From positions 1 through 61,120 of the forward strand of contig DWXO01000061.1 of NCBI GenBank assembly GCA_019119165.1: a stretch of DNA of 61,120 bases, in the 5' to 3' direction. The notes under the pieces were generated by a model. The model made no database searches. It was not told the origin of the DNA and saw nothing but the letters and a program-made list of their open reading frames with translations. This DNA is from Candidatus Flavonifractor intestinigallinarum. Lineage in GTDB: Bacteria > Bacillota > Clostridia > Oscillospirales > Oscillospiraceae. A program made the translations under genes and the position numbers. This document shows, one piece after another, positions 1-61,120 of the stretch. Numbering within the stretch: position 1 is the first letter of the stretch; every line of letters starts with the position of its first letter.

Positions 1-150
1 GGCCAGGATGCCCTCGGCGCCGAAGCGGGCGCCGTAGATGGTCTCGATCTCGCCGTGGAGCTTGGCCTCCCGGACAGCTCCCAGCAGGGAGCTGTTGATC
101 ACCGGGGTGGGGCCGCCGCCGTGGGCGATGAGCATATTTCCTTTCAGCAT
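1..150 (-). CDS. PPi-dependent 6-phosphofructokinase-like protein, N-terminal part (runs off the window)
   Basis: The 50 visible residues begin MLKGNMLIAHGGGPTPVINS and continue with a helix ending in YGARFGAEG. This is the nucleotide/PPi-binding start of the phosphofructokinase family, closest to the diphosphate-dependent enzymes, which read AHGGGPT where ATP enzymes usually have TSGGDAPG. Those enzymes interconvert fructose-6-phosphate and fructose-1,6-bisphosphate in the cytoplasm. The start ATG is preceded by AAGGAGGG overlapping the stop of the upstream LarA-like fragment, so the two form one transcription unit. The catalytic region is outside the window, so substrate specificity cannot be judged, and it may act on a sugar acid-derived phosphate instead. 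Confidence 0.75.
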   Translation of the reverse strand, partial: MLKGNMLIAHGGGPTPVINSSLLGAVREAKLHGEIETIYGARFGAEGILA

Positions 151-163
151 GACAGCGCCCTCC

Positions 164-811
164 TTACACGTTGCTCAGATCGTCGTCCTTCATGCACAGA
201 TGGACGGCGCCCAGCTTGAAGGTCTGGGGCAGAGCCAGGATGTTGGGGTTGGGACCAACAAATTTCTTCTTGGCGTCCTCCAGGGCCTCCTCGAAGGTGG
301 CACGGGTCTTGAGGCCCATGCCCCGGGCGATGCCGGGCTCCTGGGCGCCCACGATGTAGATGGCGGAGGTATTCATCTCGGCGATGTGGCCGCAGCTCAT
401 CATGGAGAAGCCGTGGAAGGGGTGGAAGGCGTTGCAGAAGCGGTACTTGCGGATATACTCCTGGTTGGTGGCAAAATACTCGCCGTAGCCCATGTCCTTT
501 ACGGTGGGGATGGTGAGGCACTCATAGCCGGTGAAGGGCTCGGGAGAGAAGCAGGCCAGAGCCTTCAGAGAGCCGTCCTCAATGTACTGCGTGGCGGCGC
601 TGGCGGCCACGATGGCACACACGGCGTCGCCGGAGGCCACGGCCAGGGCGTTCTGAGCGCCGCTGTCGGCAGCCAGAACCTCGCAGTCCACACCGGCCTC
701 GCCAAAGAAGGCCTTGGCCAGCATATGGGTAGCGCCGCCGGCGGCGTTGGCGCTGCAGATGATGCGCTGGGTCTTGCCGTATTCAATCAGACCCTCCAGT
801 AATGGCCCCAT
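164..811 (-). pseudogene. Chimeric ORF: TctC-like receptor fragment fused in frame to the C-terminal tail of a LarA-like (DUF2088) protein
   Basis: Residues about 7-112 match the second lobe of TctC/Bug periplasmic tricarboxylate receptors (GGATHMLAKA, SGDAVCAIVAAS, GSLKALACFSPE, PTVKDMGYG). From about residue 117 (EYIRKYRFCNAFHPFHGFS to GLKTRATFEEALEDA and NILALPQTFK) the protein matches the C-terminus of nickel-dependent lactate racemase-like proteins. The signal peptide and first lobe of the receptor, and the N-terminal two thirds of the LarA part, are missing. Both families occur in hydroxy-acid uptake loci, so this is probably one locus that suffered deletion and inversion. The start at 811 lacks a clear ribosome-binding site and translation is doubtful. 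Family assignments rest on remembered motifs. An assembly chimera is the main alternative. Confidence 0.6.
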
Positions 812-846
812 CGGCCCGGATGTTGTCTTGTTAGGAGAGAAGGATC

Positions 847-1003
847 ATGAAAACAATTAAATTCCGCTCAAACCTGGCGGCCGAGATCGTCAGCACCATC
901 TTCGGCATCGCGGTGTGCATACTGACTCCGCTGCAGATCAGCGTCGGCTTCACCGAGTCCGTGGGCATCACCCCCCGCACGTTCCCCTATGTCCTGGGCG
1001 GCC
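847..1003 (+). pseudogene. TctB-family small membrane subunit, N-terminal fragment
   Basis: The frame starting at 847 reads MKTIKFRSNLAAEIVSTIFG, then a hydrophobic stretch and ITPRTFPYVLG. This is the start of a TctB-like subunit of a tripartite tricarboxylate transporter, with its first membrane helix and the PRxFP motif. A good ribosome-binding site (GGAGAGAAGG) precedes the ATG. Similarity stops near 1003, where the frame continues only as antisense of the next gene. The TctC fragment next door is on the opposite strand, whereas tctC and tctB normally run together in one operon, so an inversion breakpoint must lie at about 795-810. Confidence 0.55.
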
Positions 1004-1704
1004 AGAGCGGTTTGCAGCTGATTCACGGTGGCGGCGGTGGCCGGGTCATAGAGGTTGATGATGTCTCCGTAGTCGCTGCCCACTACCAGGGTCTCTTTCT
1101 GCTTCCAGCCCGAGGACTGCCAGGCCTTCCACTGGCTATGGTCGGTCTGATCGGAGGAATCGCTGTACCGCTGAACGGTGCCGTCCATATTGAGCAGGGC
1201 AATATGCTGATAGGTGGTGATCAGGACCTCATTTGTCCCTTCATCAACACCGGTGGCCTCATTGGCAGAGATATAGGAGCACAGACGGGTTTCATTGCCC
1301 CGCTCCACCAGGTAGAGATAGCCCTCGTCCGTATCCCGGTATGCGGTATCCATCTCGCAGTTGGCGGTGCGTACCGCTTTTCCGCCGCTCATGGTCCAGA
1401 TCTCAGCGGTGACAGAGCCGGATACAGGAGACTCCACCCGCAGCGTCACCAGCTCGGGCTGCTGGTCGCCGTTGAAATCGGTCAGCCCGGCGTAGATAAG
1501 CCCCTCGCCGAAGTAGGATACGCCGGAATACGTCAGCTTTTCCTCCTGGGCAATGGAATAGGTTTGGATCTGCTGCCGCAGAACGTTGTTGTAGGCTCCG
1601 GCGGTCTGGGGGTCCAGAGTGGACGGGGAGACCGCGCCCGCCGGGAGACTCAGCATTCCGCCAAGCAGGCCTGCTGCCAATGTACCGCTGATCCATCGTT
1701 TCAT
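1004..1704 (-). pseudogene. Secreted FG-GAP-like hypothetical protein, C-terminus lost
   Basis: The protein starts MKRWISGTLAAGLLGGMLSL, a classical signal peptide ending near PAGA, followed by an extracytoplasmic domain. The segment YAGLTDFNGDQQPELVTLRV is an FG-GAP/VCBS-like calcium-loop motif seen in surface proteins. About 233 genuine residues are present. After VNQLQTALA (about position 1003) the frame runs on only as antisense of the TctB fragment, so the natural C-terminus is gone. The start is well supported by an AGGAGGAATT site. It was probably an exported protein of unknown role. Confidence 0.6.
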
Positions 1705-2018
1705 CGTATAATTCCTCCTGGTTCTCTCCCGGCAAAAGGCCGGTGGTTATTTGACGGGGGGCTGCTGCCAGCGGCGGAGGGCAAGACAGTCGGTTTGTTT
1801 GAATCCCCTGCCGGTCCGGCAACCGGATCCCATGGAAAGGAAGCGCCTGCGCCTCCGCCGCTCCAGCCTGCGCGAGCTTGCCGCTCACGACAGTAAGAGC
1901 ACTGGGGGAGGGGCGCGGTTTTATTTTTTGCTGTATTTTTTTCAGAAAATTTTGAGCCCAGCTTTGTGCGTAAAAAGAACCAGGGCAGAGGATACCTGAC
2001 CTGGTTCTTTGCATATGG
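1705..2018. other. 314-bp intergenic stretch without a supported gene
   Basis: This stretch holds the ribosome-binding site of the truncated secreted protein at its left end and a terminator for the gene at 2019 at its right end. Between them is GC-rich sequence with no start site plus coding pattern on either strand, then a T-rich run at 1919-1942. Confidence 0.6.
1971..2010 (-). terminator. Intrinsic terminator of the gene at 2019-2342
   Basis: An 11-bp perfect stem (AAAGAACCAGG at 1974-1984 with CCTGGTTCTTT at 2000-2010) sits 9 bp beyond the stop codon. On the minus strand it is followed by a short U-run. Confidence 0.8.
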
Positions 2019-2342
2019 TTACTGAATGGCGGCTCGCAGCTTCTCAATGGTTTTCTTGACGGATTTTTTGGGGATGGAGGCGGTGAAACCTTCCAGGTCC
2101 CGCTCCTTGCCGCCCACCGAGCCCACGCCGATCTGTACCCAGCCGGACACCACCAGGGTATTGCCCTGGTATTCAATCTTGATGTAGTGCATGGCGGTCA
2201 TGAGACCGGTTCCTTTTTTCCACACCACTTCCCGGTTGTAGTCGATCTCCCGGTAATCGTCGGCGATCAGGATATCGCGCACCATCTGGTCCACGACCTG
2301 AGGGGGCTGATGAAAGTCGATTCTCACAGTTGTTCTGGCCAT
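2019..2342 (-). CDS. Conserved hypothetical protein, 107 aa
   Basis: The start MARTTVRIDFHQPP is chosen because AGAGGAG lies just upstream. The open frame extends further up but without a start signal. The protein is small and soluble, with no signal peptide or membrane helix. It shows a predicted beta-rich region (REVVWKKG, MHYIKIEYQGNTLVVSGWVQIG) and a basic C-terminal helix (KKSVKKTIEKLRAAIQ). I do not recognise a named family or catalytic motif. It has its own terminator and is separated from galU by another, so it is probably monocistronic. Confidence 0.7.
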   Translation of the reverse strand: MARTTVRIDFHQPPQVVDQMVRDILIADDYREIDYNREVVWKKGTGLMTAMHYIKIEYQGNTLVVSGWVQIGVGSVGGKERDLEGFTASIPKKSVKKTIEKLRAAIQ

Positions 2343-2453
2343 ACACGAAAACTCCTCTCTTTTTCCATTGCTTTTCGGCAGCAGCCCACAAGCGTTTCCA
2401 TTATTATAGTACATCAGGAACAATGTGGCAAGGATGGAAGACAGGACTAAATT

Positions 2454-2483
2454 AAAAACGGCCTGCGCCTCAGGGCGCAGGCC
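2454..2483 (-). terminator. Terminator of galU
   Basis: A 10-bp stem (GGCCTGCGCC at 2460-2469 with GGCGCAGGCC at 2474-2483) has a 4-nt loop and lies 36 bp past the galU stop. It is followed on the minus strand by a U-run (A-run at 2454-2458). Confidence 0.85.
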
Positions 2484-2519
2484 AAAGGAGTTGCGTACAG
2501 GAGCGGGGCAATCCACACA

Positions 2520-3392
2520 TTACCGCAGGCTCTCTGCCTTTTCCTTAATAAAGTGGCTCAGCCAGGAAGCTGTAGCCTTGTTCTCCAGGGCGAAGTCGAT
2601 GGTGGCCTCCAGGAAGCCGCACAGGTTGCCAGTGTCATACCGGCGGCCCTCAAAGTCTACGGCCACCATCCGGCTCTTGCGGCACAGCTCCCGCAGACCG
2701 TCGGTGAGCTGGATCTCCCCGCCGTAGCCCGGCTTCAGGTTTTCCAGAATGTCGAAGATCTGAGGAGTGAGCACATACCGGCCCAGGATGGCGTAGTTGG
2801 AGAACATCTCCTGGGGGGTGGGCTTCTCGTTCATGTCGGACACGTCGAAGATCCGGTCCTCCAGGGCGGAGATCTTCACGGAAGAGTAGCGGGAGATGGC
2901 ATCGGTGGACACCTTTTGGACGCCCACGGCGGAGGCGCCGTACTTCTCAGCGCCCTCGATGAGCTGGAGGGTCACCGGCTTTTTGGCCCGCATGATGTCG
3001 TCGCCCAGCAGCACGGCGAAGGGCTCGTCCCCCACAAAACGCTTGGCCCGATAGATGGCGTGGCCCAGCCCCTTGGTCTCCTTCTGGCGGACATAGAAGA
3101 TGTTGGCCAGATCGGCGGCCCGGCGGACCTCCACCAGCTCCCGCTCCTTGCCGGCCTGGAGCAGGCGGGTCTCCAGCTCGGGATAGTAGTCAAAGTAGTC
3201 GTCCATGGCGGACTTGGCCCGGTTGGTGACGATGAGGATGTCCTCGATACCGGAGGCCACCGCCTCCTCGATGATATACTGGATCACGGGTTTGTCCACC
3301 ATGGGGAGCATTTCCTTGGGGACGGTCTTGGTGGCGGGGAGCATCCTTGTCCCCAGACCAGCGGCGGGGATCACGGCCTTGCGGACTTTCAT
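2520..3392 (-). CDS. galU: UTP--glucose-1-phosphate uridylyltransferase
   Basis: This 290-aa enzyme makes UDP-glucose from UTP and glucose-1-phosphate, feeding cell-wall glycans, glycolipids and galactose metabolism. The N-terminal nucleotide-binding loop reads AVIPAAGLGTRMLPATKTVPKEML, and KPVIQYIIEEAVASGI, LGDDIM and GEIQLTDGL are standard family motifs. Length is typical. The start has AGGAGG six bases upstream. It is followed by its own terminator and shares its direction with queT, whose stop lies 43 bp upstream. Confidence 0.95.
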   Translation of the reverse strand: MKVRKAVIPAAGLGTRMLPATKTVPKEMLPMVDKPVIQYIIEEAVASGIEDILIVTNRAKSAMDDYFDYYPELETRLLQAGKERELVEVRRAADLANIFYVRQKETKGLGHAIYRAKRFVGDEPFAVLLGDDIMRAKKPVTLQLIEGAEKYGASAVGVQKVSTDAISRYSSVKISALEDRIFDVSDMNEKPTPQEMFSNYAILGRYVLTPQIFDILENLKPGYGGEIQLTDGLRELCRKSRMVAVDFEGRRYDTGNLCGFLEATIDFALENKATASWLSHFIKEKAESLR

Positions 3393-3435
3393 GGGGGAAT
3401 CCTCCTTGTCTGTTGTAAAACTGAGGGAGGTCGCC

Positions 3436-3963
3436 TCAGCGGGCAGCCAGGCGGCGCTCCGGGATCATGGTGCGGAAGTAGCGGATCTTGGGCAGGGCCA
3501 GCAGCAGCACGGAGCCCAGCACATAACAGGCCAGGGCCTCGCCCACCACAAAGGTCCACATTTTGAAGGTATAGGCGGCCCAGAAAGCGCCGTTGAGGGC
3601 GCCCGCCTCCGCCCAGGCCCACATGGGGGGCAGCAGAAGGGCGTTCATCACGATGGGGGGCAGAGCGGCCAGATACCAGCGGGGCATCTTGGTGCTCAGA
3701 AAAGCGGCGATGGCAGTGGCCAGGGTGCCTACGATCATGTCAATGGGACCGTAGGGAGAGAGAATATTGGTCAGCAGACAGCCCAGCGCCAGACCCGGCG
3801 CGGTGGCCGGGAACAGGAAAGGCAGCACGGTGAGGGCCTCTCCCAGACGGACCTGAACAGGCCCGAAGGTGAGCTGAAAGATGTTGCCGAAATAGCACAG
3901 GACGAAGTAGACGGCGGCCACCATAGCGGCCAGGGTAAGATCACGGGTGGTAGATTTGCGCAT
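3436..3963 (-). CDS. queT: QueT-family queuosine precursor transporter
   Basis: This 175-aa integral membrane protein has about six hydrophobic helices and the QueT pattern (TTRDLTLAAMVAAVYFVLCY, then QVRLGEALTVLPFL). QueT proteins are substrate-binding (S) components of energy-coupling factor transporters that import queuosine precursors such as preQ0/preQ1. No ECF A or T component is encoded nearby, so it probably uses a shared energising module. I looked for a preQ1 riboswitch in the 5' region and could not match the consensus. The start has GGAGG about ten bases upstream. Confidence 0.85.
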   Translation of the reverse strand: MRKSTTRDLTLAAMVAAVYFVLCYFGNIFQLTFGPVQVRLGEALTVLPFLFPATAPGLALGCLLTNILSPYGPIDMIVGTLATAIAAFLSTKMPRWYLAALPPIVMNALLLPPMWAWAEAGALNGAFWAAYTFKMWTFVVGEALACYVLGSVLLLALPKIRYFRTMIPERRLAAR

Positions 3964-3998
3964 ACTAAGTTGGAACCTCCATTTTCGTATTTAGAGAA

Positions 3999-4037
3999 CG
4001 GCGGTGAGTCCCGCCGAACGAACGCGGCATTGCCGCG
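3999..4037. promoter_or_regulatory. Two inverted repeats between queT and niaR
   Basis: CGGCGG (3999-4004) pairs with CCGCCG (4011-4016), and CGCGGCA (4023-4029) with TGCCGCG (4031-4037). They lie in the divergent queT/niaR intergenic region and could be protein-binding sites or queT leader hairpins. Their function is unknown. Confidence 0.3.
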
Positions 4038-4178
4038 CTTGGACCGGGTGTGGAAACCAGTCGGTCACATTCTAGCACAATCCCTGTGGAAAGGCAAGGG
4101 AAGGCGGCCTTCCCGGCGCTGATTTACAGGACCGGAAGAACCTGCTATACTGGTCAAAAAGACAAAGGAGGAAGCAGA

Positions 4179-4700
4179 ATGGAACGATCCGCCGCGCAGG
4201 ACCGCCGGAAGGCGGTGGAGCAGATGCTGGAGGAGGCCGGGGGGCCGGTGAGCGCCACGGCGCTGGCCAGACGGTTCTCGGTGAGCCGCCAGATCATCGT
4301 GGGGGACGTGGCTCTGCTGCGGGCTGCCGGGGCGGATATCGTGGCCACCCCCCGGGGCTATGTGCTGGGCCGCCGGCCTGCCGGAGTGGAACGGCGGGTG
4401 GCCTGCGTCCACGCTCCGGAGGAGATGGAAGCAGAGCTCAACGCCATTGTGGACGCCGGGGGCGAGGTGGCAGACGTAATTGTGGAGCACCCGGTCTATG
4501 GTCAGCTCACAGGCATATTGGGGGTGCGTTCCCGATATGATGTACAGGAGTTTCTCCGCCGGGTGGCGGCGGACAGCGCCAGACCCCTGTCTGATCTGAC
4601 GGGCGGTATCCATCTGCATACAATTCGGTGTAAGGATGAAAAAACGTTCCAAAGGATACAGAATTCCCTAGAAAAAGCGGGATTTTTGCTGGATATGTAA
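4179..4700 (+). CDS. niaR: NiaR-type transcriptional repressor (HTH_11 + 3H domain)
   Basis: This 173-aa regulator starts at MERSAAQDRR, which has AAGGAGG eight bases upstream. Residues about 8-60 form a winged helix (VSATALARRFSVSRQIIVGDVALLRAAG). The C-terminal 3H domain shows the conserved histidines in VIVEHPVYGQL and GGIHLHTI, which bind metal and nicotinate-type ligands. NiaR represses NAD salvage or niacin uptake genes when niacin is plentiful. No niacin transporter or nadABC genes lie in the window, so its targets are elsewhere. It reads toward nhaC but is separated from it by a promoter. Confidence 0.85.
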   Translation: MERSAAQDRRKAVEQMLEEAGGPVSATALARRFSVSRQIIVGDVALLRAAGADIVATPRGYVLGRRPAGVERRVACVHAPEEMEAELNAIVDAGGEVADVIVEHPVYGQLTGILGVRSRYDVQEFLRRVAADSARPLSDLTGGIHLHTIRCKDEKTFQRIQNSLEKAGFLLDM

Positions 4701-4750
4701 ATATAGAATAGATGTTAGACGAAAGTTATGTTAAATCTGCCGAAAAAGTA

Positions 4751-4835
4751 TTGCCAAATTGTGAATAATGGTGTATCATAGGGTACGAATCCTAGGGTTG
4801 GGGAGGCTTTTGGGATTCGAAATTATAAGGGAGGG
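4751..4835 (+). promoter_or_regulatory. Promoter and 5' leader hairpin of nhaC copy 1
   Basis: The promoter is TTGCCA (4751-4756), 17 bp, TATCAT (4774-4779). Transcription should begin right at a hairpin with stem CGAATCC (4786-4792) and GGATTCG (4813-4819). Its loop contains GGGTTGGGGAGG (4795-4806). The ribosome-binding site AAGGGAGGG follows at 4827-4835. The arrangement is repeated upstream of the second nhaC with a compensated stem, which argues for a functional RNA or operator. The ligand or factor is unknown. Confidence 0.6.
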
Positions 4836-4840
4836 TTATT

Positions 4841-6511
4841 ATGAACTCACCACGAATGCAACGCTTCGGAAGAATTCTGCTGGTCGTCTTTGCCTTGGCC
4901 TGTGTCCTGATGACGGTCGCCTGCGCAGAAGGCGAAGAGGTCCAGAGCAAATTCTTCGGCACCCCCTGGTCCCTGTTGCCGCCTGTTGTCGCAATTGTTC
5001 TGGCACTGATCACGAAGGAAGTCTACTCGTCCCTGTTCATCGGCATCGTGGTAGGTTTCCTGCTGCAGGCCGACTTCGATGTGGTGCTTACCATTGACCA
5101 TCTGGTCAACGGATTTATTGGCAACATCGGCGGTAACGCAGGTATCCTCATCTTCCTGGTCATTCTGGGTACCATGGTGGCCCTGATGATCCGGGCCGGC
5201 GGCTCCAAGGCCTACGGCGACTGGGCCGTCAAGCACATCAAGACCAAATCCGGCGCTCTGTGGTCCACCTTCATCCTGGCCATCGTGCTGGGCGTGGACG
5301 ACTACTTCAACAACCTGACCACCGGTAACGTGATGCGTCCCGTCGCCGATGGCCACCACATCTCCCGGGCCAAGCTGTCCTATATGTGCGACGCCACCGC
5401 CGCCCCCGTGTGTATCATGATGCCCGTCTCCTCCTGGGCCGCGGCTGTCACCGGCGTTATCAACAACGAGGAGCTGGGCTTCCAGATCTTCCTGCGGGCC
5501 ATCCCCTACAACTACTATGCCATCCTTACCATGGTGTTTATCATCATGATGACCGCCCTAAATATCGACTACGGTCCCATGAAGAAGCATGAGGACAACG
5601 CCGCCAAGGGCGACCTGTATACCACCCCCGAGCGGCCCTATGCCGACGCTGCCGAGATGAAGTTCAACCCCAACGGCAGGGTGATTGATCTGGTGATCCC
5701 CGTGGTCATCCTCATCGTCTGCTGCGTGGGCGGCTTGCTTTATGCCGGCTGGCTGGGCGGCGGCGAGGGTATCTTGGATATGTTCGCCAACACCGATGCC
5801 TTCTTCGGCCTGCCCTTCGGCGCCACCATCGCTCTGGTCATCAATATGATCTACTTTGCTGTCCGCCGCTCCATGAAGTTTACCGAGTTGATGGACTGCC
5901 TGCCTGAAGGTTTCAAGCAGATGGTGCCTGCCATCCTGATCCTCTGCATGGCCTGGACCATCAGCGGCGTCACCCGGGATGGCCTGGGCGCCCCTGAGTT
6001 CGTGGCCGCGTTTGTGGAGAAGCTCGGCCCCGGCCTGCATAACTTCCTGCCTGCCGTGGTCTTCCTCATTGCCTGCTTCCTGGGCTTCGCCACCGGCACC
6101 TCCTGGGGTACCTTCGGCATCCTGCTGCCCATCGTGCTGGAGATCTTCACCCCCGGCGGCTTCGACAACCTGACCGCCGAAACCCTGAACGAAGTGCCCA
6201 TCCTGATGGTGGGCATCGGCGCCACTCTGGGCGGCGCGGTTATGGGCGACCACTGCTCTCCCATCTCCGACACCACCATTATGGCATCCACAGGTGCGCA
6301 GTGCTACCACCTCAACCATGTGGCTACCCAGATGCCTTACGCGATTACCGTGGCCGCCATCGGCTTCGTCAACTACATTATCACCGGCCTGATTATCGAT
6401 TATGTGCCTCAGGTCGTCTGCCTGCTCATTGCCGTGGCCTCCACTGTGGGCTTTATGCTGGTGGTAGGCAAGCTCAACCACTCCTTGAACCGTCACTCTC
6501 AGCGCGACTGA
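4841..6511 (+). CDS. nhaC: NhaC-family Na+/H+ antiporter, copy 1
   Basis: This 556-aa membrane protein has about 11-12 predicted helices. Family hallmarks include IRAGGSKAYGDWAVKHIKTK, the acidic VDDYFNNLTTGNVMRPV segment, TGTSWGTFGILLP and GDHCSPISDTTIMAS, which supply residues for cation exchange. It should export Na+ in exchange for H+ across the cytoplasmic membrane, supporting pH and sodium balance. It has its own promoter, leader hairpin and a strong terminator. It is followed 0.4 kb later by a close paralogue. Some NhaC relatives exchange other substrates (malate/lactate in MleN), so the cargo is not certain. Confidence 0.9.
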   Translation: MNSPRMQRFGRILLVVFALACVLMTVACAEGEEVQSKFFGTPWSLLPPVVAIVLALITKEVYSSLFIGIVVGFLLQADFDVVLTIDHLVNGFIGNIGGNAGILIFLVILGTMVALMIRAGGSKAYGDWAVKHIKTKSGALWSTFILAIVLGVDDYFNNLTTGNVMRPVADGHHISRAKLSYMCDATAAPVCIMMPVSSWAAAVTGVINNEELGFQIFLRAIPYNYYAILTMVFIIMMTALNIDYGPMKKHEDNAAKGDLYTTPERPYADAAEMKFNPNGRVIDLVIPVVILIVCCVGGLLYAGWLGGGEGILDMFANTDAFFGLPFGATIALVINMIYFAVRRSMKFTELMDCLPEGFKQMVPAILILCMAWTISGVTRDGLGAPEFVAAFVEKLGPGLHNFLPAVVFLIACFLGFATGTSWGTFGILLPIVLEIFTPGGFDNLTAETLNEVPILMVGIGATLGGAVMGDHCSPISDTTIMASTGAQCYHLNHVATQMPYAITVAAIGFVNYIITGLIIDYVPQVVCLLIAVASTVGFMLVVGKLNHSLNRHSQRD

Positions 6512-6540
6512 GCATGATGTCGGCAGACTAACTGAATCCG

Positions 6541-6582
6541 CAAAAATCACCCCCGCCGTATGAGCGGCGGGGGTGATTTTTG
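6541..6582 (+). terminator. Terminator of nhaC copy 1
   Basis: An 18-bp stem (6541-6558 with 6565-6582) around a GC-rich core (CCCCCGCCG with CGGCGGGGG) is flanked by A- and T-runs. Confidence 0.9.
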
Positions 6583-6826
6583 CGTTTGAGGCGACGAAAT
6601 GGAAACTTTGCAGTTTAAAAATATGCACAAACCGGCGTGTAAAAACCCACCCTGGCCCGCGCTGTTTTGCCGAAATGCCCGGGAGATAGGAAGTGTGTGG
6701 TTGCCCAGGAAAGGATTTTATAGGAATAAAATGGGATAAATAAACAAAAAATATGGATTTCTTGCCCAAAAAACTAGATATTTTTCTGTCGGCCCATACA
6801 AAAATGTGCAAAATGGCAAAAAAACA

Positions 6827-6916
6827 TTGTCAATTTAATCACAATTTTGTTATGATACCTTTCGAGTCCTTGGGTTGGGGAGCTTTAGGATTCACCGATC
6901 TTATTAGGAGGGCTGA
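6827..6916 (+). promoter_or_regulatory. Promoter and 5' leader hairpin of nhaC copy 2
   Basis: The promoter is TTGTCA (6827-6832), 18 bp, TATGAT (6851-6856). A leader hairpin has stem GAGTCC (6864-6869) with GGATTC (6888-6893) and loop motif GGGTTGGGGAG (6872-6882). Compared with copy 1 the stem keeps pairing through a G-U pair while the loop is almost unchanged. AGGAGGG precedes the start ATG at 6918. Confidence 0.6.
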
Positions 6917-6917
6917 T

Positions 6918-8582
6918 ATGAATTCACCGCGTATCAAACGGTCTGGCAAGATTCTGCTGACCCTGTTTACCCTGATTTGCATCCTGGCAACGGCGGCTTT
7001 CGCCGAAGGCGATTCCACCGCTCAAATCGCGGCTTGGGGCACCATCGCATCTCTGCTGCCTCCCGTGGTAGCCATCATCCTGGCACTCATCACCAAGGAA
7101 GTGTATTCTTCTCTGTTCCTGGGCATCATCGTGGGCTGCCTGCTGTTCACCAACGGCAATCCCATTGACGCCCTTCAGGACTTCGTGTCCCGCCTGTGCA
7201 GCAACGCCGGCGGCAACATGGGTATCCTGATGTTCCTGGTCATCCTGGGCACCATGGTGGCCCTGATGATCCGGGCCGGCGGCTCCAAGGCCTATGGCGA
7301 CTGGGCCGTCAAGCACATCAAGACGAAGTCCGGCGCTCTGTGGTCCACCTTCATCCTGGCCATCGTGCTGGGCGTGGACGACTACTTCAACAACCTGACC
7401 ACCGGTAACGTGATGCGTCCCGTCACCGACGGCCACCACATCTCCCGCGCCAAGCTGTCCTATATGTGCGACGCTACCGCCGCTCCCGTTTGTATCATGA
7501 TGCCCGTGTCCTCCTGGGCCGCGGCTGTCACCGGTATCATCGGCAACGACGAACTGGGCTTCCAGATCTTCCTGAAGGCCATTCCTTACAACTACTACGC
7601 CATTCTGACCCTGGTGTTCATCATGGTTATGACCAGCCTGAACATCGACTACGGTCCCATGAAGAAGCACGAGGACAACGCCGCCAAGGGCGACCTGTAC
7701 ACCACCCCCGAGCGTCCTTTCGCCGGTGTGGAGGAAATGAAGTTCAATCCCAACGGAAAGGTCATCGACCTGGTGATCCCCGTGATCGTGCTGGTAGCCT
7801 GCTGCGTGGGCGCCATGATCTATGTGGGCTACCAGGGCGGCGGCACCGACCTCATCAGCGCCTTTGCCAACACCGACGCCTTCTCCGCTCTGCCTCTGGG
7901 TTCTCTGATTGCCCTGATCTTCACTATGATTTTCTTTATGGTGCGCCGCTCCATGAAGTTCACCGAACTGATGGACTGCCTGCCTGAGGGCTTCAAGCAG
8001 ATGGTGCCCGCCATCCTGATCCTCTGCCTGGCCTGGACCATCGGCGACGTGACCAAGGCTCTGGGCGCTCCCGAGTTCGTGGCTGACATCGTCTCCGGCT
8101 TCGGCGACAGCCTGCACAACTTCCTGCCCGCCGTGGTGTTCATTATCGCCGCGTTCCTGGGCTTCGCCACCGGTACCTCCTGGGGTACCTTCACTATCCT
8201 GCTGCCCATCGTCATCCCGGTGTTCTCCGGCGGCGTGGCGGCTGCCGATCTGACTGCCGATCTGATCAACGGCAACGAGATGCTGATGATCGCCATCGCT
8301 GCCACTCTGGGCGGCGCGGTTATGGGCGACCACTGCTCTCCCATCTCCGATACCACCATCATGGCCTCCTCCGGCGCTCAGTGCTACCACCTGAATCACG
8401 TGGCCACTCAGCTGCCCTACGCGGTTACCGTGGCGGCGGTCTGCTTCGTCAACTACATTCTGGCTGCTTTCGTCCAGAACATGATCCTGAACCTGCTGAT
8501 TGCTGTGGTTTCCATGGTGGTGGTGCTGGTTGTCATCGGCAAGGTCAACCACTCTATGAATATCCACTCTCAGCGGGACTGA
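6918..8582 (+). CDS. nhaC: NhaC-family Na+/H+ antiporter, copy 2
   Basis: This 554-aa paralogue of the previous gene starts at MNSPRIKRSG. An upstream in-frame extension exists, but the AGGAGGG site and alignment with copy 1 fix the start. It shares all NhaC hallmarks (AGGSKAYGDWAVKHIKTKSG, VDDYFNNLTTGNVMRPV, GDHCSPISDTTIMAS). Divergence is concentrated at the N-terminus, in the HLV/DFVSR loop and near the C-terminus, while the middle is nearly identical even at DNA level. Two separately promoted copies suggest different expression conditions or dosage. It converges on the DHHW gene at a duplicated terminator. Confidence 0.9.
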   Translation: MNSPRIKRSGKILLTLFTLICILATAAFAEGDSTAQIAAWGTIASLLPPVVAIILALITKEVYSSLFLGIIVGCLLFTNGNPIDALQDFVSRLCSNAGGNMGILMFLVILGTMVALMIRAGGSKAYGDWAVKHIKTKSGALWSTFILAIVLGVDDYFNNLTTGNVMRPVTDGHHISRAKLSYMCDATAAPVCIMMPVSSWAAAVTGIIGNDELGFQIFLKAIPYNYYAILTLVFIMVMTSLNIDYGPMKKHEDNAAKGDLYTTPERPFAGVEEMKFNPNGKVIDLVIPVIVLVACCVGAMIYVGYQGGGTDLISAFANTDAFSALPLGSLIALIFTMIFFMVRRSMKFTELMDCLPEGFKQMVPAILILCLAWTIGDVTKALGAPEFVADIVSGFGDSLHNFLPAVVFIIAAFLGFATGTSWGTFTILLPIVIPVFSGGVAAADLTADLINGNEMLMIAIAATLGGAVMGDHCSPISDTTIMASSGAQCYHLNHVATQLPYAVTVAAVCFVNYILAAFVQNMILNLLIAVVSMVVVLVVIGKVNHSMNIHSQRD

Positions 8583-8595
8583 TGAAAACAAAAAA

Positions 8596-8622
8596 AGTCC
8601 GGCCCTTTCAAAGGGCCGGACT
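8596..8622. terminator. Bidirectional terminator hairpin, left copy
   Basis: This is a 27-bp near-perfect palindrome beginning AGTCCGGCCC. A run of A's lies on its left, so it still terminates the minus-strand operon. It is identical to the hairpin at 8785-8811, and the two bracket the 162-bp element. Confidence 0.85.
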
Positions 8623-8784
8623 CAGCCCGTCGATAAACCCTCTGGGCGGAGGATTCGGAGGGAAAGATAGTGTGAAAGAAAACCGTCAGGGTTGTCTTTC
8701 GCGTGCAATCAACTGACTTTTGAGCACTTTTTTGAAGTGCTCAAAAGTCCAGCAGCTTGTCGAAAATACTTTTTCGACAAGCTG
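8623..8784 (+). repeat. 162-bp structured mobile-like element, copy A
   Basis: This non-coding unit starts CAGCCCGTCGATAAAC and ends TTTTTCGACAAGCTG, so its ends form an imperfect inverted repeat (CAGCccGTCGA and CAGCttGTCGA). Inside it are a GAAAGA/TCTTTC hairpin (8674-8700), a 15-bp stem hairpin (8715-8729 with 8735-8749) and a 14-bp stem hairpin at the right end (8753-8766 with 8771-8784). The copy at 60715-60876 has the same length and differs at four positions. No open reading frame is credible. The size suggests a MITE/REP-like unit mobilised in trans. The chosen strand is arbitrary. Confidence 0.85.
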
Positions 8785-8811
8785 AGTCCGGCCCTTTCAA
8801 AGGGCCGGACT
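8785..8811. terminator. Bidirectional terminator hairpin, right copy
   Basis: An exact 27-bp copy of 8596-8622, followed by six T's, lies 9 bp past the stop of the minus-strand DHHW gene. In the uninterrupted state there would be one hairpin with A's on the left and T's on the right. Confidence 0.85.
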
Positions 8812-8820
8812 TTTTTGCTG

Positions 8821-9957
8821 TTATCGGGTCATCCAGAACAGGTTGGTGTCGGTGACAAAGTTGGGCACGCTGTAGAGGACCAGAGCCTGATCGATGCCGT
8901 TCTGCTGGATGTAGTCAGCGATGGACAGCTTGTAGTAGCGCAGGTCGATCAGGTGGATCTCGGAGAAGTGGGGGGTGAGGAAGGGCACCAGGGAGTCGGC
9001 GTAGGAGTCCCGGATGATGAGCAGCTTAGGCTTGTCGGTATTGGGAGTCTTAACCACGCCAAGAGACTGGTTGCCGCCCAGGAACATGGAGTACTTATCC
9101 TTCACGGAGAGGAAGGAGGTGTCGTACAGGGAGCGGGGCACCTCCACCTGGTTGCCGGCGCTGTCGTAGGTGTAGCTGGTGACGGTGATGCCGGTGTCGG
9201 GCACATAGGTGGTGATGGTGTCGGGGTTCACCCAGCGCACGCCGGAGGAGGAGAACACCGTGCCGTAGAACTCAGTGGAGCGGACAGTCTCGGTGTAGGC
9301 GTCCAGAGGCACGGGGGTGTAACCCAGAGCCTCCGCCAGACCGGTGTAGCCGTAATAGGCGCCCAGGCTGGTCCAGTGGTGGTCAGTGCGGTAAAAGATG
9401 CTCTCATCCTTGTGCTCCCACAGGGCGCTGTACAGATCCGCCCAGGTGGCGCCGGGCACCGCCGCCTGGGCCTGGTCCAGCAGATCGGTCTGGCTGGCGT
9501 TGGGGGCCCCGTCGGGCAGCCGGTCGGCCCAGATGCAGGCCTGAGTGGGGATCAGGGAGAAGGTCACCGGAATATCCACACTTTCCACAAAGTTATTCAC
9601 ATAAGTGAGATTCTCGGTCACCTTGGCGGCGTCGGGCTGATTGAACCGGGTAATGAGGGTGTCCTGGTCGCAGAAGTAGACGTCGTTGTTCTCGTGCTTG
9701 CCCAGGATCCGCTCGCTGGAGGACTTCAGGGCAATCCACAGGTCCCGGCCCACAAACTGGTCGGTGGTGTAGGTCTCAAAGTCCTTCATAAACTGACCGC
9801 TCAACAAGCTGTCCACAGACAGCTTGGGCATCTGTTCCAGATTGCGGTTCTCCATTTCGGAGAACTCCCGGCTAGGAGTAGCGGCGTTGGCCACCAGGAA
9901 CAGCCCGATAAAGGCACAGAACAGAGCGCTGATGAAGATGCAGTATTTTTTCGACAT
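8821..9957 (-). CDS. DHHW family protein (AlgJ/AlgX-like cell-surface esterase domain)
   Basis: This 378-aa protein starts at MSKKYCIFISALFC. A TTG five codons upstream overlaps the GGAGG site and is rejected. Residues 1-25 form a signal anchor. The motif YRTDHHWTSLGAYYG, and a later RDSYADSLVPFL, place it in the DHHW/AlgX-type SGNH-like family. These proteins act on the outer face of the membrane with MBOAT acyltransferases in O-acetylating polysaccharides. The MBOAT gene lies 15 bp upstream in the same operon. The acceptor polymer is not shown by the sequence. Confidence 0.85.
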   Translation of the reverse strand: MSKKYCIFISALFCAFIGLFLVANAATPSREFSEMENRNLEQMPKLSVDSLLSGQFMKDFETYTTDQFVGRDLWIALKSSSERILGKHENNDVYFCDQDTLITRFNQPDAAKVTENLTYVNNFVESVDIPVTFSLIPTQACIWADRLPDGAPNASQTDLLDQAQAAVPGATWADLYSALWEHKDESIFYRTDHHWTSLGAYYGYTGLAEALGYTPVPLDAYTETVRSTEFYGTVFSSSGVRWVNPDTITTYVPDTGITVTSYTYDSAGNQVEVPRSLYDTSFLSVKDKYSMFLGGNQSLGVVKTPNTDKPKLLIIRDSYADSLVPFLTPHFSEIHLIDLRYYKLSIADYIQQNGIDQALVLYSVPNFVTDTNLFWMTR

Positions 9958-9972
9958 AATCAGAACCTCCAA

Positions 9973-11373
9973 TCAGAAGCGGAAATAGAGGAAGGGATTG
10001 TAGGTGGCGTCCACCAGATAGGCGGTGGAGAGGATCAGACCGGCCAGCAACACCACCGGCAGCACCACTTTCATGGGCTTCTCCGGCAGCTTTTTCCACA
10101 GCTTGGTAGCCAGCGGAGTGGCGGCCACGGCGCCGATGATCAGCATGGGCAGGAAGGAGGAGAAGTAGTAGCCCACGCTGGCACTGACAAGCCCGCCCTG
10201 GGCGTTGCCGAACATGGCGGCCAGATAGGCGCCCATGTGGTTGAAGTCCTCCACGGCAAAGATGGCCCAGCTGACCAGCACCAGGAACAGGGTGTAAATG
10301 TGCTGTACCACAGCGGGACACTTCTCCAGCAGCTTGCCCAGGAAGGCCTTCTCCAGAATGATGAGGGCGGCGAAGTAGAGGCCCCAGATCAGGAAATTCC
10401 AGCTGGCGCCGTGCCAGATGCCGGTGGCGGCCCAAACGACCAGCAGGTTGAAAAACAGCCGGGGCTTTTTCACCCGGTTGCCGCCCAGGGGGATATAGAG
10501 GTACTCCCGGAACCAGGAGCCCAGGGAGATGTGCCACCGGCGCCAGAACTCGGTGACCGACTTGGAGATATAGGGGTAATTGAAGTTCCGCAGGAACTCA
10601 AAGCCCAGCATCCGGCCCAGGCCCACAGCCATGTCGGAGTAGCCGGAGAAGTCGAAGTACAGCTGGAGGGAGAAGGCCACCACGCCCAGCCAGGCGCCGG
10701 AGACGGTGAGCTGGTCAGTGGGCAGGGCCAGATAGACGTCCCACAGCTTGCCGATGTTGTTGGCCAGCAGCACCTTCTTGGCCAGACCCACCACAAACAC
10801 CTGCACGCCGGAGGCAAACTGCTCCGGGGAGTGGGTGCGGTAGGTCATCTGGTCGGCCAGCTCCTTGTACTTGATGATGGGGCCGGCAATGAGCTGGGGG
10901 AAGAGGGTGACAAAGGTGCCGAAGCTGATGATGCTCTTCTGTACCTCCGCGTCCCCACGGTAGATGTCCACCGGGTAGGTCATGGTCTGGAAGGTGTAGA
11001 AGGAGATGCCGATGGGCAGAGTCAGGTTGAGCACCGGCATACCAACGCCGAAGTGCTGGAAGGTCCTGGCCACCAGATCCCAGTATTTAAAGAAGAACAG
11101 GATGGCCAGATTGAGGACCAATGCCACCGCCACGGCGATCCGCGCGCCCTTGTCGTCGCCCTGTAATTTTCGCCGGGCCACGATCAGGCCGCAGAAGTAA
11201 TCCAGCACGATGGTGAAAATCATCAGCAGGATATACTTGGGTTCGCCCCAGCCGTAAAAGACCAGGTTGACCACCAGCAGCCACAGGTTGCGCCATTTCA
11301 GAGGGGTAATGTAGTAGACGAGTAATACAATGGGTAGATATAGAAACAAGAAATACAAACTGGAAAAAACCAA
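9973..11373 (-). CDS. MBOAT family O-acyltransferase
   Basis: This 466-aa membrane protein resembles AlgI/PatB-type acyltransferases. It has about 11 hydrophobic segments and the motifs PIGISFYTFQTMTYPVDIYRG, FPQLIAGPIIKYKEL, YFDFSGYSDMAVGLGRM, EFWRRWHISLGSWFREYLYI and WHGASWNFLIWG, with the active-site histidine in the last. It should move acyl groups across the membrane to a surface polysaccharide or teichoic acid. The start is TTG at 11373 with AAGGTGAG seven bases upstream, giving the usual family start MVFSSLYFLF. It is followed by the DHHW gene. Confidence 0.9.
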   Translation of the reverse strand: MVFSSLYFLFLYLPIVLLVYYITPLKWRNLWLLVVNLVFYGWGEPKYILLMIFTIVLDYFCGLIVARRKLQGDDKGARIAVAVALVLNLAILFFFKYWDLVARTFQHFGVGMPVLNLTLPIGISFYTFQTMTYPVDIYRGDAEVQKSIISFGTFVTLFPQLIAGPIIKYKELADQMTYRTHSPEQFASGVQVFVVGLAKKVLLANNIGKLWDVYLALPTDQLTVSGAWLGVVAFSLQLYFDFSGYSDMAVGLGRMLGFEFLRNFNYPYISKSVTEFWRRWHISLGSWFREYLYIPLGGNRVKKPRLFFNLLVVWAATGIWHGASWNFLIWGLYFAALIILEKAFLGKLLEKCPAVVQHIYTLFLVLVSWAIFAVEDFNHMGAYLAAMFGNAQGGLVSASVGYYFSSFLPMLIIGAVAATPLATKLWKKLPEKPMKVVLPVVLLAGLILSTAYLVDATYNPFLYFRF

Positions 11374-11407
11374 CTGCTCACCTTCTCTTTACAGATCTCA
11401 GGAAAGA

Positions 11408-11434
11408 CGCCCAGCAGGCTTGCCCTGCCGGGCG
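11408..11434 (-). terminator. Hairpin between the DUF4358 and MBOAT genes
   Basis: CGCCCAGCAGG (11408-11418) pairs with CCTGCCGGGCG (11424-11434) with one mismatch. There is no U-run, so it may be an mRNA-processing or weak attenuation site rather than a full terminator. Confidence 0.35.
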
Positions 11435-11496
11435 CTGACATGATTATAATGGGTACGGCACCAGAGTGCAACTTCTATTCTACCCAAAAATACGGA

Positions 11497-12246
11497 TTAT
11501 TTTGTATAGCTGTTGAAGATGGTGACCGCGTCGTCGGCATACTCGCTGATGGCGAAGAGCACATAGTTGCCGTTGGTGACCAGCTTGTAGTTCTGCACCA
11601 GCTCATACTGCTCAGGCAGGTACTGGGACCACTGGGCGTCCAGGTCGGCCTGGCGCTTGGCAATGCCGGCCTTCACGGTGTCCATCTTGCCGTCCTTCAC
11701 CTTGGCGATGAAGAACTCGGTGGAGTGGACCCCCATCAGAGGCATCATGCACACATACTCCTCCAGATCGGAGGCGTTGATGCCGTACATGGCGGAGAGG
11801 GTGGCGTCGTCCATGGCGGTCAGGTTGGGCAGGCTCAGCTTGGAGATGTCATTCCACACGGACTGGACGGCGCTGGTCTCAGGCTTGCTCTCCGGCGTGG
11901 GGGTGGGGTTCACCGTGGGCTTGGGAGTAGCGGTGGGCTTGGTCGTGGGCTTGGGGGTAGCGGTAGGCTTGGTAGTAGGCTTAGCGGTAGGCTGAGCAGA
12001 GGGCTTGGCGGAGGGCTCAGTGCTCTCCTCCACGGGAGCGGAGCTCTCGGGCAGGGCGTCGGGGCTCTCCTCGGTGACGGGGGCGGAGTCCTCGGGAGAG
12101 GGCATAACGCTCTCCGCCACGGGAGGGGTAGTAACGGTGTTGGGGGTCTCAGCGATGCCGTCGTTGTTGCTGCCGCCGCCGCAGGCGGTCAGCATACCAA
12201 GGCTCAGCGTCCCGGCCAGAGCCAGGGCGAGAAAACGATGATTCAT
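11497..12246 (-). CDS. DUF4358 lipoprotein with Pro/Thr-rich linker
   Basis: This 249-aa protein starts MNHRFLALALAGTLSLGMLTACGGG, a lipoprotein signal with the lipobox LTAC. Residues about 30-125 are a low-complexity linker with repeated PTxKPT units. The C-terminal ~110 residues are a DUF4358 domain (SDLEEYVCMMPLMGVHSTEFFIAKVKDG, QAQWS-type helix, YALF-like end). DUF4358 genes are often found with MBOAT and DHHW genes, as here, so a role in surface-polymer acylation is inferred. The DNA encoding the linker is repetitive and prone to length change. AGGAGA lies upstream of the ATG. Confidence 0.8.
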   Translation of the reverse strand: MNHRFLALALAGTLSLGMLTACGGGSNNDGIAETPNTVTTPPVAESVMPSPEDSAPVTEESPDALPESSAPVEESTEPSAKPSAQPTAKPTTKPTATPKPTTKPTATPKPTVNPTPTPESKPETSAVQSVWNDISKLSLPNLTAMDDATLSAMYGINASDLEEYVCMMPLMGVHSTEFFIAKVKDGKMDTVKAGIAKRQADLDAQWSQYLPEQYELVQNYKLVTNGNYVLFAISEYADDAVTIFNSYTK

Positions 12247-12323
12247 AGGTGGATTCTCCTTTTCTATTTTTGTGATCGCTCTATTGGACGGCGGCGGCTG
12301 ACAAAAAGTTCCCGGGTTTCTGC

Positions 12324-12352
12324 AAAAAAACGCCCCCGCCGGAGCGGGAGCG
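12324..12352 (-). terminator. Terminator of the two-component operon
   Basis: On the minus strand GCTCCCGC pairs with GCGGGGGC (one G-U), followed by seven U's (A-run 12324-12330), 13 bp after the kinase stop. Confidence 0.85.
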
Positions 12353-12364
12353 CTGTAAGGCCCT

Positions 12365-13828
12365 TCAGACGGTGGGGGCGGAGCTGTCCATGGCGTCCAG
12401 AGGGAGCACCAGGGTGAAGCGGGTGCCCACCCCCGGCCAGGACACCACCTCAAACCAGCCGCCATGGCGGTCGGCGATCCACTTGGCAATGGACAGGCCC
12501 AGCCCGGCGCCGCCGGTCTGCCGGGCCCGGCTCTCGTCGGTGCGGTAGAAGCGGTCGAAGATGTGGGGCAGGCTTTGGGCGTCGATGCCCTGGCCCTGAT
12601 CGGCCACCGTCAGCCGGGCCAGGCCGTCCTTCCCCTGGACCGACAGGGTGATGCACCCCCGAGCGGGGGTGTACTTCAGGGCGTTGTCCACCAAAATACG
12701 CAGGGCCTGCTTGATGAGCCCCTCGTCGGCCACCACCGGCACGGCGCACAGCCATTTCCCCTCCAGCTGGTGGGTCTGGTCCAGCATCTGGGTCTCCCGC
12801 AGCACCTCGGCGGCCAGCTCGGTCAGGTCGCACAGCTGGGGGTGGAAGGGGACGGAGTCGTTGTCCCCCCGGGCCAGGAACAGCAGCTGCTCCACCAGCT
12901 GCTTCATGGAGTCGGCCTCCTGGCGGATGGCGTCGATGGCCTCCTGCCGGGTGGCGGGGTCGTCCTTGCCCCACCGGTCCAGCAGGCTGGCATAGCCCTG
13001 GATCACGGCGATGGGGGTACGCAGCTCATGGCTGGCGTCGGAGACAAACCGGGTTTGGGAGCGGTAGGCCTCGTTGATCCGGTCCAGCATGGCGTTGATG
13101 GCCTGGGCCAGGGCTTTCAGCTCCTTTTGGGCCCCGGTCACCGGGATGCGCCGGTCCAGATGGCTGGCGTTGATCTCGTCCAGTTCTCCGGCCAGGGCCT
13201 GGAGCTCCTCCGGCGACATGGAGCCCCCCAGCCGGGTGGCGGCGGCGGCCAGATCCTGGATGGGCCGCAGGGTGCGGCGGATGGTGCCCGCATTTTTGAA
13301 CAGGTTGAGCACCAGACTGACCAGCTGGCAGATCAGCACCACTCGCCCGGCAAAGACAAAGAGGGAGGCGGGCCGGGACAGGTCCAGGGTGATGGCCAAT
13401 TCCTGGCCCTGTACCTGAGTCACCAGGGTATAGCTGGTGGAGCCGCCGGTGGAGAAGATCATCAGGGGAATGAGATGCACCCTCCCCGGATCAAACCAGC
13501 GCTGGTCCCCCTCCAGCGCCTGGGGTCCGGGAAGCCAGTGGGGAAGCAGGATACCGTTGGGGTCCCCCTCCGCCTCCGTTACCGAATAGCTGCCGGCGGA
13601 CATCCATGCCGCGGCCTCCTCTGAGGGAGGCCCCTGTTCCTCCGCCAGCGCTTTCAGCTGGGAGGCCTGCCGGTCGGACCAGACGATGAGGCCCCCCCAG
13701 AACAGCAAAATGAGCAGGATGTCCAGCAGCAGATAGATTCCCAGCAGCCGGAAAAAGAGCCGGGCGTTGAGACGGGCCACAATGGAGGACTTGATGGGGC
13801 CGGTGGGTCGGGCGGTCTTGGTGGCCAT
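12365..13828 (-). CDS. Sensor histidine kinase
   Basis: This 487-aa kinase has membrane helices at about 26-49 and 157-177 flanking a ~105-residue extracytoplasmic sensor region. A HAMP-like linker follows, then a HisKA H-box (FVSDASHELRTPIAVIQGY, phospho-accepting His267). The ATP-binding domain has N-box (DNALKYTP), G1 (DQGQGI) and G2 (GGAGLGLSI). It should phosphorylate the OmpR-type regulator encoded two genes upstream. Four bp separate it from the flavodoxin-like gene, and the operon ends here. The stimulus is unknown. Confidence 0.92.
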   Translation of the reverse strand: MATKTARPTGPIKSSIVARLNARLFFRLLGIYLLLDILLILLFWGGLIVWSDRQASQLKALAEEQGPPSEEAAAWMSAGSYSVTEAEGDPNGILLPHWLPGPQALEGDQRWFDPGRVHLIPLMIFSTGGSTSYTLVTQVQGQELAITLDLSRPASLFVFAGRVVLICQLVSLVLNLFKNAGTIRRTLRPIQDLAAAATRLGGSMSPEELQALAGELDEINASHLDRRIPVTGAQKELKALAQAINAMLDRINEAYRSQTRFVSDASHELRTPIAVIQGYASLLDRWGKDDPATRQEAIDAIRQEADSMKQLVEQLLFLARGDNDSVPFHPQLCDLTELAAEVLRETQMLDQTHQLEGKWLCAVPVVADEGLIKQALRILVDNALKYTPARGCITLSVQGKDGLARLTVADQGQGIDAQSLPHIFDRFYRTDESRARQTGGAGLGLSIAKWIADRHGGWFEVVSWPGVGTRFTLVLPLDAMDSSAPTV

Positions 13829-13832
13829 GGCT

Positions 13833-14312
13833 TTATCCCTGGAGCCAGTTCAGCACCGGCTCCAGCTGGGGGGCGCTCACCCAGTCCGCCCCCAGCTCTA
13901 TGGCTTTTAGGGCCTGACGGGACTGGGAGTCGGTCTTTTTGGACAAAATGGCCTTCATCATGGCCATCATCATCTTGTACTTGCCCCGAATCCGAGCGGG
14001 CGCATAGCCGCCCCGCAGATAGAAGAGGGGCAGCCCGCTACAGTGGTTGTCCCCGGCCAGCTTGTCCAGATCACACTCCGGCGCCAGACCCACAGCGCAA
14101 ACGGCCTCCACCTGGAACCGGGAGGCCGCCTTTTTCAGCCCCTGGATCTTCCCGGCGCACAGCCAGCCCAGATAGAGCACCTGAGTCCCCCGGGGGAGGG
14201 CGGCGGCCTCCTCCAGCTGGTGGAGGGGCAGGCCGGTCTGGTGGGAGAGCAGGGTGGCGTACTGGGCGGTAAAGCCGGTATTGCTGGTGTAAACAATGGC
14301 GGATGCGTTCAT
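13833..14312 (-). CDS. Flavodoxin-like protein inside a two-component operon
   Basis: This 159-aa soluble protein begins with a flavodoxin phosphate-binding loop (IVYTSNTGFTAQYATLL; family pattern T/S-x-T-G-x-T) and carries a second flavin-loop candidate, YLGWLCAGKIQGLKK. It overlaps the response-regulator stop by ATGA and precedes the kinase start by 4 bp, so the three are translationally linked. A flavin protein in this position could sense redox state or serve an enzyme the pair regulates; both are inference. Length fits short-chain flavodoxins. Confidence 0.75.
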   Translation of the reverse strand: MNASAIVYTSNTGFTAQYATLLSHQTGLPLHQLEEAAALPRGTQVLYLGWLCAGKIQGLKKAASRFQVEAVCAVGLAPECDLDKLAGDNHCSGLPLFYLRGGYAPARIRGKYKMMMAMMKAILSKKTDSQSRQALKAIELGADWVSAPQLEPVLNWLQG

Positions 14313-14995
14313 TCCGATCCCTCCCGAATGACATAGCCCACACCCCGGACGGTGTGGATCAGCTTGATGTGGAACGCCTCATCCAGCTTGGTCCGCAGGA
14401 AGCGGATGTATACGTCCACGGTGTTGGTCTCGCCCATAAAGTCGAAGCCCCACACCTGCTCCAGCAGCTCCTCCCGGGAGAGCACCTTTTCCTTGTGTTC
14501 CAGCAGGCAGCGCAGCAGGTCGAACTCCCGGCGGGTGAGGGCCACGTTCTGGCCGTCCACCGTCACCAGATGCCGGTCCAGGTCCATGACCAGAGGCCCG
14601 GCGGTCAGCCTGCTGTCCGGCTGGGCGGGGGCGGGGCGCTTCCGCAGAGCGGCCCGGATGCGGGCCAGCAGCTCCTCGGTGGCAAAGGGCTTGGTCACAT
14701 AGTCGTCCGCCCCCATGTCCAGGCCGGACACCTTGTCCATCACCGTGTCCCGGGCGGTGAGCATGATGACGGGCACCTGGCTCTCCCGGCGCAGCCGGCG
14801 GAGCACCTCCATGCCGGAGAGAGCGGGCAGCATGATGTCCAGCAGCACCAGGTCGAACCGGCCGGACAGGGCCAGCTCCAGCCCCGTCCGGCCGTCAAAG
14901 GCCTTTTCCACCTGATAGCCCTCGTAATTCAGCTCCAGCTCTACCATACGAGCCAGTTTTTCCTCATCCTCCACCAGCAGGATACGCTCCTCCAC
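14309..14995 (-). CDS. OmpR/PhoB-family response regulator
   Basis: This 228-aa protein has a receiver domain (LLVEDE acidic pocket, Asp53 in LVLLDIMLPALSG, Thr80, Lys102 in VTKPF) and a C-terminal winged helix (LTRREFDLLRCLLEHKEKVLSREELLEQVWG, then VDVYIRFLRTKLD and IHTVRGVGYVI). It is expected to bind DNA as a phosphorylated dimer. It is encoded after the DUF4342 gene with an 11-bp gap and before the flavodoxin gene and its cognate kinase. Confidence 0.93.
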   Translation of the reverse strand: MEERILLVEDEEKLARMVELELNYEGYQVEKAFDGRTGLELALSGRFDLVLLDIMLPALSGMEVLRRLRRESQVPVIMLTARDTVMDKVSGLDMGADDYVTKPFATEELLARIRAALRKRPAPAQPDSRLTAGPLVMDLDRHLVTVDGQNVALTRREFDLLRCLLEHKEKVLSREELLEQVWGFDFMGETNTVDVYIRFLRTKLDEAFHIKLIHTVRGVGYVIREGSE

Positions 14996-15006
14996 GGTAC
15001 TTCACC

Positions 15007-15570
15007 TCATTGCTTGGATTGTTTCTTATGGGCAGCCTGCTCGGCCTGGGCCCTGGCCCGGCCCACCGCGTCGCTGACGGTGTCGGCGGCGTGGTTGACC
15101 GCCTGACTCACCTCGTTGCCGTCCAGATCGGGACCGGCGAACCGGTACCGGCAGCCCATAATAAGCCCCACAATGAGCAGGGGCAGCGAGATCCAGAAGG
15201 CCAGCAGCACCAGCAGGATAAAGATGAGCAGGGGGATGGAGACGATGGGCTCCCCCCACCGCCAGACCTCAAACCGGTTGGTGACGCAGCGGCGCACAAA
15301 GCCCACAAAAGCCTCCCAGCCGCTCCCGCCGGCGGCGGGCTCGGGCCGGGCGGGGCCCTGGTTGGGAGGCGGGGCGGCCTGTTCGCTGCCGGGCCGGGTG
15401 GAGTAGCGGGCGCTCTGCCCCCCGTCGGGGCGGACCTTGCCCCGCTGCTCCAGCAGGATCAGGGCCTCCAGCAGGTCGCCCCCGGTCTCCTCCAGCACCG
15501 CTCTGGCCTCCTCATAGGACACATTGGCCCGTTTTCGAAGCTGTTCCACCATTTCCAGTGTGACATCCAT
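15007..15570 (-). CDS. DUF4342-like membrane protein with an N-terminal UBA/NAC-type helix bundle
   Basis: This 187-aa protein starts at MDVTLEMVEQ (AAAGGA upstream). A TTG six codons earlier overlaps that site and is rejected. Residues 4-46 (VSYEEARAVLEETGGDLLEALILLE) resemble the three-helix UBA/NAC fold of elongation factor Ts and DUF4342. A Pro-rich linker follows, then one or two strongly hydrophobic helices at about 110-140 and an Ala/Gln-rich amphipathic tail. It is the first gene of the operon that continues into the response regulator, flavodoxin and kinase. It may be a membrane partner or target of the system. Confidence 0.65.
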   Translation of the reverse strand: MDVTLEMVEQLRKRANVSYEEARAVLEETGGDLLEALILLEQRGKVRPDGGQSARYSTRPGSEQAAPPPNQGPARPEPAAGGSGWEAFVGFVRRCVTNRFEVWRWGEPIVSIPLLIFILLVLLAFWISLPLLIVGLIMGCRYRFAGPDLDGNEVSQAVNHAADTVSDAVGRARAQAEQAAHKKQSKQ

Positions 15571-15697
15571 GGGAACACATCCTTTCAACGGTACCAGTAT
15601 ACCCCACAGCCGGTAAAGAGGGTATTTAGACTGTCTTAAAATCCCATTAAAACCGGCAACATTATATCAGGCCCCGCCCGCCGGCGCAAGCGGCGGC

Positions 15698-15726
15698 TTT
15701 ACCGGGGGGAAAAACCATGATATAAT
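15698..15726 (+). promoter_or_regulatory. Promoter of the gene at 15763
   Basis: A perfect TATAAT (15721-15726) lies 17 bp after a weak TTTACC (15698-15703). Confidence 0.5.
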
Positions 15727-15762
15727 GCCGTCAGAAGATACACGCGGAAAGGAGGGGACGGA

Positions 15763-16938
15763 ATGAACTGGAAAAAGCGGCTGCTCACCCTGCTGTGCGC
15801 GGCCGTATTGGTGCTGGGACCGGGTCTGGCGGGTACTGCCAAAGCAGACACGGTGGAGATCTACCTGATGGCCGAAAACGACCAGATGCTCACCCTGCCG
15901 CTGGAGGCCATGCCCACCTGGATCGGCGGCTCTCTGTACGTCCCCTATACCGCCTTCGACTGGACGGCCACCGGGGTGAACCTGGGGGTGTCCTACGGGC
16001 AGATCCAGGGGGACGGGGGAAACAGCTTTATGCTGTACAGCCTCAGCGGTACCCTTACCTTTGATCTGAACGCCGGTACCTGTGTGGACCGCTCCGGCCA
16101 GCAGCTGGAGATGCGGGCGGTATCCCGCAACGGCTGGATTTTTGTGCCCCTGGCGTCGGTGTGCTCCTACTTCGGCCTGCGCTACAGCTATACCCCCACC
16201 AACTACGGCACCCTGATCCGCATTACCAACGGGCAGGAGCGGCTGGGCAGCGAGTTCATCCAGTATGCCCAGGACTCCATGCGCAGCCGGTACAACGCCT
16301 ATATGAAGCAACTCTATCCCGACAACACGCCCCATCCCTCTGTCCAGCCCACCCCTGTGCCCACGCCCACTCCCAGTCCCGGGGAGGAGCCGGAGCGGGC
16401 GGAGCTGACGGTCTATTTCGCCTTCCAGTGTACCGGGGGCGGCGGCGTGGCCGACATTCTGGACCGGCTGGAGACGGAGGGGGTGAAGGCCCTCTTCCTG
16501 TTCCGTCCCCAGGAGCTGGAGGAAAATGAGGAAAATCTCCGCCGCATTGTGGGCTCCGGCCATGCTCTGGGTCTGAGCGTGGGTGGAACCACCCTGACCC
16601 AGGTGGAGGAGGAGCTGGCCCAGGGGTCCGCTTTGCTGGAGCGGCTGGTGCGGCTCAAGACCCACACCGTCTATCTGGAGCAGGCCGGCCGGGATGTGGC
16701 CTCGGCGCTGTCGGGAGAGGGCTGGGCCTGCTGGTCCCCCCAGCTGGATCAGACCGGCGACACCCGTTCGGCGGCCACCCGCAGCAGCGCCCTGATGAAT
16801 ACCTTTGACAGCCGTACCGGTTCCGTCCGGGTCATGATGGATGACCGGCCCGGTACAGCTGATGTGCTGGCCCGGCTGCTGCCCCGGATGGAGGGGGAGG
16901 ACTACCGGACCCGGCTGGCGCTGGAGACCTGGTTTTGA
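15763..16938 (+). CDS. Secreted protein with a degenerate NodB-like (polysaccharide deacetylase) domain
   Basis: This 391-aa protein has a signal peptide (residues 1-28, ending AGTAKA). Residues about 35-155 resemble stalk/copper-amine-oxidase-N type cell-surface domains (SLYVPYTAFDW, GWIFVPLASVCSYFGL). A PTPVPTPTPSPG linker follows at about 192-206, then a C-terminal domain (ELTVYFAFQC, ILDRLETEGVKALFLFRPQEL, RIVGSGHALGLSVGG) with the NodB fold pattern. The catalytic Asp-Asp and H-x3-H metal ligands of true deacetylases are not visible (the usual TFDDG is YFAFQ), so it is probably a carbohydrate-binding pseudoenzyme. Start supported by AAAGGAGGGG. Confidence 0.65.
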   Translation: MNWKKRLLTLLCAAVLVLGPGLAGTAKADTVEIYLMAENDQMLTLPLEAMPTWIGGSLYVPYTAFDWTATGVNLGVSYGQIQGDGGNSFMLYSLSGTLTFDLNAGTCVDRSGQQLEMRAVSRNGWIFVPLASVCSYFGLRYSYTPTNYGTLIRITNGQERLGSEFIQYAQDSMRSRYNAYMKQLYPDNTPHPSVQPTPVPTPTPSPGEEPERAELTVYFAFQCTGGGGVADILDRLETEGVKALFLFRPQELEENEENLRRIVGSGHALGLSVGGTTLTQVEEELAQGSALLERLVRLKTHTVYLEQAGRDVASALSGEGWACWSPQLDQTGDTRSAATRSSALMNTFDSRTGSVRVMMDDRPGTADVLARLLPRMEGEDYRTRLALETWF

Positions 16939-16945
16939 GTACAGA

Positions 16946-16965
16946 GGGCGGGCGGATGCCCGCCC
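16946..16965 (+). terminator. Hairpin after the NodB-like gene
   Basis: GGGCGGGC (16946-16953) pairs with GCCCGCCC (16958-16965) 8 bp past the stop. The following sequence is only moderately T-rich. Confidence 0.5.
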
Positions 16966-17006
16966 TTACCTTATATATAATAATGTAGAGACAGGAGGAA
17001 CCTGCC

Positions 17007-18161
17007 ATGCGCAGCGTCTATCTGGACAACGGCGCCACATCCTACCCCAAGGCCCCCGGGGTAGGGGAGGCCATGAGCGACTTTATTACCAAGATCGGCT
17101 GCAATATCGCCCGGGGGGGCTATCAGCAGGCCTATGACGCCGCCGGCCGGGTGCTGGAGGTGCGGGAGAAGCTGAACAAGCTGGTCAACGGCCCCGGCCC
17201 CCGCAACGTGGTGTTCACCGGGGGAGCCACCGCCGCGCTCAACCTGCTGCTCAAGGGCCTGCTCCGGCCGGGGGACAAGGTGCTCACCTCCCCCATGGAG
17301 CACAACGCGGTGCTTCGCCCTCTGGAGCAGCTGAAAAAAGAAGGCGTGGCGGTGGAGTACCTGCCCTGTACCCAGAGAGGGGAGCTGATCCTGAAGGGGC
17401 TGGCGGACAAGCTGACCCCCGACGTCCGGGCCGTCGTGCTGTGCCACGGCTCCAACGTGTCGGGTACCTTGTTTCCCATTGAGCAGGTGGGTCCCCTCTG
17501 CCGGGAACGGGGGATCTTCTTCCTGGTGGACGCGGCCCAGACCCTGGGGGCCATCCCGGTGGATATGGCCGCCATGTGCATCGACGGCCTGGCCTTCCCC
17601 GGCCACAAGGGCCTGCTGGGGCCCCAGGGCATCGGCGGGGCAGTGGTGACCGACGCTCTGGCGGCGGAACTGGACCCGCTGCTCTCCGGCGGCACCGGCA
17701 GTCTGTCGGAATCCCTGGAGATGCCCCCGTTCCTGCCCGACCGGTTTGAGGCGGGTACCCTCAACCTGCCCGGCATCTTCGGCCTGGGGGCGGCGCTGGA
17801 CTACCTGGAACAGGAGGGGGAGGCCCTCCGCCTCCGGGAGCACAAGCTGGCGGGACACCTGTGGGCCCGGCTGATGGAGCTGGAGGAGGACGGCATCCGG
17901 GTGCTGGGCGCGGACGACCCCGCCCGCCGTACCGGGGTGGTGTCCATCGACTTCCTCAAGGGGGACAACGGGGAGATGGCCTTCCGGCTGGAGCAGGAGT
18001 ACGGCATCCAGACCCGCTGCGGCCTCCACTGCGCCCCCATGGCCCACCGGACCCTGGGCACCTTCCCCCAGGGCGCGGTCCGCTTCTCCGTGGGGCCCTT
18101 CACCACCTTTGAAGAGATCGACTACGTCCAGGGAGCGGTATACGAGCTGCTGCTGGAGTGA
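17007..18161 (+). CDS. Class V aminotransferase, cysteine desulfurase-like
   Basis: This 384-aa PLP enzyme starts [17 protein letters not shown]. It shows the substrate/PLP pocket residues ([35 protein letters not shown]) and the Schiff-base lysine in [10 protein letters not shown] (Lys201). A cysteine in RCGLHCAP near the C-terminus fits the sulfur-carrying cysteine. This form, seen in Firmicutes outside isc/suf operons, probably releases sulfur or selenium from cysteine or selenocysteine for a specialised acceptor. No scaffold or SufU gene lies nearby, so its pathway is not shown. GGAGG upstream. Confidence 0.85.
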
Positions 18162-18237
18162 CCGTACCCCGTTCCTTTCCTCTGCCGGTACGCCTTGGCC
18201 GGAAGATTACGCTTATGTTACAAAACCGCCGGGGGTG

Positions 18238-18266
18238 TTGACGGAATGGATTTGATGGATTATCAT
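18238..18266 (+). promoter_or_regulatory. Strong promoter of the S-layer-type gene
   Basis: TTGACG (18238-18243), 17 bp and TATCAT (18261-18266) precede a ~60-nt leader with AAGGAGGAATT at the start codon. With the gene's uniform codon choice this implies high expression. Confidence 0.65.
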
Positions 18267-18330
18267 TATGCCAGACTCATGGAGAGGATGTTCCCTCCTC
18301 ATGGTCAAATAAAATAAGGAGGAATTCCAA

Positions 18331-21012
18331 ATGAGAAACCTCAAGAGGACTCTCAGCCTGGCTCTGGCCGCTGTTATGCTCATGGGCATGATGGTTGTCG
18401 GCGCCGGCGCTGCGAGCAAGGATTTCACTGATGCCAGTGATATCAAAAATGTTGAGGCTGTCGACGTTATGGTCGCTCTGGGCGTGCTCGAGGGCGGCGA
18501 TAAGGGCGACTTCCAGCCCAACTCCATCCTGACCCGTGAGCAGGCCGCCAAGATCATCTGCTACCTGCTGCTGGGCACCGAGTCTGCTGAGAAGCTGACC
18601 ACCAACTCCGCCGTGTTCAGCGACGTGGCGGCCAACCGCTGGTCCGCTCCCTACATCAGCTACTGCGTGAACCTGGGCATTCTGGCCGGCGACGGTCAGG
18701 GCCACTTCTTCCCCGAGGGCAAGCTGACCGGCGCTGCTTTTGCCAAGATGCTGCTGGTTGCCCTGGGCTACGATGCTTCCGTTGAGAAGTACGTGGGCAG
18801 CGACTGGATGATCAACGTCTCCTCCGACGCCATTGCCGCCGGTATCGTTCCCTCCGGTCTGGTCCTGGCCAACGAGCTGTCCCGTCAGGACGCCGCTCAG
18901 ATGGCTTTTGACACCCTGACCGCCGACATGGTGAAGTACGACAGCAAGGGCAGCGTTTCCGTGGGTGACATCGTCATCAACCAGAACGCCAATGCTGAGA
19001 AGATCGCCGCTTCCAGCAAGACCGGCTACAAGACCTCCGGCAACGACGAGTATCAGCAGTTCTGCGAGAAGTACTTCGCCGACCTGAAGCTGAACGAGAA
19101 CTCCAACGACGACTTCGGCGCTCCCGCCAGCAAGTGGACCTATAAGAACAAGGCCGTGGGCACCTATGCTCAGACCGCCGACGCCACCTACAGCGAGGAA
19201 GTGCAGTCCAAGGAGCTGTACTCCGACCTGGGTCTGGACACCACTGTGAAGGCCGACGTCATCACCGACGGTAAGGCCAACGGCACCTTCACCATCCAGA
19301 AGGGCAACTCCACCGATAAGATCGGCGGCAGAGGCGTTGTGGTCAACGCTTACGCTGACGACGACAACAACGTGACTCTGGTTGTGATCAACACCTACGT
19401 GGGTGAGGTCTCCAAGGTCACCGCCGCCAAGGGCGACGATGCGGCCTATGTCACCGTGGACGGCATGAAGTACGAGACCGAGAACTTTGCCAAGGACGAC
19501 GTGGTTCTCTACACCAAGGCTGACGGCGTGATCCAGACCATGGCTCTGGCCGAGAAGGTCGAGGGCGTTGAGGTTACCCGCGTCACCGGCACCACCAGCT
19601 TCGTGGCTGACGGCACCACCTACAAGTTCAACAGCAACGTGACCTTCTCCAGCGACGTGAAGAAGGACAGCGTTCTGGACCTGTATCTGGACACCTACGG
19701 CTATGTCATGAAGGTGGACGTCTCCAAGGCTTCCAGCGACTACGCCTATGTGATCAAGACCGGCGCCGATGAGGGCCGCTACGATGACGAGGCCAACTAC
19801 TATGCCAAGGTCCTGCTGGCCGACGGCACTCAGACCGAGATCACCGTGGATGAGGACTGCCTGGGTAAGACCACGGACGGCTTCGGCACCAAGAAGGAAG
19901 CTCTGCGCCAGATGGAGGGCGACATCGTGGAGTACACCAAGGACTCCAAGGACGTCTACACCCTGAAGAGCCAGGCTGACAGCGCCACCGGCAAGGTGGA
20001 GATCAAGAAGGGCGAGTCCGCCATGACCTTCGGCGGCACCACCAAGTACGCCAACAGCAAGACCATCTTCCTGGTGCAGTCCGGCACCGACAGCAAGGCC
20101 ACCTATACCACCTACACCGGCTACGCCAACGTGCCCAGCATGAGCAAGGACAGCGGCGCCACCTACACCGTGTACTGCAAGAGCGGCGATGTGGCTACCA
20201 TCGTGTTTGTCTCCGGCGTTTCCGCCACCTCCAAGGATATCGTCTACGTCCTGTCCTCCAAGGCGGCCTCCAAGGTGGACGATAGCGACGCCGGCGTCTA
20301 CTACGAGTACAAGGCTGTTGTCAACGGCGAGATCACCACTGTGAAGATGGATGAGAAGATTGCCACCGACGGCAAGAGCGACGTGCTGTACGGCAGCATC
20401 TCCTACGCCGACAAGGACAACGAGATCCTGGATACCTCCGCTTGCGATCCCTTCAGCATCGATAAGACCGACGACAGCTACTCCATGACCGGCAAGGTCA
20501 CCGCCGAGGCCAAGGACGACATCATTGGCATCGACAACAAGAGCTACGCTCTGTCCTCCGATGTGGAGCTGTACGCTGTGACCAGCGGCGACAAGATCGA
20601 GACCGGCGCTCTGGCCGACGTGGCCAAGGACGGCACCGTGACCGTCATCGTGAAGAACGGCGAGGTTATCACCATCTTCTACGGCGTCAGCAACGACAGC
20701 CCCGTGGGCCCCGGCGTCAGCGACAGCTACAGCGTGTCCCTGGCCAAGAACGCCCAGACTTCCGCCACTCTGGACCTGACCGTGAAGAGCACCAACGGCT
20801 CTGACACCGCCAAGTTCACCTACAAGGTGTTTGCTTACGGCATCACTGCCGGCAAGGACACCGCCGTTGAGGTCAGCGCCGGCGAGGGCGCCCTGGTCAA
20901 CGGCACCTCCACCGTCAGCGTCATCAGAGGCACCAACAACACCCTGGTTTACTACGTTGTTGTGACCGTGGGCGGCGACACCCTGACCACCTCCACCGTC
21001 ATCGGCGGCTAA
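18331..21012 (+). CDS. Large secreted S-layer homology (SLH) domain protein
   Basis: This 893-aa protein has a signal peptide (MRNLKRTLSLALAAVMLMGM, cleavage near GAGAAS). Two clear and one weak SLH modules span about 28-210 (VMVALGVLEGGDKGDFQPNSILTREQAAKI; CVNLGILAGDGQGHFFPEGKLTGAAFAKML; AIAAGIVPSGLVLANELSRQDAAQMAF). About 650 residues of repetitive beta-rich sequence follow, with many T/D/K residues and few cysteines. SLH modules bind pyruvylated wall polymers. Codons are strongly biased to one per amino acid, as in abundant proteins, so it may be a main S-layer protein. It is monocistronic. Confidence 0.85.
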   Translation: MRNLKRTLSLALAAVMLMGMMVVGAGAASKDFTDASDIKNVEAVDVMVALGVLEGGDKGDFQPNSILTREQAAKIICYLLLGTESAEKLTTNSAVFSDVAANRWSAPYISYCVNLGILAGDGQGHFFPEGKLTGAAFAKMLLVALGYDASVEKYVGSDWMINVSSDAIAAGIVPSGLVLANELSRQDAAQMAFDTLTADMVKYDSKGSVSVGDIVINQNANAEKIAASSKTGYKTSGNDEYQQFCEKYFADLKLNENSNDDFGAPASKWTYKNKAVGTYAQTADATYSEEVQSKELYSDLGLDTTVKADVITDGKANGTFTIQKGNSTDKIGGRGVVVNAYADDDNNVTLVVINTYVGEVSKVTAAKGDDAAYVTVDGMKYETENFAKDDVVLYTKADGVIQTMALAEKVEGVEVTRVTGTTSFVADGTTYKFNSNVTFSSDVKKDSVLDLYLDTYGYVMKVDVSKASSDYAYVIKTGADEGRYDDEANYYAKVLLADGTQTEITVDEDCLGKTTDGFGTKKEALRQMEGDIVEYTKDSKDVYTLKSQADSATGKVEIKKGESAMTFGGTTKYANSKTIFLVQSGTDSKATYTTYTGYANVPSMSKDSGATYTVYCKSGDVATIVFVSGVSATSKDIVYVLSSKAASKVDDSDAGVYYEYKAVVNGEITTVKMDEKIATDGKSDVLYGSISYADKDNEILDTSACDPFSIDKTDDSYSMTGKVTAEAKDDIIGIDNKSYALSSDVELYAVTSGDKIETGALADVAKDGTVTVIVKNGEVITIFYGVSNDSPVGPGVSDSYSVSLAKNAQTSATLDLTVKSTNGSDTAKFTYKVFAYGITAGKDTAVEVSAGEGALVNGTSTVSVIRGTNNTLVYYVVVTVGGDTLTTSTVIGG

Positions 21013-21048
21013 GACAGGGTCCCGTCAGAAAAACTGACCGTTCATTGC

Positions 21049-21084
21049 AGCGGCCCCGCTCCAGAGGAGCGGGGCCGCTCTTTT
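21049..21084 (+). terminator. Terminator of the SLH gene
   Basis: A 14-bp GC-rich stem (AGCGGCCCCGCTCC at 21049-21062 with its complement at 21066-21079) is followed by CTTTTC. It also faces the end of the minus-strand gene at 21084. Confidence 0.9.
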
Positions 21085-21530
21085 CAGCGAAAGGCAATAT
21101 AGCGGTAGGTGATCCCTTCGGTATTGAAGCCGTTGCCCTTGGCAAAGGCACCGCCGTTGATCTGAAAGCCTGATGGGGTGGTGTAAAAGACCCCATCCCG
21201 GAGCCAGATGCCGCCGGAGCGCTCGAAGGCGCACTGCACCTCCTGGGTGCCCACAGTAAATACATAAGTGTATTGGTTATCATCAGGGTCGCAGTTGTAC
21301 AGATAGAGCAGGGTGGGCTGAAAGGACAGGGCGATGTCCTGCATCCCCGTGCCGCCGTCCCCGATATAGCTGCCGCAGACGTAAGCCTTTTTGTCCTCGC
21401 CGTACTTTTCAGAGGCAAGCTGGGACAGGGCCTGGTCCACTTTGTTCAGGTCCTCGTTGAAATCCGTCCGCAGGAAGGGGTCCTCCGGTTCCCACTGGTG
21501 CAGCTGATAATGTTCGGTATACTTTGCCAT
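21084..21530 (-). CDS. Hypothetical protein, 148 aa, phage-appendage-like N-terminus
   Basis: The start MAKYTEHYQLHQWEPEDPFL is preferred over an ATG two codons earlier because GAGGAGGA abuts that first ATG. The opening (HQWEPEDPFLRTDFNEDLNKVDQALSQL) resembles N-termini of tail-fibre-like or prophage-derived proteins that begin with a short coiled coil. The rest is predicted beta structure (YLYNCDPDDNQYTYVFTVG, GVFYTTPSGFQINGGAF). There is no signal peptide. No phage genes surround it, so a domesticated remnant is one possibility. Function unknown. Confidence 0.6.
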   Translation of the reverse strand: MAKYTEHYQLHQWEPEDPFLRTDFNEDLNKVDQALSQLASEKYGEDKKAYVCGSYIGDGGTGMQDIALSFQPTLLYLYNCDPDDNQYTYVFTVGTQEVQCAFERSGGIWLRDGVFYTTPSGFQINGGAFAKGNGFNTEGITYRYIAFR

Positions 21531-21786
21531 ATACATTCCTCCTCGTTTTCGTTGTGGCGGCTTTGCCTGCCACAGACAGCGCCGAAGGGCGCCATTGTTG
21601 CACGGAGCGAAAACAACTGGAGGCGCAGGGGGGAGGTCTGGCTATTGGCATCGGGCGCGAAATATGGTATCATTTTATGTAAGGCTGTCCCGGGAACGGG
21701 ACCGGATATGGAGTGGAATGATCAGGCGAAGCGGGCCGTGCTCACAGGAAGGGGAGGCCCGCTCTGACCGGGAGAAAGGTGGAACC

Positions 21787-22812
21787 ATGGCAGACTGGAC
21801 GAGAGAACCTTTCGGCGTCACCGCCGGAGGCAAAGAAGTGGAACAGTGGACCGCGCAGGCAGGCAGCTACACGGCCAAGATCCTTACCTACGGGGGTATC
21901 CTCCGCAGTTTTTTGGTAGAGGACCGGGATGTGGTGCTGGGGTGCGACACCCTGGCCGACTATGAGAAGCAGGACAAATACTTCGGCGCCCTGGTGGGCC
22001 GGGTGGCCAACCGCATCGGCGGCGCCTCCTTCGACCTGAACGGGGTCCACTATCCCCTGGCCGCCAACAACGGCCCCAACTGTCTCCACGGCGGCGTCCA
22101 CGGCTTTCATGAGGCGGTGTGGGAGGCGGCGGTCCATGAGGGCAAGCTGGTGCTCTCCCATACCAGCCCCGACGGGGACGAGGGCTTCCCCGGCACCTTG
22201 CAGGTGCGGGTGAGCTACGACCTCACCGCCGACGGGGTGCTCTCCCTGGATTACTGGGCCAAAAGCGACAAGGATACCCTGTGCAACCTGACCAACCACA
22301 GCTACTTTAATCTGATGGGCCACAGCTTCGGCTCTCTGGAGGGCCAGCGGGTCCAGGTGTACGCCAGCGCCATCACCGAAAACGACGCCGACAGCACCCC
22401 CACCGGGGCCCTGCTGGCGGTGGAGGGCACCCCCTTTGACCTCCGCTTTCCCCGGGAGTTCCTCCAGGGGCTGGCCATGGAACACCCCCAGCTGACCCTG
22501 GGCAACGGCTACGACCACAACTTCGTGCTGCGGACCCAGCCCAACGCCCCCCTGGGGCTGGCGGCCCGGGTGATGGGGGGCGGGCTGTGCCTGGAGTGCT
22601 ACACCACCCAGTGCGGCCTCCAGCTCTACACCGCCAACTATCTGGACGGTGTGCCCGGCAAGGACGGGGCGGTGTACGGTCCCCGGTCGGCCTTCTGCCT
22701 GGAGACCCAGGGCTGGCCCGACGCCATCCACCATGAGGGCTTCCCCAGCCCCATCCTGCGGGCGGGGGAGGAGTACCGCCACACCACCACCTACCGGCTG
22801 GCCACCCTGTAA
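21787..22812 (+). CDS. galM: Aldose 1-epimerase (mutarotase)
   Basis: This 341-aa protein starts at MADWTREPFG, with GAGAAAGGTGG upstream; an open frame further up lacks a start signal. It interconverts alpha and beta anomers of galactose or glucose. The family motifs are present: GRVANRIGGASF, NNGPNCLHGGVHGFH (catalytic His), LTNHSYFNLMGH (second His), GYDHNFVL, and FCLETQGWPDAIHH with the catalytic Glu. It is monocistronic and cytoplasmic (no signal peptide). Confidence 0.93.
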   Translation: MADWTREPFGVTAGGKEVEQWTAQAGSYTAKILTYGGILRSFLVEDRDVVLGCDTLADYEKQDKYFGALVGRVANRIGGASFDLNGVHYPLAANNGPNCLHGGVHGFHEAVWEAAVHEGKLVLSHTSPDGDEGFPGTLQVRVSYDLTADGVLSLDYWAKSDKDTLCNLTNHSYFNLMGHSFGSLEGQRVQVYASAITENDADSTPTGALLAVEGTPFDLRFPREFLQGLAMEHPQLTLGNGYDHNFVLRTQPNAPLGLAARVMGGGLCLECYTTQCGLQLYTANYLDGVPGKDGAVYGPRSAFCLETQGWPDAIHHEGFPSPILRAGEEYRHTTTYRLATL

Positions 22813-22830
22813 GCCGGAACAGACAATGAC

Positions 22831-22868
22831 AAAGAGCCGGTCTGCCCCATTGGCAGACCGGCTCTTTT
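22831..22868. terminator. Bidirectional terminator, galM / coiled-coil gene
   Basis: A 16-bp stem (AAAGAGCCGGTCTGCC at 22831-22846 with its complement at 22852-22867) has A's on one side and T's on the other, between convergent genes. Confidence 0.9.
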
Positions 22869-22872
22869 GCCG

Positions 22873-23826
22873 TCAGGATGAAACGGAATCCAGCAGTTCT
22901 TCCCGCTTTGCCTCCAGAGGGGCCCGGCGGCGGACCACATCCTGGAGGATGACGTCCAGATTCCGCAGGGTGGCGGTCAGCTTCATGAGGACCTCCGACA
23001 CCCCCTCCTGGGCTGTCTTGATGCTGGACTGGACATACCAGTCGGAGAAAATGCCGTCAAAAAAGTAGTCGGCAAAGGTGGCAAATTCCCCGATCTGGAT
23101 GTTGGGAACCTGGAGCCGGCTTACATCCGCCAGCTCGGTGCGGAAGTCGCTCAGGGCCCGCTGGGCCGCCTGGATGCTGGACTGGGCGCTGTCCAGCCGG
23201 TCGTACTTGGCCATGGTGGCGATGAGCCCGCCCCCCAGCATATCCCAGGTGCCCCAGTTGCGGGCGCTGTCCAGATCGTTCTGGACCTGGCCCAGCAGGC
23301 GCTTGGCGTTTTCACCGGCGGATATGGCCTCCTCCAGCTCCTTCTGCTGGTGGGACAGGTCGGCCAGCTGGCGGTCCAGCTCCGCAAGCTGCTGGCCCTG
23401 GGGGCCGCCCATGGCCTTCACCAGTTCGCTCTTCTCTTCCCACAGGGCCTCCAGCCGCTCTTGGCTGCCCCGCAGGCCGTCCCGCTCCCGGATCAGGCCG
23501 GTGAGCTTGTTCTCCAGGTATTCCAGATCTGACTTGGCCTGATCGTACTGGAACTTGGCGGCCAGGGCCTCCCGGCGCTCCTGGTCCAGTCGCTCCTCCT
23601 TCTCTCCGGTCAGGGAGAGAAGGAAGGACCGCAGGCCGCCCTTCTCCAGCTTGTCCACGTCGTCCTGCTCCTTGTGGAAGCGCTGGGCGGTCTCGTCCAC
23701 CCTGGTCTGACGCTCCCCCCGCTGGCGGTAGAGCTCCTCGATTTGGGCGTCCAGCTGCCGCTGCCGGGCGTGGGCGGCGGTCAGCACCTCAATGTCCCGG
23801 TTGATCTCATACAGGCGTCGATCCAT
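22873..23826 (-). CDS. Coiled-coil protein of unknown function
   Basis: This 317-aa soluble protein is dominated by heptad-rich coiled coil at about 5-175 (DIEVLTAAHARQRQLDAQIEEL, LEKGGLRSFLLSLTGEKEERL, LADLSHQQKELEEAI). A C-terminal region carries an aromatic patch (FATFADYFFDGIFSDWYVQSS) followed by another helix. It lacks a signal peptide, membrane helix or Walker motifs, so it is not an SMC ATPase. It may be a scaffold, but no partner is suggested by its neighbours. The start lies after AAGGGAG with a rather long spacer. Confidence 0.7.
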   Translation of the reverse strand: MDRRLYEINRDIEVLTAAHARQRQLDAQIEELYRQRGERQTRVDETAQRFHKEQDDVDKLEKGGLRSFLLSLTGEKEERLDQERREALAAKFQYDQAKSDLEYLENKLTGLIRERDGLRGSQERLEALWEEKSELVKAMGGPQGQQLAELDRQLADLSHQQKELEEAISAGENAKRLLGQVQNDLDSARNWGTWDMLGGGLIATMAKYDRLDSAQSSIQAAQRALSDFRTELADVSRLQVPNIQIGEFATFADYFFDGIFSDWYVQSSIKTAQEGVSEVLMKLTATLRNLDVILQDVVRRRAPLEAKREELLDSVSS

Positions 23827-23954
23827 GAGGACTCACTCCCTTCTTTCCCTCTGATTTTACACACAACCACCGGGGAAAGCAAGGAGATACCCTGGACTTG
23901 CGGTCCAAAACCGGGTAAAATATTGGATACAAGTCCGATGCAAAGGAGAAGGCT

Positions 23955-26126
23955 ATGGAAAGCATCATTCAGATTCTAGCCCGGGAGCTGGGTCAGAAGG
24001 AGACATACATTCAGAACGTGGTGAACCTCATCGACGAGGGCAACACCATTCCCTTTATTGCCCGCTACCGCAAGGAACTCCACGGTGCCATGGACGACAC
24101 CACTCTGCGTACTCTGGCCGACCGGCTGCAATACCTGCGCAACCTGGACAAGCGGCGGGAGGAGGTCAAGGGGGCTATCGAGGCCCAGGGCAAGCTGACC
24201 GAGGAGCTGTCTGCCGCCATCGACGGAGCGGCCACCCTGGCGGAGGTGGAGGACCTGTACCGCCCTTACAAGCAGAAGCGGCGTACCCGGGCCACCATGG
24301 CAAAGGAGAAGGGGCTGGAGCCTCTGGCCGATCTGCTCTTCGCCCAGGCCATGGACGGCCCCGCGCCGGAAGAGGCCGCCGCCGGGTATGTGGACCCGGA
24401 GAAGGGGGTGGAGACGGTACAGGACGCCCTCCAGGGGGCCAGCGACATCATTGCCGAGCGGATCTCCGACGACGCCGACATCCGCAAGCTGCTGCGGGAG
24501 CTGGTGTGGAAGAAGGGCTATCTGGTGTCCGCCGCCGCGGCAAAGGAGCCGGAGGACACGGTGTACCGGCTGTACTACGACTTCCGCGCCCCCCTCAACC
24601 GCCTCCAGGGCCACCAGATCCTGGCCATCAACCGGGGCGAGCGGGAGGATATCCTGAAGGTGAGCGTGGAGATGGACCGGGAGGGAGCCCTTATCCCCAT
24701 CCGGCGGCGGGTGCTCAACCCCGGGGCCCCCGCCATGGCCTTTGTGCGCGCCGCCGCCGAGGACGCCTACGACCGGCTCATCTTCCCCTCGGTGGAGCGG
24801 GAGATGCGCAACCTGCTTACCGAGCAGGCCGACGAGGGAGCCATCAAAATGTTCGGTCTCAACCTGAAACCCCTGCTGATGCAGCCGCCGGTGAAGGGCT
24901 TTGTCACCATGGGCCTGGACCCCGGCTACCGCAACGGCTGCAAGGTGGCGGTGGTGGACGCCACCGGCAAGGTGCTGGACACGGAGGTGGTGTACCCCAC
25001 TTTCAATGAAAAGAAGAAGCAAGAGGCCATTGATATCCTGTCCAAGCTCATCTGCAAGCACGGCGTGGCCCACATCGCCATCGGCAACGGCACCGCCAGC
25101 CGGGAGACCGAGCAGATGGCGGTGGAGATGATCCGCAAGCTGGGGGGCGGGGTGAGCTATATGATCGTCAACGAGGCGGGAGCCAGCGTGTACTCCGCCT
25201 CCAAGCTGGCGGCGGAGGAGTTCCCCGACTACGACGTGAACCTGCGCTCCGCCGTGTCTATTGCCCGGCGGCTCCAGGACCCCCTGGCCGAGCTGGTGAA
25301 GATTGACCCCAAGTCCATCGGCGTGGGCCAGTACCAGCACGATATGCCCCAGGCCCGGCTGGACGAGACTCTGGGCGGCGTGGTGGAGGACTGCGTCAAC
25401 GCGGTGGGCGTGGACCTGAACACCGCCTCCGCTCCTCTGCTGGCCTATGTGGCGGGCCTGAACAACACCACCGCCAAGAATATTGTCAAGTACCGGGAGG
25501 AGAACGGGGCCTTTACCACCCGGAAGGGGGTGCTCAAGGTGCCAAAGCTGGGCCCCAAGGCCTTTGAGCAGTGCGCCGGCTTCCTGCGGGTGCCGGAGAG
25601 CAAGAACGTGCTGGACCACACCGGCGTCCACCCGGAGAGCTACGAGGCGGCCCAGAAGCTGCTGGAGCTGTGCGGCTACACATTGAAGGACGTGGCCGCC
25701 GGGACCATGGATGAACTGGCCGACCGGGTCAAGGCCTATGGCAGGGAAAAGGCGGCGGAGGCCTGCGGCGTGGGCCTGCCCACCCTGGATGATATTGTGA
25801 AGGAGCTGCTCAAGCCGGGCCGGGACCCCCGTGACGAGCTGCCCAAGCCCATCCTGCGTACCGACGTCATGGAGATGAAGGATCTGAAACCGGGGATGGA
25901 GCTCACCGGCACAGTGCGCAACGTTATCGACTTCGGCGTGTTTGTGGACATCGGCGTCCACCAGGACGGCCTGGTCCACATCTCCCAGCTGTCCAACCGC
26001 CGGGTGCGCCACCCCTCGGAGGTGTGCGCCGTGGGGGACATCGTCACCGTCTGGGTGCTGGAGGTGGACGAGAAAAAGAAGCGTATTTCTCTGACCATGA
26101 AAAAGCCCAAGGAGGGAGCGGTATGA
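23955..26126 (+). CDS. tex: Tex family RNA-binding transcription accessory protein
   Basis: This 723-aa protein shows the Tex order: an N-terminal helical region (IPFIARYRKELHGAMDD, the conserved family block), a YqgF/RNase H-like fold (MGLDPGYRNGCKVAVVDATGKVL), helix-hairpin-helix motifs (VGVDLNTASAPLLAYVAGLN and YREENGAFTTRKGVLKVPKLGP), and a C-terminal S1 domain (about 645-713: ELTGTVRNVIDFGVFVDIGVHQDGLVHISQL). Tex proteins bind nucleic acid and affect transcription and RNA turnover. The stop overlaps the ATG of the metallopeptidase gene, so the two are co-translated. AAGGAGAAGG lies upstream. Confidence 0.95.
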   Translation: MESIIQILARELGQKETYIQNVVNLIDEGNTIPFIARYRKELHGAMDDTTLRTLADRLQYLRNLDKRREEVKGAIEAQGKLTEELSAAIDGAATLAEVEDLYRPYKQKRRTRATMAKEKGLEPLADLLFAQAMDGPAPEEAAAGYVDPEKGVETVQDALQGASDIIAERISDDADIRKLLRELVWKKGYLVSAAAAKEPEDTVYRLYYDFRAPLNRLQGHQILAINRGEREDILKVSVEMDREGALIPIRRRVLNPGAPAMAFVRAAAEDAYDRLIFPSVEREMRNLLTEQADEGAIKMFGLNLKPLLMQPPVKGFVTMGLDPGYRNGCKVAVVDATGKVLDTEVVYPTFNEKKKQEAIDILSKLICKHGVAHIAIGNGTASRETEQMAVEMIRKLGGGVSYMIVNEAGASVYSASKLAAEEFPDYDVNLRSAVSIARRLQDPLAELVKIDPKSIGVGQYQHDMPQARLDETLGGVVEDCVNAVGVDLNTASAPLLAYVAGLNNTTAKNIVKYREENGAFTTRKGVLKVPKLGPKAFEQCAGFLRVPESKNVLDHTGVHPESYEAAQKLLELCGYTLKDVAAGTMDELADRVKAYGREKAAEACGVGLPTLDDIVKELLKPGRDPRDELPKPILRTDVMEMKDLKPGMELTGTVRNVIDFGVFVDIGVHQDGLVHISQLSNRRVRHPSEVCAVGDIVTVWVLEVDEKKKRISLTMKKPKEGAV

Positions 26127-26491
26127 TCCTCAGCTTTGACCAGGTGGGCGACCTGCTGGACGAAATGGCGGAGGAATTCCCCGAGGAGTTCTATCAGGAC
26201 CTGAACGGGGGCATCTCCCTGCTGCCTGAGGCGGTAGAGGACCCGGCGGGGGAGGATCTCTACATCATGGGGGAGTACTGCAACGACATGATGGGCCGGT
26301 ACATCAACCTCTACTACGGCTCCTTTGCCGCCCTGGCCCAGCAGGAGGACTGGACCGAGGAGGACTGGGAGGACGAGCTGTACACCACCCTGGCCCATGA
26401 GTTCACCCACCATGTGGAGGGCCTGGCCGGCGAGCGGGGCCTGGAGATCAAAGACGAGCTGGAACTGGAGCAGTACCGGCGGGAACAATAA
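26123..26491 (+). CDS. Small zincin-like metallopeptidase family protein
   Basis: This 122-aa protein carries a minimal zinc protease signature TLAHEFTHHVEGL (HExxH with a following His) in its C-terminal half, like the compact zincins (PF06262 type) often found as single-domain proteins. No signal peptide is present. It overlaps tex by ATGA and uses AAGGAGGGA inside the tex end, so it depends on tex expression. Its substrate is unknown. Confidence 0.8.
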   Translation: MILSFDQVGDLLDEMAEEFPEEFYQDLNGGISLLPEAVEDPAGEDLYIMGEYCNDMMGRYINLYYGSFAALAQQEDWTEEDWEDELYTTLAHEFTHHVEGLAGERGLEIKDELELEQYRREQ

Positions 26492-26492
26492 G

Positions 26493-26523
26493 AAAGCGGC
26501 GGACGCCATGCGTCCGCCGCTTT
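26493..26523. terminator. Bidirectional terminator after the tex operon
   Basis: AAAGCGGCGGACGC (26493-26506) pairs with its complement at 26510-26523, between convergent genes. Confidence 0.9.
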
Positions 26524-26528
26524 TCTGT

Positions 26529-26861
26529 TCAGCTGTGCTGAGGCACCACGGCGAAAAAGACCAGGTCGGCCCCGCCGTCGTTGATGAGGGTATGGGCGTG
26601 GCCCTCCGGGCAGTAGTGGCAGTCTCCGGGGCCCAGCCGCTCCGACACGCCGTCACAGATGGCCTTTCCGGTGCCGGAGAGGATATACATGACCTCGCTG
26701 CTGCCGGTGTGGGTGTGCAGGCCGATGGAGGCGCCCGGCTCCAGCCGGTTTATCATGATGCGGTTGTGGCCGTCGTCCATAAAACGGCTGTAGGTGGTCT
26801 TTTCACCCCCTTTGAACTGGGGCATGGGGGTCTCTTCCAACTGAGAAAAACAGAGTTTCAT
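26529..26861 (-). CDS. Single-domain cupin protein
   Basis: This 110-aa cupin has motif 1 as GLHTHTGSSEVMYILSG (two His and a Glu for metal) and motif 2 as PGDCHYCPEGHAHTLIN. Proteins of this size are often small isomerases, metal-dependent sugar or amino-acid enzymes, or ligand sensors; the sequence does not decide. It is the last gene of a short minus-strand series after a DUF6483-like gene (12-bp gap) and the LexA-like gene. Confidence 0.8.
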   Translation of the reverse strand: MKLCFSQLEETPMPQFKGGEKTTYSRFMDDGHNRIMINRLEPGASIGLHTHTGSSEVMYILSGTGKAICDGVSERLGPGDCHYCPEGHAHTLINDGGADLVFFAVVPQHS

Positions 26862-26873
26862 AGGGCATCCTCC

Positions 26874-27233
26874 TTACAGAATCACACCGTAACGGGCGGC
26901 CAGCTCCTGCAGGCCCTCCTGCAGCTCCTGCCGGTCAAAGCCGGCCTGGTCCAGCTGGCCGTCGGTGAGGGTATTGGCACGGGTGTAGAAGTCCACCGCC
27001 ACCTCCAGGTAGCGCAGGTCGTCCCAGTGGCTCTCCTGGAAGAGCAAATCCTCTCCGCCGCCCACGTCGCCGGCGGCCAGCAGCTCCACCAGCCGGAGGT
27101 GGAGGGCGTCCAGCGCCGCGTCCTCCTCCGCGCCGGTGGGCAGATAGTCGGCGGAGTCCTTTTTCAAAACCAGCTTGGCCAGGGAACGGGCCAGCCCGTC
27201 CACCTGACGCAGCATCCAATCGTCTGTCAGCAT
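26874..27233 (-). CDS. DUF6483-like small helical protein
   Basis: This 119-aa, all-helical, acidic protein begins MLTDDWMLRQVDGLARSLAKLVLKKDS and shows tetratricopeptide-like amphipathic helices (DAALDALHLRLVELLAAGD, DDLRYLEVAVDFYTRANTLTDGQLDQ). It matches the DUF6483 pattern common in gut Clostridia. Function unknown. It lies 13 bp downstream of the LexA-like gene and is probably co-transcribed with it. Confidence 0.7.
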   Translation of the reverse strand: MLTDDWMLRQVDGLARSLAKLVLKKDSADYLPTGAEEDAALDALHLRLVELLAAGDVGGGEDLLFQESHWDDLRYLEVAVDFYTRANTLTDGQLDQAGFDRQELQEGLQELAARYGVIL

Positions 27234-27246
27234 GGTATCGCTCCTT

Positions 27247-27876
27247 TTATAGTTCCCGCACCAGCTTGACGGCTACGCCGACAATGCGGGCCATGCCCTG
27301 CTCAAAGTCCCGCAGGGGGATGATTTTGGGTTCGTAGTAGGGATTTTCCGGCTGAAGGATTACCATACCCTTCTGGCAGCGAAAGCGCTTCAGAGTGGCG
27401 TCCTCCCCGTCCACCAGGCAGGCCACGATCTGGCCGTTCTCCGCCGTACACTGACGCCGGATGAGGACCAGATCCCCGTCCCGGATGCCTGCGTTGATCA
27501 TGCTGTCGCCGGTGACCCGAAGATAGAAGTGCTCCTCCGGGTCGGGTACGTCGGCGGCGGCGTAGCCCTCGATCTGCTGGCTGGCCAGAATGGGAGAGCC
27601 CGCCCGGATCACCCCCAGGATGGGGACCACTGGCTCCCGCCGGGCGGGGCGGGGAGGCTGGCGGGGCACGTTGAAGCCTTGCAGCCACAGCGGGTCCACC
27701 CCCAGGGAGCGGGCAATGGCGGCGGCGGTGCCGATTTTGGGCTCACGCTGGCCCAGGACATAGCGGTTCAGGGTCTGGGGATTCATATTCAGCCGGTCCC
27801 CCAGCTGTTCGTAGCTGAGGCCGGACTCCTCCATCAGGCTGCGCAGACGGGCGCCGAAGGTGCTCTCCTGCTCCAT
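27247..27876 (-). CDS. LexA-like XRE/S24 self-cleaving repressor
   Basis: This 209-aa protein starts at MEQESTFGAR, with AGGAGGG nine bases upstream; an in-frame TTG further up is rejected. Residues 8-60 form an XRE helix-turn-helix (LSYEQLGDRLNMNPQTLNRYVLGQ), unlike the winged helix of true LexA. The C-terminal peptidase S24 domain has the cleavage bond Ala92-Gly93 (GVIRAGSPI), Ser125 (GDSM) and Lys163 (ATLKRF). It is therefore a phage CI- or HdiR-type repressor, expected to cleave itself on activated RecA. Candidate operators lie in its own promoter and in a divergent one. Confidence 0.9.
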   Translation of the reverse strand: MEQESTFGARLRSLMEESGLSYEQLGDRLNMNPQTLNRYVLGQREPKIGTAAAIARSLGVDPLWLQGFNVPRQPPRPARREPVVPILGVIRAGSPILASQQIEGYAAADVPDPEEHFYLRVTGDSMINAGIRDGDLVLIRRQCTAENGQIVACLVDGEDATLKRFRCQKGMVILQPENPYYEPKIIPLRDFEQGMARIVGVAVKLVREL

Positions 27877-27908
27877 ACCGTGTTCCCTCCTGTCCAATTT
27901 GTGGGTCT

Positions 27909-27937
27909 ATTCTATCACAGTTTATCACCAAACGCAA
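27909..27937 (-). promoter_or_regulatory. Promoter of the LexA-like gene, with an internal operator
   Basis: On the minus strand this reads TTGCGT, 17 bp, TAGAAT. The operator candidate TTTATCACCAAA (27921-27932) fills the spacer, so autorepression is likely. Confidence 0.6.
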
Positions 27938-27957
27938 CATACTTCGACAAAAAATGA

Positions 27958-27987
27958 TTGACTTCTATCTCCGTTTGGTGTTATTAT
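27958..27987 (+). promoter_or_regulatory. Divergent promoter with no obvious gene
   Basis: TTGACT (27958-27963), 18 bp and TATTAT (27982-27987) read rightward. The -10 is covered by the second operator. The transcript would run antisense into the tRNA genes; no supported ORF follows. Confidence 0.45.
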
Positions 27988-27999
27988 GAGTGCAAGATA

Positions 28000-28011
28000 G
28001 AACGAAAGTTC
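28000..28011. promoter_or_regulatory. SOS-box-like palindrome
   Basis: GAACGAAAGTTC fits the Gram-positive LexA (DinR) box GAAC-N4-GTTC. It lies just downstream of the divergent promoter's expected start. Confidence 0.45.
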
Positions 28012-28076
28012 CATATCTGGACAAGTTTATCACCAATTGGAGATTGCCGTTGAAGGAAGGAGGACAGGCAGGAAAC

Positions 28077-28100
28077 AAAAAAGCCCCGCCTGCCGGCGGG
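28077..28100 (-). terminator. Distal terminator after the tRNA genes
   Basis: On the minus strand CCCGCC pairs with GGCGGG across a 4-nt loop, followed by GCTTTTTT. Confidence 0.75.
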
Positions 28101-28136
28101 ACATGGAATGAAAAAGGAGGGATGTCATTTATAAAT

Positions 28137-28166
28137 AAAAAAACGCCCCGCCTACCGGCAGGACGT
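28137..28166 (-). terminator. Proximal terminator of the tRNA-Thr/tRNA-Tyr unit
   Basis: On the minus strand ACGTCCTGCC pairs with GGCGGGGCGT (two G-U), followed by seven U's, directly after tRNA-Tyr. Confidence 0.85.
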
Positions 28167-28168
28167 TT

Positions 28169-28253
28169 TGGTGGAGGAGGGTGGATTCGAACCACCGAAG
28201 CGAATCGCAACAGATTTACAGTCTGCCCCCTTTGGCCACTCGGGAACTCCTCC
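28169..28253 (-). tRNA. tRNA-Tyr (anticodon GTA)
   Basis: An 85-nt gene including an encoded CCA. The acceptor arms GGAGGAG and CTCCTCC pair. The anticodon loop is CTGTAAA (GTA), a long variable arm typical of bacterial tRNA-Tyr follows, and the T arm is GTGGTTCGAATCCAC. It follows tRNA-Thr by 12 bp in the same transcript. Confidence 0.97.
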
Positions 28254-28265
28254 ATATGAACTTGA

Positions 28266-28341
28266 TGGAGCTGGTGGACGGACTCGAACCCCCGACCGGT
28301 TGATTACAAATCAACTGCTCTACCAACTGAGCTACACCAGC
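28266..28341 (-). tRNA. tRNA-Thr (anticodon TGT)
   Basis: A 76-nt gene including CCA. Acceptor GCTGGTG pairs with CACCAGC. The D arm is standard, the anticodon stem GTTGA/TCAAC encloses TTTGTAA (TGT), and the T loop is GGTTCGAGTC. Confidence 0.97.
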
Positions 28342-28436
28342 AGACCAGCTCGTCCACAGCGAATGTTATTTTATCAGGGAGGATGGGATTTGTCAAGAGA
28401 AAGAACAAAATTTTTTAAAAAATTTTTGGGGGAGGA

Positions 28437-28691
28437 ATGGGTATCCGGCCACGGGTGTGGACAGACCCGCTGCGGGACGTGCAGCGGGCGCCGCCGGCAG
28501 GGTGGTGCCGCCTTTGCGGCGCGGAGCTGTATGGCAGGGAGCGGGAGCTGTGTCCGCTCTGCCGGGCGGAGCTTACCGACAGAGAGAAGGGGACGAGGAA
28601 TGACGTTACAGGAGTTATCAGTACAATACCGGACAGGGGCGGAGACCCTGCGGCAGCGGGTGCTGCTGCTGGAGGGCAGGAGGACCGCTGA
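28437..28691 (+). CDS. Small zinc-ribbon protein (possible)
   Basis: This 84-aa frame has a clear four-cysteine ribbon, CRLCGAELYGRERELCPLCRAEL, at residues 24-46, after MGIRPRVWTDPLRDVQRAPP. The second half (from about residue 55) has no recognisable character and overlaps the next gene by 92 bp in another frame. Either the overlap is real or the true gene ends earlier through a sequencing error. The GGGGGAGGA site sits very close to the ATG. Similar ribbon proteins sit upstream of sigma-like genes in related genomes, as here. Confidence 0.5.
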   Translation: MGIRPRVWTDPLRDVQRAPPAGWCRLCGAELYGRERELCPLCRAELTDREKGTRNDVTGVISTIPDRGGDPAAAGAAAGGQEDR

Positions 28692-28833
28692 GGTGGACGA
28701 GCATGGCAAGCGGCTGCTGGAACAGCGCATCCGTCATCTGGAGACCATGTGGCGGGAGGCCAGGGACCTGGCGGTCCTGTGCGAGCGCTATTACGACAGG
28801 GGGTATCACTGCAATGTCCGGTACACGATATAG
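28600..28833 (+). CDS. Small helical protein between zinc-ribbon and sigma-like genes
   Basis: This 77-aa, charged, all-helical protein starts MTLQELSVQYRTGAETLRQRV with AAGGGGACGAGG upstream. It resembles a short coiled coil (LLEGRRTAEVDEHGKRLLEQRIRHLETMWREARDLAVLCERYYDRGY). It lies 25 bp before the sigma-like gene and is probably co-transcribed, perhaps acting as its partner. The family is known in Clostridia only as hypothetical, as far as I recall. Confidence 0.65.
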   Translation: MTLQELSVQYRTGAETLRQRVLLLEGRRTAEVDEHGKRLLEQRIRHLETMWREARDLAVLCERYYDRGYHCNVRYTI

Positions 28834-28858
28834 GAGAGGAAAGAATTTTGCCGCCGAT

Positions 28859-29131
28859 ATGGCCATGTACACCCAGGTGATGGCGGAGGACAACTCCGAG
28901 CAGATGGGGCGGCTGCGCCGCAACGTGATGCTGGCCCTCCGGGAGGATGTGACCCCCCGCCAGCGGGAGTGTATGCTGCTCTACTACGAGAAGCGGCTGA
29001 ATATGAGGCAGATCGCCGAGCTGATGGGGATCGACAAGTCCACGGTGTCCCGCACCATCAAGCGGGGAGAGTCCCGGCTGCGCCGCTGCCTGCGCTATGG
29101 GGCGGAGCAGCTGCTGGCCCCCCGGGAGTGA
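28859..29131 (+). CDS. Sigma-70 region 4-type helix-turn-helix protein
   Basis: This 90-aa protein has a single sigma region 4 domain: VTPRQRECMLLYYEKRLNMRQIAELMGIDKSTVSRTIKRGESRLRRCLRYG. It lacks region 2, so it cannot be a full sigma factor; it may be a DNA-binding regulator or anti-sigma partner. The ATG at 28859 has no close ribosome site. The nearest (AGGAGAGG) is 18 bp upstream, over the stop of the previous gene, so translational coupling is likely. Similar proteins are common beside tRNA genes and mobile DNA in Clostridia. Confidence 0.7.
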   Translation: MAMYTQVMAEDNSEQMGRLRRNVMLALREDVTPRQRECMLLYYEKRLNMRQIAELMGIDKSTVSRTIKRGESRLRRCLRYGAEQLLAPRE

Positions 29132-29230
29132 GGTGTTTTTTCTACCGGGTCAGATGTTGAAATGTGAGGGGAATCCGTGATATACTTTCTTCCGAGAAAC
29201 CGCGAAAATGGGCGAAGGGAGGAAGTTACC

Positions 29231-30595
29231 TTGGAATTGAACCTGACACAGAAGCAGACTCAGACCCTCTCTCCCCAGATGATGCAGTCCATGGAGATCC
29301 TTCAGATGGGGTCTCAGGAGCTGCTGGAATACATTGAGGAGGCGGTCCAGGAGAACCCGGTGCTGGAGCCGGAGGAGCGCTACGACAAGGCGGACGAGAG
29401 CGACCAGCTCCGCCGCAAGCTGGAGTGGCTGGAGTCCACCGACCCCCAGAACCGCTACTACCACCAGCAGGACACCGAGGAGGACGACGACCGGCTGGGC
29501 AATTACGGTACCATGGAGGACCGGGAGGACAACCTCTATTATTATGTGCTCTCCCAGCTCAAGGTGCTGGACCTGCCGCCGGAGGTGATGGAGGCGGGGA
29601 CCTTCCTGGTGGAGAGTCTCAACCAGAACGGCTGGCTGGACGAGCCTCTGGACGCTCTGGCCGCCGACTGCGGCTGTCCGGTGGAGGTGCTGGAACAGGC
29701 CCTGGCCGCCGTCCAGTCCCTGGAGCCCGCCGGTGTGGGGGCACGGGATCTGTCCGAGTGCCTGCATCTCCAGCTGATCCGGCGCACCCCGGTGGATGAG
29801 TTGGCGGTGCGTATTGTGGACAGCCAGCTGGACGCCCTGTCCAAGAGCCGCTACGGACTCATTGCCCGGGAGCTGAAGGCCACTCCCGAGGAGGTGCGGG
29901 CCTCCTGCGAGCTGATCCGCACTCTGAATCCCCGGCCGGGCACCGGCTTTGCCGCTCGGGAAAATCTGACCTACATCAATCCGGACATCATCGTGGTCAG
30001 CTTCCCCGACCATTTCGAGCTGCTGACCAACGATTATTACTTCCCCACCCTGGGGATCAGCGGGTACTATACCCGCCTGTTGAAGGAGAGCGACGACCAG
30101 CAGGTGAAGGACTACCTCACCGGCAAGGTAAAGCAGGCCAAGTGGATGGTCCACGCCATTGAGCAGCGCCGCTCCACCCTCATGTCCTGTGCCAGCTGTA
30201 TCCTGGACCTGCAGGAGGCCTTCTTCCGGCAGGGCCCCGGCCATCTGGTGCCCATGTCCCTGGCCGACGTGGCGGGACGCATCGGCGTCCACGAGTCCAC
30301 GGTGAGCCGGGCGGTGAAGGACAAGTATATCCAGTGCTCCATGGGGGTGTATCCCCTGAGCTACTTTTTCTCCCGCAGCCTGGGAACGGGCAGCGAGGAC
30401 GCCGCGTCCCCCGACGCGGCCAAGGCCCTGCTGAAAAAGCTCATCGCCGGGGAGGACAAGAAGAAGCCCCTGTCCGATCAGAAGCTGTGCGAGCTGATGA
30501 CCGCCCAGGGCTGCCCCCTGTCCCGGCGCACCGTGGCCAAGTACCGGGACGAGCTGCACATCCCCAGCACCACGGGCCGCAAGCAATACGAATGA
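29231..30595 (+). CDS. rpoN: RNA polymerase sigma-54 factor
   Basis: This 454-aa protein starts at TTG (LELNLTQKQTQTLSPQMMQSMEILQM) with AAGGGAGGAAG upstream; a GTG 18 codons earlier adds non-family sequence and lacks a good site. Region I (Gln/Leu-rich) contacts enhancer-binding activators. The core-binding region II/III and HTH (ADVAGRIGVHESTVSRAVKDKYIQC) follow. The C-terminal RpoN box is SRRTVAKYRDEL, which reads the -24 element. It allows activator-dependent transcription, in Clostridia often of amino-acid and carbohydrate catabolism. No enhancer-binding protein is encoded in the window. Confidence 0.95.
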   Translation: MELNLTQKQTQTLSPQMMQSMEILQMGSQELLEYIEEAVQENPVLEPEERYDKADESDQLRRKLEWLESTDPQNRYYHQQDTEEDDDRLGNYGTMEDREDNLYYYVLSQLKVLDLPPEVMEAGTFLVESLNQNGWLDEPLDALAADCGCPVEVLEQALAAVQSLEPAGVGARDLSECLHLQLIRRTPVDELAVRIVDSQLDALSKSRYGLIARELKATPEEVRASCELIRTLNPRPGTGFAARENLTYINPDIIVVSFPDHFELLTNDYYFPTLGISGYYTRLLKESDDQQVKDYLTGKVKQAKWMVHAIEQRRSTLMSCASCILDLQEAFFRQGPGHLVPMSLADVAGRIGVHESTVSRAVKDKYIQCSMGVYPLSYFFSRSLGTGSEDAASPDAAKALLKKLIAGEDKKKPLSDQKLCELMTAQGCPLSRRTVAKYRDELHIPSTTGRKQYE

Positions 30596-30609
30596 TTTTG
30601 GGAGGAACC

Positions 30610-31266
30610 ATGGGTTTTCAAGGGGTATTTTTTGATTTTGACTATACATTGGGAGACGCCACCGACGCCATTGTGGCCGGGTTCCGGTATGGCTTTGGAC
30701 AGATGGGCCTGCCGGAGCCGGAGCGGGAGGCGGTGCGCCATACCGTGGGCATGACCCTGGAGGACGGCTACACCGCCCTCACCGGGGACCAGCGGCCCGA
30801 GCAGCGGGCCCTGTTCCGCAAGCTGTACACCGAGAAGGCCGCCCCGCTCCAGGTGGAGGTGACCCGTCTCTTCCCCGGCGCGGCGGAGCTGCTTGCCGCG
30901 CTCAAGGGGGCAGGCATCCCGGCGGGCGTGGTGAGCACCAAGCGCACCGACACCCTGACCGCCGTGCTGGAGGCCAGAGGAGTACGGCAGTACCTGGTAT
31001 CCCTCACCGGGGGCGACAAGGTGGACCGGCCCAAGCCGGACCCCCAGGGACTGCTGGCGGCGCTGAAAGAGCTGGGCCTGAAGCCGGAGGAGGTGCTCTA
31101 CTGCGGGGACACCCTCATTGACGCCGAGACCGCCCACCGGGCGGGGACCCGCTTCTGCGCCGTCCTCAACGGCACCACCACCCGGCAGGACTTTGAAGCC
31201 AGCGGCCTGCCCCTGGATCATGTGGCGGAGAACCTTGGAGATCTGAAGGCCTGGCTGGGTCTGTAA
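30610..31266 (+). CDS. HAD-superfamily phosphatase (phosphoglycolate phosphatase-like)
   Basis: This 218-aa protein starts MGFQGVFFDFDYTLGDATDAI, after GGAGGAACC. HAD motif I is DFDYTLGD (nucleophile Asp9), motif II is VVSTKR, and motif III/IV are Lys in DRPKPDP and CGDTLIDAETAHRAG. The alpha-helical cap lies between motifs I and II. Substrate candidates are phosphoglycolate, beta-phosphoglucose or nucleotides. It lies 14 bp after rpoN and is probably read through from it. Confidence 0.85.
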   Translation: MGFQGVFFDFDYTLGDATDAIVAGFRYGFGQMGLPEPEREAVRHTVGMTLEDGYTALTGDQRPEQRALFRKLYTEKAAPLQVEVTRLFPGAAELLAALKGAGIPAGVVSTKRTDTLTAVLEARGVRQYLVSLTGGDKVDRPKPDPQGLLAALKELGLKPEEVLYCGDTLIDAETAHRAGTRFCAVLNGTTTRQDFEASGLPLDHVAENLGDLKAWLGL

Positions 31267-31290
31267 TCCTATTATATATAAGGTAGTAAA

Positions 31291-31320
31291 AACGCCGGGG
31301 CGGCAGCCCCGGCGTTTTTT
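31291..31320 (+). terminator. Terminator of the rpoN-HAD unit
   Basis: AACGCCGGGG (31291-31300) pairs with CCCCGGCGTT (31307-31316), followed by seven T's. Confidence 0.92.
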
Positions 31321-31330
31321 TGCCAAGAAC

Positions 31331-31364
31331 GGACAACGGGGCCCCATACGGGGCCCCGTTGTCC
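31331..31364 (-). terminator. Hairpin at the end of the kam operon
   Basis: A 15-bp perfect stem (GGACAACGGGGCCCC at 31331-31345 with its complement at 31350-31364) lies 53 bp beyond kamE. It lacks a U-run and may act with the convergent terminator beside it. Confidence 0.6.
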
Positions 31365-31417
31365 TACAGAGAAAAAGAGGGGAAAAAGAGGAAAAATCGA
31401 AACAATCGGAATAGGGT

Positions 31418-32206
31418 TTACTTACCCAGGCGGCGGACCATTTCCTTGGCGCAGAAGGTGGCCACGTCGTCGGCGTAGGTGCCGGCGCCGAAGCCGGCGT
31501 CATAGCCCAGCTCCTTGGCCAGCGCGTGGGTGATACGGGCGCCGCCGCAGCAGAAGATGTACTTCTCGCGGACGCCCTCGGCCTCGGCCAGCTCGATGAG
31601 CTCGGTGAGGTTCTGGATGTGGACGTCCTTCTGGGTCACGGTCTGGGACACCAGCAGCACATCGGCGTTGACCTCGGCGGCCTTCTTGAGGAACTCCTCG
31701 TTGGGCACCTGGGAACCCAGGTTGTAGGCCTCGATCATCTCATAGCGCTCCAGGCCGTAGTGGCCGGCGAAGCCCTTGCGGTTCATGATGGCGTCGATGC
31801 CCACGGTATGGGCGTCGGTGCCGGTGGAGGCGCCCACCACCACCAGCTTGCGGCCCAGCCGCTCCTTCAGGAACTCGTCGGTCTCGTCCATGCCCATGGC
31901 CTCGTCGGCCACGGTCTGCACCACGATCTCGTTGTAGTTGATGGAGTGGGTGAGGGAGCCGTACACCACATAGAAGGTGAAGGCCTCATCCAGCTTCTGG
32001 CGAAGGGCCACATTGGGGTCGGCCAGGCCCATCTTCTGGGCCATGAGCACGGCGGCCGCGGCGCCCTTGTCGTCGTCCTTGACGGGCAGGGTGAAGGAGA
32101 GCTGCACCTTGCCGTCGTTCATGGTGTCGCCATAGGGTTTCAGCCGGGTCAGGTCCAGTGTGGTGTCCAAATCTTTGTCACGAATCTGATACAGTCCGGA
32201 ACTCAT
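31418..32206 (-). CDS. kamE: Lysine 5,6-aminomutase, beta (cobalamin-binding) subunit
   Basis: This 262-aa subunit shows the B12 base-off motif GTDAHTVGID (His133 ligates cobalt) and Lys144 in MNRKGFAGHYGLERY, the residue known to hold PLP in the clostridial enzyme. A Rossmann cobalamin domain follows (VLLVSQTVTQKD, FCCGGARITHALAKELGYDAGFG). With KamD it shifts the terminal amino group of beta-lysine to C5, giving 3,5-diaminohexanoate. The gene overlaps kamD by ATGA and is the last of the operon. Confidence 0.96.
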   Translation of the reverse strand: MSSGLYQIRDKDLDTTLDLTRLKPYGDTMNDGKVQLSFTLPVKDDDKGAAAAVLMAQKMGLADPNVALRQKLDEAFTFYVVYGSLTHSINYNEIVVQTVADEAMGMDETDEFLKERLGRKLVVVGASTGTDAHTVGIDAIMNRKGFAGHYGLERYEMIEAYNLGSQVPNEEFLKKAAEVNADVLLVSQTVTQKDVHIQNLTELIELAEAEGVREKYIFCCGGARITHALAKELGYDAGFGAGTYADDVATFCAKEMVRRLGK

Positions 32207-33771
32207 TTGCCGGCACCCCCTTTCATCATGGGCTCAAGGAAGGGGTTGAAGTACCCGGCGGCCTTGGTCACGACGCCGTCCAGGCCCTTGCCGCCGTCCC
32301 GAGGACGCTTGATGTCGGCAAAGATGCCCCGCTCCAGGGTCTCGAAAATGCCCAGCTGCTCGATCTGGCCCAGCAGGTCGGTAGCCTTGTGCAGCACGTC
32401 GGCGGCACGGTTCTGCATGATGCCGCCTTCCTTGAACACGATCTCGCTGCCCAGGTCGTGCATGGTGCGGAAGATGTACTGGGCGTTCTGGATGGCCAGG
32501 AAGCGGTCGGACAGGAAGGGAGTATGAATGGCCTCGGTCATCATGCCCAGCAGGTGGATCTTCTGGTTGGTCAGGATGGTCACCATGTTGAACAGGGCGT
32601 CCTGAACGTGACCGCGGAAGATATTGCCGGTCATGAACTTGGTGGGAGGCATATACTTCAGGGGAGCGTTGGGGAAGATCTCCCGGGCCATCTCGGCCTG
32701 GGCCAGCTCATACAGGAAGCCGTTCTCCACGTCGGGGTCGATCTCGAAGGCGTGACCCAGACCCATCTGCTCCTCGGGCAGGCCGGCACGCAGGGCGAAG
32801 GCCTCGTTGAGGAACTGGGAAGCCAGCACGGTGTGGGCCTCTTCCACAGCGTCGGCGGTGGTCAGGTAGTTGTCCTCGCCGGTGTTGATCACCACGCCGG
32901 CATAGGCGTTGATGGCACGGGAGAAGGACTGGTCCACCAGGGTACGCTGCATATTGATGTCGCGGAACAGGATGCCGTACAGAGCGTCGTTGAGCATCAC
33001 GTCCAGACCCTCAAAAGCGCCCATGGCGGCGATCTCGGGCATACACAGGCCGGAGCAGTAGTTACACACGCGGATGTAGCGGCCCAGCTCCTCGCCCACC
33101 TTGTCCATGGCCTCGCGCATCAGGCGGAAGTTCTCCTGGGTGGCGTAGGTGCCGCCGAAGCCCTCGGTGGTGGCGCCGTAAGGCACATAGTCCAGCAGGG
33201 ACTGGCCGGTGGTACGGATAACGGCGATAACGTCGGCGCCCTGGCGGGCGGCGGCGGTGGCCTGCACCACGTCCTCATAGATGTTGCCGGTGGCCACGAT
33301 CAGGTAGATCCAGGGGCCCTGCTTCTCGCCGCCGTGGGTGGCGATGAAGTCCTCGCGGCGCTTGCGGCGGGCGCGGATCTTGGCCAGGCTGGACCCCACG
33401 ATGGGGTCCAGGGCGGCGTGGATCTCAGCCTCGCCGTGGGTGGGCAGGGCGGTCAGGTCCAGCTTGTCGTTGGCCACGTCCTCGGCGATGGCCTGGGGGT
33501 CCTTGCCGGTCTCCACCATGGCGTTGCCGATCCAAAAGGCGGCGCCCTGAGGCAGCGCGCCCTTGTCCATCAGGTGCTCCACCACCACGTTGGGCAGGGG
33601 TACGTCGGCGGCGTCCACACCGTCGATGCCCAGCAGGCGGCAGATGGTACGCTCCACGGCTACGGTGGTGCAGCCGTCGATGAAACGCTGGGTGTCGTCC
33701 GCCACCCGGGAAGCGTGGGCGCGGGCCTGTTCCACCAGCTTAAAATCAAGGTTCAGCTTGGATTCCAACAT
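32203..33771 (-). CDS. kamD: Lysine 5,6-aminomutase, alpha subunit
   Basis: This 522-aa TIM-barrel subunit binds substrate and the adenosyl group of coenzyme B12. Family stretches include TICRLLGIDGVDAADVPLPNVVVEHL, GPWIYLIVATGNIYEDVVQATAAARQGADVIAVIR, YATQENFRLMREAMDKVGEELGRYIR and GLCMPEIAAMGAFEGLDVMLNDALYGILFRDINMQRT. Length is typical. It catalyses the second step of lysine fermentation together with KamE. It lies 84 bp downstream of kamA; that gap contains a strong hairpin, so relative expression could be tuned there. Confidence 0.96.
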   Translation of the reverse strand: MLESKLNLDFKLVEQARAHASRVADDTQRFIDGCTTVAVERTICRLLGIDGVDAADVPLPNVVVEHLMDKGALPQGAAFWIGNAMVETGKDPQAIAEDVANDKLDLTALPTHGEAEIHAALDPIVGSSLAKIRARRKRREDFIATHGGEKQGPWIYLIVATGNIYEDVVQATAAARQGADVIAVIRTTGQSLLDYVPYGATTEGFGGTYATQENFRLMREAMDKVGEELGRYIRVCNYCSGLCMPEIAAMGAFEGLDVMLNDALYGILFRDINMQRTLVDQSFSRAINAYAGVVINTGEDNYLTTADAVEEAHTVLASQFLNEAFALRAGLPEEQMGLGHAFEIDPDVENGFLYELAQAEMAREIFPNAPLKYMPPTKFMTGNIFRGHVQDALFNMVTILTNQKIHLLGMMTEAIHTPFLSDRFLAIQNAQYIFRTMHDLGSEIVFKEGGIMQNRAADVLHKATDLLGQIEQLGIFETLERGIFADIKRPRDGGKGLDGVVTKAAGYFNPFLEPMMKGGAGK

Positions 33772-33809
33772 CGATCACTTCCATTCTTTGTCAGTTCGAA
33801 AACGGGGGG

Positions 33810-33843
33810 CAGCGGATCGCCGCGGTTGGGCGGCGATCCGCTG
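33810..33843 (-). promoter_or_regulatory. Intercistronic hairpin between kamA and kamD
   Basis: A 14-bp perfect stem (CAGCGGATCGCCGC at 33810-33823 with its complement at 33830-33843) lacks a U-run. It could protect or process the message or partly attenuate kamDE. Confidence 0.55.
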
Positions 33844-33855
33844 TATTTATCTGGA

Positions 33856-35109
33856 TTACTCCTCGTGGTGGGAGCGCTTATGACGCTCCAGACCGGCGGG
33901 CTCCATGGACAGCGCCTGGCCGCGCTCCAGGCCGGCCACGCCCATGAGCTCCTTCTTCTTCTTGCCGGTGCAGTAGTCGCACTGACAATCGGTGTAGTGC
34001 TCGGGCTCGGTGTAAGTGGTGATAACACCCTCGTAGTTGCGCAGGATGACCTTCTTGGGGGTCTGGGAGATGACGTACTGAGGCATAACGGGGGTCTTGC
34101 CGCCGCCGCCGGGGGCGTCCACCACGAAGGTGGGCACGCAGAAGCCGGAGGTGTGGCCGCGCAGGCCCTCGATGATCTCGATGCCCTTGCTGACGGGAGT
34201 ACGGAAGTGCTCCAGGCCCATGGACAGGTCGCACTGATAGATGTAGTAAGGACGCACACGGATCTTGACCAGCTCGTTGACCAGCTTCTTCATGGTGTAG
34301 ACGCAGTCATTGATGCCGGCCAGCAGCACGCTCTGGTTGCCCAGGGGGATACCGGCGTCAGCCAGACGGGCGCAGGCGGCGGCGGACTCGGGGGTGATCT
34401 CGTTGGGATGGTTGAAGTGGGTGTTCAGCCAGATGGGGTGATACTTCTTCAGCATATTGCACAGCTCGGGGGTGATACGCTGAGGCAGCACCACGGGGGT
34501 ACGGGAGCCGATGCGGACGATCTCCACATGGGGGATCTCACGCAGCTTGGCGATGATGTACTCCAGGCGCTCGTCGGAGCAGAGCAGCGCGTCGCCGCCG
34601 GAGAGCAGCACGTCCCGGATGACGGGGGTGTTGCGGATGTACTCAATGGCCTGATCCACCTGATCCACGGGCAGGCCGGCGTCGTTCTGACCGGCGAAGC
34701 GGCGGCGGGTGCAGTGGCGGCAGTACATGGAGCACTGGTCGGTGATGAGCAGCAGGCAGCGGTCGGGATAGCGGTGGGTCAGACCGGGAGCGGGGGAGTC
34801 CTCATCCTCGTGCAGGGGGTCCAGCAGGTCGGCGGCGGACTGGTGCAGCTCCTTGGCAGTGGGAACGGCCTGGAGCCGGACGGGGTCGTGGGGATCGCCG
34901 GGCTGGATCAGGGACAGATAATAAGGAGTGATGGCCATGCGGAGGGTGCCCAGGCAGGCCTTGACGCCTTCCTCTTCCTCAGGGGTGAGCTCCACGTACT
35001 TTTTCAGGTCCTCAAGGGTCTCGATGCGGTTTTTGACTTGCCAATGCCAGTCGTTCCACTCTTCATCGGTCACGTTGGGAAACAGGATCTTGCGGCGGGA
35101 CTCTACCAT
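33856..35109 (-). CDS. kamA: L-lysine 2,3-aminomutase
   Basis: This 417-aa radical-SAM, PLP enzyme turns L-lysine into L-beta-lysine. The cluster motif is C126-SMY-C130-RH-C133, followed by TRRRFAG. Other family blocks are YRYPDRCL-like THRYPDRCLLLITD, DVLLSGGDALL, RIGSRTPVVLPQRIT, NTHFNHPNEIT and the PLP lysine in APGGGGKTPVMPQYV. Near the C-terminus YTDCQCDYC supplies the structural zinc ligands. It starts the pathway and lies third in the kce-kdd-kamA-kamD-kamE series, 189 bp after kdd. AAAGGATG precedes the start. Confidence 0.97.
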   Translation of the reverse strand: MVESRRKILFPNVTDEEWNDWHWQVKNRIETLEDLKKYVELTPEEEEGVKACLGTLRMAITPYYLSLIQPGDPHDPVRLQAVPTAKELHQSAADLLDPLHEDEDSPAPGLTHRYPDRCLLLITDQCSMYCRHCTRRRFAGQNDAGLPVDQVDQAIEYIRNTPVIRDVLLSGGDALLCSDERLEYIIAKLREIPHVEIVRIGSRTPVVLPQRITPELCNMLKKYHPIWLNTHFNHPNEITPESAAACARLADAGIPLGNQSVLLAGINDCVYTMKKLVNELVKIRVRPYYIYQCDLSMGLEHFRTPVSKGIEIIEGLRGHTSGFCVPTFVVDAPGGGGKTPVMPQYVISQTPKKVILRNYEGVITTYTEPEHYTDCQCDYCTGKKKKELMGVAGLERGQALSMEPAGLERHKRSHHEE

Positions 35110-35188
35110 AACAAGGTCATCCTTTCTAAATCAGTGTGGGGATGCACGATCCGTAGGTCAGTTATCCGGGCCAAAGGGCGCGGCGGCG

Positions 35189-35216
35189 GAGAATGGGTTG
35201 GGGAGGAGGTGTTCTC
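35189..35216. promoter_or_regulatory. GGGTTGGGGAGG motif in a hairpin upstream of kamA
   Basis: GAGAA (35189-35193) and TTCTC (35212-35216) flank a loop containing GGGTTGGGGAGG (35195-35206). The same 12-mer is in the nhaC copy 1 leader loop. Here it is antisense to the kam message, which therefore carries the complement. Confidence 0.4.
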
Positions 35217-35298
35217 GGCCGGGGCCGTGGGCGGATACACTGCCACGGGATAGTCACATCAGATATCGTTTGCCCGCTGAGCGGGGAAACTTCCAAAT

Positions 35299-36339
35299 TT
35301 ACAGATACTTCTTCTCGAAGTAGGCCTTCAGCTGGGGATTCTCACGCAGCTCGGACAGGGTGATCTCGGCGTGATCCTTGGTGTAGCCGTTGCCCACGAT
35401 CATGGTGACGTCCTTGCCGCAGCCCTCGGCGCCCAGGGCGGCCTTGGCGAAATCGGTGGCCATGGAGAAGAAGTACACCACGCCGTTGTCATGGACGGGC
35501 AGGATGGCGGCCATCTCGCAGGCGGGCACGTTGACGATCAGGATGGACACGTCGTACTCCTTGCCGCCGTTGACGGCCAGGGACTTCTCCAGCACCTCGG
35601 TGGGGTTGGTGGCGGAGCCTACGATGGCGTGGTGGCAGAGGTTCATGCTCTTGAGCAGGTCGGCGTCCTCCTGGCAGATGACCAGAGCAACCACGTTGCC
35701 GGTGGGGCCGACGCGCTTCATGGCCTCGTAGCAGCACATCATGCCGCCCTTACCGGCGCCGCCCAGGATGAGCACGGAGTCACCGGGCTTCACCAGCTTG
35801 GCGGTCTGGGCGGGAGCGCCGGCCACGTCCAGAGCGGCCAGAGCCAGCTCCTCGCTCATGTCGTCGGGCAGCTTGGCGTACAGGCCGGACTCAAACAGGA
35901 TGGCCTGGGCGTCCACGTCCACACGGTCGATCTCGGGGTGGATGGCCTTAATCTTGTTGATCTTCAGGGGAGTGAGGGACAGGGAGACCAGAGAGGCAAT
36001 CTTGTCGCCCACCTTCAGGTCGATCTTGCCCTGCAGGTCCTCGCCGATCTCGCGGACGGTGCCGATGAACATACCGCCGGAACCGGTGACGGGGTTCTGC
36101 ATCTTGCCGCGCTCGTTGACGATATCCAGAATCATCTGCTCGGTCTTGGCCAGGTCCTTCTCGCAGGCCTCATAGATCTGAGTGAAGGAAGCGGAGTCGA
36201 TGTTCAGAGCGGAAACGTCGCACAGGATCTCATTGGAGTAGCACTCCATGGTGTTGTCGATCTTCTTGGCAGCCTGGGTCAGCAGGCCCTTGGGCTCGAT
36301 GACGCGGTGAGTGCCGTACTTGTTGCCTTTCTTCTGCAT
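35299..36339 (-). CDS. kdd: L-erythro-3,5-diaminohexanoate dehydrogenase
   Basis: This 346-aa NAD(P)-dependent enzyme oxidatively deaminates 3,5-diaminohexanoate to 3-keto-5-aminohexanoate. It begins MQKKGNKYGTHRVIEPKGLLTQAAKKIDN. The nucleotide-binding fold carries the glycine motif VLILGGAGKGGMMCCYEA, followed by the strand NVVALVICQEDADLL. GTVREIGEDLQGKIDLKVGDKIASLVSLSLTPL is a GroES-like segment. Length and order match Kdd of lysine fermenters. It is encoded between kce and kamA. GGAGGAA precedes the ATG. Confidence 0.95.
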   Translation of the reverse strand: MQKKGNKYGTHRVIEPKGLLTQAAKKIDNTMECYSNEILCDVSALNIDSASFTQIYEACEKDLAKTEQMILDIVNERGKMQNPVTGSGGMFIGTVREIGEDLQGKIDLKVGDKIASLVSLSLTPLKINKIKAIHPEIDRVDVDAQAILFESGLYAKLPDDMSEELALAALDVAGAPAQTAKLVKPGDSVLILGGAGKGGMMCCYEAMKRVGPTGNVVALVICQEDADLLKSMNLCHHAIVGSATNPTEVLEKSLAVNGGKEYDVSILIVNVPACEMAAILPVHDNGVVYFFSMATDFAKAALGAEGCGKDVTMIVGNGYTKDHAEITLSELRENPQLKAYFEKKYL

Positions 36340-36355
36340 AGAAAGTTCCTCCTGT

Positions 36356-36407
36356 TTCGTTTAGTTTGGTTGGGGAGATATATGGTTGGGGAGATAAGTA
36401 AAACGAA
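36356..36407. promoter_or_regulatory. Tandem GGTTGGGGAG motifs in a hairpin upstream of kdd
   Basis: TTCGTTT (36356-36362) and AAACGAA (36401-36407) flank two copies of GGTTGGGGAG (36368-36377 and 36384-36393, 16-bp spacing). In the kce-kdd message the loop would read as tandem CUCCCCAACC. Confidence 0.45.
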
Positions 36408-36415
36408 GGAATGAA

Positions 36416-37234
36416 TCAGGCCAGGGACAGGATCTTCCGGGCCTCGTCGGGGGTGGCGATCTCGCGGCCCAGCTCCTTGGCCAGGCGGACCACCTTGGCA
36501 ACCAGCTCGCCGTTGGAGGCGGCCTTGTGGCCCTTCTCCAGGTAGATGTTGTCCTCAAAGCCGACCCGGACGTTGCCGCCCATCACGATACCGGCGGCCA
36601 CCATGGGCCAGGCGCCCCGGCCGATGCCGGTGACGGTCCAGGTGGAACCGGCGGGGATCTGCTTCACCAGGTAGTCCAGGTTGCCCACGGTGGCGGGGGT
36701 GCAGCCGGACACGCCCAGCACGAAGTTGAACTGCATGGGAGCGCCGGGGACCAGACCCTTGTTGGCCATGTTCACGATGGTGTCCAGGTGACCGATCTCA
36801 AAGCACTCATACTCGGGCTTGATGTTGTTTTCCAGCATCCGCTTGCCGAAGGCCCGCATGGTGGGCATATCGTTGACGAAGATGTCGTCGCCGAAGTTGC
36901 AGGTGCCGCAGTCCAGCGTGGCCATCTCGGGGCACAGCTCGGTGGGCTGGAGCCGCTCCTCGGGGGTCATGCCGGTGGCGCCGCCGGTGGAGGGGATCAG
37001 GATGACGCCGGGGCAGGCCTCCTTGATGGCGTCCAGGATCACACGGAACCGCTCCCGGTCCTGGGTGGGGGTACCATCGTCCTCCCGGACGTGGACGTGA
37101 ATGACGGCGGCGCCTGCTTCAAAGGCGCTCTTGGCCTCGCGGACCATTTCCTCCACGGTGTAGGGGACAGCGGGATTGTGCTCCTTGGTGACCTCTGCGC
37201 CGCAGATGGCCGCGGTGATGATAAGCTTTTCCAT
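36416..37234 (-). CDS. kce: 3-keto-5-aminohexanoate cleavage enzyme
   Basis: This 272-aa zinc-dependent TIM-barrel enzyme condenses 3-keto-5-aminohexanoate with acetyl-CoA, yielding 3-aminobutyryl-CoA and acetoacetate. Motifs seen: AAICGAEVTKEHNPAVPYT, the zinc pair in AAVIHVHVRE (HxH), STGGATGMTPEERL, ATLDCGTCNFGDDIFVNDM, ECFEIGHLDT and GNVRVGFEDNIY. It is the first gene after the lysine riboswitch; CGAGGAGG lies 7 bp upstream of the ATG and 2 bp beyond the terminator's U-run. Confidence 0.96.
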   Translation of the reverse strand: MEKLIITAAICGAEVTKEHNPAVPYTVEEMVREAKSAFEAGAAVIHVHVREDDGTPTQDRERFRVILDAIKEACPGVILIPSTGGATGMTPEERLQPTELCPEMATLDCGTCNFGDDIFVNDMPTMRAFGKRMLENNIKPEYECFEIGHLDTIVNMANKGLVPGAPMQFNFVLGVSGCTPATVGNLDYLVKQIPAGSTWTVTGIGRGAWPMVAAGIVMGGNVRVGFEDNIYLEKGHKAASNGELVAKVVRLAKELGREIATPDEARKILSLA

Positions 37235-37248
37235 GACACGCCTCCTCG

Positions 37249-37299
37249 AAAAAATAAGCTACCCCGCCGGTAGGAGATTCCTTCCTCTGGCGGGATAGC
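37249..37299 (-). terminator. Riboswitch-controlled terminator upstream of kce
   Basis: On the minus strand GCUAUCCCGCC (37299-37289) pairs with GGCGGGGUAGC (37268-37258), 11 bp with one G-U, followed by UUAUUUUUU. An inner AGGA/UCCU pair caps it. Its first five bases belong to the second copy of the aptamer's 3' strand. Confidence 0.85.
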
Positions 37300-37540
37300 G
37301 CTTCATGAACAAAAAAACACTACTCATGTCCGCGGGAGGGGAGACTCTCGTTCAGACACAAATAGCGCTTCATGTGACTCATGACAATCCGTAAGCACTG
37401 GGCCCACGGCTCAGGGGGAGGGCTGTACGATTCACGTCCCCCTTCGGCGGAGCGGACATTCACAGAGTACATCGGGCTCGCCTGCCCTTGTCATTGCTCT
37501 GCTACCTTGCGCTCCGCGCCTCTATCCATGCGTGTTATTC
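37289..37540 (-). promoter_or_regulatory. Lysine riboswitch (L box) of the kce-kdd-kamADE operon
   Basis: Reading the minus strand, the core matches the L-box consensus: GGAUAGAGGCGCGGAGCG (P1/P2 5' side), CAGAG...CUCUG with a GGGC/GCCC hairpin between, CGCUCCGCCGAAGG (P2 3' side), AGGGGGA/UCCCCCU (P3), GAGCCGUGGGCC...UACGG (P4), UCAUG/CAUGA (P5) and AGCGCUAU closing P1. The whole P5/P1 3' strand, CAUGAAGCGCUAU, occurs at 37374-37362 and again at 37307-37295. The distal copy pairs better with the P1 5' strand (CUAUCC versus CUAUUU) and excludes the terminator. Lysine binding is therefore expected to raise expression. Confidence 0.88.
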
Positions 37541-37555
37541 ACTTTTGACAAATTC

Positions 37556-37584
37556 ACTATAACTCAGGCCATTTGGTTTGTCAA
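37556..37584 (-). promoter_or_regulatory. Promoter of the kce operon
   Basis: On the minus strand this reads TTGACA, 17 bp, TATAGT. The start would be near 37548, about 20 nt before the riboswitch. Confidence 0.85.
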
Positions 37585-37687
37585 CTATTTTTTGAAAAAT
37601 TAGGCCGACAAAATTTTTCTACAGCACATAGACTTTTGTACGCTACAGCGGGACAGCGGTTACCAAATGGTAACCAGAACTGGAAGG

Positions 37688-37724
37688 GAAAAAAGACCGG
37701 CAGGCGGGGCGTACCGCCTGCCGG
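37688..37724 (-). terminator. Terminator of kamB-kamC
   Basis: CCGGCAGGCGG (37697-37707) pairs with CCGCCTGCCGG (37714-37724), then a U-run on the minus strand (A's at 37689-37694). It separates the reactivase genes from the kce promoter. Confidence 0.88.
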
Positions 37725-37736
37725 AGCAGGAAAAAG

Positions 37737-39236
37737 TTACAGATCGGCCTGGAAGAGTTCCATGAGGGTATCGTCCAGTTTGAGCAGCCTGCACACCCGC
37801 AGAGCGTCCCGGGGACAGGGGGCGCCGGAAGGCGCGGGGAGGAGCCGATAGTCCATCCGGCGGGCGATCCGCTTGCGGGGATCGTCCCCCTCGTCCCCCT
37901 GGATGTCCCGCACCAGACCGGCCACCTGGTAGTGGGCTCCGGCCACGTCGGACACCCCGTCGTAGTGGGTGGTCATGAGGGCCACGCAGTCCAGAGTGCT
38001 CAGGTGGCGCACCAGAGCCCGGGCCAGGGCGGCGCCCTCCTGGGGGTTGGTGCCCCGGGCGAACTCGTCCAGCGCCACGAAGAAGAACTGATCCCGGGTT
38101 TCCCGCAGCAGTTTGTCCAGCAGGTGGACCTCCTTGCCGAAGGAGGACAGGCCGCCGGCGCCGGGGCCGCTGTCGGCCAGGATGAGCTCCACCCGGTGGA
38201 ACAGAGGCAGGGCGGCGGACTGGGCAAAGACAAAAAAGCCGCACTGGCACAGCAGCAGGGAGAGCACCGTGGAGCGGAGGGACACGGTCTTGCCGCCCAT
38301 GTTGGCGCCGGTGATGACGGTACACCCGGGTTTCAGGTCCAGATCCAGCAGGGTGAACTGCTCGCCCCGCTCAGCCAGATCCTCCTCCACCTGGGGATGG
38401 CGCACCCCCCGCAGGGTGATGGATTTGTCGGCGCTGAGAGCGGGCCGGACGCAGTTGTACCGCAGAGCCAGCTTGGCCTTGGCCACGATGAGATCCAGAC
38501 GGCCCAGGGTCTCCATATTGTCCAGGAAGGCCTGCTTGAAGGCCATCAGCTTGCCGGTGAGCATCCGGCGGACCTCCAGCTCCAGCTTGTCCTCCTCCAC
38601 CGCCAGCACCCGGCGTTTCTCCATCAGGGGACCCCGTTTGTCCTCCATGGTCATGCGGATGGCCTTCTCCAGCTTGGCCTTCTCCGCCCGCAGGGGGGCC
38701 AGGTCGTTGTGGTAGGAATTGACAATGGCAAAGGTGGGCAGGCGGCGGCCCTCCGGGTCCATCAGCTCCAGGGCGTCGGCCAGGGAGGGGAAGGACAGCC
38801 CGGCCATGGGGGGCAGGGCGTCGTAGGCCTGGAGCAGCTGCTCCAGGGTGACCAGAAAGTGCTTGATCTCAAAGAGCTCCACCAGGTCGAAGGGGGCGCC
38901 GGGATCCCGGTCGAAGGAGCCGCGGATGTCGTGAAACAGGGGCAGGCAGCGGGTCACTCCCCGCAGAGCGGCGGCGGCGTCCTTCCGTTCGGCCTCGGTC
39001 AGCTTCACCGGGCCGCAGCCGCAGCCCTCGGTCTGAGGGGCGGTGGTGCCCGCGTTCCACAGCTCCATGGCCAGGGCCACGTTGTCCAGCTCCTCCTCCA
39101 GGGCGGCCTCCTCTCCGGGGCCGTACCACCGCAGGGCGCGGGCGGCCGCCTTGCCGAAGGGCGACATGGGACTCAGCCGGTCCAGCACCCACTTCAGGCC
39201 CGCGTTCTCCCGCAGTTCATGCGTCAGTTCCATCAT
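37737..39236 (-). CDS. kamC: MutS-like ATPase, putative lysine 5,6-aminomutase reactivase subunit KamC
   Basis: This 499-aa protein lacks the mismatch-recognition domains of MutS. It has a helical lever/clamp region with coiled coil (about 150-260) and the MutS ATPase domain: Walker A GANMGGKT at 310-317, the signature GPGAGGLSSFGKE, Walker B FVALDEFARGTNPQEG and the His switch in TTHYDG. Such MutS relatives beside aminomutase genes are named KamC and are thought to exchange damaged B12 in KamDE; that role is prior knowledge, not seen here. It overlaps kamB by 20 bp. The second of two ATGs (39233) may be the real start. Confidence 0.78.
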   Translation of the reverse strand: MMELTHELRENAGLKWVLDRLSPMSPFGKAAARALRWYGPGEEAALEEELDNVALAMELWNAGTTAPQTEGCGCGPVKLTEAERKDAAAALRGVTRCLPLFHDIRGSFDRDPGAPFDLVELFEIKHFLVTLEQLLQAYDALPPMAGLSFPSLADALELMDPEGRRLPTFAIVNSYHNDLAPLRAEKAKLEKAIRMTMEDKRGPLMEKRRVLAVEEDKLELEVRRMLTGKLMAFKQAFLDNMETLGRLDLIVAKAKLALRYNCVRPALSADKSITLRGVRHPQVEEDLAERGEQFTLLDLDLKPGCTVITGANMGGKTVSLRSTVLSLLLCQCGFFVFAQSAALPLFHRVELILADSGPGAGGLSSFGKEVHLLDKLLRETRDQFFFVALDEFARGTNPQEGAALARALVRHLSTLDCVALMTTHYDGVSDVAGAHYQVAGLVRDIQGDEGDDPRKRIARRMDYRLLPAPSGAPCPRDALRVCRLLKLDDTLMELFQADL

Positions 39237-40233
39237 GATCCTCCTTCACGTTGACCACCGGCAGGTGGATGGCCTGCCGCAGGGCGGAGATAAATTTGTC
39301 CGGTTCAAAGTGCCAGCCGTAGGCCGACCAGGGGTTGGCCGCCACGGCGGCGATGGTCAGCTCCCGGCGGACGGCCAGCTGGCCGCCGTTGCGCTGGAAC
39401 AGCTCCAGGGCGGCCCGGCCCGCCAGCACATGGGTGGCGTCCTGGGTGACCAGGGTGGTGGGCGCACCACGGCGGGCCAGGGTCTTGAGCAGGGGATCGG
39501 TGATTCCCCCTGAGGCCCACACCGCCAGAGGCCGGCGGGGCAGCTTGCTCCACTTGGGGCTGCCCCCCTCGTCCAGCGGCAGCTCCAGAGGAGCGCCGTC
39601 CAGCTCAAACAGGGCAAAGCGGTCCTCCGCCCCCTTCAGGGCGGCCCGCAGGCCGGGATGCTCCGGCGCCTTTCGGTCAAAGAGCCAGCAGGTGTGGGCG
39701 GTCTCCGCCACCACCAGGTCCATGTCCCGGTCCAGAGATGCGCCCGTACACAGCAGGGCCACGCCTTCCACCCCGGCTCCCGCCAGGGACTTGCGCCCGG
39801 CGGCCCCGTCGATGAGGACCCGCTGGGCCCCCAGCTCCATGAACCGGGCGGTGAGGGGCTTCAGCTGCCCGGCGGCGGAGGGACCCGCCAGCTGCACATA
39901 GCCGTCGGACAGAGTGCGGAAAATGGCCACCGGTCCCAGGGGGGTCATCACGTCGGTGAGGTCCACCACCTCCAGGGTGGCGTCGCACAGGGTGAGCATC
40001 CCCCGGGCGGTGGCAAACAGATCGCCGGCTTTCAGATACAGGTCCGGCTTTTCCGTGCCGGTGACCAGGTCGGTGCGTTCTCCGTCCCGGCCCACCGAGG
40101 TGAGGGCCAGCCGTTCCTCCCCCAACTCGGCCATCAGGCGGCGCATGGCGGTGGTCTTGCCCGCGTTCTTGCACAGGCCGATCACGGTCACGGGGGAGGC
40201 GTCCCCCACCAGCGGCGCTAACAGATGTTCCAA
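39217..40233 (-). CDS. kamB: P-loop protein, putative lysine 5,6-aminomutase reactivase subunit KamB
   Basis: This 338-aa protein starts at TTG (MEHLLAPLVGDASPV) with AAGGGAGG seven bases upstream; the longer open frame has no start signal. Walker A is GLCKNAGKT at 19-27. ALTSVGRDGERTD and the repeated acidic/hydrophobic strands (VLIDGAAGRKSL, LVVAETAHTCWLF) suggest a CobA/MipZ-like nucleotide-binding fold. It lies immediately upstream of, and overlaps, kamC, matching the kamB-kamC pair of other lysine fermenters. The pair has its own promoter rather than the riboswitch, so repair capacity may be constant while catabolic genes respond to lysine. Confidence 0.72.
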   Translation of the reverse strand: MEHLLAPLVGDASPVTVIGLCKNAGKTTAMRRLMAELGEERLALTSVGRDGERTDLVTGTEKPDLYLKAGDLFATARGMLTLCDATLEVVDLTDVMTPLGPVAIFRTLSDGYVQLAGPSAAGQLKPLTARFMELGAQRVLIDGAAGRKSLAGAGVEGVALLCTGASLDRDMDLVVAETAHTCWLFDRKAPEHPGLRAALKGAEDRFALFELDGAPLELPLDEGGSPKWSKLPRRPLAVWASGGITDPLLKTLARRGAPTTLVTQDATHVLAGRAALELFQRNGGQLAVRRELTIAAVAANPWSAYGWHFEPDKFISALRQAIHLPVVNVKEDHDGTDA

Positions 40234-40287
40234 AATAGGGCCTCCCTTCCACAGGAAAATTGGGTCATTTTTGAGCTTGTCGAGGCC

Positions 40288-40317
40288 ATTATAAGAGGCC
40301 CTCATCGGTTCTGTCAA
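40288..40317 (-). promoter_or_regulatory. Promoter of kamB-kamC
   Basis: On the minus strand this reads TTGACA (40317-40312), 18 bp, TATAAT (40293-40288), about 55 bp before the TTG start. Confidence 0.85.
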
Positions 40318-40561
40318 TGGGGGAGAGAAGAATTTCCCGCCTTCGGCGGAATGGGCCGTCGGCTGCAAAATATGAAAGAACAAAATCTATATATTGCATA
40401 TGAGAGCGCGAAAAAGGAAGGCAAAGGCCAAAGGATAGATTACGAACAGGATAATACAATCAAATATTTACAAATAACCGGATAGAATGGCGGGAAAGAA
40501 AAAACGGCGTGAAGTAAAGTGTGAGTACGGGTGAATTTTAGATATGAAGAACTTTCAAAAT
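40318..40561. other. AT-rich intergenic region without a supported gene
   Basis: This region lies between the kamB promoter and the rubredoxin terminator. It contains a small hairpin (CCGCC TTC GGCGG near 40338-40350) and otherwise AT-rich sequence unlike its surroundings. Short open frames lack start signals and coding character. The base composition could mark foreign or decayed DNA. Confidence 0.5.
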
Positions 40562-40603
40562 AAAAAACCGCCTGTCCGGCGGCACAGCCGTCGGACAGGC
40601 GGT
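40562..40603 (-). terminator. Terminator of the rubredoxin gene
   Basis: ACCGCCTGTCCG (40567-40578) pairs with CGGACAGGCGGT (40592-40603), then a U-run on the minus strand (A's at 40562-40567). Confidence 0.9.
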
Positions 40604-40620
40604 AAGAGCTGGGGAAAGGT

Positions 40621-40779
40621 TTACTGCTTGGAGAACTGATCCTTGCCCGCGCCGCACAGGGGGCACACCCAGTCGGCGGGAACCTGCTCCCAGGCAGTGC
40701 CGGGGGCCACGCCGTTGTCGGGGTCGCCCTCAGCGGGATCGTAGACATAGCCGCAGAGATCGCAGACGTACTTATCCAT
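40621..40779 (-). CDS. rub: Rubredoxin
   Basis: This 52-aa iron protein has the two knuckles [14 protein letters not shown] and [14 protein letters not shown] that ligate one iron. It carries electrons in the cytoplasm, in anaerobes often to superoxide reductase, rubrerythrin or NADH:rubredoxin pathways. None of these partners is nearby. The start MDKYVCDL has AAGGAG nine bases upstream; an upstream in-frame ATG is rejected. Confidence 0.96.
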
Positions 40780-40841
40780 GTTAGAACGCTCCTTTATTTT
40801 CATCTTAAATCAAGCGGAGGATACCCGACGGGGAAACAACC

Positions 40842-40870
40842 TTGCCGGATTTCCTGTCCTGTGGTATGAT
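40842..40870 (+). promoter_or_regulatory. Promoter of the dus-sigma operon
   Basis: TTGCCG (40842-40847), 17 bp, TATGAT (40865-40870). Confidence 0.65.
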
Positions 40871-40911
40871 ACGCTTGTTACGCTACTAGTTATAACACAT
40901 TGGGGGACACT

Positions 40912-41910
40912 GTGAAAATTGGCAATATCACGATAAATTCGGCTCTGGCGCTGGCTCCTATGGCGGGAGTGACAGACCTGGCCTTCCGGACCATCTGCCG
41001 GGAGCTGGGGGCGGGCTATACCATTACGGAGATGGTGAGCGCCAAGGCCCTGTGCTATCAGGACAAAAAGTCCGTTCCGCTCCTCCAGCTGGGGGAGGGG
41101 GAACACCCGGCGGCGGTGCAGATCTTCGGAAGCGACCCGGCCTGTATGGAGCAGGCGGCGGGCATGGCCGGGGAGCGCTCCGGCGCCGATATCATTGACA
41201 TCAATATGGGCTGCCCGGTACCCAAGGTGGCCAATTCCGGGGACGGCTCGGGGCTGATGAAGAACCCGGAGCTGGCGGTCAAAGTGGCGGAAGCGGTGAT
41301 CCGGGGCGCGGGCGGTCGGCCTGTGACGGTGAAGTTCCGCCTGGGCTGGGACAAGGGCTCCATCAACTGCGTGGAGTTTGCCAAAGCCATGGAGGAGGCC
41401 GGGGTGGCCGCCGTGGCGGTCCACGGCCGCACCCGGACTCAGATGTACTCGGGCACCGCCAACTGGGACTACATCCGGGCGGTGAAGGAGGCGGTGTCCA
41501 TCCCGGTCATCGCCAACGGCGACGTCTTTGAGCCCAGGGATGCGGTGCGGATTCTGAACTACACCGGGGCGGATATGGCCATGATCGGTCGGGGCTGCTT
41601 TGGCAATCCCTGGCTGTTCCAGCGGGCCCAGGCGGCCCTGGCGGGGGAGGAGATCCCGCCCTTGCCGCCCCTGGCCCAGCGGTGCGACACGGCGGTGCGG
41701 CAGTTTGAGCTGTCGGCGGCCCAGAAGGGGGAGCATATTGCCTGCCTGGAGGCCCGGAAGCACTATGCCTGGTACCTGAAAGGGGTGCCTCACGCCGGGT
41801 ACTACAAGGAGCAGATCAGCCATGTGTCCACCCTGGAGGATATCTACAAGGTGACGGCGGGCATCAAGCGGGACCTTTCTGACAGCGTGGAGATAGAAGA
41901 TAGAAGATAG
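40912..41910 (+). CDS. dusB: tRNA-dihydrouridine synthase
   Basis: This 332-aa flavoenzyme reduces uridines in the D-loop of tRNA. It starts at GTG (MKIGNITINSALALAPMAGVTD) with GGGGGA upstream. The FMN barrel shows MAGVTDLAFR, QIFGSDP, DINMGCPVPKVANSGDGSGLM (catalytic Cys in CPVPK), TVKFRLGWD, VAVHGRTRTQMYSG, IPVIANGDVF and MIGRGCFGNPWLF. The C-terminal helical domain binds tRNA. The stop falls in a short AGATAGA repeat. An ECF sigma gene follows 42 bp later. Confidence 0.93.
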   Translation: MKIGNITINSALALAPMAGVTDLAFRTICRELGAGYTITEMVSAKALCYQDKKSVPLLQLGEGEHPAAVQIFGSDPACMEQAAGMAGERSGADIIDINMGCPVPKVANSGDGSGLMKNPELAVKVAEAVIRGAGGRPVTVKFRLGWDKGSINCVEFAKAMEEAGVAAVAVHGRTRTQMYSGTANWDYIRAVKEAVSIPVIANGDVFEPRDAVRILNYTGADMAMIGRGCFGNPWLFQRAQAALAGEEIPPLPPLAQRCDTAVRQFELSAAQKGEHIACLEARKHYAWYLKGVPHAGYYKEQISHVSTLEDIYKVTAGIKRDLSDSVEIEDRR

Positions 41911-41915
41911 AAGAT
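41888..41915 (+). repeat. Short tandem AGATAGA-type repeat at the dus stop
   Basis: Four near-identical 7-bp units span the last codons and the stop. Unit gain or loss would shift frame and alter the C-terminus and the spacing to the sigma gene. Confidence 0.6.
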
Positions 41916-41952
41916 ACGGCGGCCGCAAGTTGGGAAGTGAGGTGAGAAAGGC

Positions 41953-42549
41953 ATGAAAGCGGAATGGGAGCTGGTCCAGCGGGCCAAGCAGGGGGATGAG
42001 GAATCCTTTGCCGCCCTGGTGGAGCAGAACCAGGGGCGGATCTACAATCTGGCCCTGCGGATGACGGGCAACCCGGACGACGCACTGGAGCTGAGTCAGG
42101 AGGCCTTTCTCAACGCCTGGAAGGGGCTGGGCAAATTCCAGGGGGACAGCTCCTTTGCCACCTGGCTGTACCGGCTGACCAGCAACGTTTGCATCGATTT
42201 TCTCCGCCGGGAGAAGCGGAGAAGCGCCCTGTCCATGACCATCTCCCTGGACGATGAGGAGGAGGCACGGCAGGCGGAGCTGCCTGACGAGCGGTTCTCC
42301 CCCCATGTGGAGGCCGAGCGGCGGGAGCGGCAGGAGGCCCTGCGGGCGGGCCTCAACACCCTGTCGGCGGAGCACCGGCGGGTGCTCATCCTCCGGGAGC
42401 TGGAGGGGCTGTCCTACGGCGAGATCGCTCAGGTGCTGGGCCTGGAGGAGGGCACGGTGAAATCCCGCATTGCCCGTGCCCGGCTGGCCCTGCGGAACTA
42501 TCTGAAAAAACAGGGGAACTTTTTTGATTCGTCTACGTCTATATCATGA
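41953..42549 (+). CDS. ECF-family RNA polymerase sigma factor
   Basis: This 198-aa protein has sigma region 2 (LVEQNQGRIYNLALRMTGNPDDALELSQEAFLNAWKGLGKFQGDSSFATWLYRLTSNVCIDFLRREKRR), a ~35-residue acidic linker and region 4 (LSAEHRRVLILRELEGLSYGEIAQVLGLEEGTVKSRIARARLALRNYL). It resembles SigW-type envelope-stress sigma factors. Its stop is followed within 42 bp by a membrane zinc-finger anti-sigma gene, the classic pairing. Its regulon cannot be told from the window. Confidence 0.92.
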   Translation: MKAEWELVQRAKQGDEESFAALVEQNQGRIYNLALRMTGNPDDALELSQEAFLNAWKGLGKFQGDSSFATWLYRLTSNVCIDFLRREKRRSALSMTISLDDEEEARQAELPDERFSPHVEAERRERQEALRAGLNTLSAEHRRVLILRELEGLSYGEIAQVLGLEEGTVKSRIARARLALRNYLKKQGNFFDSSTSIS

Positions 42550-42590
42550 ACAATGGGGGGACCACCCCCAAACGGAGAGGAGGGAACGAT

Positions 42591-43550
42591 ATGCTGAGCT
42601 GTGACGAGGCGCTGGAGCTGATCAGCGCCCGGTTGGACGGACCTCTGACTCAGGAGGAGACCGCCCGGCTGGAGGAGCACCTGTCGGCGTGCCCGGCGTG
42701 CCGGACCCTTGCGGACGATCTGACGGAGCTCCATGAGGAATTGCCCCATTTGGCCGCCCAGCCACCCGCCGGGCTGAAGGAGGGGGTCATGGGCCAGATC
42801 CACACATCCAAGGTGACCCCCTTCCAGAGCAAAAAGCGCCAGTGGCGCTGGCGGAGCCTGGCCTCCCTGGCGGCGGTGGCCGCCCTGGTTCTGGTGGGTG
42901 CGGGAGTTATGGACCAGTGGCGGACCGGCGGCTTCCGGGGCGGCGAGCAGGCTCCCGGCAGCGTTTCCGTGGCGGTGGAGAGTACCCTGCCCGCCGGAGA
43001 CGAGGAGGAGCAATCCGTGACCCGTGAGATCGTGCCCCAGCCCACCCAGGCCCAGGAAGAGAGCGGCAGCCAGGAGAACAAGACCGCCGGCGGCAGTTCC
43101 AGCCAGGCGACGGGCGGCGGACAGAACAGCCAGAGCACGCCCGGCACCGATGTGCCGGAGACGCCGGAGCCTGCCGTGGTCTCTCAGACCCCTGCGGGAG
43201 CGGGAGCCGAACCCTACAGCGTGACCCCGGACGACCGGGGCGTCCAGACAACCCAGGCCACCGTGAATCCCACGCTGACCCAGATCGGGCTTACCCAGTC
43301 TGAGGCCCTGTACAAGCTGGCCGCCTTGCTGGGCTGGAACACCGACGAGCTGACCGTGGGTGAGGACGGGACCATCACCGGACCCACCGCCCAGGACGGC
43401 ACCACCGCCAAGCTGATGTGCGCCGGGCTGAATGAGGCGGGCACCGGATGGCTGTGCCAGCTGGAGCAGGTCACACCCGGCCCCGACGGCACCGCCAGCT
43501 GCACCACCTACACTGTGCCGCTGGACGGCAGCGAGATTATGCAACCATAA
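42591..43550 (+). CDS. Membrane anti-sigma factor with zinc-finger (zf-HC2) domain
   Basis: This 319-aa protein starts at MLSCDEALEL (GGAGAGGAGGG upstream); an ATG overlapping the sigma stop lies 45 bp earlier but has no site. Residues 1-45 form the zinc anti-sigma domain (EEHLSACPACRTLADDL). A transmembrane helix at about 87-105 (LASLAAVAALVLVGAGVM) splits cytoplasm from outside. The extracytoplasmic part is Gly/Ser/Thr/Pro-rich, then a compact domain (LTQSEALYKLAALLGWNTDELTVGEDG). It should hold the preceding sigma factor at the membrane until an envelope signal triggers release. Confidence 0.88.
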   Translation: MLSCDEALELISARLDGPLTQEETARLEEHLSACPACRTLADDLTELHEELPHLAAQPPAGLKEGVMGQIHTSKVTPFQSKKRQWRWRSLASLAAVAALVLVGAGVMDQWRTGGFRGGEQAPGSVSVAVESTLPAGDEEEQSVTREIVPQPTQAQEESGSQENKTAGGSSSQATGGGQNSQSTPGTDVPETPEPAVVSQTPAGAGAEPYSVTPDDRGVQTTQATVNPTLTQIGLTQSEALYKLAALLGWNTDELTVGEDGTITGPTAQDGTTAKLMCAGLNEAGTGWLCQLEQVTPGPDGTASCTTYTVPLDGSEIMQP

Positions 43551-43557
43551 TTATTTT

Positions 43558-43590
43558 GAGAAAGCGCAGGCCGCAGGCCTGCGCTTTCTC
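43558..43590 (+). terminator. Terminator after the anti-sigma gene
   Basis: A 15-bp perfect stem (GAGAAAGCGCAGGCC at 43558-43572 with its complement at 43576-43590) lies 7 bp past the stop. A second hairpin (AAGGCCC...GGGCCTT) follows at about 43650-43680. Confidence 0.8.
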
Positions 43591-43724
43591 TGTTTGGATG
43601 TGACGGACAACGGCCAGACCATCCCCGTGGACCAAAGCTGAACCGCCCCAAGGCCCCGCCGCTTCTGCGGCAGGGCCTTCCTCTGCCTTACCCGGGAGTT
43701 TGCGCGATTTTTCTAAAGTTTTAG

Positions 43725-43753
43725 TTGTAACTGATGGAACTTTCATGTATAAT
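43725..43753 (+). promoter_or_regulatory. Promoter of the EF-G-like gene
   Basis: TTGTAA (43725-43730), 17 bp, TATAAT (43748-43753). Confidence 0.75.
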
Positions 43754-43813
43754 GGACAACAGCAGTTTACCATGCTGCTCCGCGATTCCAAATGTAAGGA
43801 GAGGAAACAAGTT

Positions 43814-45892
43814 ATGAGCTATTCCGTACAAAATATCCGCAACGTCTGTCTGCTGGGACACGGTGGCAACGGAAAGACCTCCCTGGCCGAGAGTATGCTG
43901 TTTTTGACCGGTGGTACCCCCCGTCTGGGCAATCCTGCCGACGGAAACACCGTTTGTGATTACGATCCCGAAGAGACCCGCCGCCAGATTTCCATCTCCA
44001 CCGCGGTGGCCCCCATTGAGTACAATGGCTGTAAGATCAACGTGCTGGACACCCCCGGCTACTTCGACTTCTCCGGCGAGGTCATGGAGGCCATGCAGGT
44101 TTCCGACGCAGCCATCATCGTCTGCTCCGCCAAGGGCGGCATGAGCGTGGGCGCCGAGAAGGCCTGGAAGCTGTGCCAGCGCCGCAATATGCCCCGTCTG
44201 CTCTACATCTCCAAGACCGACGAGGACAACTCCGATTACAACGCCGCCTTCGACACCCTGCGGGAGCGCTTCGGCAAGAACATCGCCCCCGTGGTGGCCC
44301 CCATCTGGGACGCCGATAAGAAGGTCATCGGCTTTATCGACGTGCTCCATAAGCGTGCCTTTGAGGCCGGCCCCAAGGGCGAGCGCGTGGAGATCGATGT
44401 GCCCGAGGAGAAGCTGCCCGTGCTGGACGAGCTGTACGACGCCCTGAAGGAGTCCGTGGCCGAGACCAGCGAGGAGCTGATGGACAAGTATTTCTCCGGC
44501 GAGGACTTCACCTACGCCGAGATGATCCAGGGCCTGCGCCAGGGCGTGAAGGACCTGTCCCTCTTCCCCGTGGTGTGCGGCTCCGCCCTCACCGGCCTGG
44601 GCACCCGTATGCTGCTGGACATCATCGTGGAGCTGCTGCCCTCTCCCCTGGAGGGTCATCCCCTCATGGGCGAGAACGAGAAGGGAGAGCTGGATGAGTT
44701 CGTGGCCTTCCCCGGCGCTCTGCCCTGCGCCTTTGTGTGGAAAACCGTGTCCGACCAGTACGGCAAATATTCCTATGTGAAGGTGCTCTCCGGCAACCTG
44801 AAGCCCGATATGCAGGTGGTCAACGCCCGCACCGGCGCCACCGAGAAGCTGGGCCGCCTGTACGTCATGAAGGGCAAGAAGGCCGAGGAGGTCAAGGAGC
44901 TGGAGTGCGGCGACATCGGCGCCATCGGCAAGATGGACAAGGTCAAGACCGGCGACACCCTGTCCGATCCCCGTAAGGTGGTCAAGATTGAGCCCATCCC
45001 CTTCCCCGAGCCCTGCTATTCCGTGGCCATCAGCCCCAAGACCAAGGGCCAGGAGGACAAGATTGCCGCCGGCCTCACCCGCCTGAACGAAGAGGATCTC
45101 ACCTTCAACTGGGTGAACAACGCCGAGACCCACCAGATGGTGGTCTCCGGTACCGGCGATATGCAGATGGACGTCATCGTCTCCCGCCTGAAGAGCCGCT
45201 TCGGCGTGGACGCCGAGCTCTCCGAGCCCCGTGTGGCTTACCGTGAGAAGATCCGCAAGAAGGTGGAGGTCCAGGGCCGCCACAAGAAGCAGACCGGCGG
45301 TCACGGCCAGTTCGGCGACGTGTGGATGCGCTTTGAGCCCGGTGACACCGAGGAGCTCCAGTTCTGTGAGGAGGTCGTGGGCGGCGCTGTGCCCAAGAAC
45401 TACTTCCCCGCTGTTGAGAAGGGTATGCGTGAAGCCGTGGTCCACGGTGTGCTGGCGGGCTATCCCGTGGTGTACCTGAAGGCCACCCTGTTCGACGGCT
45501 CCTATCACCCCGTTGACTCCTCCGAAATGGCCTTCAAGACCGCCGTGCAGCTGGCCTACAAGGCCGGTATGCCCCAGGCCAGCCCCGTGCTGCTGGAGCC
45601 CATCGGCGAGCTGAAGGTCACCATCCCCGACAGCTACATGGGCGACGTCATCGGCGACCTGAACAAGCGCCGGGGCCGTGTCATGGGTATGAACCCCGAC
45701 GGCGACGGCAACCAGGTGGTGGAGGCCGAGGTGCCCATGGCGGAGATGAGCCGCTATGCCATCGACCTGCGGTCCATGACCCAGGGCCGCGGCTCCTTCA
45801 CCTTCCACTTTGTCCGCTACGAGGACGCGCCTCCCGCCGCCCAGGAGAAGGCCATCGAGGCCGCCAAGGCGATGCAGGAAGAGGCAGACTAA
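43814..45892 (+). CDS. Elongation factor G-like GTPase (EF-G paralogue)
   Basis: This 692-aa protein starts at MSYSVQNIRN (AAGGAGAGG upstream). It has the EF-G layout: a G domain, domain II (SYVKVLSGNLKPDMQVVNARTGATEKLGRLYVMKGKKAEEV), III, IV (KVEVQGRHKKQTGGHGQFGDVWMRFEP) and V (VTIPDSYMGDVIGDLNKRRGRVMGM). G1 is GHGGNGKTS instead of the canonical AHIDAGKT and G4 is SKTDEDN instead of NKMD. This marks the second, EF-G2-like class rather than the main factor in the str operon. Such paralogues may act in recycling or stress translation. Strong codon bias. Its last 70 bp and terminator are duplicated downstream. Confidence 0.88.
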   Translation: MSYSVQNIRNVCLLGHGGNGKTSLAESMLFLTGGTPRLGNPADGNTVCDYDPEETRRQISISTAVAPIEYNGCKINVLDTPGYFDFSGEVMEAMQVSDAAIIVCSAKGGMSVGAEKAWKLCQRRNMPRLLYISKTDEDNSDYNAAFDTLRERFGKNIAPVVAPIWDADKKVIGFIDVLHKRAFEAGPKGERVEIDVPEEKLPVLDELYDALKESVAETSEELMDKYFSGEDFTYAEMIQGLRQGVKDLSLFPVVCGSALTGLGTRMLLDIIVELLPSPLEGHPLMGENEKGELDEFVAFPGALPCAFVWKTVSDQYGKYSYVKVLSGNLKPDMQVVNARTGATEKLGRLYVMKGKKAEEVKELECGDIGAIGKMDKVKTGDTLSDPRKVVKIEPIPFPEPCYSVAISPKTKGQEDKIAAGLTRLNEEDLTFNWVNNAETHQMVVSGTGDMQMDVIVSRLKSRFGVDAELSEPRVAYREKIRKKVEVQGRHKKQTGGHGQFGDVWMRFEPGDTEELQFCEEVVGGAVPKNYFPAVEKGMREAVVHGVLAGYPVVYLKATLFDGSYHPVDSSEMAFKTAVQLAYKAGMPQASPVLLEPIGELKVTIPDSYMGDVIGDLNKRRGRVMGMNPDGDGNQVVEAEVPMAEMSRYAIDLRSMTQGRGSFTFHFVRYEDAPPAAQEKAIEAAKAMQEEAD

Positions 45893-45929
45893 TAGGACCG
45901 CGAGGGCCGGGCTGATATCAGCCCGGCCC
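45823..45929 (+). repeat. Direct repeat, copy 1: EF-G gene tail plus terminator palindrome
   Basis: This 107-bp unit contains the last 70 bp of the EF-G-like gene, its stop and a 26-bp perfect terminator palindrome (45904-45929, centre GATATC). It recurs at 46068-46174 with two mismatches. A T-run follows the palindrome. Confidence 0.95.
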
Positions 45930-46067
45930 TTTTTATGGGGCGGCGGAAGGACGCGTCCTCGTCCAAGCGTTTTGCCCCATGGGCAAAACCTTGATGCCGG
46001 GGCAATTCACTTGCCCCGAGCAGATGAAAAGAAATGGGGTCCCCGGCGGGGTTGGCCCCGCTGGGGC
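45930..46067. repeat. 138-bp GC-rich multi-hairpin spacer between the direct repeats
   Basis: No ORF is supported. Hairpins: GTTTTGCCC/GGGCAAAAC near 45969, CGGGGCAA/TTGCCCCG near 45998, and CCCCGGCGGGG/CCCCGCTGGGG (one G-U-type mismatch) at about 46041-46066. The chain of short GC-rich stems is REP-like. Confidence 0.6.
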
Positions 46068-46174
46068 GGACGCGCCTCCCGCCGCCCAGGAGAAGGCCAT
46101 CGAGGCCGCCAAGGCGATGCAGGAAGAGGCAGACTAATAGGACCACAAGGGCCGGGCTGATATCAGCCCGGCCC
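46068..46174 (+). repeat. Direct repeat, copy 2: decayed EF-G tail plus terminator palindrome
   Basis: 105 of 107 positions match 45823-45929. The gene tail here has no promoter or start and is a fragment. The palindrome (46149-46174) is followed by ATTTTTG, 16 bp before the IS200 left end. Confidence 0.95.
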
Positions 46175-46248
46175 ATTTTTGTATAAAGAAAACCACTCGC
46201 TGGGCGAGTGGTTCAAAAAAGCCTATGGCGATGAAAAAGCTAAAGAAA

Positions 46249-46307
46249 CTCCCTTTGCTATAATTTGAAGTGCGGTCTGCCAACTGCACTAGAAATAGCA
46301 AAGGGAG
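46249..46307 (+). promoter_or_regulatory. Translation-blocking stem in the transposase leader
   Basis: CTCCCTTTGCTAT (46249-46261) pairs perfectly with ATAGCAAAGGGAG (46295-46307), which contains the ribosome-binding site AAAGGGAG. An inner AGTGC/GCACT pair extends it. IS200 elements are known to hide their translation start this way. Confidence 0.8.
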
Positions 46308-46316
46308 GACATTCAG

Positions 46317-46778
46317 ATGGGACTGAATGATATCAATAGTTTATCTCATACACGCTGGAATTGCAAATATCATATCGTATTTGCGCCGAAATACCGTAGG
46401 AAGGTATTTTATCGAGAAAAGAAAGCAGCAATAGGAAAAATACTGCGGCAGTTGTGCGAGTGGAAAGGAGTAAAAATCATAGAAGCGGAAGCGTGCCCGA
46501 ACCATATCCACCTGTTTATAGAGATACCACCGAAAATGTCGGTATCGCACTTTATGGGGTATCTGAAGGGAAAGAGCAGCACAATGCTATATGAGCAATT
46601 CGGCGAGTTGAAATACAAGTACCGGAACCGAGAATTTTGGTGCAGAGGGTATTATGTGGATACGGTAGGAAAAAACGAGAGCCGAATAGCGGAGTATGTG
46701 AGGAACCAACTAAAAGAGGATGAGATGGGAGAACAATTGAGAATCCCATCTAACAGCCCGTTTACGGGCGGCAAGTAA
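46317..46778 (+). CDS. tnpA: IS200-type HUH transposase TnpA
   Basis: This 153-aa enzyme has the HUH motif NHIHLFIEI (His63, His65) and the catalytic tyrosine in RIAEYVRNQL (Tyr127). The N-terminal SLSHTRWNCKYHIVFAPKYRRKVF and REFWCRGYYVDTVG are family hallmarks. It cuts and rejoins single-stranded DNA at the element's end hairpins, preferring lagging-strand templates. All catalytic residues are intact, so it may be active and could act on other hairpin-bounded DNA in trans. Codon use is more AT-rich than neighbours, a sign of recent arrival. Confidence 0.95.
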   Translation: MGLNDINSLSHTRWNCKYHIVFAPKYRRKVFYREKKAAIGKILRQLCEWKGVKIIEAEACPNHIHLFIEIPPKMSVSHFMGYLKGKSSTMLYEQFGELKYKYRNREFWCRGYYVDTVGKNESRIAEYVRNQLKEDEMGEQLRIPSNSPFTGGK

Positions 46779-46900
46779 CAGTCCTTACGCAGCTGGCAGA
46801 CCGTATTACGCGTTGCACGCGTCTGCGAGGAACAAAGGGCTATGCCCGCATAGTGACAACCACCAGCTTCGCTGGTGGTTGTGTTCATTTCTATGTATTT

Positions 46901-47665
46901 TTATGCCCGGTCCGCCTGAATAAGCAGCTTGACCGCCTCAATGCCCACCTCCAGGGCGGCGGACAGGTCGTGGCTCTCAGCCTGATCCAGACCGGCGGCC
47001 TCCCGCTCCTGATTCCAGATCACATGGAAGCAGGAGCCGCACCGCACGCCCAAGGCGGCGGCGCAGCAGAACAGGGCCGCCGACTCCATCTCGGAGGCCA
47101 GCACCCCAAGGCGCTTCCAGGCCTCCCACTTGTAGAGCAGCTCCTGGGCCACCGGCATCCGGGCTGGGCTGTGCTGGCCATAGAAGGAGTCCTTGCACTG
47201 TACCACACCGGCGTGCCAGGGCTTGCCCAGATTTTTGGCAGCCTGGACCAGAGCGGTCTGGACCTCAAAATCGGATACGGCGGGGAACTCGATGGGCGCA
47301 TACTCCCGGCTGGTTCCCTCATGGCGCACCGCGCCGGTGGCGATGACCACGTCGTCGCTCTTAACCGGCAGGGCAATGCCGCCGCAGGTACCCACCCGGA
47401 TAAAGGTGTCCGCCCCGATGTTGTGGAGCTCCTCCATGGCAATCACCGCGGAGGGGCCGCCGATGCCGGTGGAGCATACGCTTACCTTCTCCCCCAGCAG
47501 CGTGCCGGTATAAATGGTATATTCCCGGTTGCTGCCGATCTTCACCGGTTCGTCAAAATAGGCGGCGATCTTCTCACAGCGGCCCGGATCACCGGGCAGA
47601 AAACAATAGCGGCCCACGTCGCCCTGCTTACATTTTATATGGAATTGCAATTCATGTTCGTGCAT
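46901..47665 (-). CDS. udp: Uridine phosphorylase-like nucleoside phosphorylase
   Basis: This 254-aa enzyme of the NP-I family carries the phosphate-binding loop [13 protein letters not shown], the substrate block [32 protein letters not shown] and [21 protein letters not shown], in which Glu-Met-Glu contacts ribose. It splits uridine (or a related nucleoside) to base and ribose-1-phosphate. The gene ends 11 bp from the IS200 right end, so its own terminator may have been displaced. The promoter and a leader hairpin are upstream. Confidence 0.85.
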
Positions 47666-47698
47666 CTCGGATACCTCCTCGGTGTCGCATACATACCT

Positions 47699-47774
47699 GT
47701 CAAACCTGGAACGGACCTGGTTTGACCCACAAATGGGCGTAGTGTATTATATCAGTTTCCGCCGCTCATTGCAA
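47699..47774 (-). promoter_or_regulatory. Promoter and leader hairpin of the nucleoside phosphorylase gene
   Basis: On the minus strand: TTGCAA (47774-47769), 17 bp, TATAAT (47751-47746). The transcript then contains the hairpin GTCAAACC/GGTTTGAC (47726-47719 with 47706-47699). Confidence 0.65.
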
Positions 47775-47915
47775 GATGCACAAACTTCCCCCTATTTTGT
47801 AACGTTTTGTTGTTGTATTTTTGGCGCAGCCGTTTTAGAATAGTTCTGCTGACGGACAGGCTGCATTTTTGCCCGGCCCGACAGCCAGTTTCATCTAAAA
47901 AAGGAGGCGTCGAAT

Positions 47916-48584
47916 GTGAAGCGGGCAGCGCTGATGACCGTACTGGCTCTGTTGTGCGGACTGCTTTTGGGTTCCATGGTAGGTCTGTCTCTCTCCTCCA
48001 CCGCCAGTTCCGCGGCCGTCTCCTCCGTCCAGTATGCCTACGCCTCCTCCGTGCCCACCGAAGCCCCCCTGGACACCAACGACAACACCCTGCTTCTGGA
48101 GCGGGCCAGCCAGGTGCTGGAGGCCCTTAAGCAGGAGGATTACGATGCACTCTCCCGGCTGGTCCATCCCAGCCGCGGCGTCACTTTGACGCCCTACTCC
48201 ACCGTGGACCCCTCCTGCGACAATGTGTTCTCCCAGGAGCAGGTGGCCGGTCTGGCGGAGGACGAACGGCTCTATACCTGGGGCCTTGCCATGGGCTCAG
48301 GCTCGCCCATCCGCTGCACCGCCCGGGACTATTTCGCCCGTTATGTCTTTAACGCCGACTACACCGAGGCCCCTCAGGTGGGCATCGATACGGTGCTCAT
48401 CAGCGGCAATGCCCTGGAGAATGTCGCCGACGCCTATCCTCAGGGCCGATTCGTGGAGTATCACTTTCCGGGCATCGATCCCGCCCTGGAGGGCTTCGAC
48501 TGGTGCTCTCTGAAACTTGTGTTTGAGACCTGGAACAACCAGTGGTATCTGGTGGGCATCATCCACGGAGAATGGACCACCTAG
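47916..48584 (+). CDS. Exported hypothetical protein, 222 aa
   Basis: It starts at GTG (MKRAALMTVLALLCGLLLGSM) with AAGGAGG eight bases upstream. Residues 1-30 form a signal peptide or anchor with Ser/Ala-rich sequence after it. The mature part has a helix LERASQVLEALKQEDYDALSRLVHPSRGVTLTPYSTVD and a C-terminal beta region ending WCSLKLVFETWNNQWYLVGIIHGEWTT. This resembles small NTF2-like or DUF-type lipoprotein domains that begin with a DxxALxxLVHP helix. No lipobox cysteine is present. It is monocistronic with its own terminator. Confidence 0.7.
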   Translation: MKRAALMTVLALLCGLLLGSMVGLSLSSTASSAAVSSVQYAYASSVPTEAPLDTNDNTLLLERASQVLEALKQEDYDALSRLVHPSRGVTLTPYSTVDPSCDNVFSQEQVAGLAEDERLYTWGLAMGSGSPIRCTARDYFARYVFNADYTEAPQVGIDTVLISGNALENVADAYPQGRFVEYHFPGIDPALEGFDWCSLKLVFETWNNQWYLVGIIHGEWTT

Positions 48585-48603
48585 ACCCGCTTTTGACCGC
48601 CCG

Positions 48604-48634
48604 ATCTGCCGGCCCGTGGCCGGCAGATTTTTTT
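48604..48634 (+). terminator. Terminator after the exported protein
   Basis: ATCTGCCGGC (48604-48613) pairs with GCCGGCAGAT (48619-48628), followed by seven T's. Confidence 0.92.
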
Positions 48635-48790
48635 GCGCCGAACATTCTTCCCGAAGTTTGTCGGAATGATGAAAGAATACTTGCATCTGCTGACAGATTG
48701 CGTTAAGATGGATGCTATGGTCATATATCATGAACAGACGCGACACCGCGTCTTAAGGGGCCCCTGACGCCCTGAAAGGATGGATATTGC

Positions 48791-50182
48791 TTGAAGATCA
48801 TCATTGTGGGAGATGGCAAGGTCGGTTTTACACTGGCGGAGCATCTGTCTCAGGAGGAGCACAACGTCACAGTGATCGACACCAACGACGATGCCCTGCG
48901 CCACGCCTCGGAGTCTCTGGACGTCATGTGTGTCAAGGGCAACGGCGCCTCCATCTCCGTTCTGAAGGAATCCGGCGCGGAGTCGGCGGACGTGCTTATT
49001 GCCGCAACCAGCCTGGATGAGATCAACATGGTCTGTTGTCTCACCGCCAAGCAGCTGGGCGCCAAATTCACCATCGCCCGGGTACGCAACGTGGAGTATG
49101 CCATGGAGCTGTCCCACATGAAGCGGGAGCTGGGCATCGACCTGGCCATCAACCCGGAGAACGCCACCGCCGTGGAAATCTCCCGCCTGCTCCGCTTCCC
49201 CAGCGCCGCCAACATTGAGACCTTCTGCCGGGGCCGTGTGGAGCTGATGGGCTTCCGGGTCCGGGAGGGCGATTTCCTGGCCGACCAGCCTCTGTCCGCC
49301 CAGACCAACAAGATTCGAGAGCTGCCTATGCTCCTGTGCGCGGCGGAGCGGGAGGACGGAGAGGTCATCATTCCGGACGGCACCTTTATCCCCCGGGTGG
49401 GAGACCGGCTCTATCTGGTGGGCCAGCCCGCCGGCCTGACCGCCTTCTTCCGTCTGCTGGGCCGGCATATCCCCAAACTCCATTCCGCCTTTATTCTGGG
49501 CGGAGGGCGCATCTCCCATTACCTGTCCAACATTCTGCTGAAAATGGGAATGCAGGTCAAGATCGTGGAGCGTAACCCGGAGCGCTGCCGCCACCTCAGC
49601 GACGTGCTCCCTCAGGCCCTCATCATCCAGGGCGACGGCACGGACCAGGAGCTGCTGGAGGAGGAAAACGCCAGCGCCTCCGACGCCTTCATCGCCCTTA
49701 CCGACCGGGACGAGGACAATATCATCATCTCCCTCTACGCCATGCAGCAGGGCGTGAAGAAGGTGGTGGCCAAATCCAACCGGCAGAATTACACCGGTAT
49801 CGCTCACGCCGCCGGTCTGGACAGTGTGATCTCTCCCAAACTCATCACCGCCAGCCACATTCTCCAGGTGGTCCGCGGAATGCAGAATTCCAAGGGCAGC
49901 GTCATGAACGCCCTGTACAAGATCTGCGACGGACACGCCGAGGCCCTGGAGTTCATCGCCAATGAGACCACCCACAACCAGGGGGTGCCGCTGAAGGACC
50001 TGCGGCTGAAAAAGGGCATCCTTATCGCCGTGCTGGTCCACCAGGGCAAGATCATCATTCCCGACGGCTCCTCCTCCATTTCCGCAGGGGATACGGTGAT
50101 CCTGATTTCCCGCAACCACGGCATTCTGGATCTCAACGACATCTACGAAGAATCTATGCTGGATCTGGGGGCGGCGCAATGA
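48791..50182 (+). CDS. trkA: Trk system potassium uptake regulatory protein TrkA
   Basis: This 463-aa cytoplasmic protein has two RCK units. Each has an N-terminal NAD-binding fold (IIVGDGKVGFTLAEHLSQEEHNVTVIDTN; ILGGGRISHYLSNILLKMGMQVKIVERN) and a RCK_C ligand domain (VELMGFRVREGDFLADQPL; NETTHNQGVPLKDLRLKKGILIAVLV). It gates the TrkH channel in response to NAD(H)/ATP. The start is TTG (MKIIIVGDGK), preceded by AAAGGATGG. Its stop overlaps the trkH ATG. Confidence 0.95.
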   Translation: MKIIIVGDGKVGFTLAEHLSQEEHNVTVIDTNDDALRHASESLDVMCVKGNGASISVLKESGAESADVLIAATSLDEINMVCCLTAKQLGAKFTIARVRNVEYAMELSHMKRELGIDLAINPENATAVEISRLLRFPSAANIETFCRGRVELMGFRVREGDFLADQPLSAQTNKIRELPMLLCAAEREDGEVIIPDGTFIPRVGDRLYLVGQPAGLTAFFRLLGRHIPKLHSAFILGGGRISHYLSNILLKMGMQVKIVERNPERCRHLSDVLPQALIIQGDGTDQELLEEENASASDAFIALTDRDEDNIIISLYAMQQGVKKVVAKSNRQNYTGIAHAAGLDSVISPKLITASHILQVVRGMQNSKGSVMNALYKICDGHAEALEFIANETTHNQGVPLKDLRLKKGILIAVLVHQGKIIIPDGSSSISAGDTVILISRNHGILDLNDIYEESMLDLGAAQ

Positions 50183-51615
50183 ACTTCAGGCTGGTATTCA
50201 AAGTAACCGGAAAGGCCCTGATGGTGGAAGCTGTAGCCATGCTGATCCCCCTGCTGGTATGCCTGATCTATGGGGAGGACCCCACGCCCTTTCTGCTGAC
50301 CATTCCTTCGGTCATGATCGTCGGCTTTCTCCTCTCCCTTCTGCCCAGTAACGACCACTTCTTTACCCGTGAGGGCTTCTTCGCGGTGGCGCTGATCTGG
50401 CTGCTGATGGGCGCTGTCGGTGCGCTTCCCTTCTATTTCAGCGGTTATTTCTCCTCTTACATAGACTGCTTCTTTGAGGCGGTCTCCGGCTTCACCACCA
50501 CCGGCGCCTCCATTCTGACCGCGGTGGAGCCTCTGCCCCGGGGCATTCTGTTCTGGCGCTCCTTCATCCACTGGCTGGGCGGTATGGGCGTGCTCATCCT
50601 CACCATTGCACTGCTGCCCAGTCTGGGCTCCCGCACCCTCCACCTGATGAAGGCTGAGAGCCCCGGCCCCGTGGTAAGCAAGCTGGTGCCCAAGAGCAGC
50701 CAGTCCTCCAAGATCCTGTACGGGATCTACTGCGGTCTAACCGCCATTGAAATCATCATCCTGCGCATCGCCGGTATGCCCTGGTACGACAGCATCGTTC
50801 ATTCCTTTGCCACCGCAGGCACCGGCGGCTTCTCCACTAAAAATATCTCCATTGCCGCCTACGGCAGCCCCGCCATCGAAATCATTATCACGGTCTTTAT
50901 GCTGCTGTTCTCGGTGAACTTTTCCCTCTACTTCCTGCTGCTGTGCGGCAAGGTAAAGCAGGTACTCAAAAGCGACGAGCTGCGCTTCTTCCTCATTGTG
51001 GTCTTTGCCAGCATCGTCCTGATCTCCATCAACATCTGGGACCTCTACCCCACCGGCGGAGAATCCATCCGCCACGCCGCCTTCCAGGTGGGCTCCATCA
51101 TCTCTACCACCGGCTTTGCCAGTACCGATTTCAACTTGTGGCCGGAGTTTTCCAGGGTGCTGCTGGTGCTGCTCATGTTCGTCGGCGCCTGCGCCGGTTC
51201 CACCGGCGGCGCCATCAAATGCTCCCGGGTTCTTCTGCTAGGCCGCTGCATCAAGCGGGAGATTCGTCAGGTCATCCATCCCCGAGCCGTTAACGTGGTC
51301 AAACTGGACGGCCGCGTGGTGGACGAGACTGCTCTGCGCTCTGTGCTGATCTTCTTTTCGGCCTATATCTTTATCGCCCTGGGCGCCACCCTACTGGTGT
51401 CCGTGGACAACAATTCCTTCGGCACCACCTTCACGGCGGTAGTCTCCTGTATCGGCAACATCGGCCCCGGCCTGGAGCTGGTGGGTCCCATGGGCAACTA
51501 CGCCTTCTTCTCCGGCTTCTCCAAGCTGGTGCTCTCCCTTTGTATGATTGTGGGCCGTCTGGAGATTTTGCCCATTCTGGTGCTCTTTAGCGGAAATGCA
51601 TGGAAACGTTCTTGA
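50179..51615 (+). CDS. trkH: Trk system potassium transporter TrkH
   Basis: This 478-aa membrane protein has four M1-P-M2 repeats. The selectivity loops include FEAVSGFTTTGASIL, FATAGTGGFSTKN and GSIISTTGFASTDF, with glycines lining the K+ pore. It takes up K+ together with TrkA. It overlaps trkA by ATGA and is followed by a terminator and hppA, whose product needs K+ for activity. Confidence 0.95.
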   Translation: MNFRLVFKVTGKALMVEAVAMLIPLLVCLIYGEDPTPFLLTIPSVMIVGFLLSLLPSNDHFFTREGFFAVALIWLLMGAVGALPFYFSGYFSSYIDCFFEAVSGFTTTGASILTAVEPLPRGILFWRSFIHWLGGMGVLILTIALLPSLGSRTLHLMKAESPGPVVSKLVPKSSQSSKILYGIYCGLTAIEIIILRIAGMPWYDSIVHSFATAGTGGFSTKNISIAAYGSPAIEIIITVFMLLFSVNFSLYFLLLCGKVKQVLKSDELRFFLIVVFASIVLISINIWDLYPTGGESIRHAAFQVGSIISTTGFASTDFNLWPEFSRVLLVLLMFVGACAGSTGGAIKCSRVLLLGRCIKREIRQVIHPRAVNVVKLDGRVVDETALRSVLIFFSAYIFIALGATLLVSVDNNSFGTTFTAVVSCIGNIGPGLELVGPMGNYAFFSGFSKLVLSLCMIVGRLEILPILVLFSGNAWKRS

Positions 51616-51636
51616 ACCGTCCATTCGTTTTTGTCC

Positions 51637-51673
51637 AAAGCGTCAAATCCTCGGATTTGACGCTTTCTTTTTT
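51637..51673 (+). terminator. Terminator of trkAH
   Basis: AAAGCGTCAAATCC (51637-51650) pairs with its complement at 51653-51666, then CTTTTTT. Confidence 0.93.
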
Positions 51674-51681
51674 GAATACTC

Positions 51682-51758
51682 TTGCCAAACGGATGCATTT
51701 TGAGGTATTATAAAGATGTCTGTAAAACCGGAAGTCCTTGTGCTACAAGGGATTTCCG
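51682..51758 (+). promoter_or_regulatory. Promoter and leader hairpin of hppA
   Basis: TTGCCA (51682-51687), 18 bp and TATTAT (51706-51711) precede a leader hairpin in which CGGAAGT-CCTTGT (51729-51741) pairs with ACAAGG-G-ATTTCCG (51745-51758), with one bulged G. AAAGGAG follows before the ATG at 51779. Confidence 0.6.
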
Positions 51759-51778
51759 AAATAAAGGAGTTGGGTAAG

Positions 51779-53890
51779 ATGATCGAAAACCTCTTTTGGC
51801 TCGGTCTAGTAGGCGCTTTTATCGCGCTAATCTTTGCCGTAGCCCAAGCAAAGAAGGTGCTAAAGTTCTCTGAAGGCACCGACTTGATGCAAAAGCTCGC
51901 CGCCTCTATCCGCAAAGGCGCTAACGCTTACCTTAAGCGCCAGTATACCACCGTCGCAAAGATCTTTATTGTGGTCTTCGTGATTTTGCTTATTCTGGCA
52001 GGAGCGGGTATGCTGGATAACTGGTTTATCCCCTTCGCTTTCCTCACCGGCGGTATCTATTCCGGTCTGGCCGGTTTTGTGGGCATGAAGATCGCCACCT
52101 CCGCCAACGCCCGTACCGCCAACGCCGCTCATGAGAGCCTGAACCGCGGCCTGAACGTGGCCTTCTCCTCCGGCGCCGTCATGGGCTTCACCGTGGTGGG
52201 CCTGGGCCTGCTGGACGTGTCCATCTGGTTCCACATTCTGAAGTACATTGCCCACTTTGACGCCGCCAAGATTGCCCAGACCATGGTTATGTTCGGCATG
52301 GGCGCCTCCTTCATGGCTCTGTTCGGCCGTGTGGGCGGCGGTATCTTCACCAAGGCCGCCGACGTGGGCGCCGACCTGGTGGGTAAGGTTGAGGCCGGTA
52401 TCCCCGAGGACGACCCTCGCAACCCCGCCACCATCGCCGACAACGTGGGCGACAACGTGGGCGACGTGGCCGGCATGGGCGCCGACCTGTACGAGTCCTA
52501 TGTGGGCTCCATCCTGGCCACCTTTGCACTGGGCGCCGCCGCCTATGCCACCGACAACATGACCTGGAACGCCATGCTGCTGCCTCTGGTCATCGCCGTG
52601 GTGGGCGTCATCTGCTCCGTGCTGGGCAGCTTCCTGATCCGCACCAAGGAGAACGCCACCCAGAAGTCCCTGCTGGCCACCCTGCGTAAGGGCACCTACA
52701 CCGCCGCTGTCCTGGCCGCCATTGCCGCCGCCCCCATCACCTACTTCATCATGGGTTCCTGGGGTCCCTACATCTCCATCCTGGCCGGTCTGGTGGCTGG
52801 CTGCGCTATCGGTTACTTCACCGAGTATTACACCTCCGACACCTATAAGCCCACTCAGGGTCTGGCCGACTCCACCGAGACCGGCGCCGCCACCACCATC
52901 ATCGGCGGTATCTCCCTGGGTATGCTGTCCACCGCCGCCCCCATCATCATCATCGGCATCGCCATCATCGTGTCCTTCCTGGCCTCCGGCGGCTCTCTGA
53001 CCACCGGCGGCGCCGAGTATGAGCTGCTCTTCTCCAAGGGCCTGTACGGCATCGGCATCGCCGCCGTGGGTATGCTGTCCACTCTGGGCATCACCCTGGC
53101 CACCGACGCCTATGGCCCCGTGGCCGACAACGCCGGCGGCATCGCCGAGATGAGCGGCCTGGGCGAGGAGGTCCGCAACCGCACCGACGCTCTGGACTCC
53201 CTGGGAAACACCACCGCCGCCACCGGCAAGGGCTTCGCCATCGGCTCGGCCGCCCTCACCGCTCTGGCTCTGCTGGTCTCCTATGTGGACGTGGTCAAGG
53301 GCAAGCTGGACCACGCCATGGACCTGTCCCTTACCAACCCCGCCGTGCTGGTAGGTCTATTCGTGGGCGCTATGCTCACCTTCATCTTCGCCGCCCTCAC
53401 CATGAGCGGCGTGCAGCGGGCCGCCCAGTCCATCGTGGTGGAGGTCCGCCGCCAGTTCCGTGAGATCTCCGGCATTATGGAGGGCAAGGCCGATCCCGAC
53501 TACGCCTCCTGCGTGGACCTGTGTACCAAGGGCGCTCTGCATGAGATGGTGGTCCCCTCCCTGCTGGCCATCATCGTTCCCGTCATCGTGGGCCTGATCC
53601 TGGGCGCTGAGGCCGTTGTGGGCCTGCTGGGCGGCGTCACCGTCACCGGCTTTGTGGTGGCTGTGTTCATGTCCAACGCCGGCGGCGCTTGGGACAACGC
53701 CAAGAAGTACATTGAGGCCGGCCACCACGGCGGCAAGGGCTCCGATTGCCACAAGGCCGCCGTCATCGGCGACACCGTGGGCGACCCCTTCAAGGATACC
53801 TCCGGCCCCTCTCTGAACATCCTGATCAAGCTGTGCTCCACCGTCTCCATCGTGTTCTCCGGCCTGATCACCACCATCCACCTGTTCTAA
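51779..53890 (+). CDS. hppA: K+-dependent membrane-bound ion-pumping pyrophosphatase
   Basis: This 703-aa protein starts at [10 protein letters not shown] (AAAGGAG upstream; an earlier open frame has no site). It has about 16 helices. The pyrophosphate-binding signature [11 protein letters not shown] begins at residue 195, with further [21 protein letters not shown] and [18 protein letters not shown] blocks. The segment GNTTAATG (476-483) has Ala where K+-independent enzymes carry Lys, so it should require K+. It pumps Na+ and/or H+ using PPi; the motif set does not let me choose the ion, although Na+ is usual in such anaerobes. Strong codon bias suggests abundance. Confidence 0.95.
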
Positions 53891-53892
53891 TC

Positions 53893-53934
53893 GAGCATAA
53901 AAAAGGACGCCGTCAGGCGTCCTTTTTTATGCTC
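53893..53934. terminator. Bidirectional terminator, hppA / ABC exporter
   Basis: A 19-bp perfect stem (53893-53911 with 53916-53934) has core AAAGGACGCC/GGCGTCCTTT and lies between convergent genes. Confidence 0.93.
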
Positions 53935-53936
53935 TT

Positions 53937-55739
53937 TTAGCTCAGTTCAAACATACCGTGGTACAGCTGGTAATACTCTCCCTGCTGGGACAGCAGGTCC
54001 TCATGGCTGCCCCGCTCCACAATCTGGCCTTGTTCCAGCACCATGATGGCGTTGGCGTTGCGAACAGTGGACAGCCGGTGGGCGATCACAAATACCGTCC
54101 GTCCCTCCATCAGCTGGTCCATCCCCTTCTCAATGAGGGCCTCGGTGCGGGTATCGATGCTGCTGGTGGCCTCGTCCAGAATGAGCACCGGCGGGTCGGC
54201 CACCGCCGCCCGGGCTATGGCCAGCAGCTGCCGCTGACCCTGGGACAGGTTAGCTCCATCCGCCGTCACCATGGTATCGTACCCCTGTGGCAGGCGGCGG
54301 ATAAAGGAGTCGGCGTTGGCAATTTGGGCGGCCTTCTGCACCTCTTCCATGGTGGCGTCCAGCTTGCCGAAGCGGATGTTGTCGGCAATGGTGCCGGTAA
54401 AGAGGTGGGTATCCTGGAGCACCATACCCAGGGAGCGGCGCAGATCGTCCTTCCGAATATCCTTTACGTCGATTCCGTCATAGGTCACCCGCCCGCTCTG
54501 CACGTCATAGAACCGGTTGATCAGGTTGGTGATGGTGGTCTTGCCCGCGCCGGTGGAGCCTACAAAGGCGATCTTCTGGCCCGGCTTGGCAAAGAGGCTG
54601 ATATCTTTCAGAATGGGATGCCCGGCATCATAGCCAAAGGTGACCCCTTCAAAGCGCACATCCCCCCGCAGGGGCACCTCAGAGCCATCCGGCTTACGCC
54701 AAACCCAGCCTCCGCCCCGCTTCTCCAGCCGCACCTGGCCGTCGTCCACCTCGGGGGTCTGGTCCATGGCCTCAAAGACCCGCTCGGCGCCAGCCAAAGC
54801 AGCCAGCAGGAAGTTGGTTTGCTGGGTAAACTGGTTGATGGGCATGGCGGCCTGCCGCACAAAGACCAGATAACTGGCCAGGCTGCCCACGTCGGTCATG
54901 CCCGCCATGGCCATATAGCCCCCCAGAGCGGCTACAATGGCGTAATTGATATAGGAGATGCTCACCACCGCCGGGATCATGGTGGCAGCATAGCCCTGGG
55001 CCCCGGTGCCCGCCTTGCGGAGGGCCTCATTTTTCTCCCGGAAGCGGCGCAGATTCTCCTTCTCATGGTTGAATACCTTTACCACCTTCTGGCCCGCCAC
55101 CATCTCCTCGATGTAGCCGTCCAGATCCCCCAGCGCCCGCTGCTGCTTATTGTAGTAGGCCTTGCTCCGCTTTCCGCTAAACCGGATATAGAGAAACATG
55201 ACCATATAGCACACCGCCACCACCAGGGTAAGCCGCCAGTTGAGGATAAAAAGCATGGTCAGCGTACCCGCCACCTGGATAAAGCTCTGGATTACCATGG
55301 CAAAGCTGTTGTTCAGCGCGTCTGAGATGGTATCCACGTCGTTGGTGAAGTAACTCATCACATCGCCATGACGGCGGGTGTCGAAGAAGCGCAGGGGCAG
55401 CTTCTGGAGATGGGCAAACAGGTCCCGCCGGATGTCATAGAGCACCTTCTGGGCCGCCTTTACCATGGTCTGGGTATAACCCAAGGCCGCCAGGGCGCCC
55501 GTCAGATAAATGAGGGCGGTAAGGACCACGCCCCGCAGCAGATCCTCCATGCCCCCTGTGGCCAGGTTGTTGACCACCGGACGGATCATATAGGTACCCA
55601 GCAGATTGGCCAGGGCGCTGATGGTGACCAGCACCGCCACCGCCAGCAGCAGGAATTTATGCCGCCCCATATAGGACAGGAGGGTGCGGAGGGTGTAGCC
55701 CAGGTGCTTGGGCTTTTTGGCGCTCAATTGTCTAGCCAC
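53937..55739 (-). CDS. ABC exporter, fused permease/ATPase (second half-transporter)
   Basis: This 600-aa protein has six membrane helices in residues about 25-310 and a nucleotide-binding domain with Walker A GSTGAGKTT, Q-loop LQDTHLF, signature LSQGQ and Walker B LILDEATSSID, then a switch His in AHRLSTV. It probably pairs with the next protein upstream as a heterodimer exporting drugs, lipids or peptides. The two genes overlap by 8 bp and follow a MarR gene. In most heterodimers one site is degenerate; here both look competent. Confidence 0.92.
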   Translation of the reverse strand: MARQLSAKKPKHLGYTLRTLLSYMGRHKFLLLAVAVLVTISALANLLGTYMIRPVVNNLATGGMEDLLRGVVLTALIYLTGALAALGYTQTMVKAAQKVLYDIRRDLFAHLQKLPLRFFDTRRHGDVMSYFTNDVDTISDALNNSFAMVIQSFIQVAGTLTMLFILNWRLTLVVAVCYMVMFLYIRFSGKRSKAYYNKQQRALGDLDGYIEEMVAGQKVVKVFNHEKENLRRFREKNEALRKAGTGAQGYAATMIPAVVSISYINYAIVAALGGYMAMAGMTDVGSLASYLVFVRQAAMPINQFTQQTNFLLAALAGAERVFEAMDQTPEVDDGQVRLEKRGGGWVWRKPDGSEVPLRGDVRFEGVTFGYDAGHPILKDISLFAKPGQKIAFVGSTGAGKTTITNLINRFYDVQSGRVTYDGIDVKDIRKDDLRRSLGMVLQDTHLFTGTIADNIRFGKLDATMEEVQKAAQIANADSFIRRLPQGYDTMVTADGANLSQGQRQLLAIARAAVADPPVLILDEATSSIDTRTEALIEKGMDQLMEGRTVFVIAHRLSTVRNANAIMVLEQGQIVERGSHEDLLSQQGEYYQLYHGMFELS

Positions 55740-57468
55740 AGTCCTCCCCTCCTTTCATCTGGGACGCATAGATCTCCTGGTAGATGGGGTCGTGGTGCAG
55801 CAGTTCCTCATGGGTACCGGCGGCGTGGATTTTACCATCCTCCAGTATCACGATGAGGTCGGTGTGCATCACCGAAGTAATCCGCTGGGCAATGATGATC
55901 TTGGTCACGCCGGTGAGCTTGGCCAGGGCGGAGCGGATCTTGCCCTCGGTGGCGGTATCCACCGCCGAGGTGGAGTCGTCAAAAATCAGGATCTTGGGGC
56001 GTTTCAGCAGAGCACGGGCAATACAAAGCCGCTGCTTCTGGCCGCCGGAGACGTTGACGCCCCCCTGCCCCAAATCGGTATCCAGGCCGTCCGGCATCCG
56101 CTCCAAAAACTCATCGGCGCAGGCCGCCCGGCAGGCTTCCCACAGCCTCTCATCGTCGGCGCTTGGATCGCCCCACTGGAGATTCTCCCGGACCGTGCCC
56201 GAGAAGAGCACATTCTTTTGCAGCACAATGCCCACCGCGTCACGCAGACTCGTCAGGTCATACTCCTTTACATCATGCCCCCCTACTTTCACAACTCCTT
56301 CGGTGGCGTCGTACAGCCGGGGAATGAGCTGGACCAGGGTGGTCTTGGCGGAACCGGTACCCCCCAGGATGCCCACAGTCTGGCCCGCCCGGATATGCAG
56401 ATCCACCCCGGACAGGGCGTATTCCTTGGCCTCGGCGTGGTACTTGAAGGAGACACCCTCAAAGTCCACGCTGCCGTCGGGCACCTCCTCCACCGGCTGG
56501 GCCGGGGAGGTAAGGGCCGGCTTCTCCTCCAGCACCTCCGCGATGCGGTGGGCGCTGGCCAGAGACCGGGTAAGCAGCAGAAACACGTTGGAGATCATCA
56601 TAAAGGAGTTCATAACCTGGAGCACATAGCTGAGAAAGCCGGTCAACTCCCCCACCTGGAGGCCGCCGTCCAAAATCATGCCGCCGCCAAACCACAGAAT
56701 GAGCACGATGGCGGTATACATGGTGAACTGGAAAGCGGGCAGATTGAGCACTGCAAAGTGGAAGGTCCTCTGACTGGTAGCCATCAGCTCCTCATTGACC
56801 GTCTGGAACTTCTCCTCCTCATATTCTCCCCGCACAAAGGCCTTCACCGCCCGGATGGCGGTAAGTCCCTCCTGCACCACGTTGTTCAGCTTGTCCATGG
56901 CCTTCTGGAGCCTGCTGTACATGGGCGCCACCTTGCGCACCACAAAGAACAGGATCAGGGCCAGAATGGGGGCGGTAACCACAAAGATCAGGGCCAGTCT
57001 GGCGTTCATCCAGAAGGACAGCCAAAGCCCCATCACCAGCATCACCGGGCTGCGCACCAGGGGCCGCAGCCCGCCGTTGATGGCGTTCTGGAGCACCGTC
57101 ACGTCGGTGGTCATACGGGTGACCAGAGAGGAGCTTTCAAACCGGTCCAGGTTGGAAAAGGCGTAGTCCTGCACCTTCTCATACTGGGCCTCCCGGATGC
57201 GTGCGCCCCAGCCGTAGGCCGCCCGGGCGGCAAACCGGGCGTACAGCAGACCGGTGATCAGCGCCAGCAGGGCGCATACCCCCATCTGAATCCCTTTGAC
57301 CACGATATAATGGAGATCCCGGTTCTCCACCCCCACATCGATGAGGTCGGCCATCAGCACAGGGATCACCAATTCAAAGACGGTCTCCACCAGCACCAGC
57401 AGGCCCCCGAGAAACAGATCCCGGCGATAGGGTCCCAAATAAGACAGCAGCCGTTTTAGCTCCCTCAT
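55732..57468 (-). CDS. ABC exporter, fused permease/ATPase (first half-transporter)
   Basis: This 578-aa protein has six helices in residues about 15-300 (FLGGLLVLVETVFELVIPVLM and others). The ATPase domain shows Walker A GGTGSAKTT (Ala before Lys, a tolerated variant), LQKNVLFSG, signature VSGGQKQR and Walker B LIFDDSTSAVD. The Walker B carries Asp-Ser instead of the usual Glu catalytic base (LIFDDS), the pattern of the degenerate partner in heterodimeric exporters. It overlaps the MarR stop by 4 bp and the second exporter gene by 8 bp. Confidence 0.92.
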   Translation of the reverse strand: MRELKRLLSYLGPYRRDLFLGGLLVLVETVFELVIPVLMADLIDVGVENRDLHYIVVKGIQMGVCALLALITGLLYARFAARAAYGWGARIREAQYEKVQDYAFSNLDRFESSSLVTRMTTDVTVLQNAINGGLRPLVRSPVMLVMGLWLSFWMNARLALIFVVTAPILALILFFVVRKVAPMYSRLQKAMDKLNNVVQEGLTAIRAVKAFVRGEYEEEKFQTVNEELMATSQRTFHFAVLNLPAFQFTMYTAIVLILWFGGGMILDGGLQVGELTGFLSYVLQVMNSFMMISNVFLLLTRSLASAHRIAEVLEEKPALTSPAQPVEEVPDGSVDFEGVSFKYHAEAKEYALSGVDLHIRAGQTVGILGGTGSAKTTLVQLIPRLYDATEGVVKVGGHDVKEYDLTSLRDAVGIVLQKNVLFSGTVRENLQWGDPSADDERLWEACRAACADEFLERMPDGLDTDLGQGGVNVSGGQKQRLCIARALLKRPKILIFDDSTSAVDTATEGKIRSALAKLTGVTKIIIAQRITSVMHTDLIVILEDGKIHAAGTHEELLHHDPIYQEIYASQMKGGEDCG

Positions 57469-57899
57469 GGCTGTCCCTCCCCCGCCGCCTTCAGATTGCG
57501 GTACGCCCGGCTCAGATAGTCGGCAAACCGCTCCCGCTCCTCCTGGGTAAAGCCATCCAGCATCCGCTCCTCCATGGACCGGCAGCAGCTCCGCCAGGCG
57601 TCATAGGCCGTCTGGCCCGCCAGAGTGATCTCTACCCGGTCCCTGCGCTTGTCCTGGCCGTCGATGCACCGGGTCACGAAGCCCCCCTTCTCCAGGCTGT
57701 CCAGCATCCGACACACCGCCGCCGGATCGATCTCAAAATAGTCGGCCAGCTGACGCTGGCGGCTGGGGCCGTTCTGGCTGAGATAGCCCAGCAGCTTGGG
57801 CTGCCCCGCACCCAGCCCTACCTCCGCCAGGCAGGGGCGCAGCGCCCCCCGTTGGGCGTGAAAGGCCCGGTAGAGCAGCATATGGAACGTTCTTTCCAT
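57465..57899 (-). CDS. MarR-family repressor of the ABC exporter operon
   Basis: This 144-aa protein has a winged helix (QPKLLGYLSQNGPSRQRQLADYFEIDPAAVCRMLDSLEKGGFVTRCIDGQDKRRDRVEITLAG) with the DxRxxx wing tip, flanked by dimerisation helices. Two palindromes overlie the expected transcription start, so it probably represses its own operon until a small hydrophobic ligand, likely an exporter substrate, releases it. Start MERTFHMLLY, with AAGGTGAG upstream. ATGA overlap with the first ABC gene. Confidence 0.9.
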   Translation of the reverse strand: MERTFHMLLYRAFHAQRGALRPCLAEVGLGAGQPKLLGYLSQNGPSRQRQLADYFEIDPAAVCRMLDSLEKGGFVTRCIDGQDKRRDRVEITLAGQTAYDAWRSCCRSMEERMLDGFTQEERERFADYLSRAYRNLKAAGEGQP

Positions 57900-57915
57900 C
57901 CACTCACCTTCTTAA

Positions 57916-57969
57916 TTGATATATCAATCGTTGATATGTCAATTATACTCCGTACTCTTACACTGTCAA
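57916..57969 (-). promoter_or_regulatory. Promoter and tandem MarR-type operators
   Basis: On the minus strand TTGACA (57969-57964), 16 bp, TATAAT (57947-57942). Just downstream lie the palindromes TTGATATGTCAA (57931-57942) and TTGATATATCAA (57916-57927), centres 15 bp apart. Confidence 0.75.
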
Positions 57970-58053
57970 GTCCGCTAACAGTTGGATTTTACTTGCAACC
58001 GGAGGGATAAAGTGGGATAATATTGCCAACGAAATCCAAAAGGAGGCCCTCCC

Positions 58054-60045
58054 ATGGAAGGTAAGAAAGCATACCGCCCGGAAAACCTGCACTATCTGAA
58101 AATGCTGGCCCGGCAGTACCCCAACGTCCAGGCCGCCAGCACCGAGATCATCAACCTCCACGCCATTCAGAACCTGCCCAAAGGCACTGAGCACTTTATC
58201 TCCGACGTCCACGGCGAGTATGAGGCCTTCCTCCACATTCTGAACTCGGCTTCCGGCGTGGTACGAGAGAAGCTGGACAGCCTCTTTGCCACCACCGTGT
58301 CCAAGGCCGACCTGGACCAGCTGGCCACCCTCATCTACTACCCCCAGGAAAAGCTGGAGGAGATCGAGCGGGAGACTGCCGATATGCGGGAGTGGTACCG
58401 CATCACCTTCCACCGTCTCATCGAGATGTGCCGGCTGGTCAGCTCCAAGTATACCCGCTCCAAGGTCCGTAAAGCCATGCCTCCTGAATACGCCTATATC
58501 ATCGATGAAATGATCCATACTCACTATGAGGACATGGACAAGCGGGACTATTACGAGAACATCATCTCCACCATCATCGACATCGACCGGGCCTCCAACT
58601 TCCTGGTGCAGCTGTGCGAGCTCATCAAGCGTCTGGCGGTGGACCACCTCCATCTGGTGGGCGATATCTTTGACCGGGGACCCCGGGCGGATATCATTCT
58701 GGACTCCCTGATGAACTATCACAGCGTGGACATCCAGTGGGGCAACCACGATGTGCTGTGGATGGGCGCAGCCTCCGGTTCCCGCACCCTGGTGGCCACC
58801 GTGCTGGCCAACTCTCTGCGCTACAACAACCTGGAGGTCATCGAGACGGGCTACGGCATCTCCCTGCGGCCCCTGTCGGTCTTTGCCAACGAGGTATACA
58901 AGGACTGCGATATCCACCAGTTTGAGGTCAAGCTCACCAATGAGGACGCCGCCCACTACACGGAAAAGGACAAACTGCTGGCTGCCCGGATGCACAAGGC
59001 CATCACCATCATCCTCTTCAAGCTGGAGGGGCAGAAGCTGCTGCGCAATCCCTGCTTCGGCATGGCGGACCGGCTGCTGCTGGACAAGATCGACTACAAA
59101 AACAAGTGCATTACCATCAACGGTACCACCTATCCCCTGGAGGATATCGACTTCCCCACCGTGGACCCCAAGGACCCCTATACCCTCACCGAGGAGGAAA
59201 GCACCCTCATCGATCAGCTGACCAGCTCCTTCCTCCACAGTGAGAAGCTCCAGCGCCATGTCCGCTTCCTCTACTCCAAGGGCAGCCTGTACAAGGTCTA
59301 CAACGGCAACCTGCTCTTCCACGGCTGCATCCCCATGACGGCGGACGGTAAGCTCCAGTCCTTTACCATCGGCGGCGTCACCCTGTCGGGCAAGGCCTTC
59401 CTGGACTATGCCGACCAGAACGCCCGTCAGGCCTATTATAACAAGCCCGGCTCCCCCGAGCGGCAGTTCGGCATGGACTTTTTGTGGTTCCTGTGGGCCG
59501 GCCGAAACAGCCCCATCTTCGGACGGGACCGCATGACCACCTTTGAGCGGCGGCTCATTCTGGACGAGTCCACCTGGACCGAGCCCAAAAACGCCTATTA
59601 TCAGCTGTACAACGACCCGGCGGTGTGTGAGCGGCTGCTGAAAGAGTTTGGGCTGGAGGGTCCTCACTGCCACATCATCAACGGACACATCCCGGTAAAG
59701 TCCAAGAAGGGTGAGAGCCCCATGAAAGCTGGGGGCAAGCTGCTGGTCATTGACGGCGGCTTCTGCAAAGCCTATCAAAAGACCACCGGTATTGCGGGCT
59801 ACACGCTGATTTACAACTCTGCCTGCTTCCGGCTGGTCTCCCACGAGCCCTTTGTTGGGCGGGCCAACGCCATCCGGGAAAACCAGGATATCGCCTCCAC
59901 CTCTGTGGTATTTGAGCGGCTGGAGTCCCGGCTGAAGATCGCCGGTACCGACGTGGGCCGCCAGCTCCAGGAGCAGATCGACGATCTGATGGCCCTGGTG
60001 CAGGCCTTCCGCAGCGGTGAGATCGTAGAGGATCACAAAGACTGA
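58054..60045 (+). CDS. fbp: Fructose-1,6-bisphosphatase, class III
   Basis: This 663-aa enzyme of the Firmicutes-specific class III belongs to the metallophosphoesterase superfamily. It shows the metal sites HFISDVHGEYEAFLHIL, LVGDIFDRGPRADIIL and QWGNHDVLWMGAA, later VKSKKGESPMKAGGKLLVIDGGFCKAY. It removes the 1-phosphate of fructose-1,6-bisphosphate in gluconeogenesis, essential when growing on amino acids such as lysine. Length is typical (640-670). AAAGGAGG precedes the ATG. It is monocistronic, with an 18-bp terminator stem. Confidence 0.96.
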   Translation: MEGKKAYRPENLHYLKMLARQYPNVQAASTEIINLHAIQNLPKGTEHFISDVHGEYEAFLHILNSASGVVREKLDSLFATTVSKADLDQLATLIYYPQEKLEEIERETADMREWYRITFHRLIEMCRLVSSKYTRSKVRKAMPPEYAYIIDEMIHTHYEDMDKRDYYENIISTIIDIDRASNFLVQLCELIKRLAVDHLHLVGDIFDRGPRADIILDSLMNYHSVDIQWGNHDVLWMGAASGSRTLVATVLANSLRYNNLEVIETGYGISLRPLSVFANEVYKDCDIHQFEVKLTNEDAAHYTEKDKLLAARMHKAITIILFKLEGQKLLRNPCFGMADRLLLDKIDYKNKCITINGTTYPLEDIDFPTVDPKDPYTLTEEESTLIDQLTSSFLHSEKLQRHVRFLYSKGSLYKVYNGNLLFHGCIPMTADGKLQSFTIGGVTLSGKAFLDYADQNARQAYYNKPGSPERQFGMDFLWFLWAGRNSPIFGRDRMTTFERRLILDESTWTEPKNAYYQLYNDPAVCERLLKEFGLEGPHCHIINGHIPVKSKKGESPMKAGGKLLVIDGGFCKAYQKTTGIAGYTLIYNSACFRLVSHEPFVGRANAIRENQDIASTSVVFERLESRLKIAGTDVGRQLQEQIDDLMALVQAFRSGEIVEDHKD

Positions 60046-60051
60046 ACAACC

Positions 60052-60090
60052 AAAAATGTGCCGCCCGCATCTGCGGGCGGCACATTTTTT
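60052..60090 (+). terminator. Terminator of fbp
   Basis: A 17-bp stem with core GTGCCGCCCGC/GCGGGCGGCAC (60052-60068 with 60073-60089) and flanking A/T runs. Confidence 0.95.
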
Positions 60091-60113
60091 GCCGTTCGGA
60101 TAAAAATCGTTCC

Positions 60114-60173
60114 TTGACGGGATGCCCTCTGCATGGTAAACTTTATTTACTTATTTAGTAATTTAGTAAATAA
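60114..60173 (+). promoter_or_regulatory. Promoter with AT-rich palindrome upstream of the DUF6530 gene
   Basis: TTGACG (60114-60119), 17 bp and TAAACT (60137-60142) are followed at once by an inverted repeat TTATTTACT (60143-60151) / AGTAAATAA (60165-60173), placed like an operator over the start site. Confidence 0.5.
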
Positions 60174-60192
60174 CTAGCTTCAGGAGGTTATT

Positions 60193-60681
60193 ATGCAGAT
60201 CCCCACCAATTTGAAACACAAGCCGGTTTTTGTAGCCGAGGACTACGCCAACATTGACGGGCGGTATGCCTATGACAGCGACGCCCAGGGCCTGAGTCTG
60301 GGTCTGGCCCAGTGGAATGACCGGGGCCGGGTGGATATCTCCGCCAAAGTCTGGCGGCACACTGGTGAAAAGTGGTCCCGCCAGTCGGAGGAGCTCCCCC
60401 TCCACCGGGTGCTGGACCTGGCTATCCTCACCTGCCGGGCAGTCCACTACATTCGGGAGGAGAGCTACCGCTTCCCTGCTCTGTATGATCCGGACACCCC
60501 TCAGATCGACCGGGTGGGTCTCCAGGGAGACGCTATGACGGTAGAGGTATGTACCGGCAACGACCATATCTGCGAGGATATTGCACTCTTTCGGGATGCG
60601 TTGGCTCGGGATGGTGATCTGCTGGGAGAACGAATGCAGGTTTTGGCCCGCCTGCTGGCTGACCTGGGCTATCATGGATAA
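60193..60681 (+). CDS. DUF6530 family protein
   Basis: This 162-aa soluble protein starts MQIPTNLKHKPVFVAEDYANIDGRYAYDSDAQGLSLGLAQWND, with CAGGAGG upstream. It matches the DUF6530 pattern (AEDYANIDGRYA, DISAKVWRHTGEKWSRQSEELPLHRVLDLAIL). No catalytic motif, membrane helix or signal is visible, and function is unknown. It has its own promoter with a candidate operator and converges on an NSS transporter gene at the duplicated terminator that holds element copy B. Confidence 0.75.
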   Translation: MQIPTNLKHKPVFVAEDYANIDGRYAYDSDAQGLSLGLAQWNDRGRVDISAKVWRHTGEKWSRQSEELPLHRVLDLAILTCRAVHYIREESYRFPALYDPDTPQIDRVGLQGDAMTVEVCTGNDHICEDIALFRDALARDGDLLGERMQVLARLLADLGYHG

Positions 60682-60688
60682 TAAAAAA

Positions 60689-60714
60689 TGGTCCGCTGCA
60701 AATGCAGCGGACCA
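60689..60714. terminator. Bidirectional terminator hairpin at copy B, left copy
   Basis: A 26-bp palindrome beginning TGGTCCGCTG, with six A's on its left. Identical to 60877-60902. Confidence 0.85.
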
Positions 60715-60876
60715 CAGCCTGTCGATAAACCCTCTGGGCGGAGGATTCGGAGGGAAAGATAGTGTGAAAGAAAACCGTCAGGGTTGTCTTTCGTGTGCAA
60801 TCAACTGACTTTTGAGCACTCTTTTGAAGTGCTCAAAAGTCCGGCAGCTTGTCGAAAATACTTTTTCGACAAGCTG
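60715..60876 (+). repeat. 162-bp structured mobile-like element, copy B
   Basis: It has the same length and orientation (relative to the hairpins) as 8623-8784, with 158 of 162 positions identical. The four changes leave the end motifs (CAGCCTGTCGA and CAGCTTGTCGA) and the 14-bp terminal hairpin intact. The inner 15-bp stem has one changed pair. It lies between convergent genes and is flanked by perfect 26-bp repeats of an unrelated terminator hairpin. Confidence 0.85.
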
Positions 60877-60902
60877 TGGTCCGCTGCAAATGCAGCGGAC
60901 CA
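60877..60902. terminator. Bidirectional terminator hairpin at copy B, right copy
   Basis: An exact copy of 60689-60714, followed by TTTTTG, 26 bp before the stop of the minus-strand transporter gene. Confidence 0.85.
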
Positions 60903-60928
60903 TTTTTGTTTTGTAACTGCTTGGCAGA

Positions 60929-61120
60929 TTAGCCGATGCCGCCCCAGGCAATGCCGAGCACGAAGCAGAGGAGGCACAGGGGGACGAAGACGTACTTGCC
61001 GAAGGGCAGGAACCACTTCATGATGGGCTTGTCGGAGCCCAGCTGAGCGGCGGCCAGGGCATCCTTCTTCTTCATGACCCAGAAGAACATGATGCCGGCG
61101 GCCACAGCACCCAGCGGCAG
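60929..61120 (-). CDS. Sodium:neurotransmitter symporter (NSS/SNF) family transporter, C-terminal part
   Basis: The 63 visible residues include a helix (GAVAAGIMFFWVMKKKDALA), a loop (QLGSDKPIMKWFLPFG) and a last helix (YVFVPLCLLCFVLGIAWGGIG). This matches the end of bacterial NSS proteins, which import amino acids with Na+. The rest lies beyond the window, so substrate is unknown. A Na+-coupled importer would fit the Na+ circuit suggested by NhaC and HppA, but this is inference. Confidence 0.65.
   Translation of the reverse strand: MPLGAVAAGIMFFWVMKKKDALAAAQLGSDKPIMKWFLPFGKYVFVPLCLLCFVLGIAWGGIG

Follow-up and report, generated by a model that had tools for sequence, protein, structure and literature searches.

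Why would a riboswitch leader carry the strand that closes its aptamer twice? The question is raised by a leader on the minus strand of the window, by which is meant the whole stretch of 61,120 nucleotides analysed here, in which a lysine aptamer precedes an operon for lysine degradation and in which an earlier note had proposed a strand-exchange switch. The elements needed to approach the question are the following.

37556 to 37584, minus strand: promoter-like site TTGACA-17-TATAGT, ending 24 nt ahead of the aptamer start (11 of 12 matches; 1 found versus 0.2 expected)
37355 to 37532, minus strand: RF00168 lysine riboswitch aptamer with the proximal copy as its closing strand (64.2 bits, gathering threshold 30)
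37522 to 37531, minus strand: P1 5' strand GCAUGGAUAG (core GGAUAG, 37527-37522), common to both closures (Rfam alignment, pairing table)
37380 to 37384, minus strand: P5 5' strand UCAUG, which can pair with CAUG of either copy (Rfam alignment, folds)
36416 to 37234, minus strand: kce, 3-keto-5-aminohexanoate cleavage enzyme, first gene of the operon (NF052387, 419 bits, cut-off 382)
35299 to 36339, minus strand: kdd, L-erythro-3,5-diaminohexanoate dehydrogenase (NF052381, 272 bits, cut-off 200)
33856 to 35109, minus strand: kamA, lysine 2,3-aminomutase (TIGR03820, 622 bits, cut-off 525)
32203 to 33771, minus strand: kamD, lysine 5,6-aminomutase alpha (NF052384, 914 bits, cut-off 600)
31418 to 32206, minus strand: kamE, lysine 5,6-aminomutase beta (NF052385, 391 bits, cut-off 280)

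The promoter-like site (37584-37556) is located 322 nt upstream of the start of kce at 37234, the RF00168 match covers the model from 1 to 182 of 182, and all five operon proteins exceed their NCBIfam equivalog cut-offs, the pathway being lysine fermentation. From the aptamer family and the operon we infer that the ligand is lysine. Two aptamers in tandem, considered as a candidate, were ruled out by the single RF00168 match in the leader. Elsewhere in the window, on the plus strand (46191-46304), an Rfam match to STnc490 (75.9 bits) is found directly upstream of an open reading frame (46317-46778), which we take to resemble an IS200/IS605-type TnpA transposase; this 'Hfq-binding sRNA' match is probably an insertion sequence leader.

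The repeated strand consists of two copies.

37362 to 37374, minus strand: proximal copy CAUGAAGCGCUAU, providing the P5 3' side, J5/1 and the P1 3' strand; its GAAGCGCUAU doubles as the 5' arm of a first hairpin, T1 (Rfam alignment, fold, repeat search)
37295 to 37307, minus strand: distal copy CAUGAAGCGCUAU (CUAUCC at 37298-37293), a putative alternative closing strand of the aptamer; its GCUAU is the stem base of a second hairpin, T2 (conservation, pairing counts)

In an exact-match search of the 61,120-base window, CATGAAGCGCTAT occurs twice, at 37295-37307 and 37362-37374 on the minus strand, so that the starts of the proximal (37374-37362) and the distal CAUGAAGCGCUAU (37307-37295) are 67 nt apart, as the earlier note had described. 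Its reading of the surrounding letters is equally borne out: CATGAGT stands 5' of both copies (37383-37377 and 37328-37322), the P1 5' strand GGATAG (37527-37522) meets CTATTT as the proximal and CTATCC as the distal 3' strand, and the distal GCTAT (37299-37295) is seen in the fold as the base of a terminator stem. Allowing up to two mismatches, the 13-mer is found at four places in the window versus 0.85 expected.

Seventeen of 19 congeneric genomes have an orthologous leader, as does the window's own, and both copies are present in all 18 of these leaders, so that the loss of the distal copy among relatives, which the earlier note would have held against its proposal, is not seen in the genus. 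The distal 13-mer is invariant in 18/18 and the proximal one in 17/18, the remaining leader (G011) having a single A-to-G change. The distal 6-mer reads CTATCC in eight, CTATCT in six, CTATCA in three and CTATTC in one of the 18; the perfect distal match to GGAUAG therefore exists in the window and is not a fixed feature of the genus, as exact CUAUCC is present in only 8/18, and the sixth distal pair is lost in the three leaders with CUAUCA. Among 21 other lysine aptamers of the genus, taken as a control, the best match to the 13-mer within 260 nt downstream has five mismatches in 17 cases, six in two, four in one and three in one, the latter (L009) at a distance of 200 nt. A chance repeat is ruled out by the presence of both copies in 18/18 congeners, the repeat counts and the 21 control aptamers; the repeat of the closing strand is real. 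The second lysine aptamer of the window's genome (L001, G000:C92:7169-7341), which is without a second copy and is followed by a separate downstream hairpin with a T-rich tail, is probably of the ordinary OFF type.

What lies downstream of the aptamer are two hairpins, each of which begins with one of the copies.

37314 to 37371, minus strand: T1, first terminator-like hairpin with a lower stem of 19 bp and U7 at 37317-37311 (fold of 37371-37311: -26.2 kcal/mol, z -6.6)
37258 to 37299, minus strand: T2, predicted second terminator, followed by UUAUUUUUU at 37257-37249 (fold -27.6 kcal/mol, z -4.4)

Both are much lower in folding energy than shuffled sequence (z -6.6 and -4.4). When 37385-37250 is folded in one piece (-62.3 kcal/mol, z -6.7), T1 arises from pairing of the proximal GAAGCGCUAUUUGUGUCUG with the spacer as far as U7, and the distal copy opens T2. 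Among the 18 congeneric leaders the pairs of T1 are retained in 423/431 cells, with a 3' arm that varies mostly by one-sided, pairing-preserving changes, and those of T2 in 238/300 cells, with compensatory types in the outer stem and a variable top. A consensus scan lists one terminator-like site, inside T2, and T1 is absent from its list. Judged by folding, by their U-rich tails and by conservation, two predicted intrinsic terminator hairpins stand downstream of a single aptamer, and since the proximal strand is either in P1 or in T1 and the distal strand either in P1 or in T2, aptamer closure and terminators share strands. The proposal that only the distal choice blocks termination has consequently to be given up: it is the proximal copy that forms the 5' arm of T1, a hairpin with a U7 tail, and proximal closure would therefore oppose T1. 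Neither is the proximal strand the weaker closer it had been taken for, as extension of P1 gives 10 pairs including G-U (GCAUGGAUAG:CUAUUUGUGU) versus six for the distal strand.

Comparison beyond the genus was based on 40 distinct tandem leaders. Of 100 distinct lysine-aptamer leaders, 35 were assigned on the basis of a second copy with at most three mismatches to the proximal 13-mer, with L056 and L202 dropped and L154 and L174 (four mismatches) kept by hand, and five further ones were added via Rfam. T1 is part of the unconstrained minimum fold in 39/40 of these leaders, T2 in 35/40 and both in 35/40. In the Oscillibacter leaders L085, L087 and L084 the T1 hairpin is retained and its U-run is gone (CCCCCUUAUG or UUCCUUAUG after the arm), so that it is probably no terminator there; such a hairpin fits a structural role of T1 as an extension of P5.

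This anatomy leads us to lean, with somewhat better than even confidence, towards a lysine-ON switch with two checkpoints, T1 being countered by proximal closure, T2 by distal closure, and strand exchange taking place in between. Without lysine, the proximal copy would fold into T1 and, in RNA that is read through, the distal copy into T2. With lysine, the proximal copy would close the aptamer first and deprive T1 of its 5' arm; once the polymerase has passed T1, the distal copy would emerge and take over closure by strand exchange, the P5 5' strand pairing with the distal CAUG and the P1 5' strand with the distal CUAUCC. The proximal copy could then return to the T1 hairpin, by now a harmless extension of P5, while T2 without its 5' arm would let the lysine-fermentation genes be transcribed. 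Of the switch originally proposed, the closure by either copy and the exclusion between distal closure and T2 are retained, while the choice between a silent and a productive closure looks rather like two successive checkpoints.

The ON direction fits the operon and the anatomy. Many terminator-bearing lysine riboswitches are OFF switches, and the fold accommodates T2 alongside proximal closure, so that one can conceive of a lysine-bound proximal closure that frees T2 while the apo RNA reads through. In the best fold without lysine, however, both T1 and T2 are formed, in the window as in 35/40 leaders, and the apo RNA should therefore stop; as the genes moreover degrade lysine, we regard this inverse direction as highly improbable. 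The accessible part of PMC5584792 likewise states, citing another reference, that lysine riboswitches before catabolic genes act positively.

The role assigned to the distal copy depends on its partner, and pairing was counted in 32 representatives of the 40 tandem leaders, eight near-identical Flavonifractor leaders being left out. The distal six bases pair with the P1 5' strand in 184/192 cells and with the 3' arm of T1 in 160/192; cells served by one partner exclusively number 27 for P1 and three for the T1 3' arm, the latter in L173, L107 and L126. Counted over 19 distinct combinations, the figures are 108/114 for P1 versus 95/114 for the T1 arm, with 15 versus two exclusive cells. The discrimination between the partners is confined to the two outer positions of the distal six, which harbour all of the 32/192 mismatches with the T1 3' arm, compared with 8/192 mismatches with P1. 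Where P1 begins with GG, the distal strand mostly ends in CC (Oscillibacter, L120, L130, L154, L157 and about half of Flavonifractor), the exceptions being CT, CA or TC in other Flavonifractor, TC in L078 and L079 and CG in L081; where it begins with GA, the distal letters are UC (L134, L166, L167, L168, L174, L123), with CG in L173; and where it begins with CA, they are UG (L092, L094, L095), while AG with UG in L107 and L126 mispairs. Distal mispairs with P1 occur in L173, L107, L126 and L081. The distal letters track the P1 5' strand, an observation that upholds the earlier claim that either copy can close the aptamer, distal closure being incompatible with T2, and the sequence comparison thus supports a distal copy able to close P1.

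Whole-segment shuffling of the partners reached the value of the P1(6):distal pairing in 693 of 20,000 trials for the 32 representatives, in 831 for the 23 non-Flavonifractor ones and in 235 for the 29 without L107, L126 and L173, figures that are not probabilities because the rows are related. Pairing of the P1 extension with the distal strand beyond six base pairs finds no support (40/92 cells versus a shuffled mean of 42.6). The proximal P1 extension is weakly above shuffles (49/76 cells, 1,751/20,000; 919 without L107, L126 and L173), and so is the P1(6):proximal pairing (46/48 cells, 1,704/20,000); past six bases, P1 has the proximal strand as its sole partner, Oscillibacter leaders having GUGU/ACGC versus GUAU/AUGC. 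Covariation between P5 and the distal copy is not significant (32/36 cells, 1,686/20,000 shuffles; 24/28 cells, equal to the shuffled mean, without L107, L126 and L173), and the argument for this pairing is therefore one of conservation only. It is partial in L085 (GAUG), L120 (AUUG) and L130 (AAUG), and in L168 UUGCG replaces RAGYG.

The same counts bear on a relay that follows attenuator logic (1:2, 2:3, 3:4), in which lysine would lock the proximal copy in P1, the freed 3' arm of T1 would act as an antiterminator on the distal copy and the distal copy would never join the aptamer. The T1 3' arm can pair with the distal copy because both copies share that partner; as read from the sequence of the window, GUAGUGUUUU can form 10 pairs with GAAGCGCUAU, several of them G-U, and two like copies would be accounted for without any strand exchange. 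When tested as attenuator-type segments, segment 2 pairs with segment 3 in the 160/192 cells given above, and the T1 arm starts with AA in 12/32 representatives, where the relay would need UU. The excess of mismatches with the T1 3' arm over those with P1 speaks against this route, which also leaves the distal CAUG unexplained and is costlier in computed energy than distal closure in 36/40 leaders. It is cheaper by 3-6 kcal/mol in the remaining four, namely L092, L094 and L095, with their near-identical copies, and L087. As the general explanation we consider the relay unlikely; it may act in addition, and may be the main route in leaders of the L092 type.

With respect to the function of the distal unit, the letters that T2 itself requires have to be separated from those that it does not. 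Across 22 diverged leaders, conservation covers the unit itself, as UGRAGCGCU[AG]U, and does not extend to its flanks, the C and A of the distal CAUG being weakly conserved across genera (0.5 and 1.0 bits in the 22-leader profile). The RAG of the distal copy is paired within the T2 fold in 24/40 leaders, and its conservation there needs no aptamer. The T2 fold uses at least three of the CAUG positions in 4/40 leaders only, and in the window T2 begins at GCUAU, with the invariant CAUGAAGC outside its stem; CAUG and, in the window, CAUGAAGC are therefore left unexplained by T2.

These observations also weigh on the simplest account of a second hairpin, according to which T2 is a tandem duplicate of T1 that serves as a leaky or constitutive second stop to lower basal expression, its match to P1 being inherited and unused. 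A tighter OFF state would be sufficient reason for two terminators, near-identical repeats of the whole T1 unit in L094 and L095 suggest duplication as the source, and the position of RAG in the T2 stem is in line with it. On the other hand, a lysine-blind T2 of -27.6 kcal/mol with a U-rich tail would defeat activation, the distal letters still match P1 in diverged genera, and the distal CAUGAAGC is invariant in 18/18 congeners although outside the stem. While the distal letters might be no more than relics of a duplicated terminator, a mere back-up function of T2 appears to us quite unlikely.

The two-checkpoint switch was further considered in terms of folding energies, computed with ViennaRNA for the 40 leaders and comprising secondary structure without tertiary terms; the rows L094, L120, L130, L154, L173, L174 and L107, which offer no match to the tail pattern, stop past T2 or next to it, and the T2 fold values of L021 and L154 are doubtful with respect to tail placement. 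In 36/40 leaders, the exceptions being L087, L092, L094 and L095, it costs less to close the aptamer distally than to close it proximally while T2 is barred, with a median difference of 7.6 kcal/mol; distal closure is cheap because the T1 hairpin persists in it as an extension of P5. A state without P1 nevertheless lies below distal closure in 40/40 leaders (median 8.8, range 0.9 to 26.8 kcal/mol), in the window (-120.0) by 7.6 kcal/mol, and the unconstrained minimum of the window (-122.8) has the P1 5' strand paired elsewhere and keeps T1 and T2. At the end of T1, the proximally closed aptamer of the window is 5.1 kcal/mol above T1. As the state without P1 is lower in energy, lysine binding, tertiary contacts or kinetics must pay for closure; in the switch proposed here, the ligand together with tertiary contacts may pay at both checkpoints.

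How widespread the arrangement is was assessed by a Kce-based scan of named genomes, in which the best 80 of 565 relatives gave 80 loci. Among these best 80, a lysine aptamer is located upstream in 75 loci, 70 of which were identified by pattern and five by Rfam, which was applied to the 10 loci missed by pattern; one of the five loci without an aptamer, L132, has only 402 bases upstream. The tandem form is present in 32 of these 75 aptamer-bearing kce leaders and in six more from whole genomes including the window. The second copy follows the first after 53-90 nt and in most cases starts a second terminator; L107, L126 and L173, whose second copy is without a clear T2, are doubtful members. 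A second kce of Flavonifractor plautii ATCC 29863 (L090, G005:C154), 91% identical, is without a lysine aptamer in the fetched flank.

In single-copy leaders the P1 3' strand continues into the only terminator, as read by eye for AGCGCUAUUGGUCAA...UUGACCGAUAGCGCC-U6 in L097, and a closed P1 would therefore exclude termination. As these single-terminator relatives show the same exclusion between P1 and terminator, T2 would repeat an existing ON design. Many of the leaders L096-L148, mostly from rumen Clostridia, are kal-kce lysine-aptamer leaders of this kind, with one terminator and no second copy, and offer a ready-made comparison group for tandem leaders.

A Kce tree was built by a quick method from 90 rows, of which 38 are tandem, 47 single and five without an aptamer; on this tree, which leaves room for gene transfer, the tandem state needs six changes, or five without the five aptamer-less rows, four of them forced by starred branches. 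That duplication was the route is suggested by L092, L094 and L095, which sit in a clade dominated by single-terminator leaders and each contain two nearly identical T1 units. The metagenome-assembled genome SIG484 (L094, L095) contains two kal-kce loci that encode identical Kce and resemble each other in their tandem leaders; in both leaders the distal unit is a near-identical T1 repeat from which the P5 5' strand is gone. Taken together, one core would be read twice: duplicated 3' strands of P5, J5/1 and P1 would pass the ligand-bound aptamer from one closing strand to the other and release two terminators in turn, with the T1 hairpin recycled as an extension of P5, in an arrangement that gut Clostridia acquired or lost on several occasions, probably through duplication of a terminator unit. 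For this combined reading, including its evolutionary part, we see close to an even chance.

Parts of this design have precedents. In the adenine pbuE riboswitch, a simple ON switch, the 3' strand of P1 serves as 5' arm of the terminator, and the kal-kce leaders without a second copy are built alike; the exclusion at each terminator is the same here, yet it is iterated, one core being served by two closing strands and facing two terminators. Aptamer family and pathway are those of the L box RF00168 before kal and kce in PMC5584792; the accessible part of that paper names operons of Thermoanaerobacter, kal-kce of C. sticklandii and kal of F. nucleatum and describes neither a duplicated closing strand nor a second terminator, and the word terminator is absent from its main text. 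Tandem riboswitches, with 14 double lysine riboswitches given in the accessible part of a review (PMC9481103), also place two serial terminators under one ligand, for which a sharper response is expected, but according to that part they repeat whole aptamers, while only the 3' closing strand is repeated here around a single ligand core; instead of two complete aptamers, the leader holds one RF00168 match. The c-di-GMP-I riboswitch Bc1 (PMC11218506) similarly has one aptamer followed by two terminators, in its case 28 bp apart, though the accessible text describes no duplicated aptamer strand and reports no response to c-di-GMP in vitro. Tandem terminators are shared with the attenuated rimP leader as well, for which no metabolite aptamer is named in the accessible text (PMC2965389). 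While lysine riboswitches before kal-kce, a single aptamer with dual terminators (Bc1) and tandems of whole aptamers are thus known, what appears to be new is the repeated closing strand that would serve two terminators: no description of a duplicated lysine-aptamer closing strand that addresses two terminators was found in the open-access literature searched.

About 13 nt of the sensor are repeated in this leader, compared with the whole sensor in the tandem riboswitches covered by the accessible part of the review (PMC9481103). A repeated closing strand would give one sensor two decision points and a tighter OFF state, possibly with a steeper or two-step response. If true, it would represent a compact design rule, show a ligand-bound aptamer exchanging strands in nature and provide a test bed for cotranscriptional folding. 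The finding also suggests how gut Clostridia may gate lysine fermentation.
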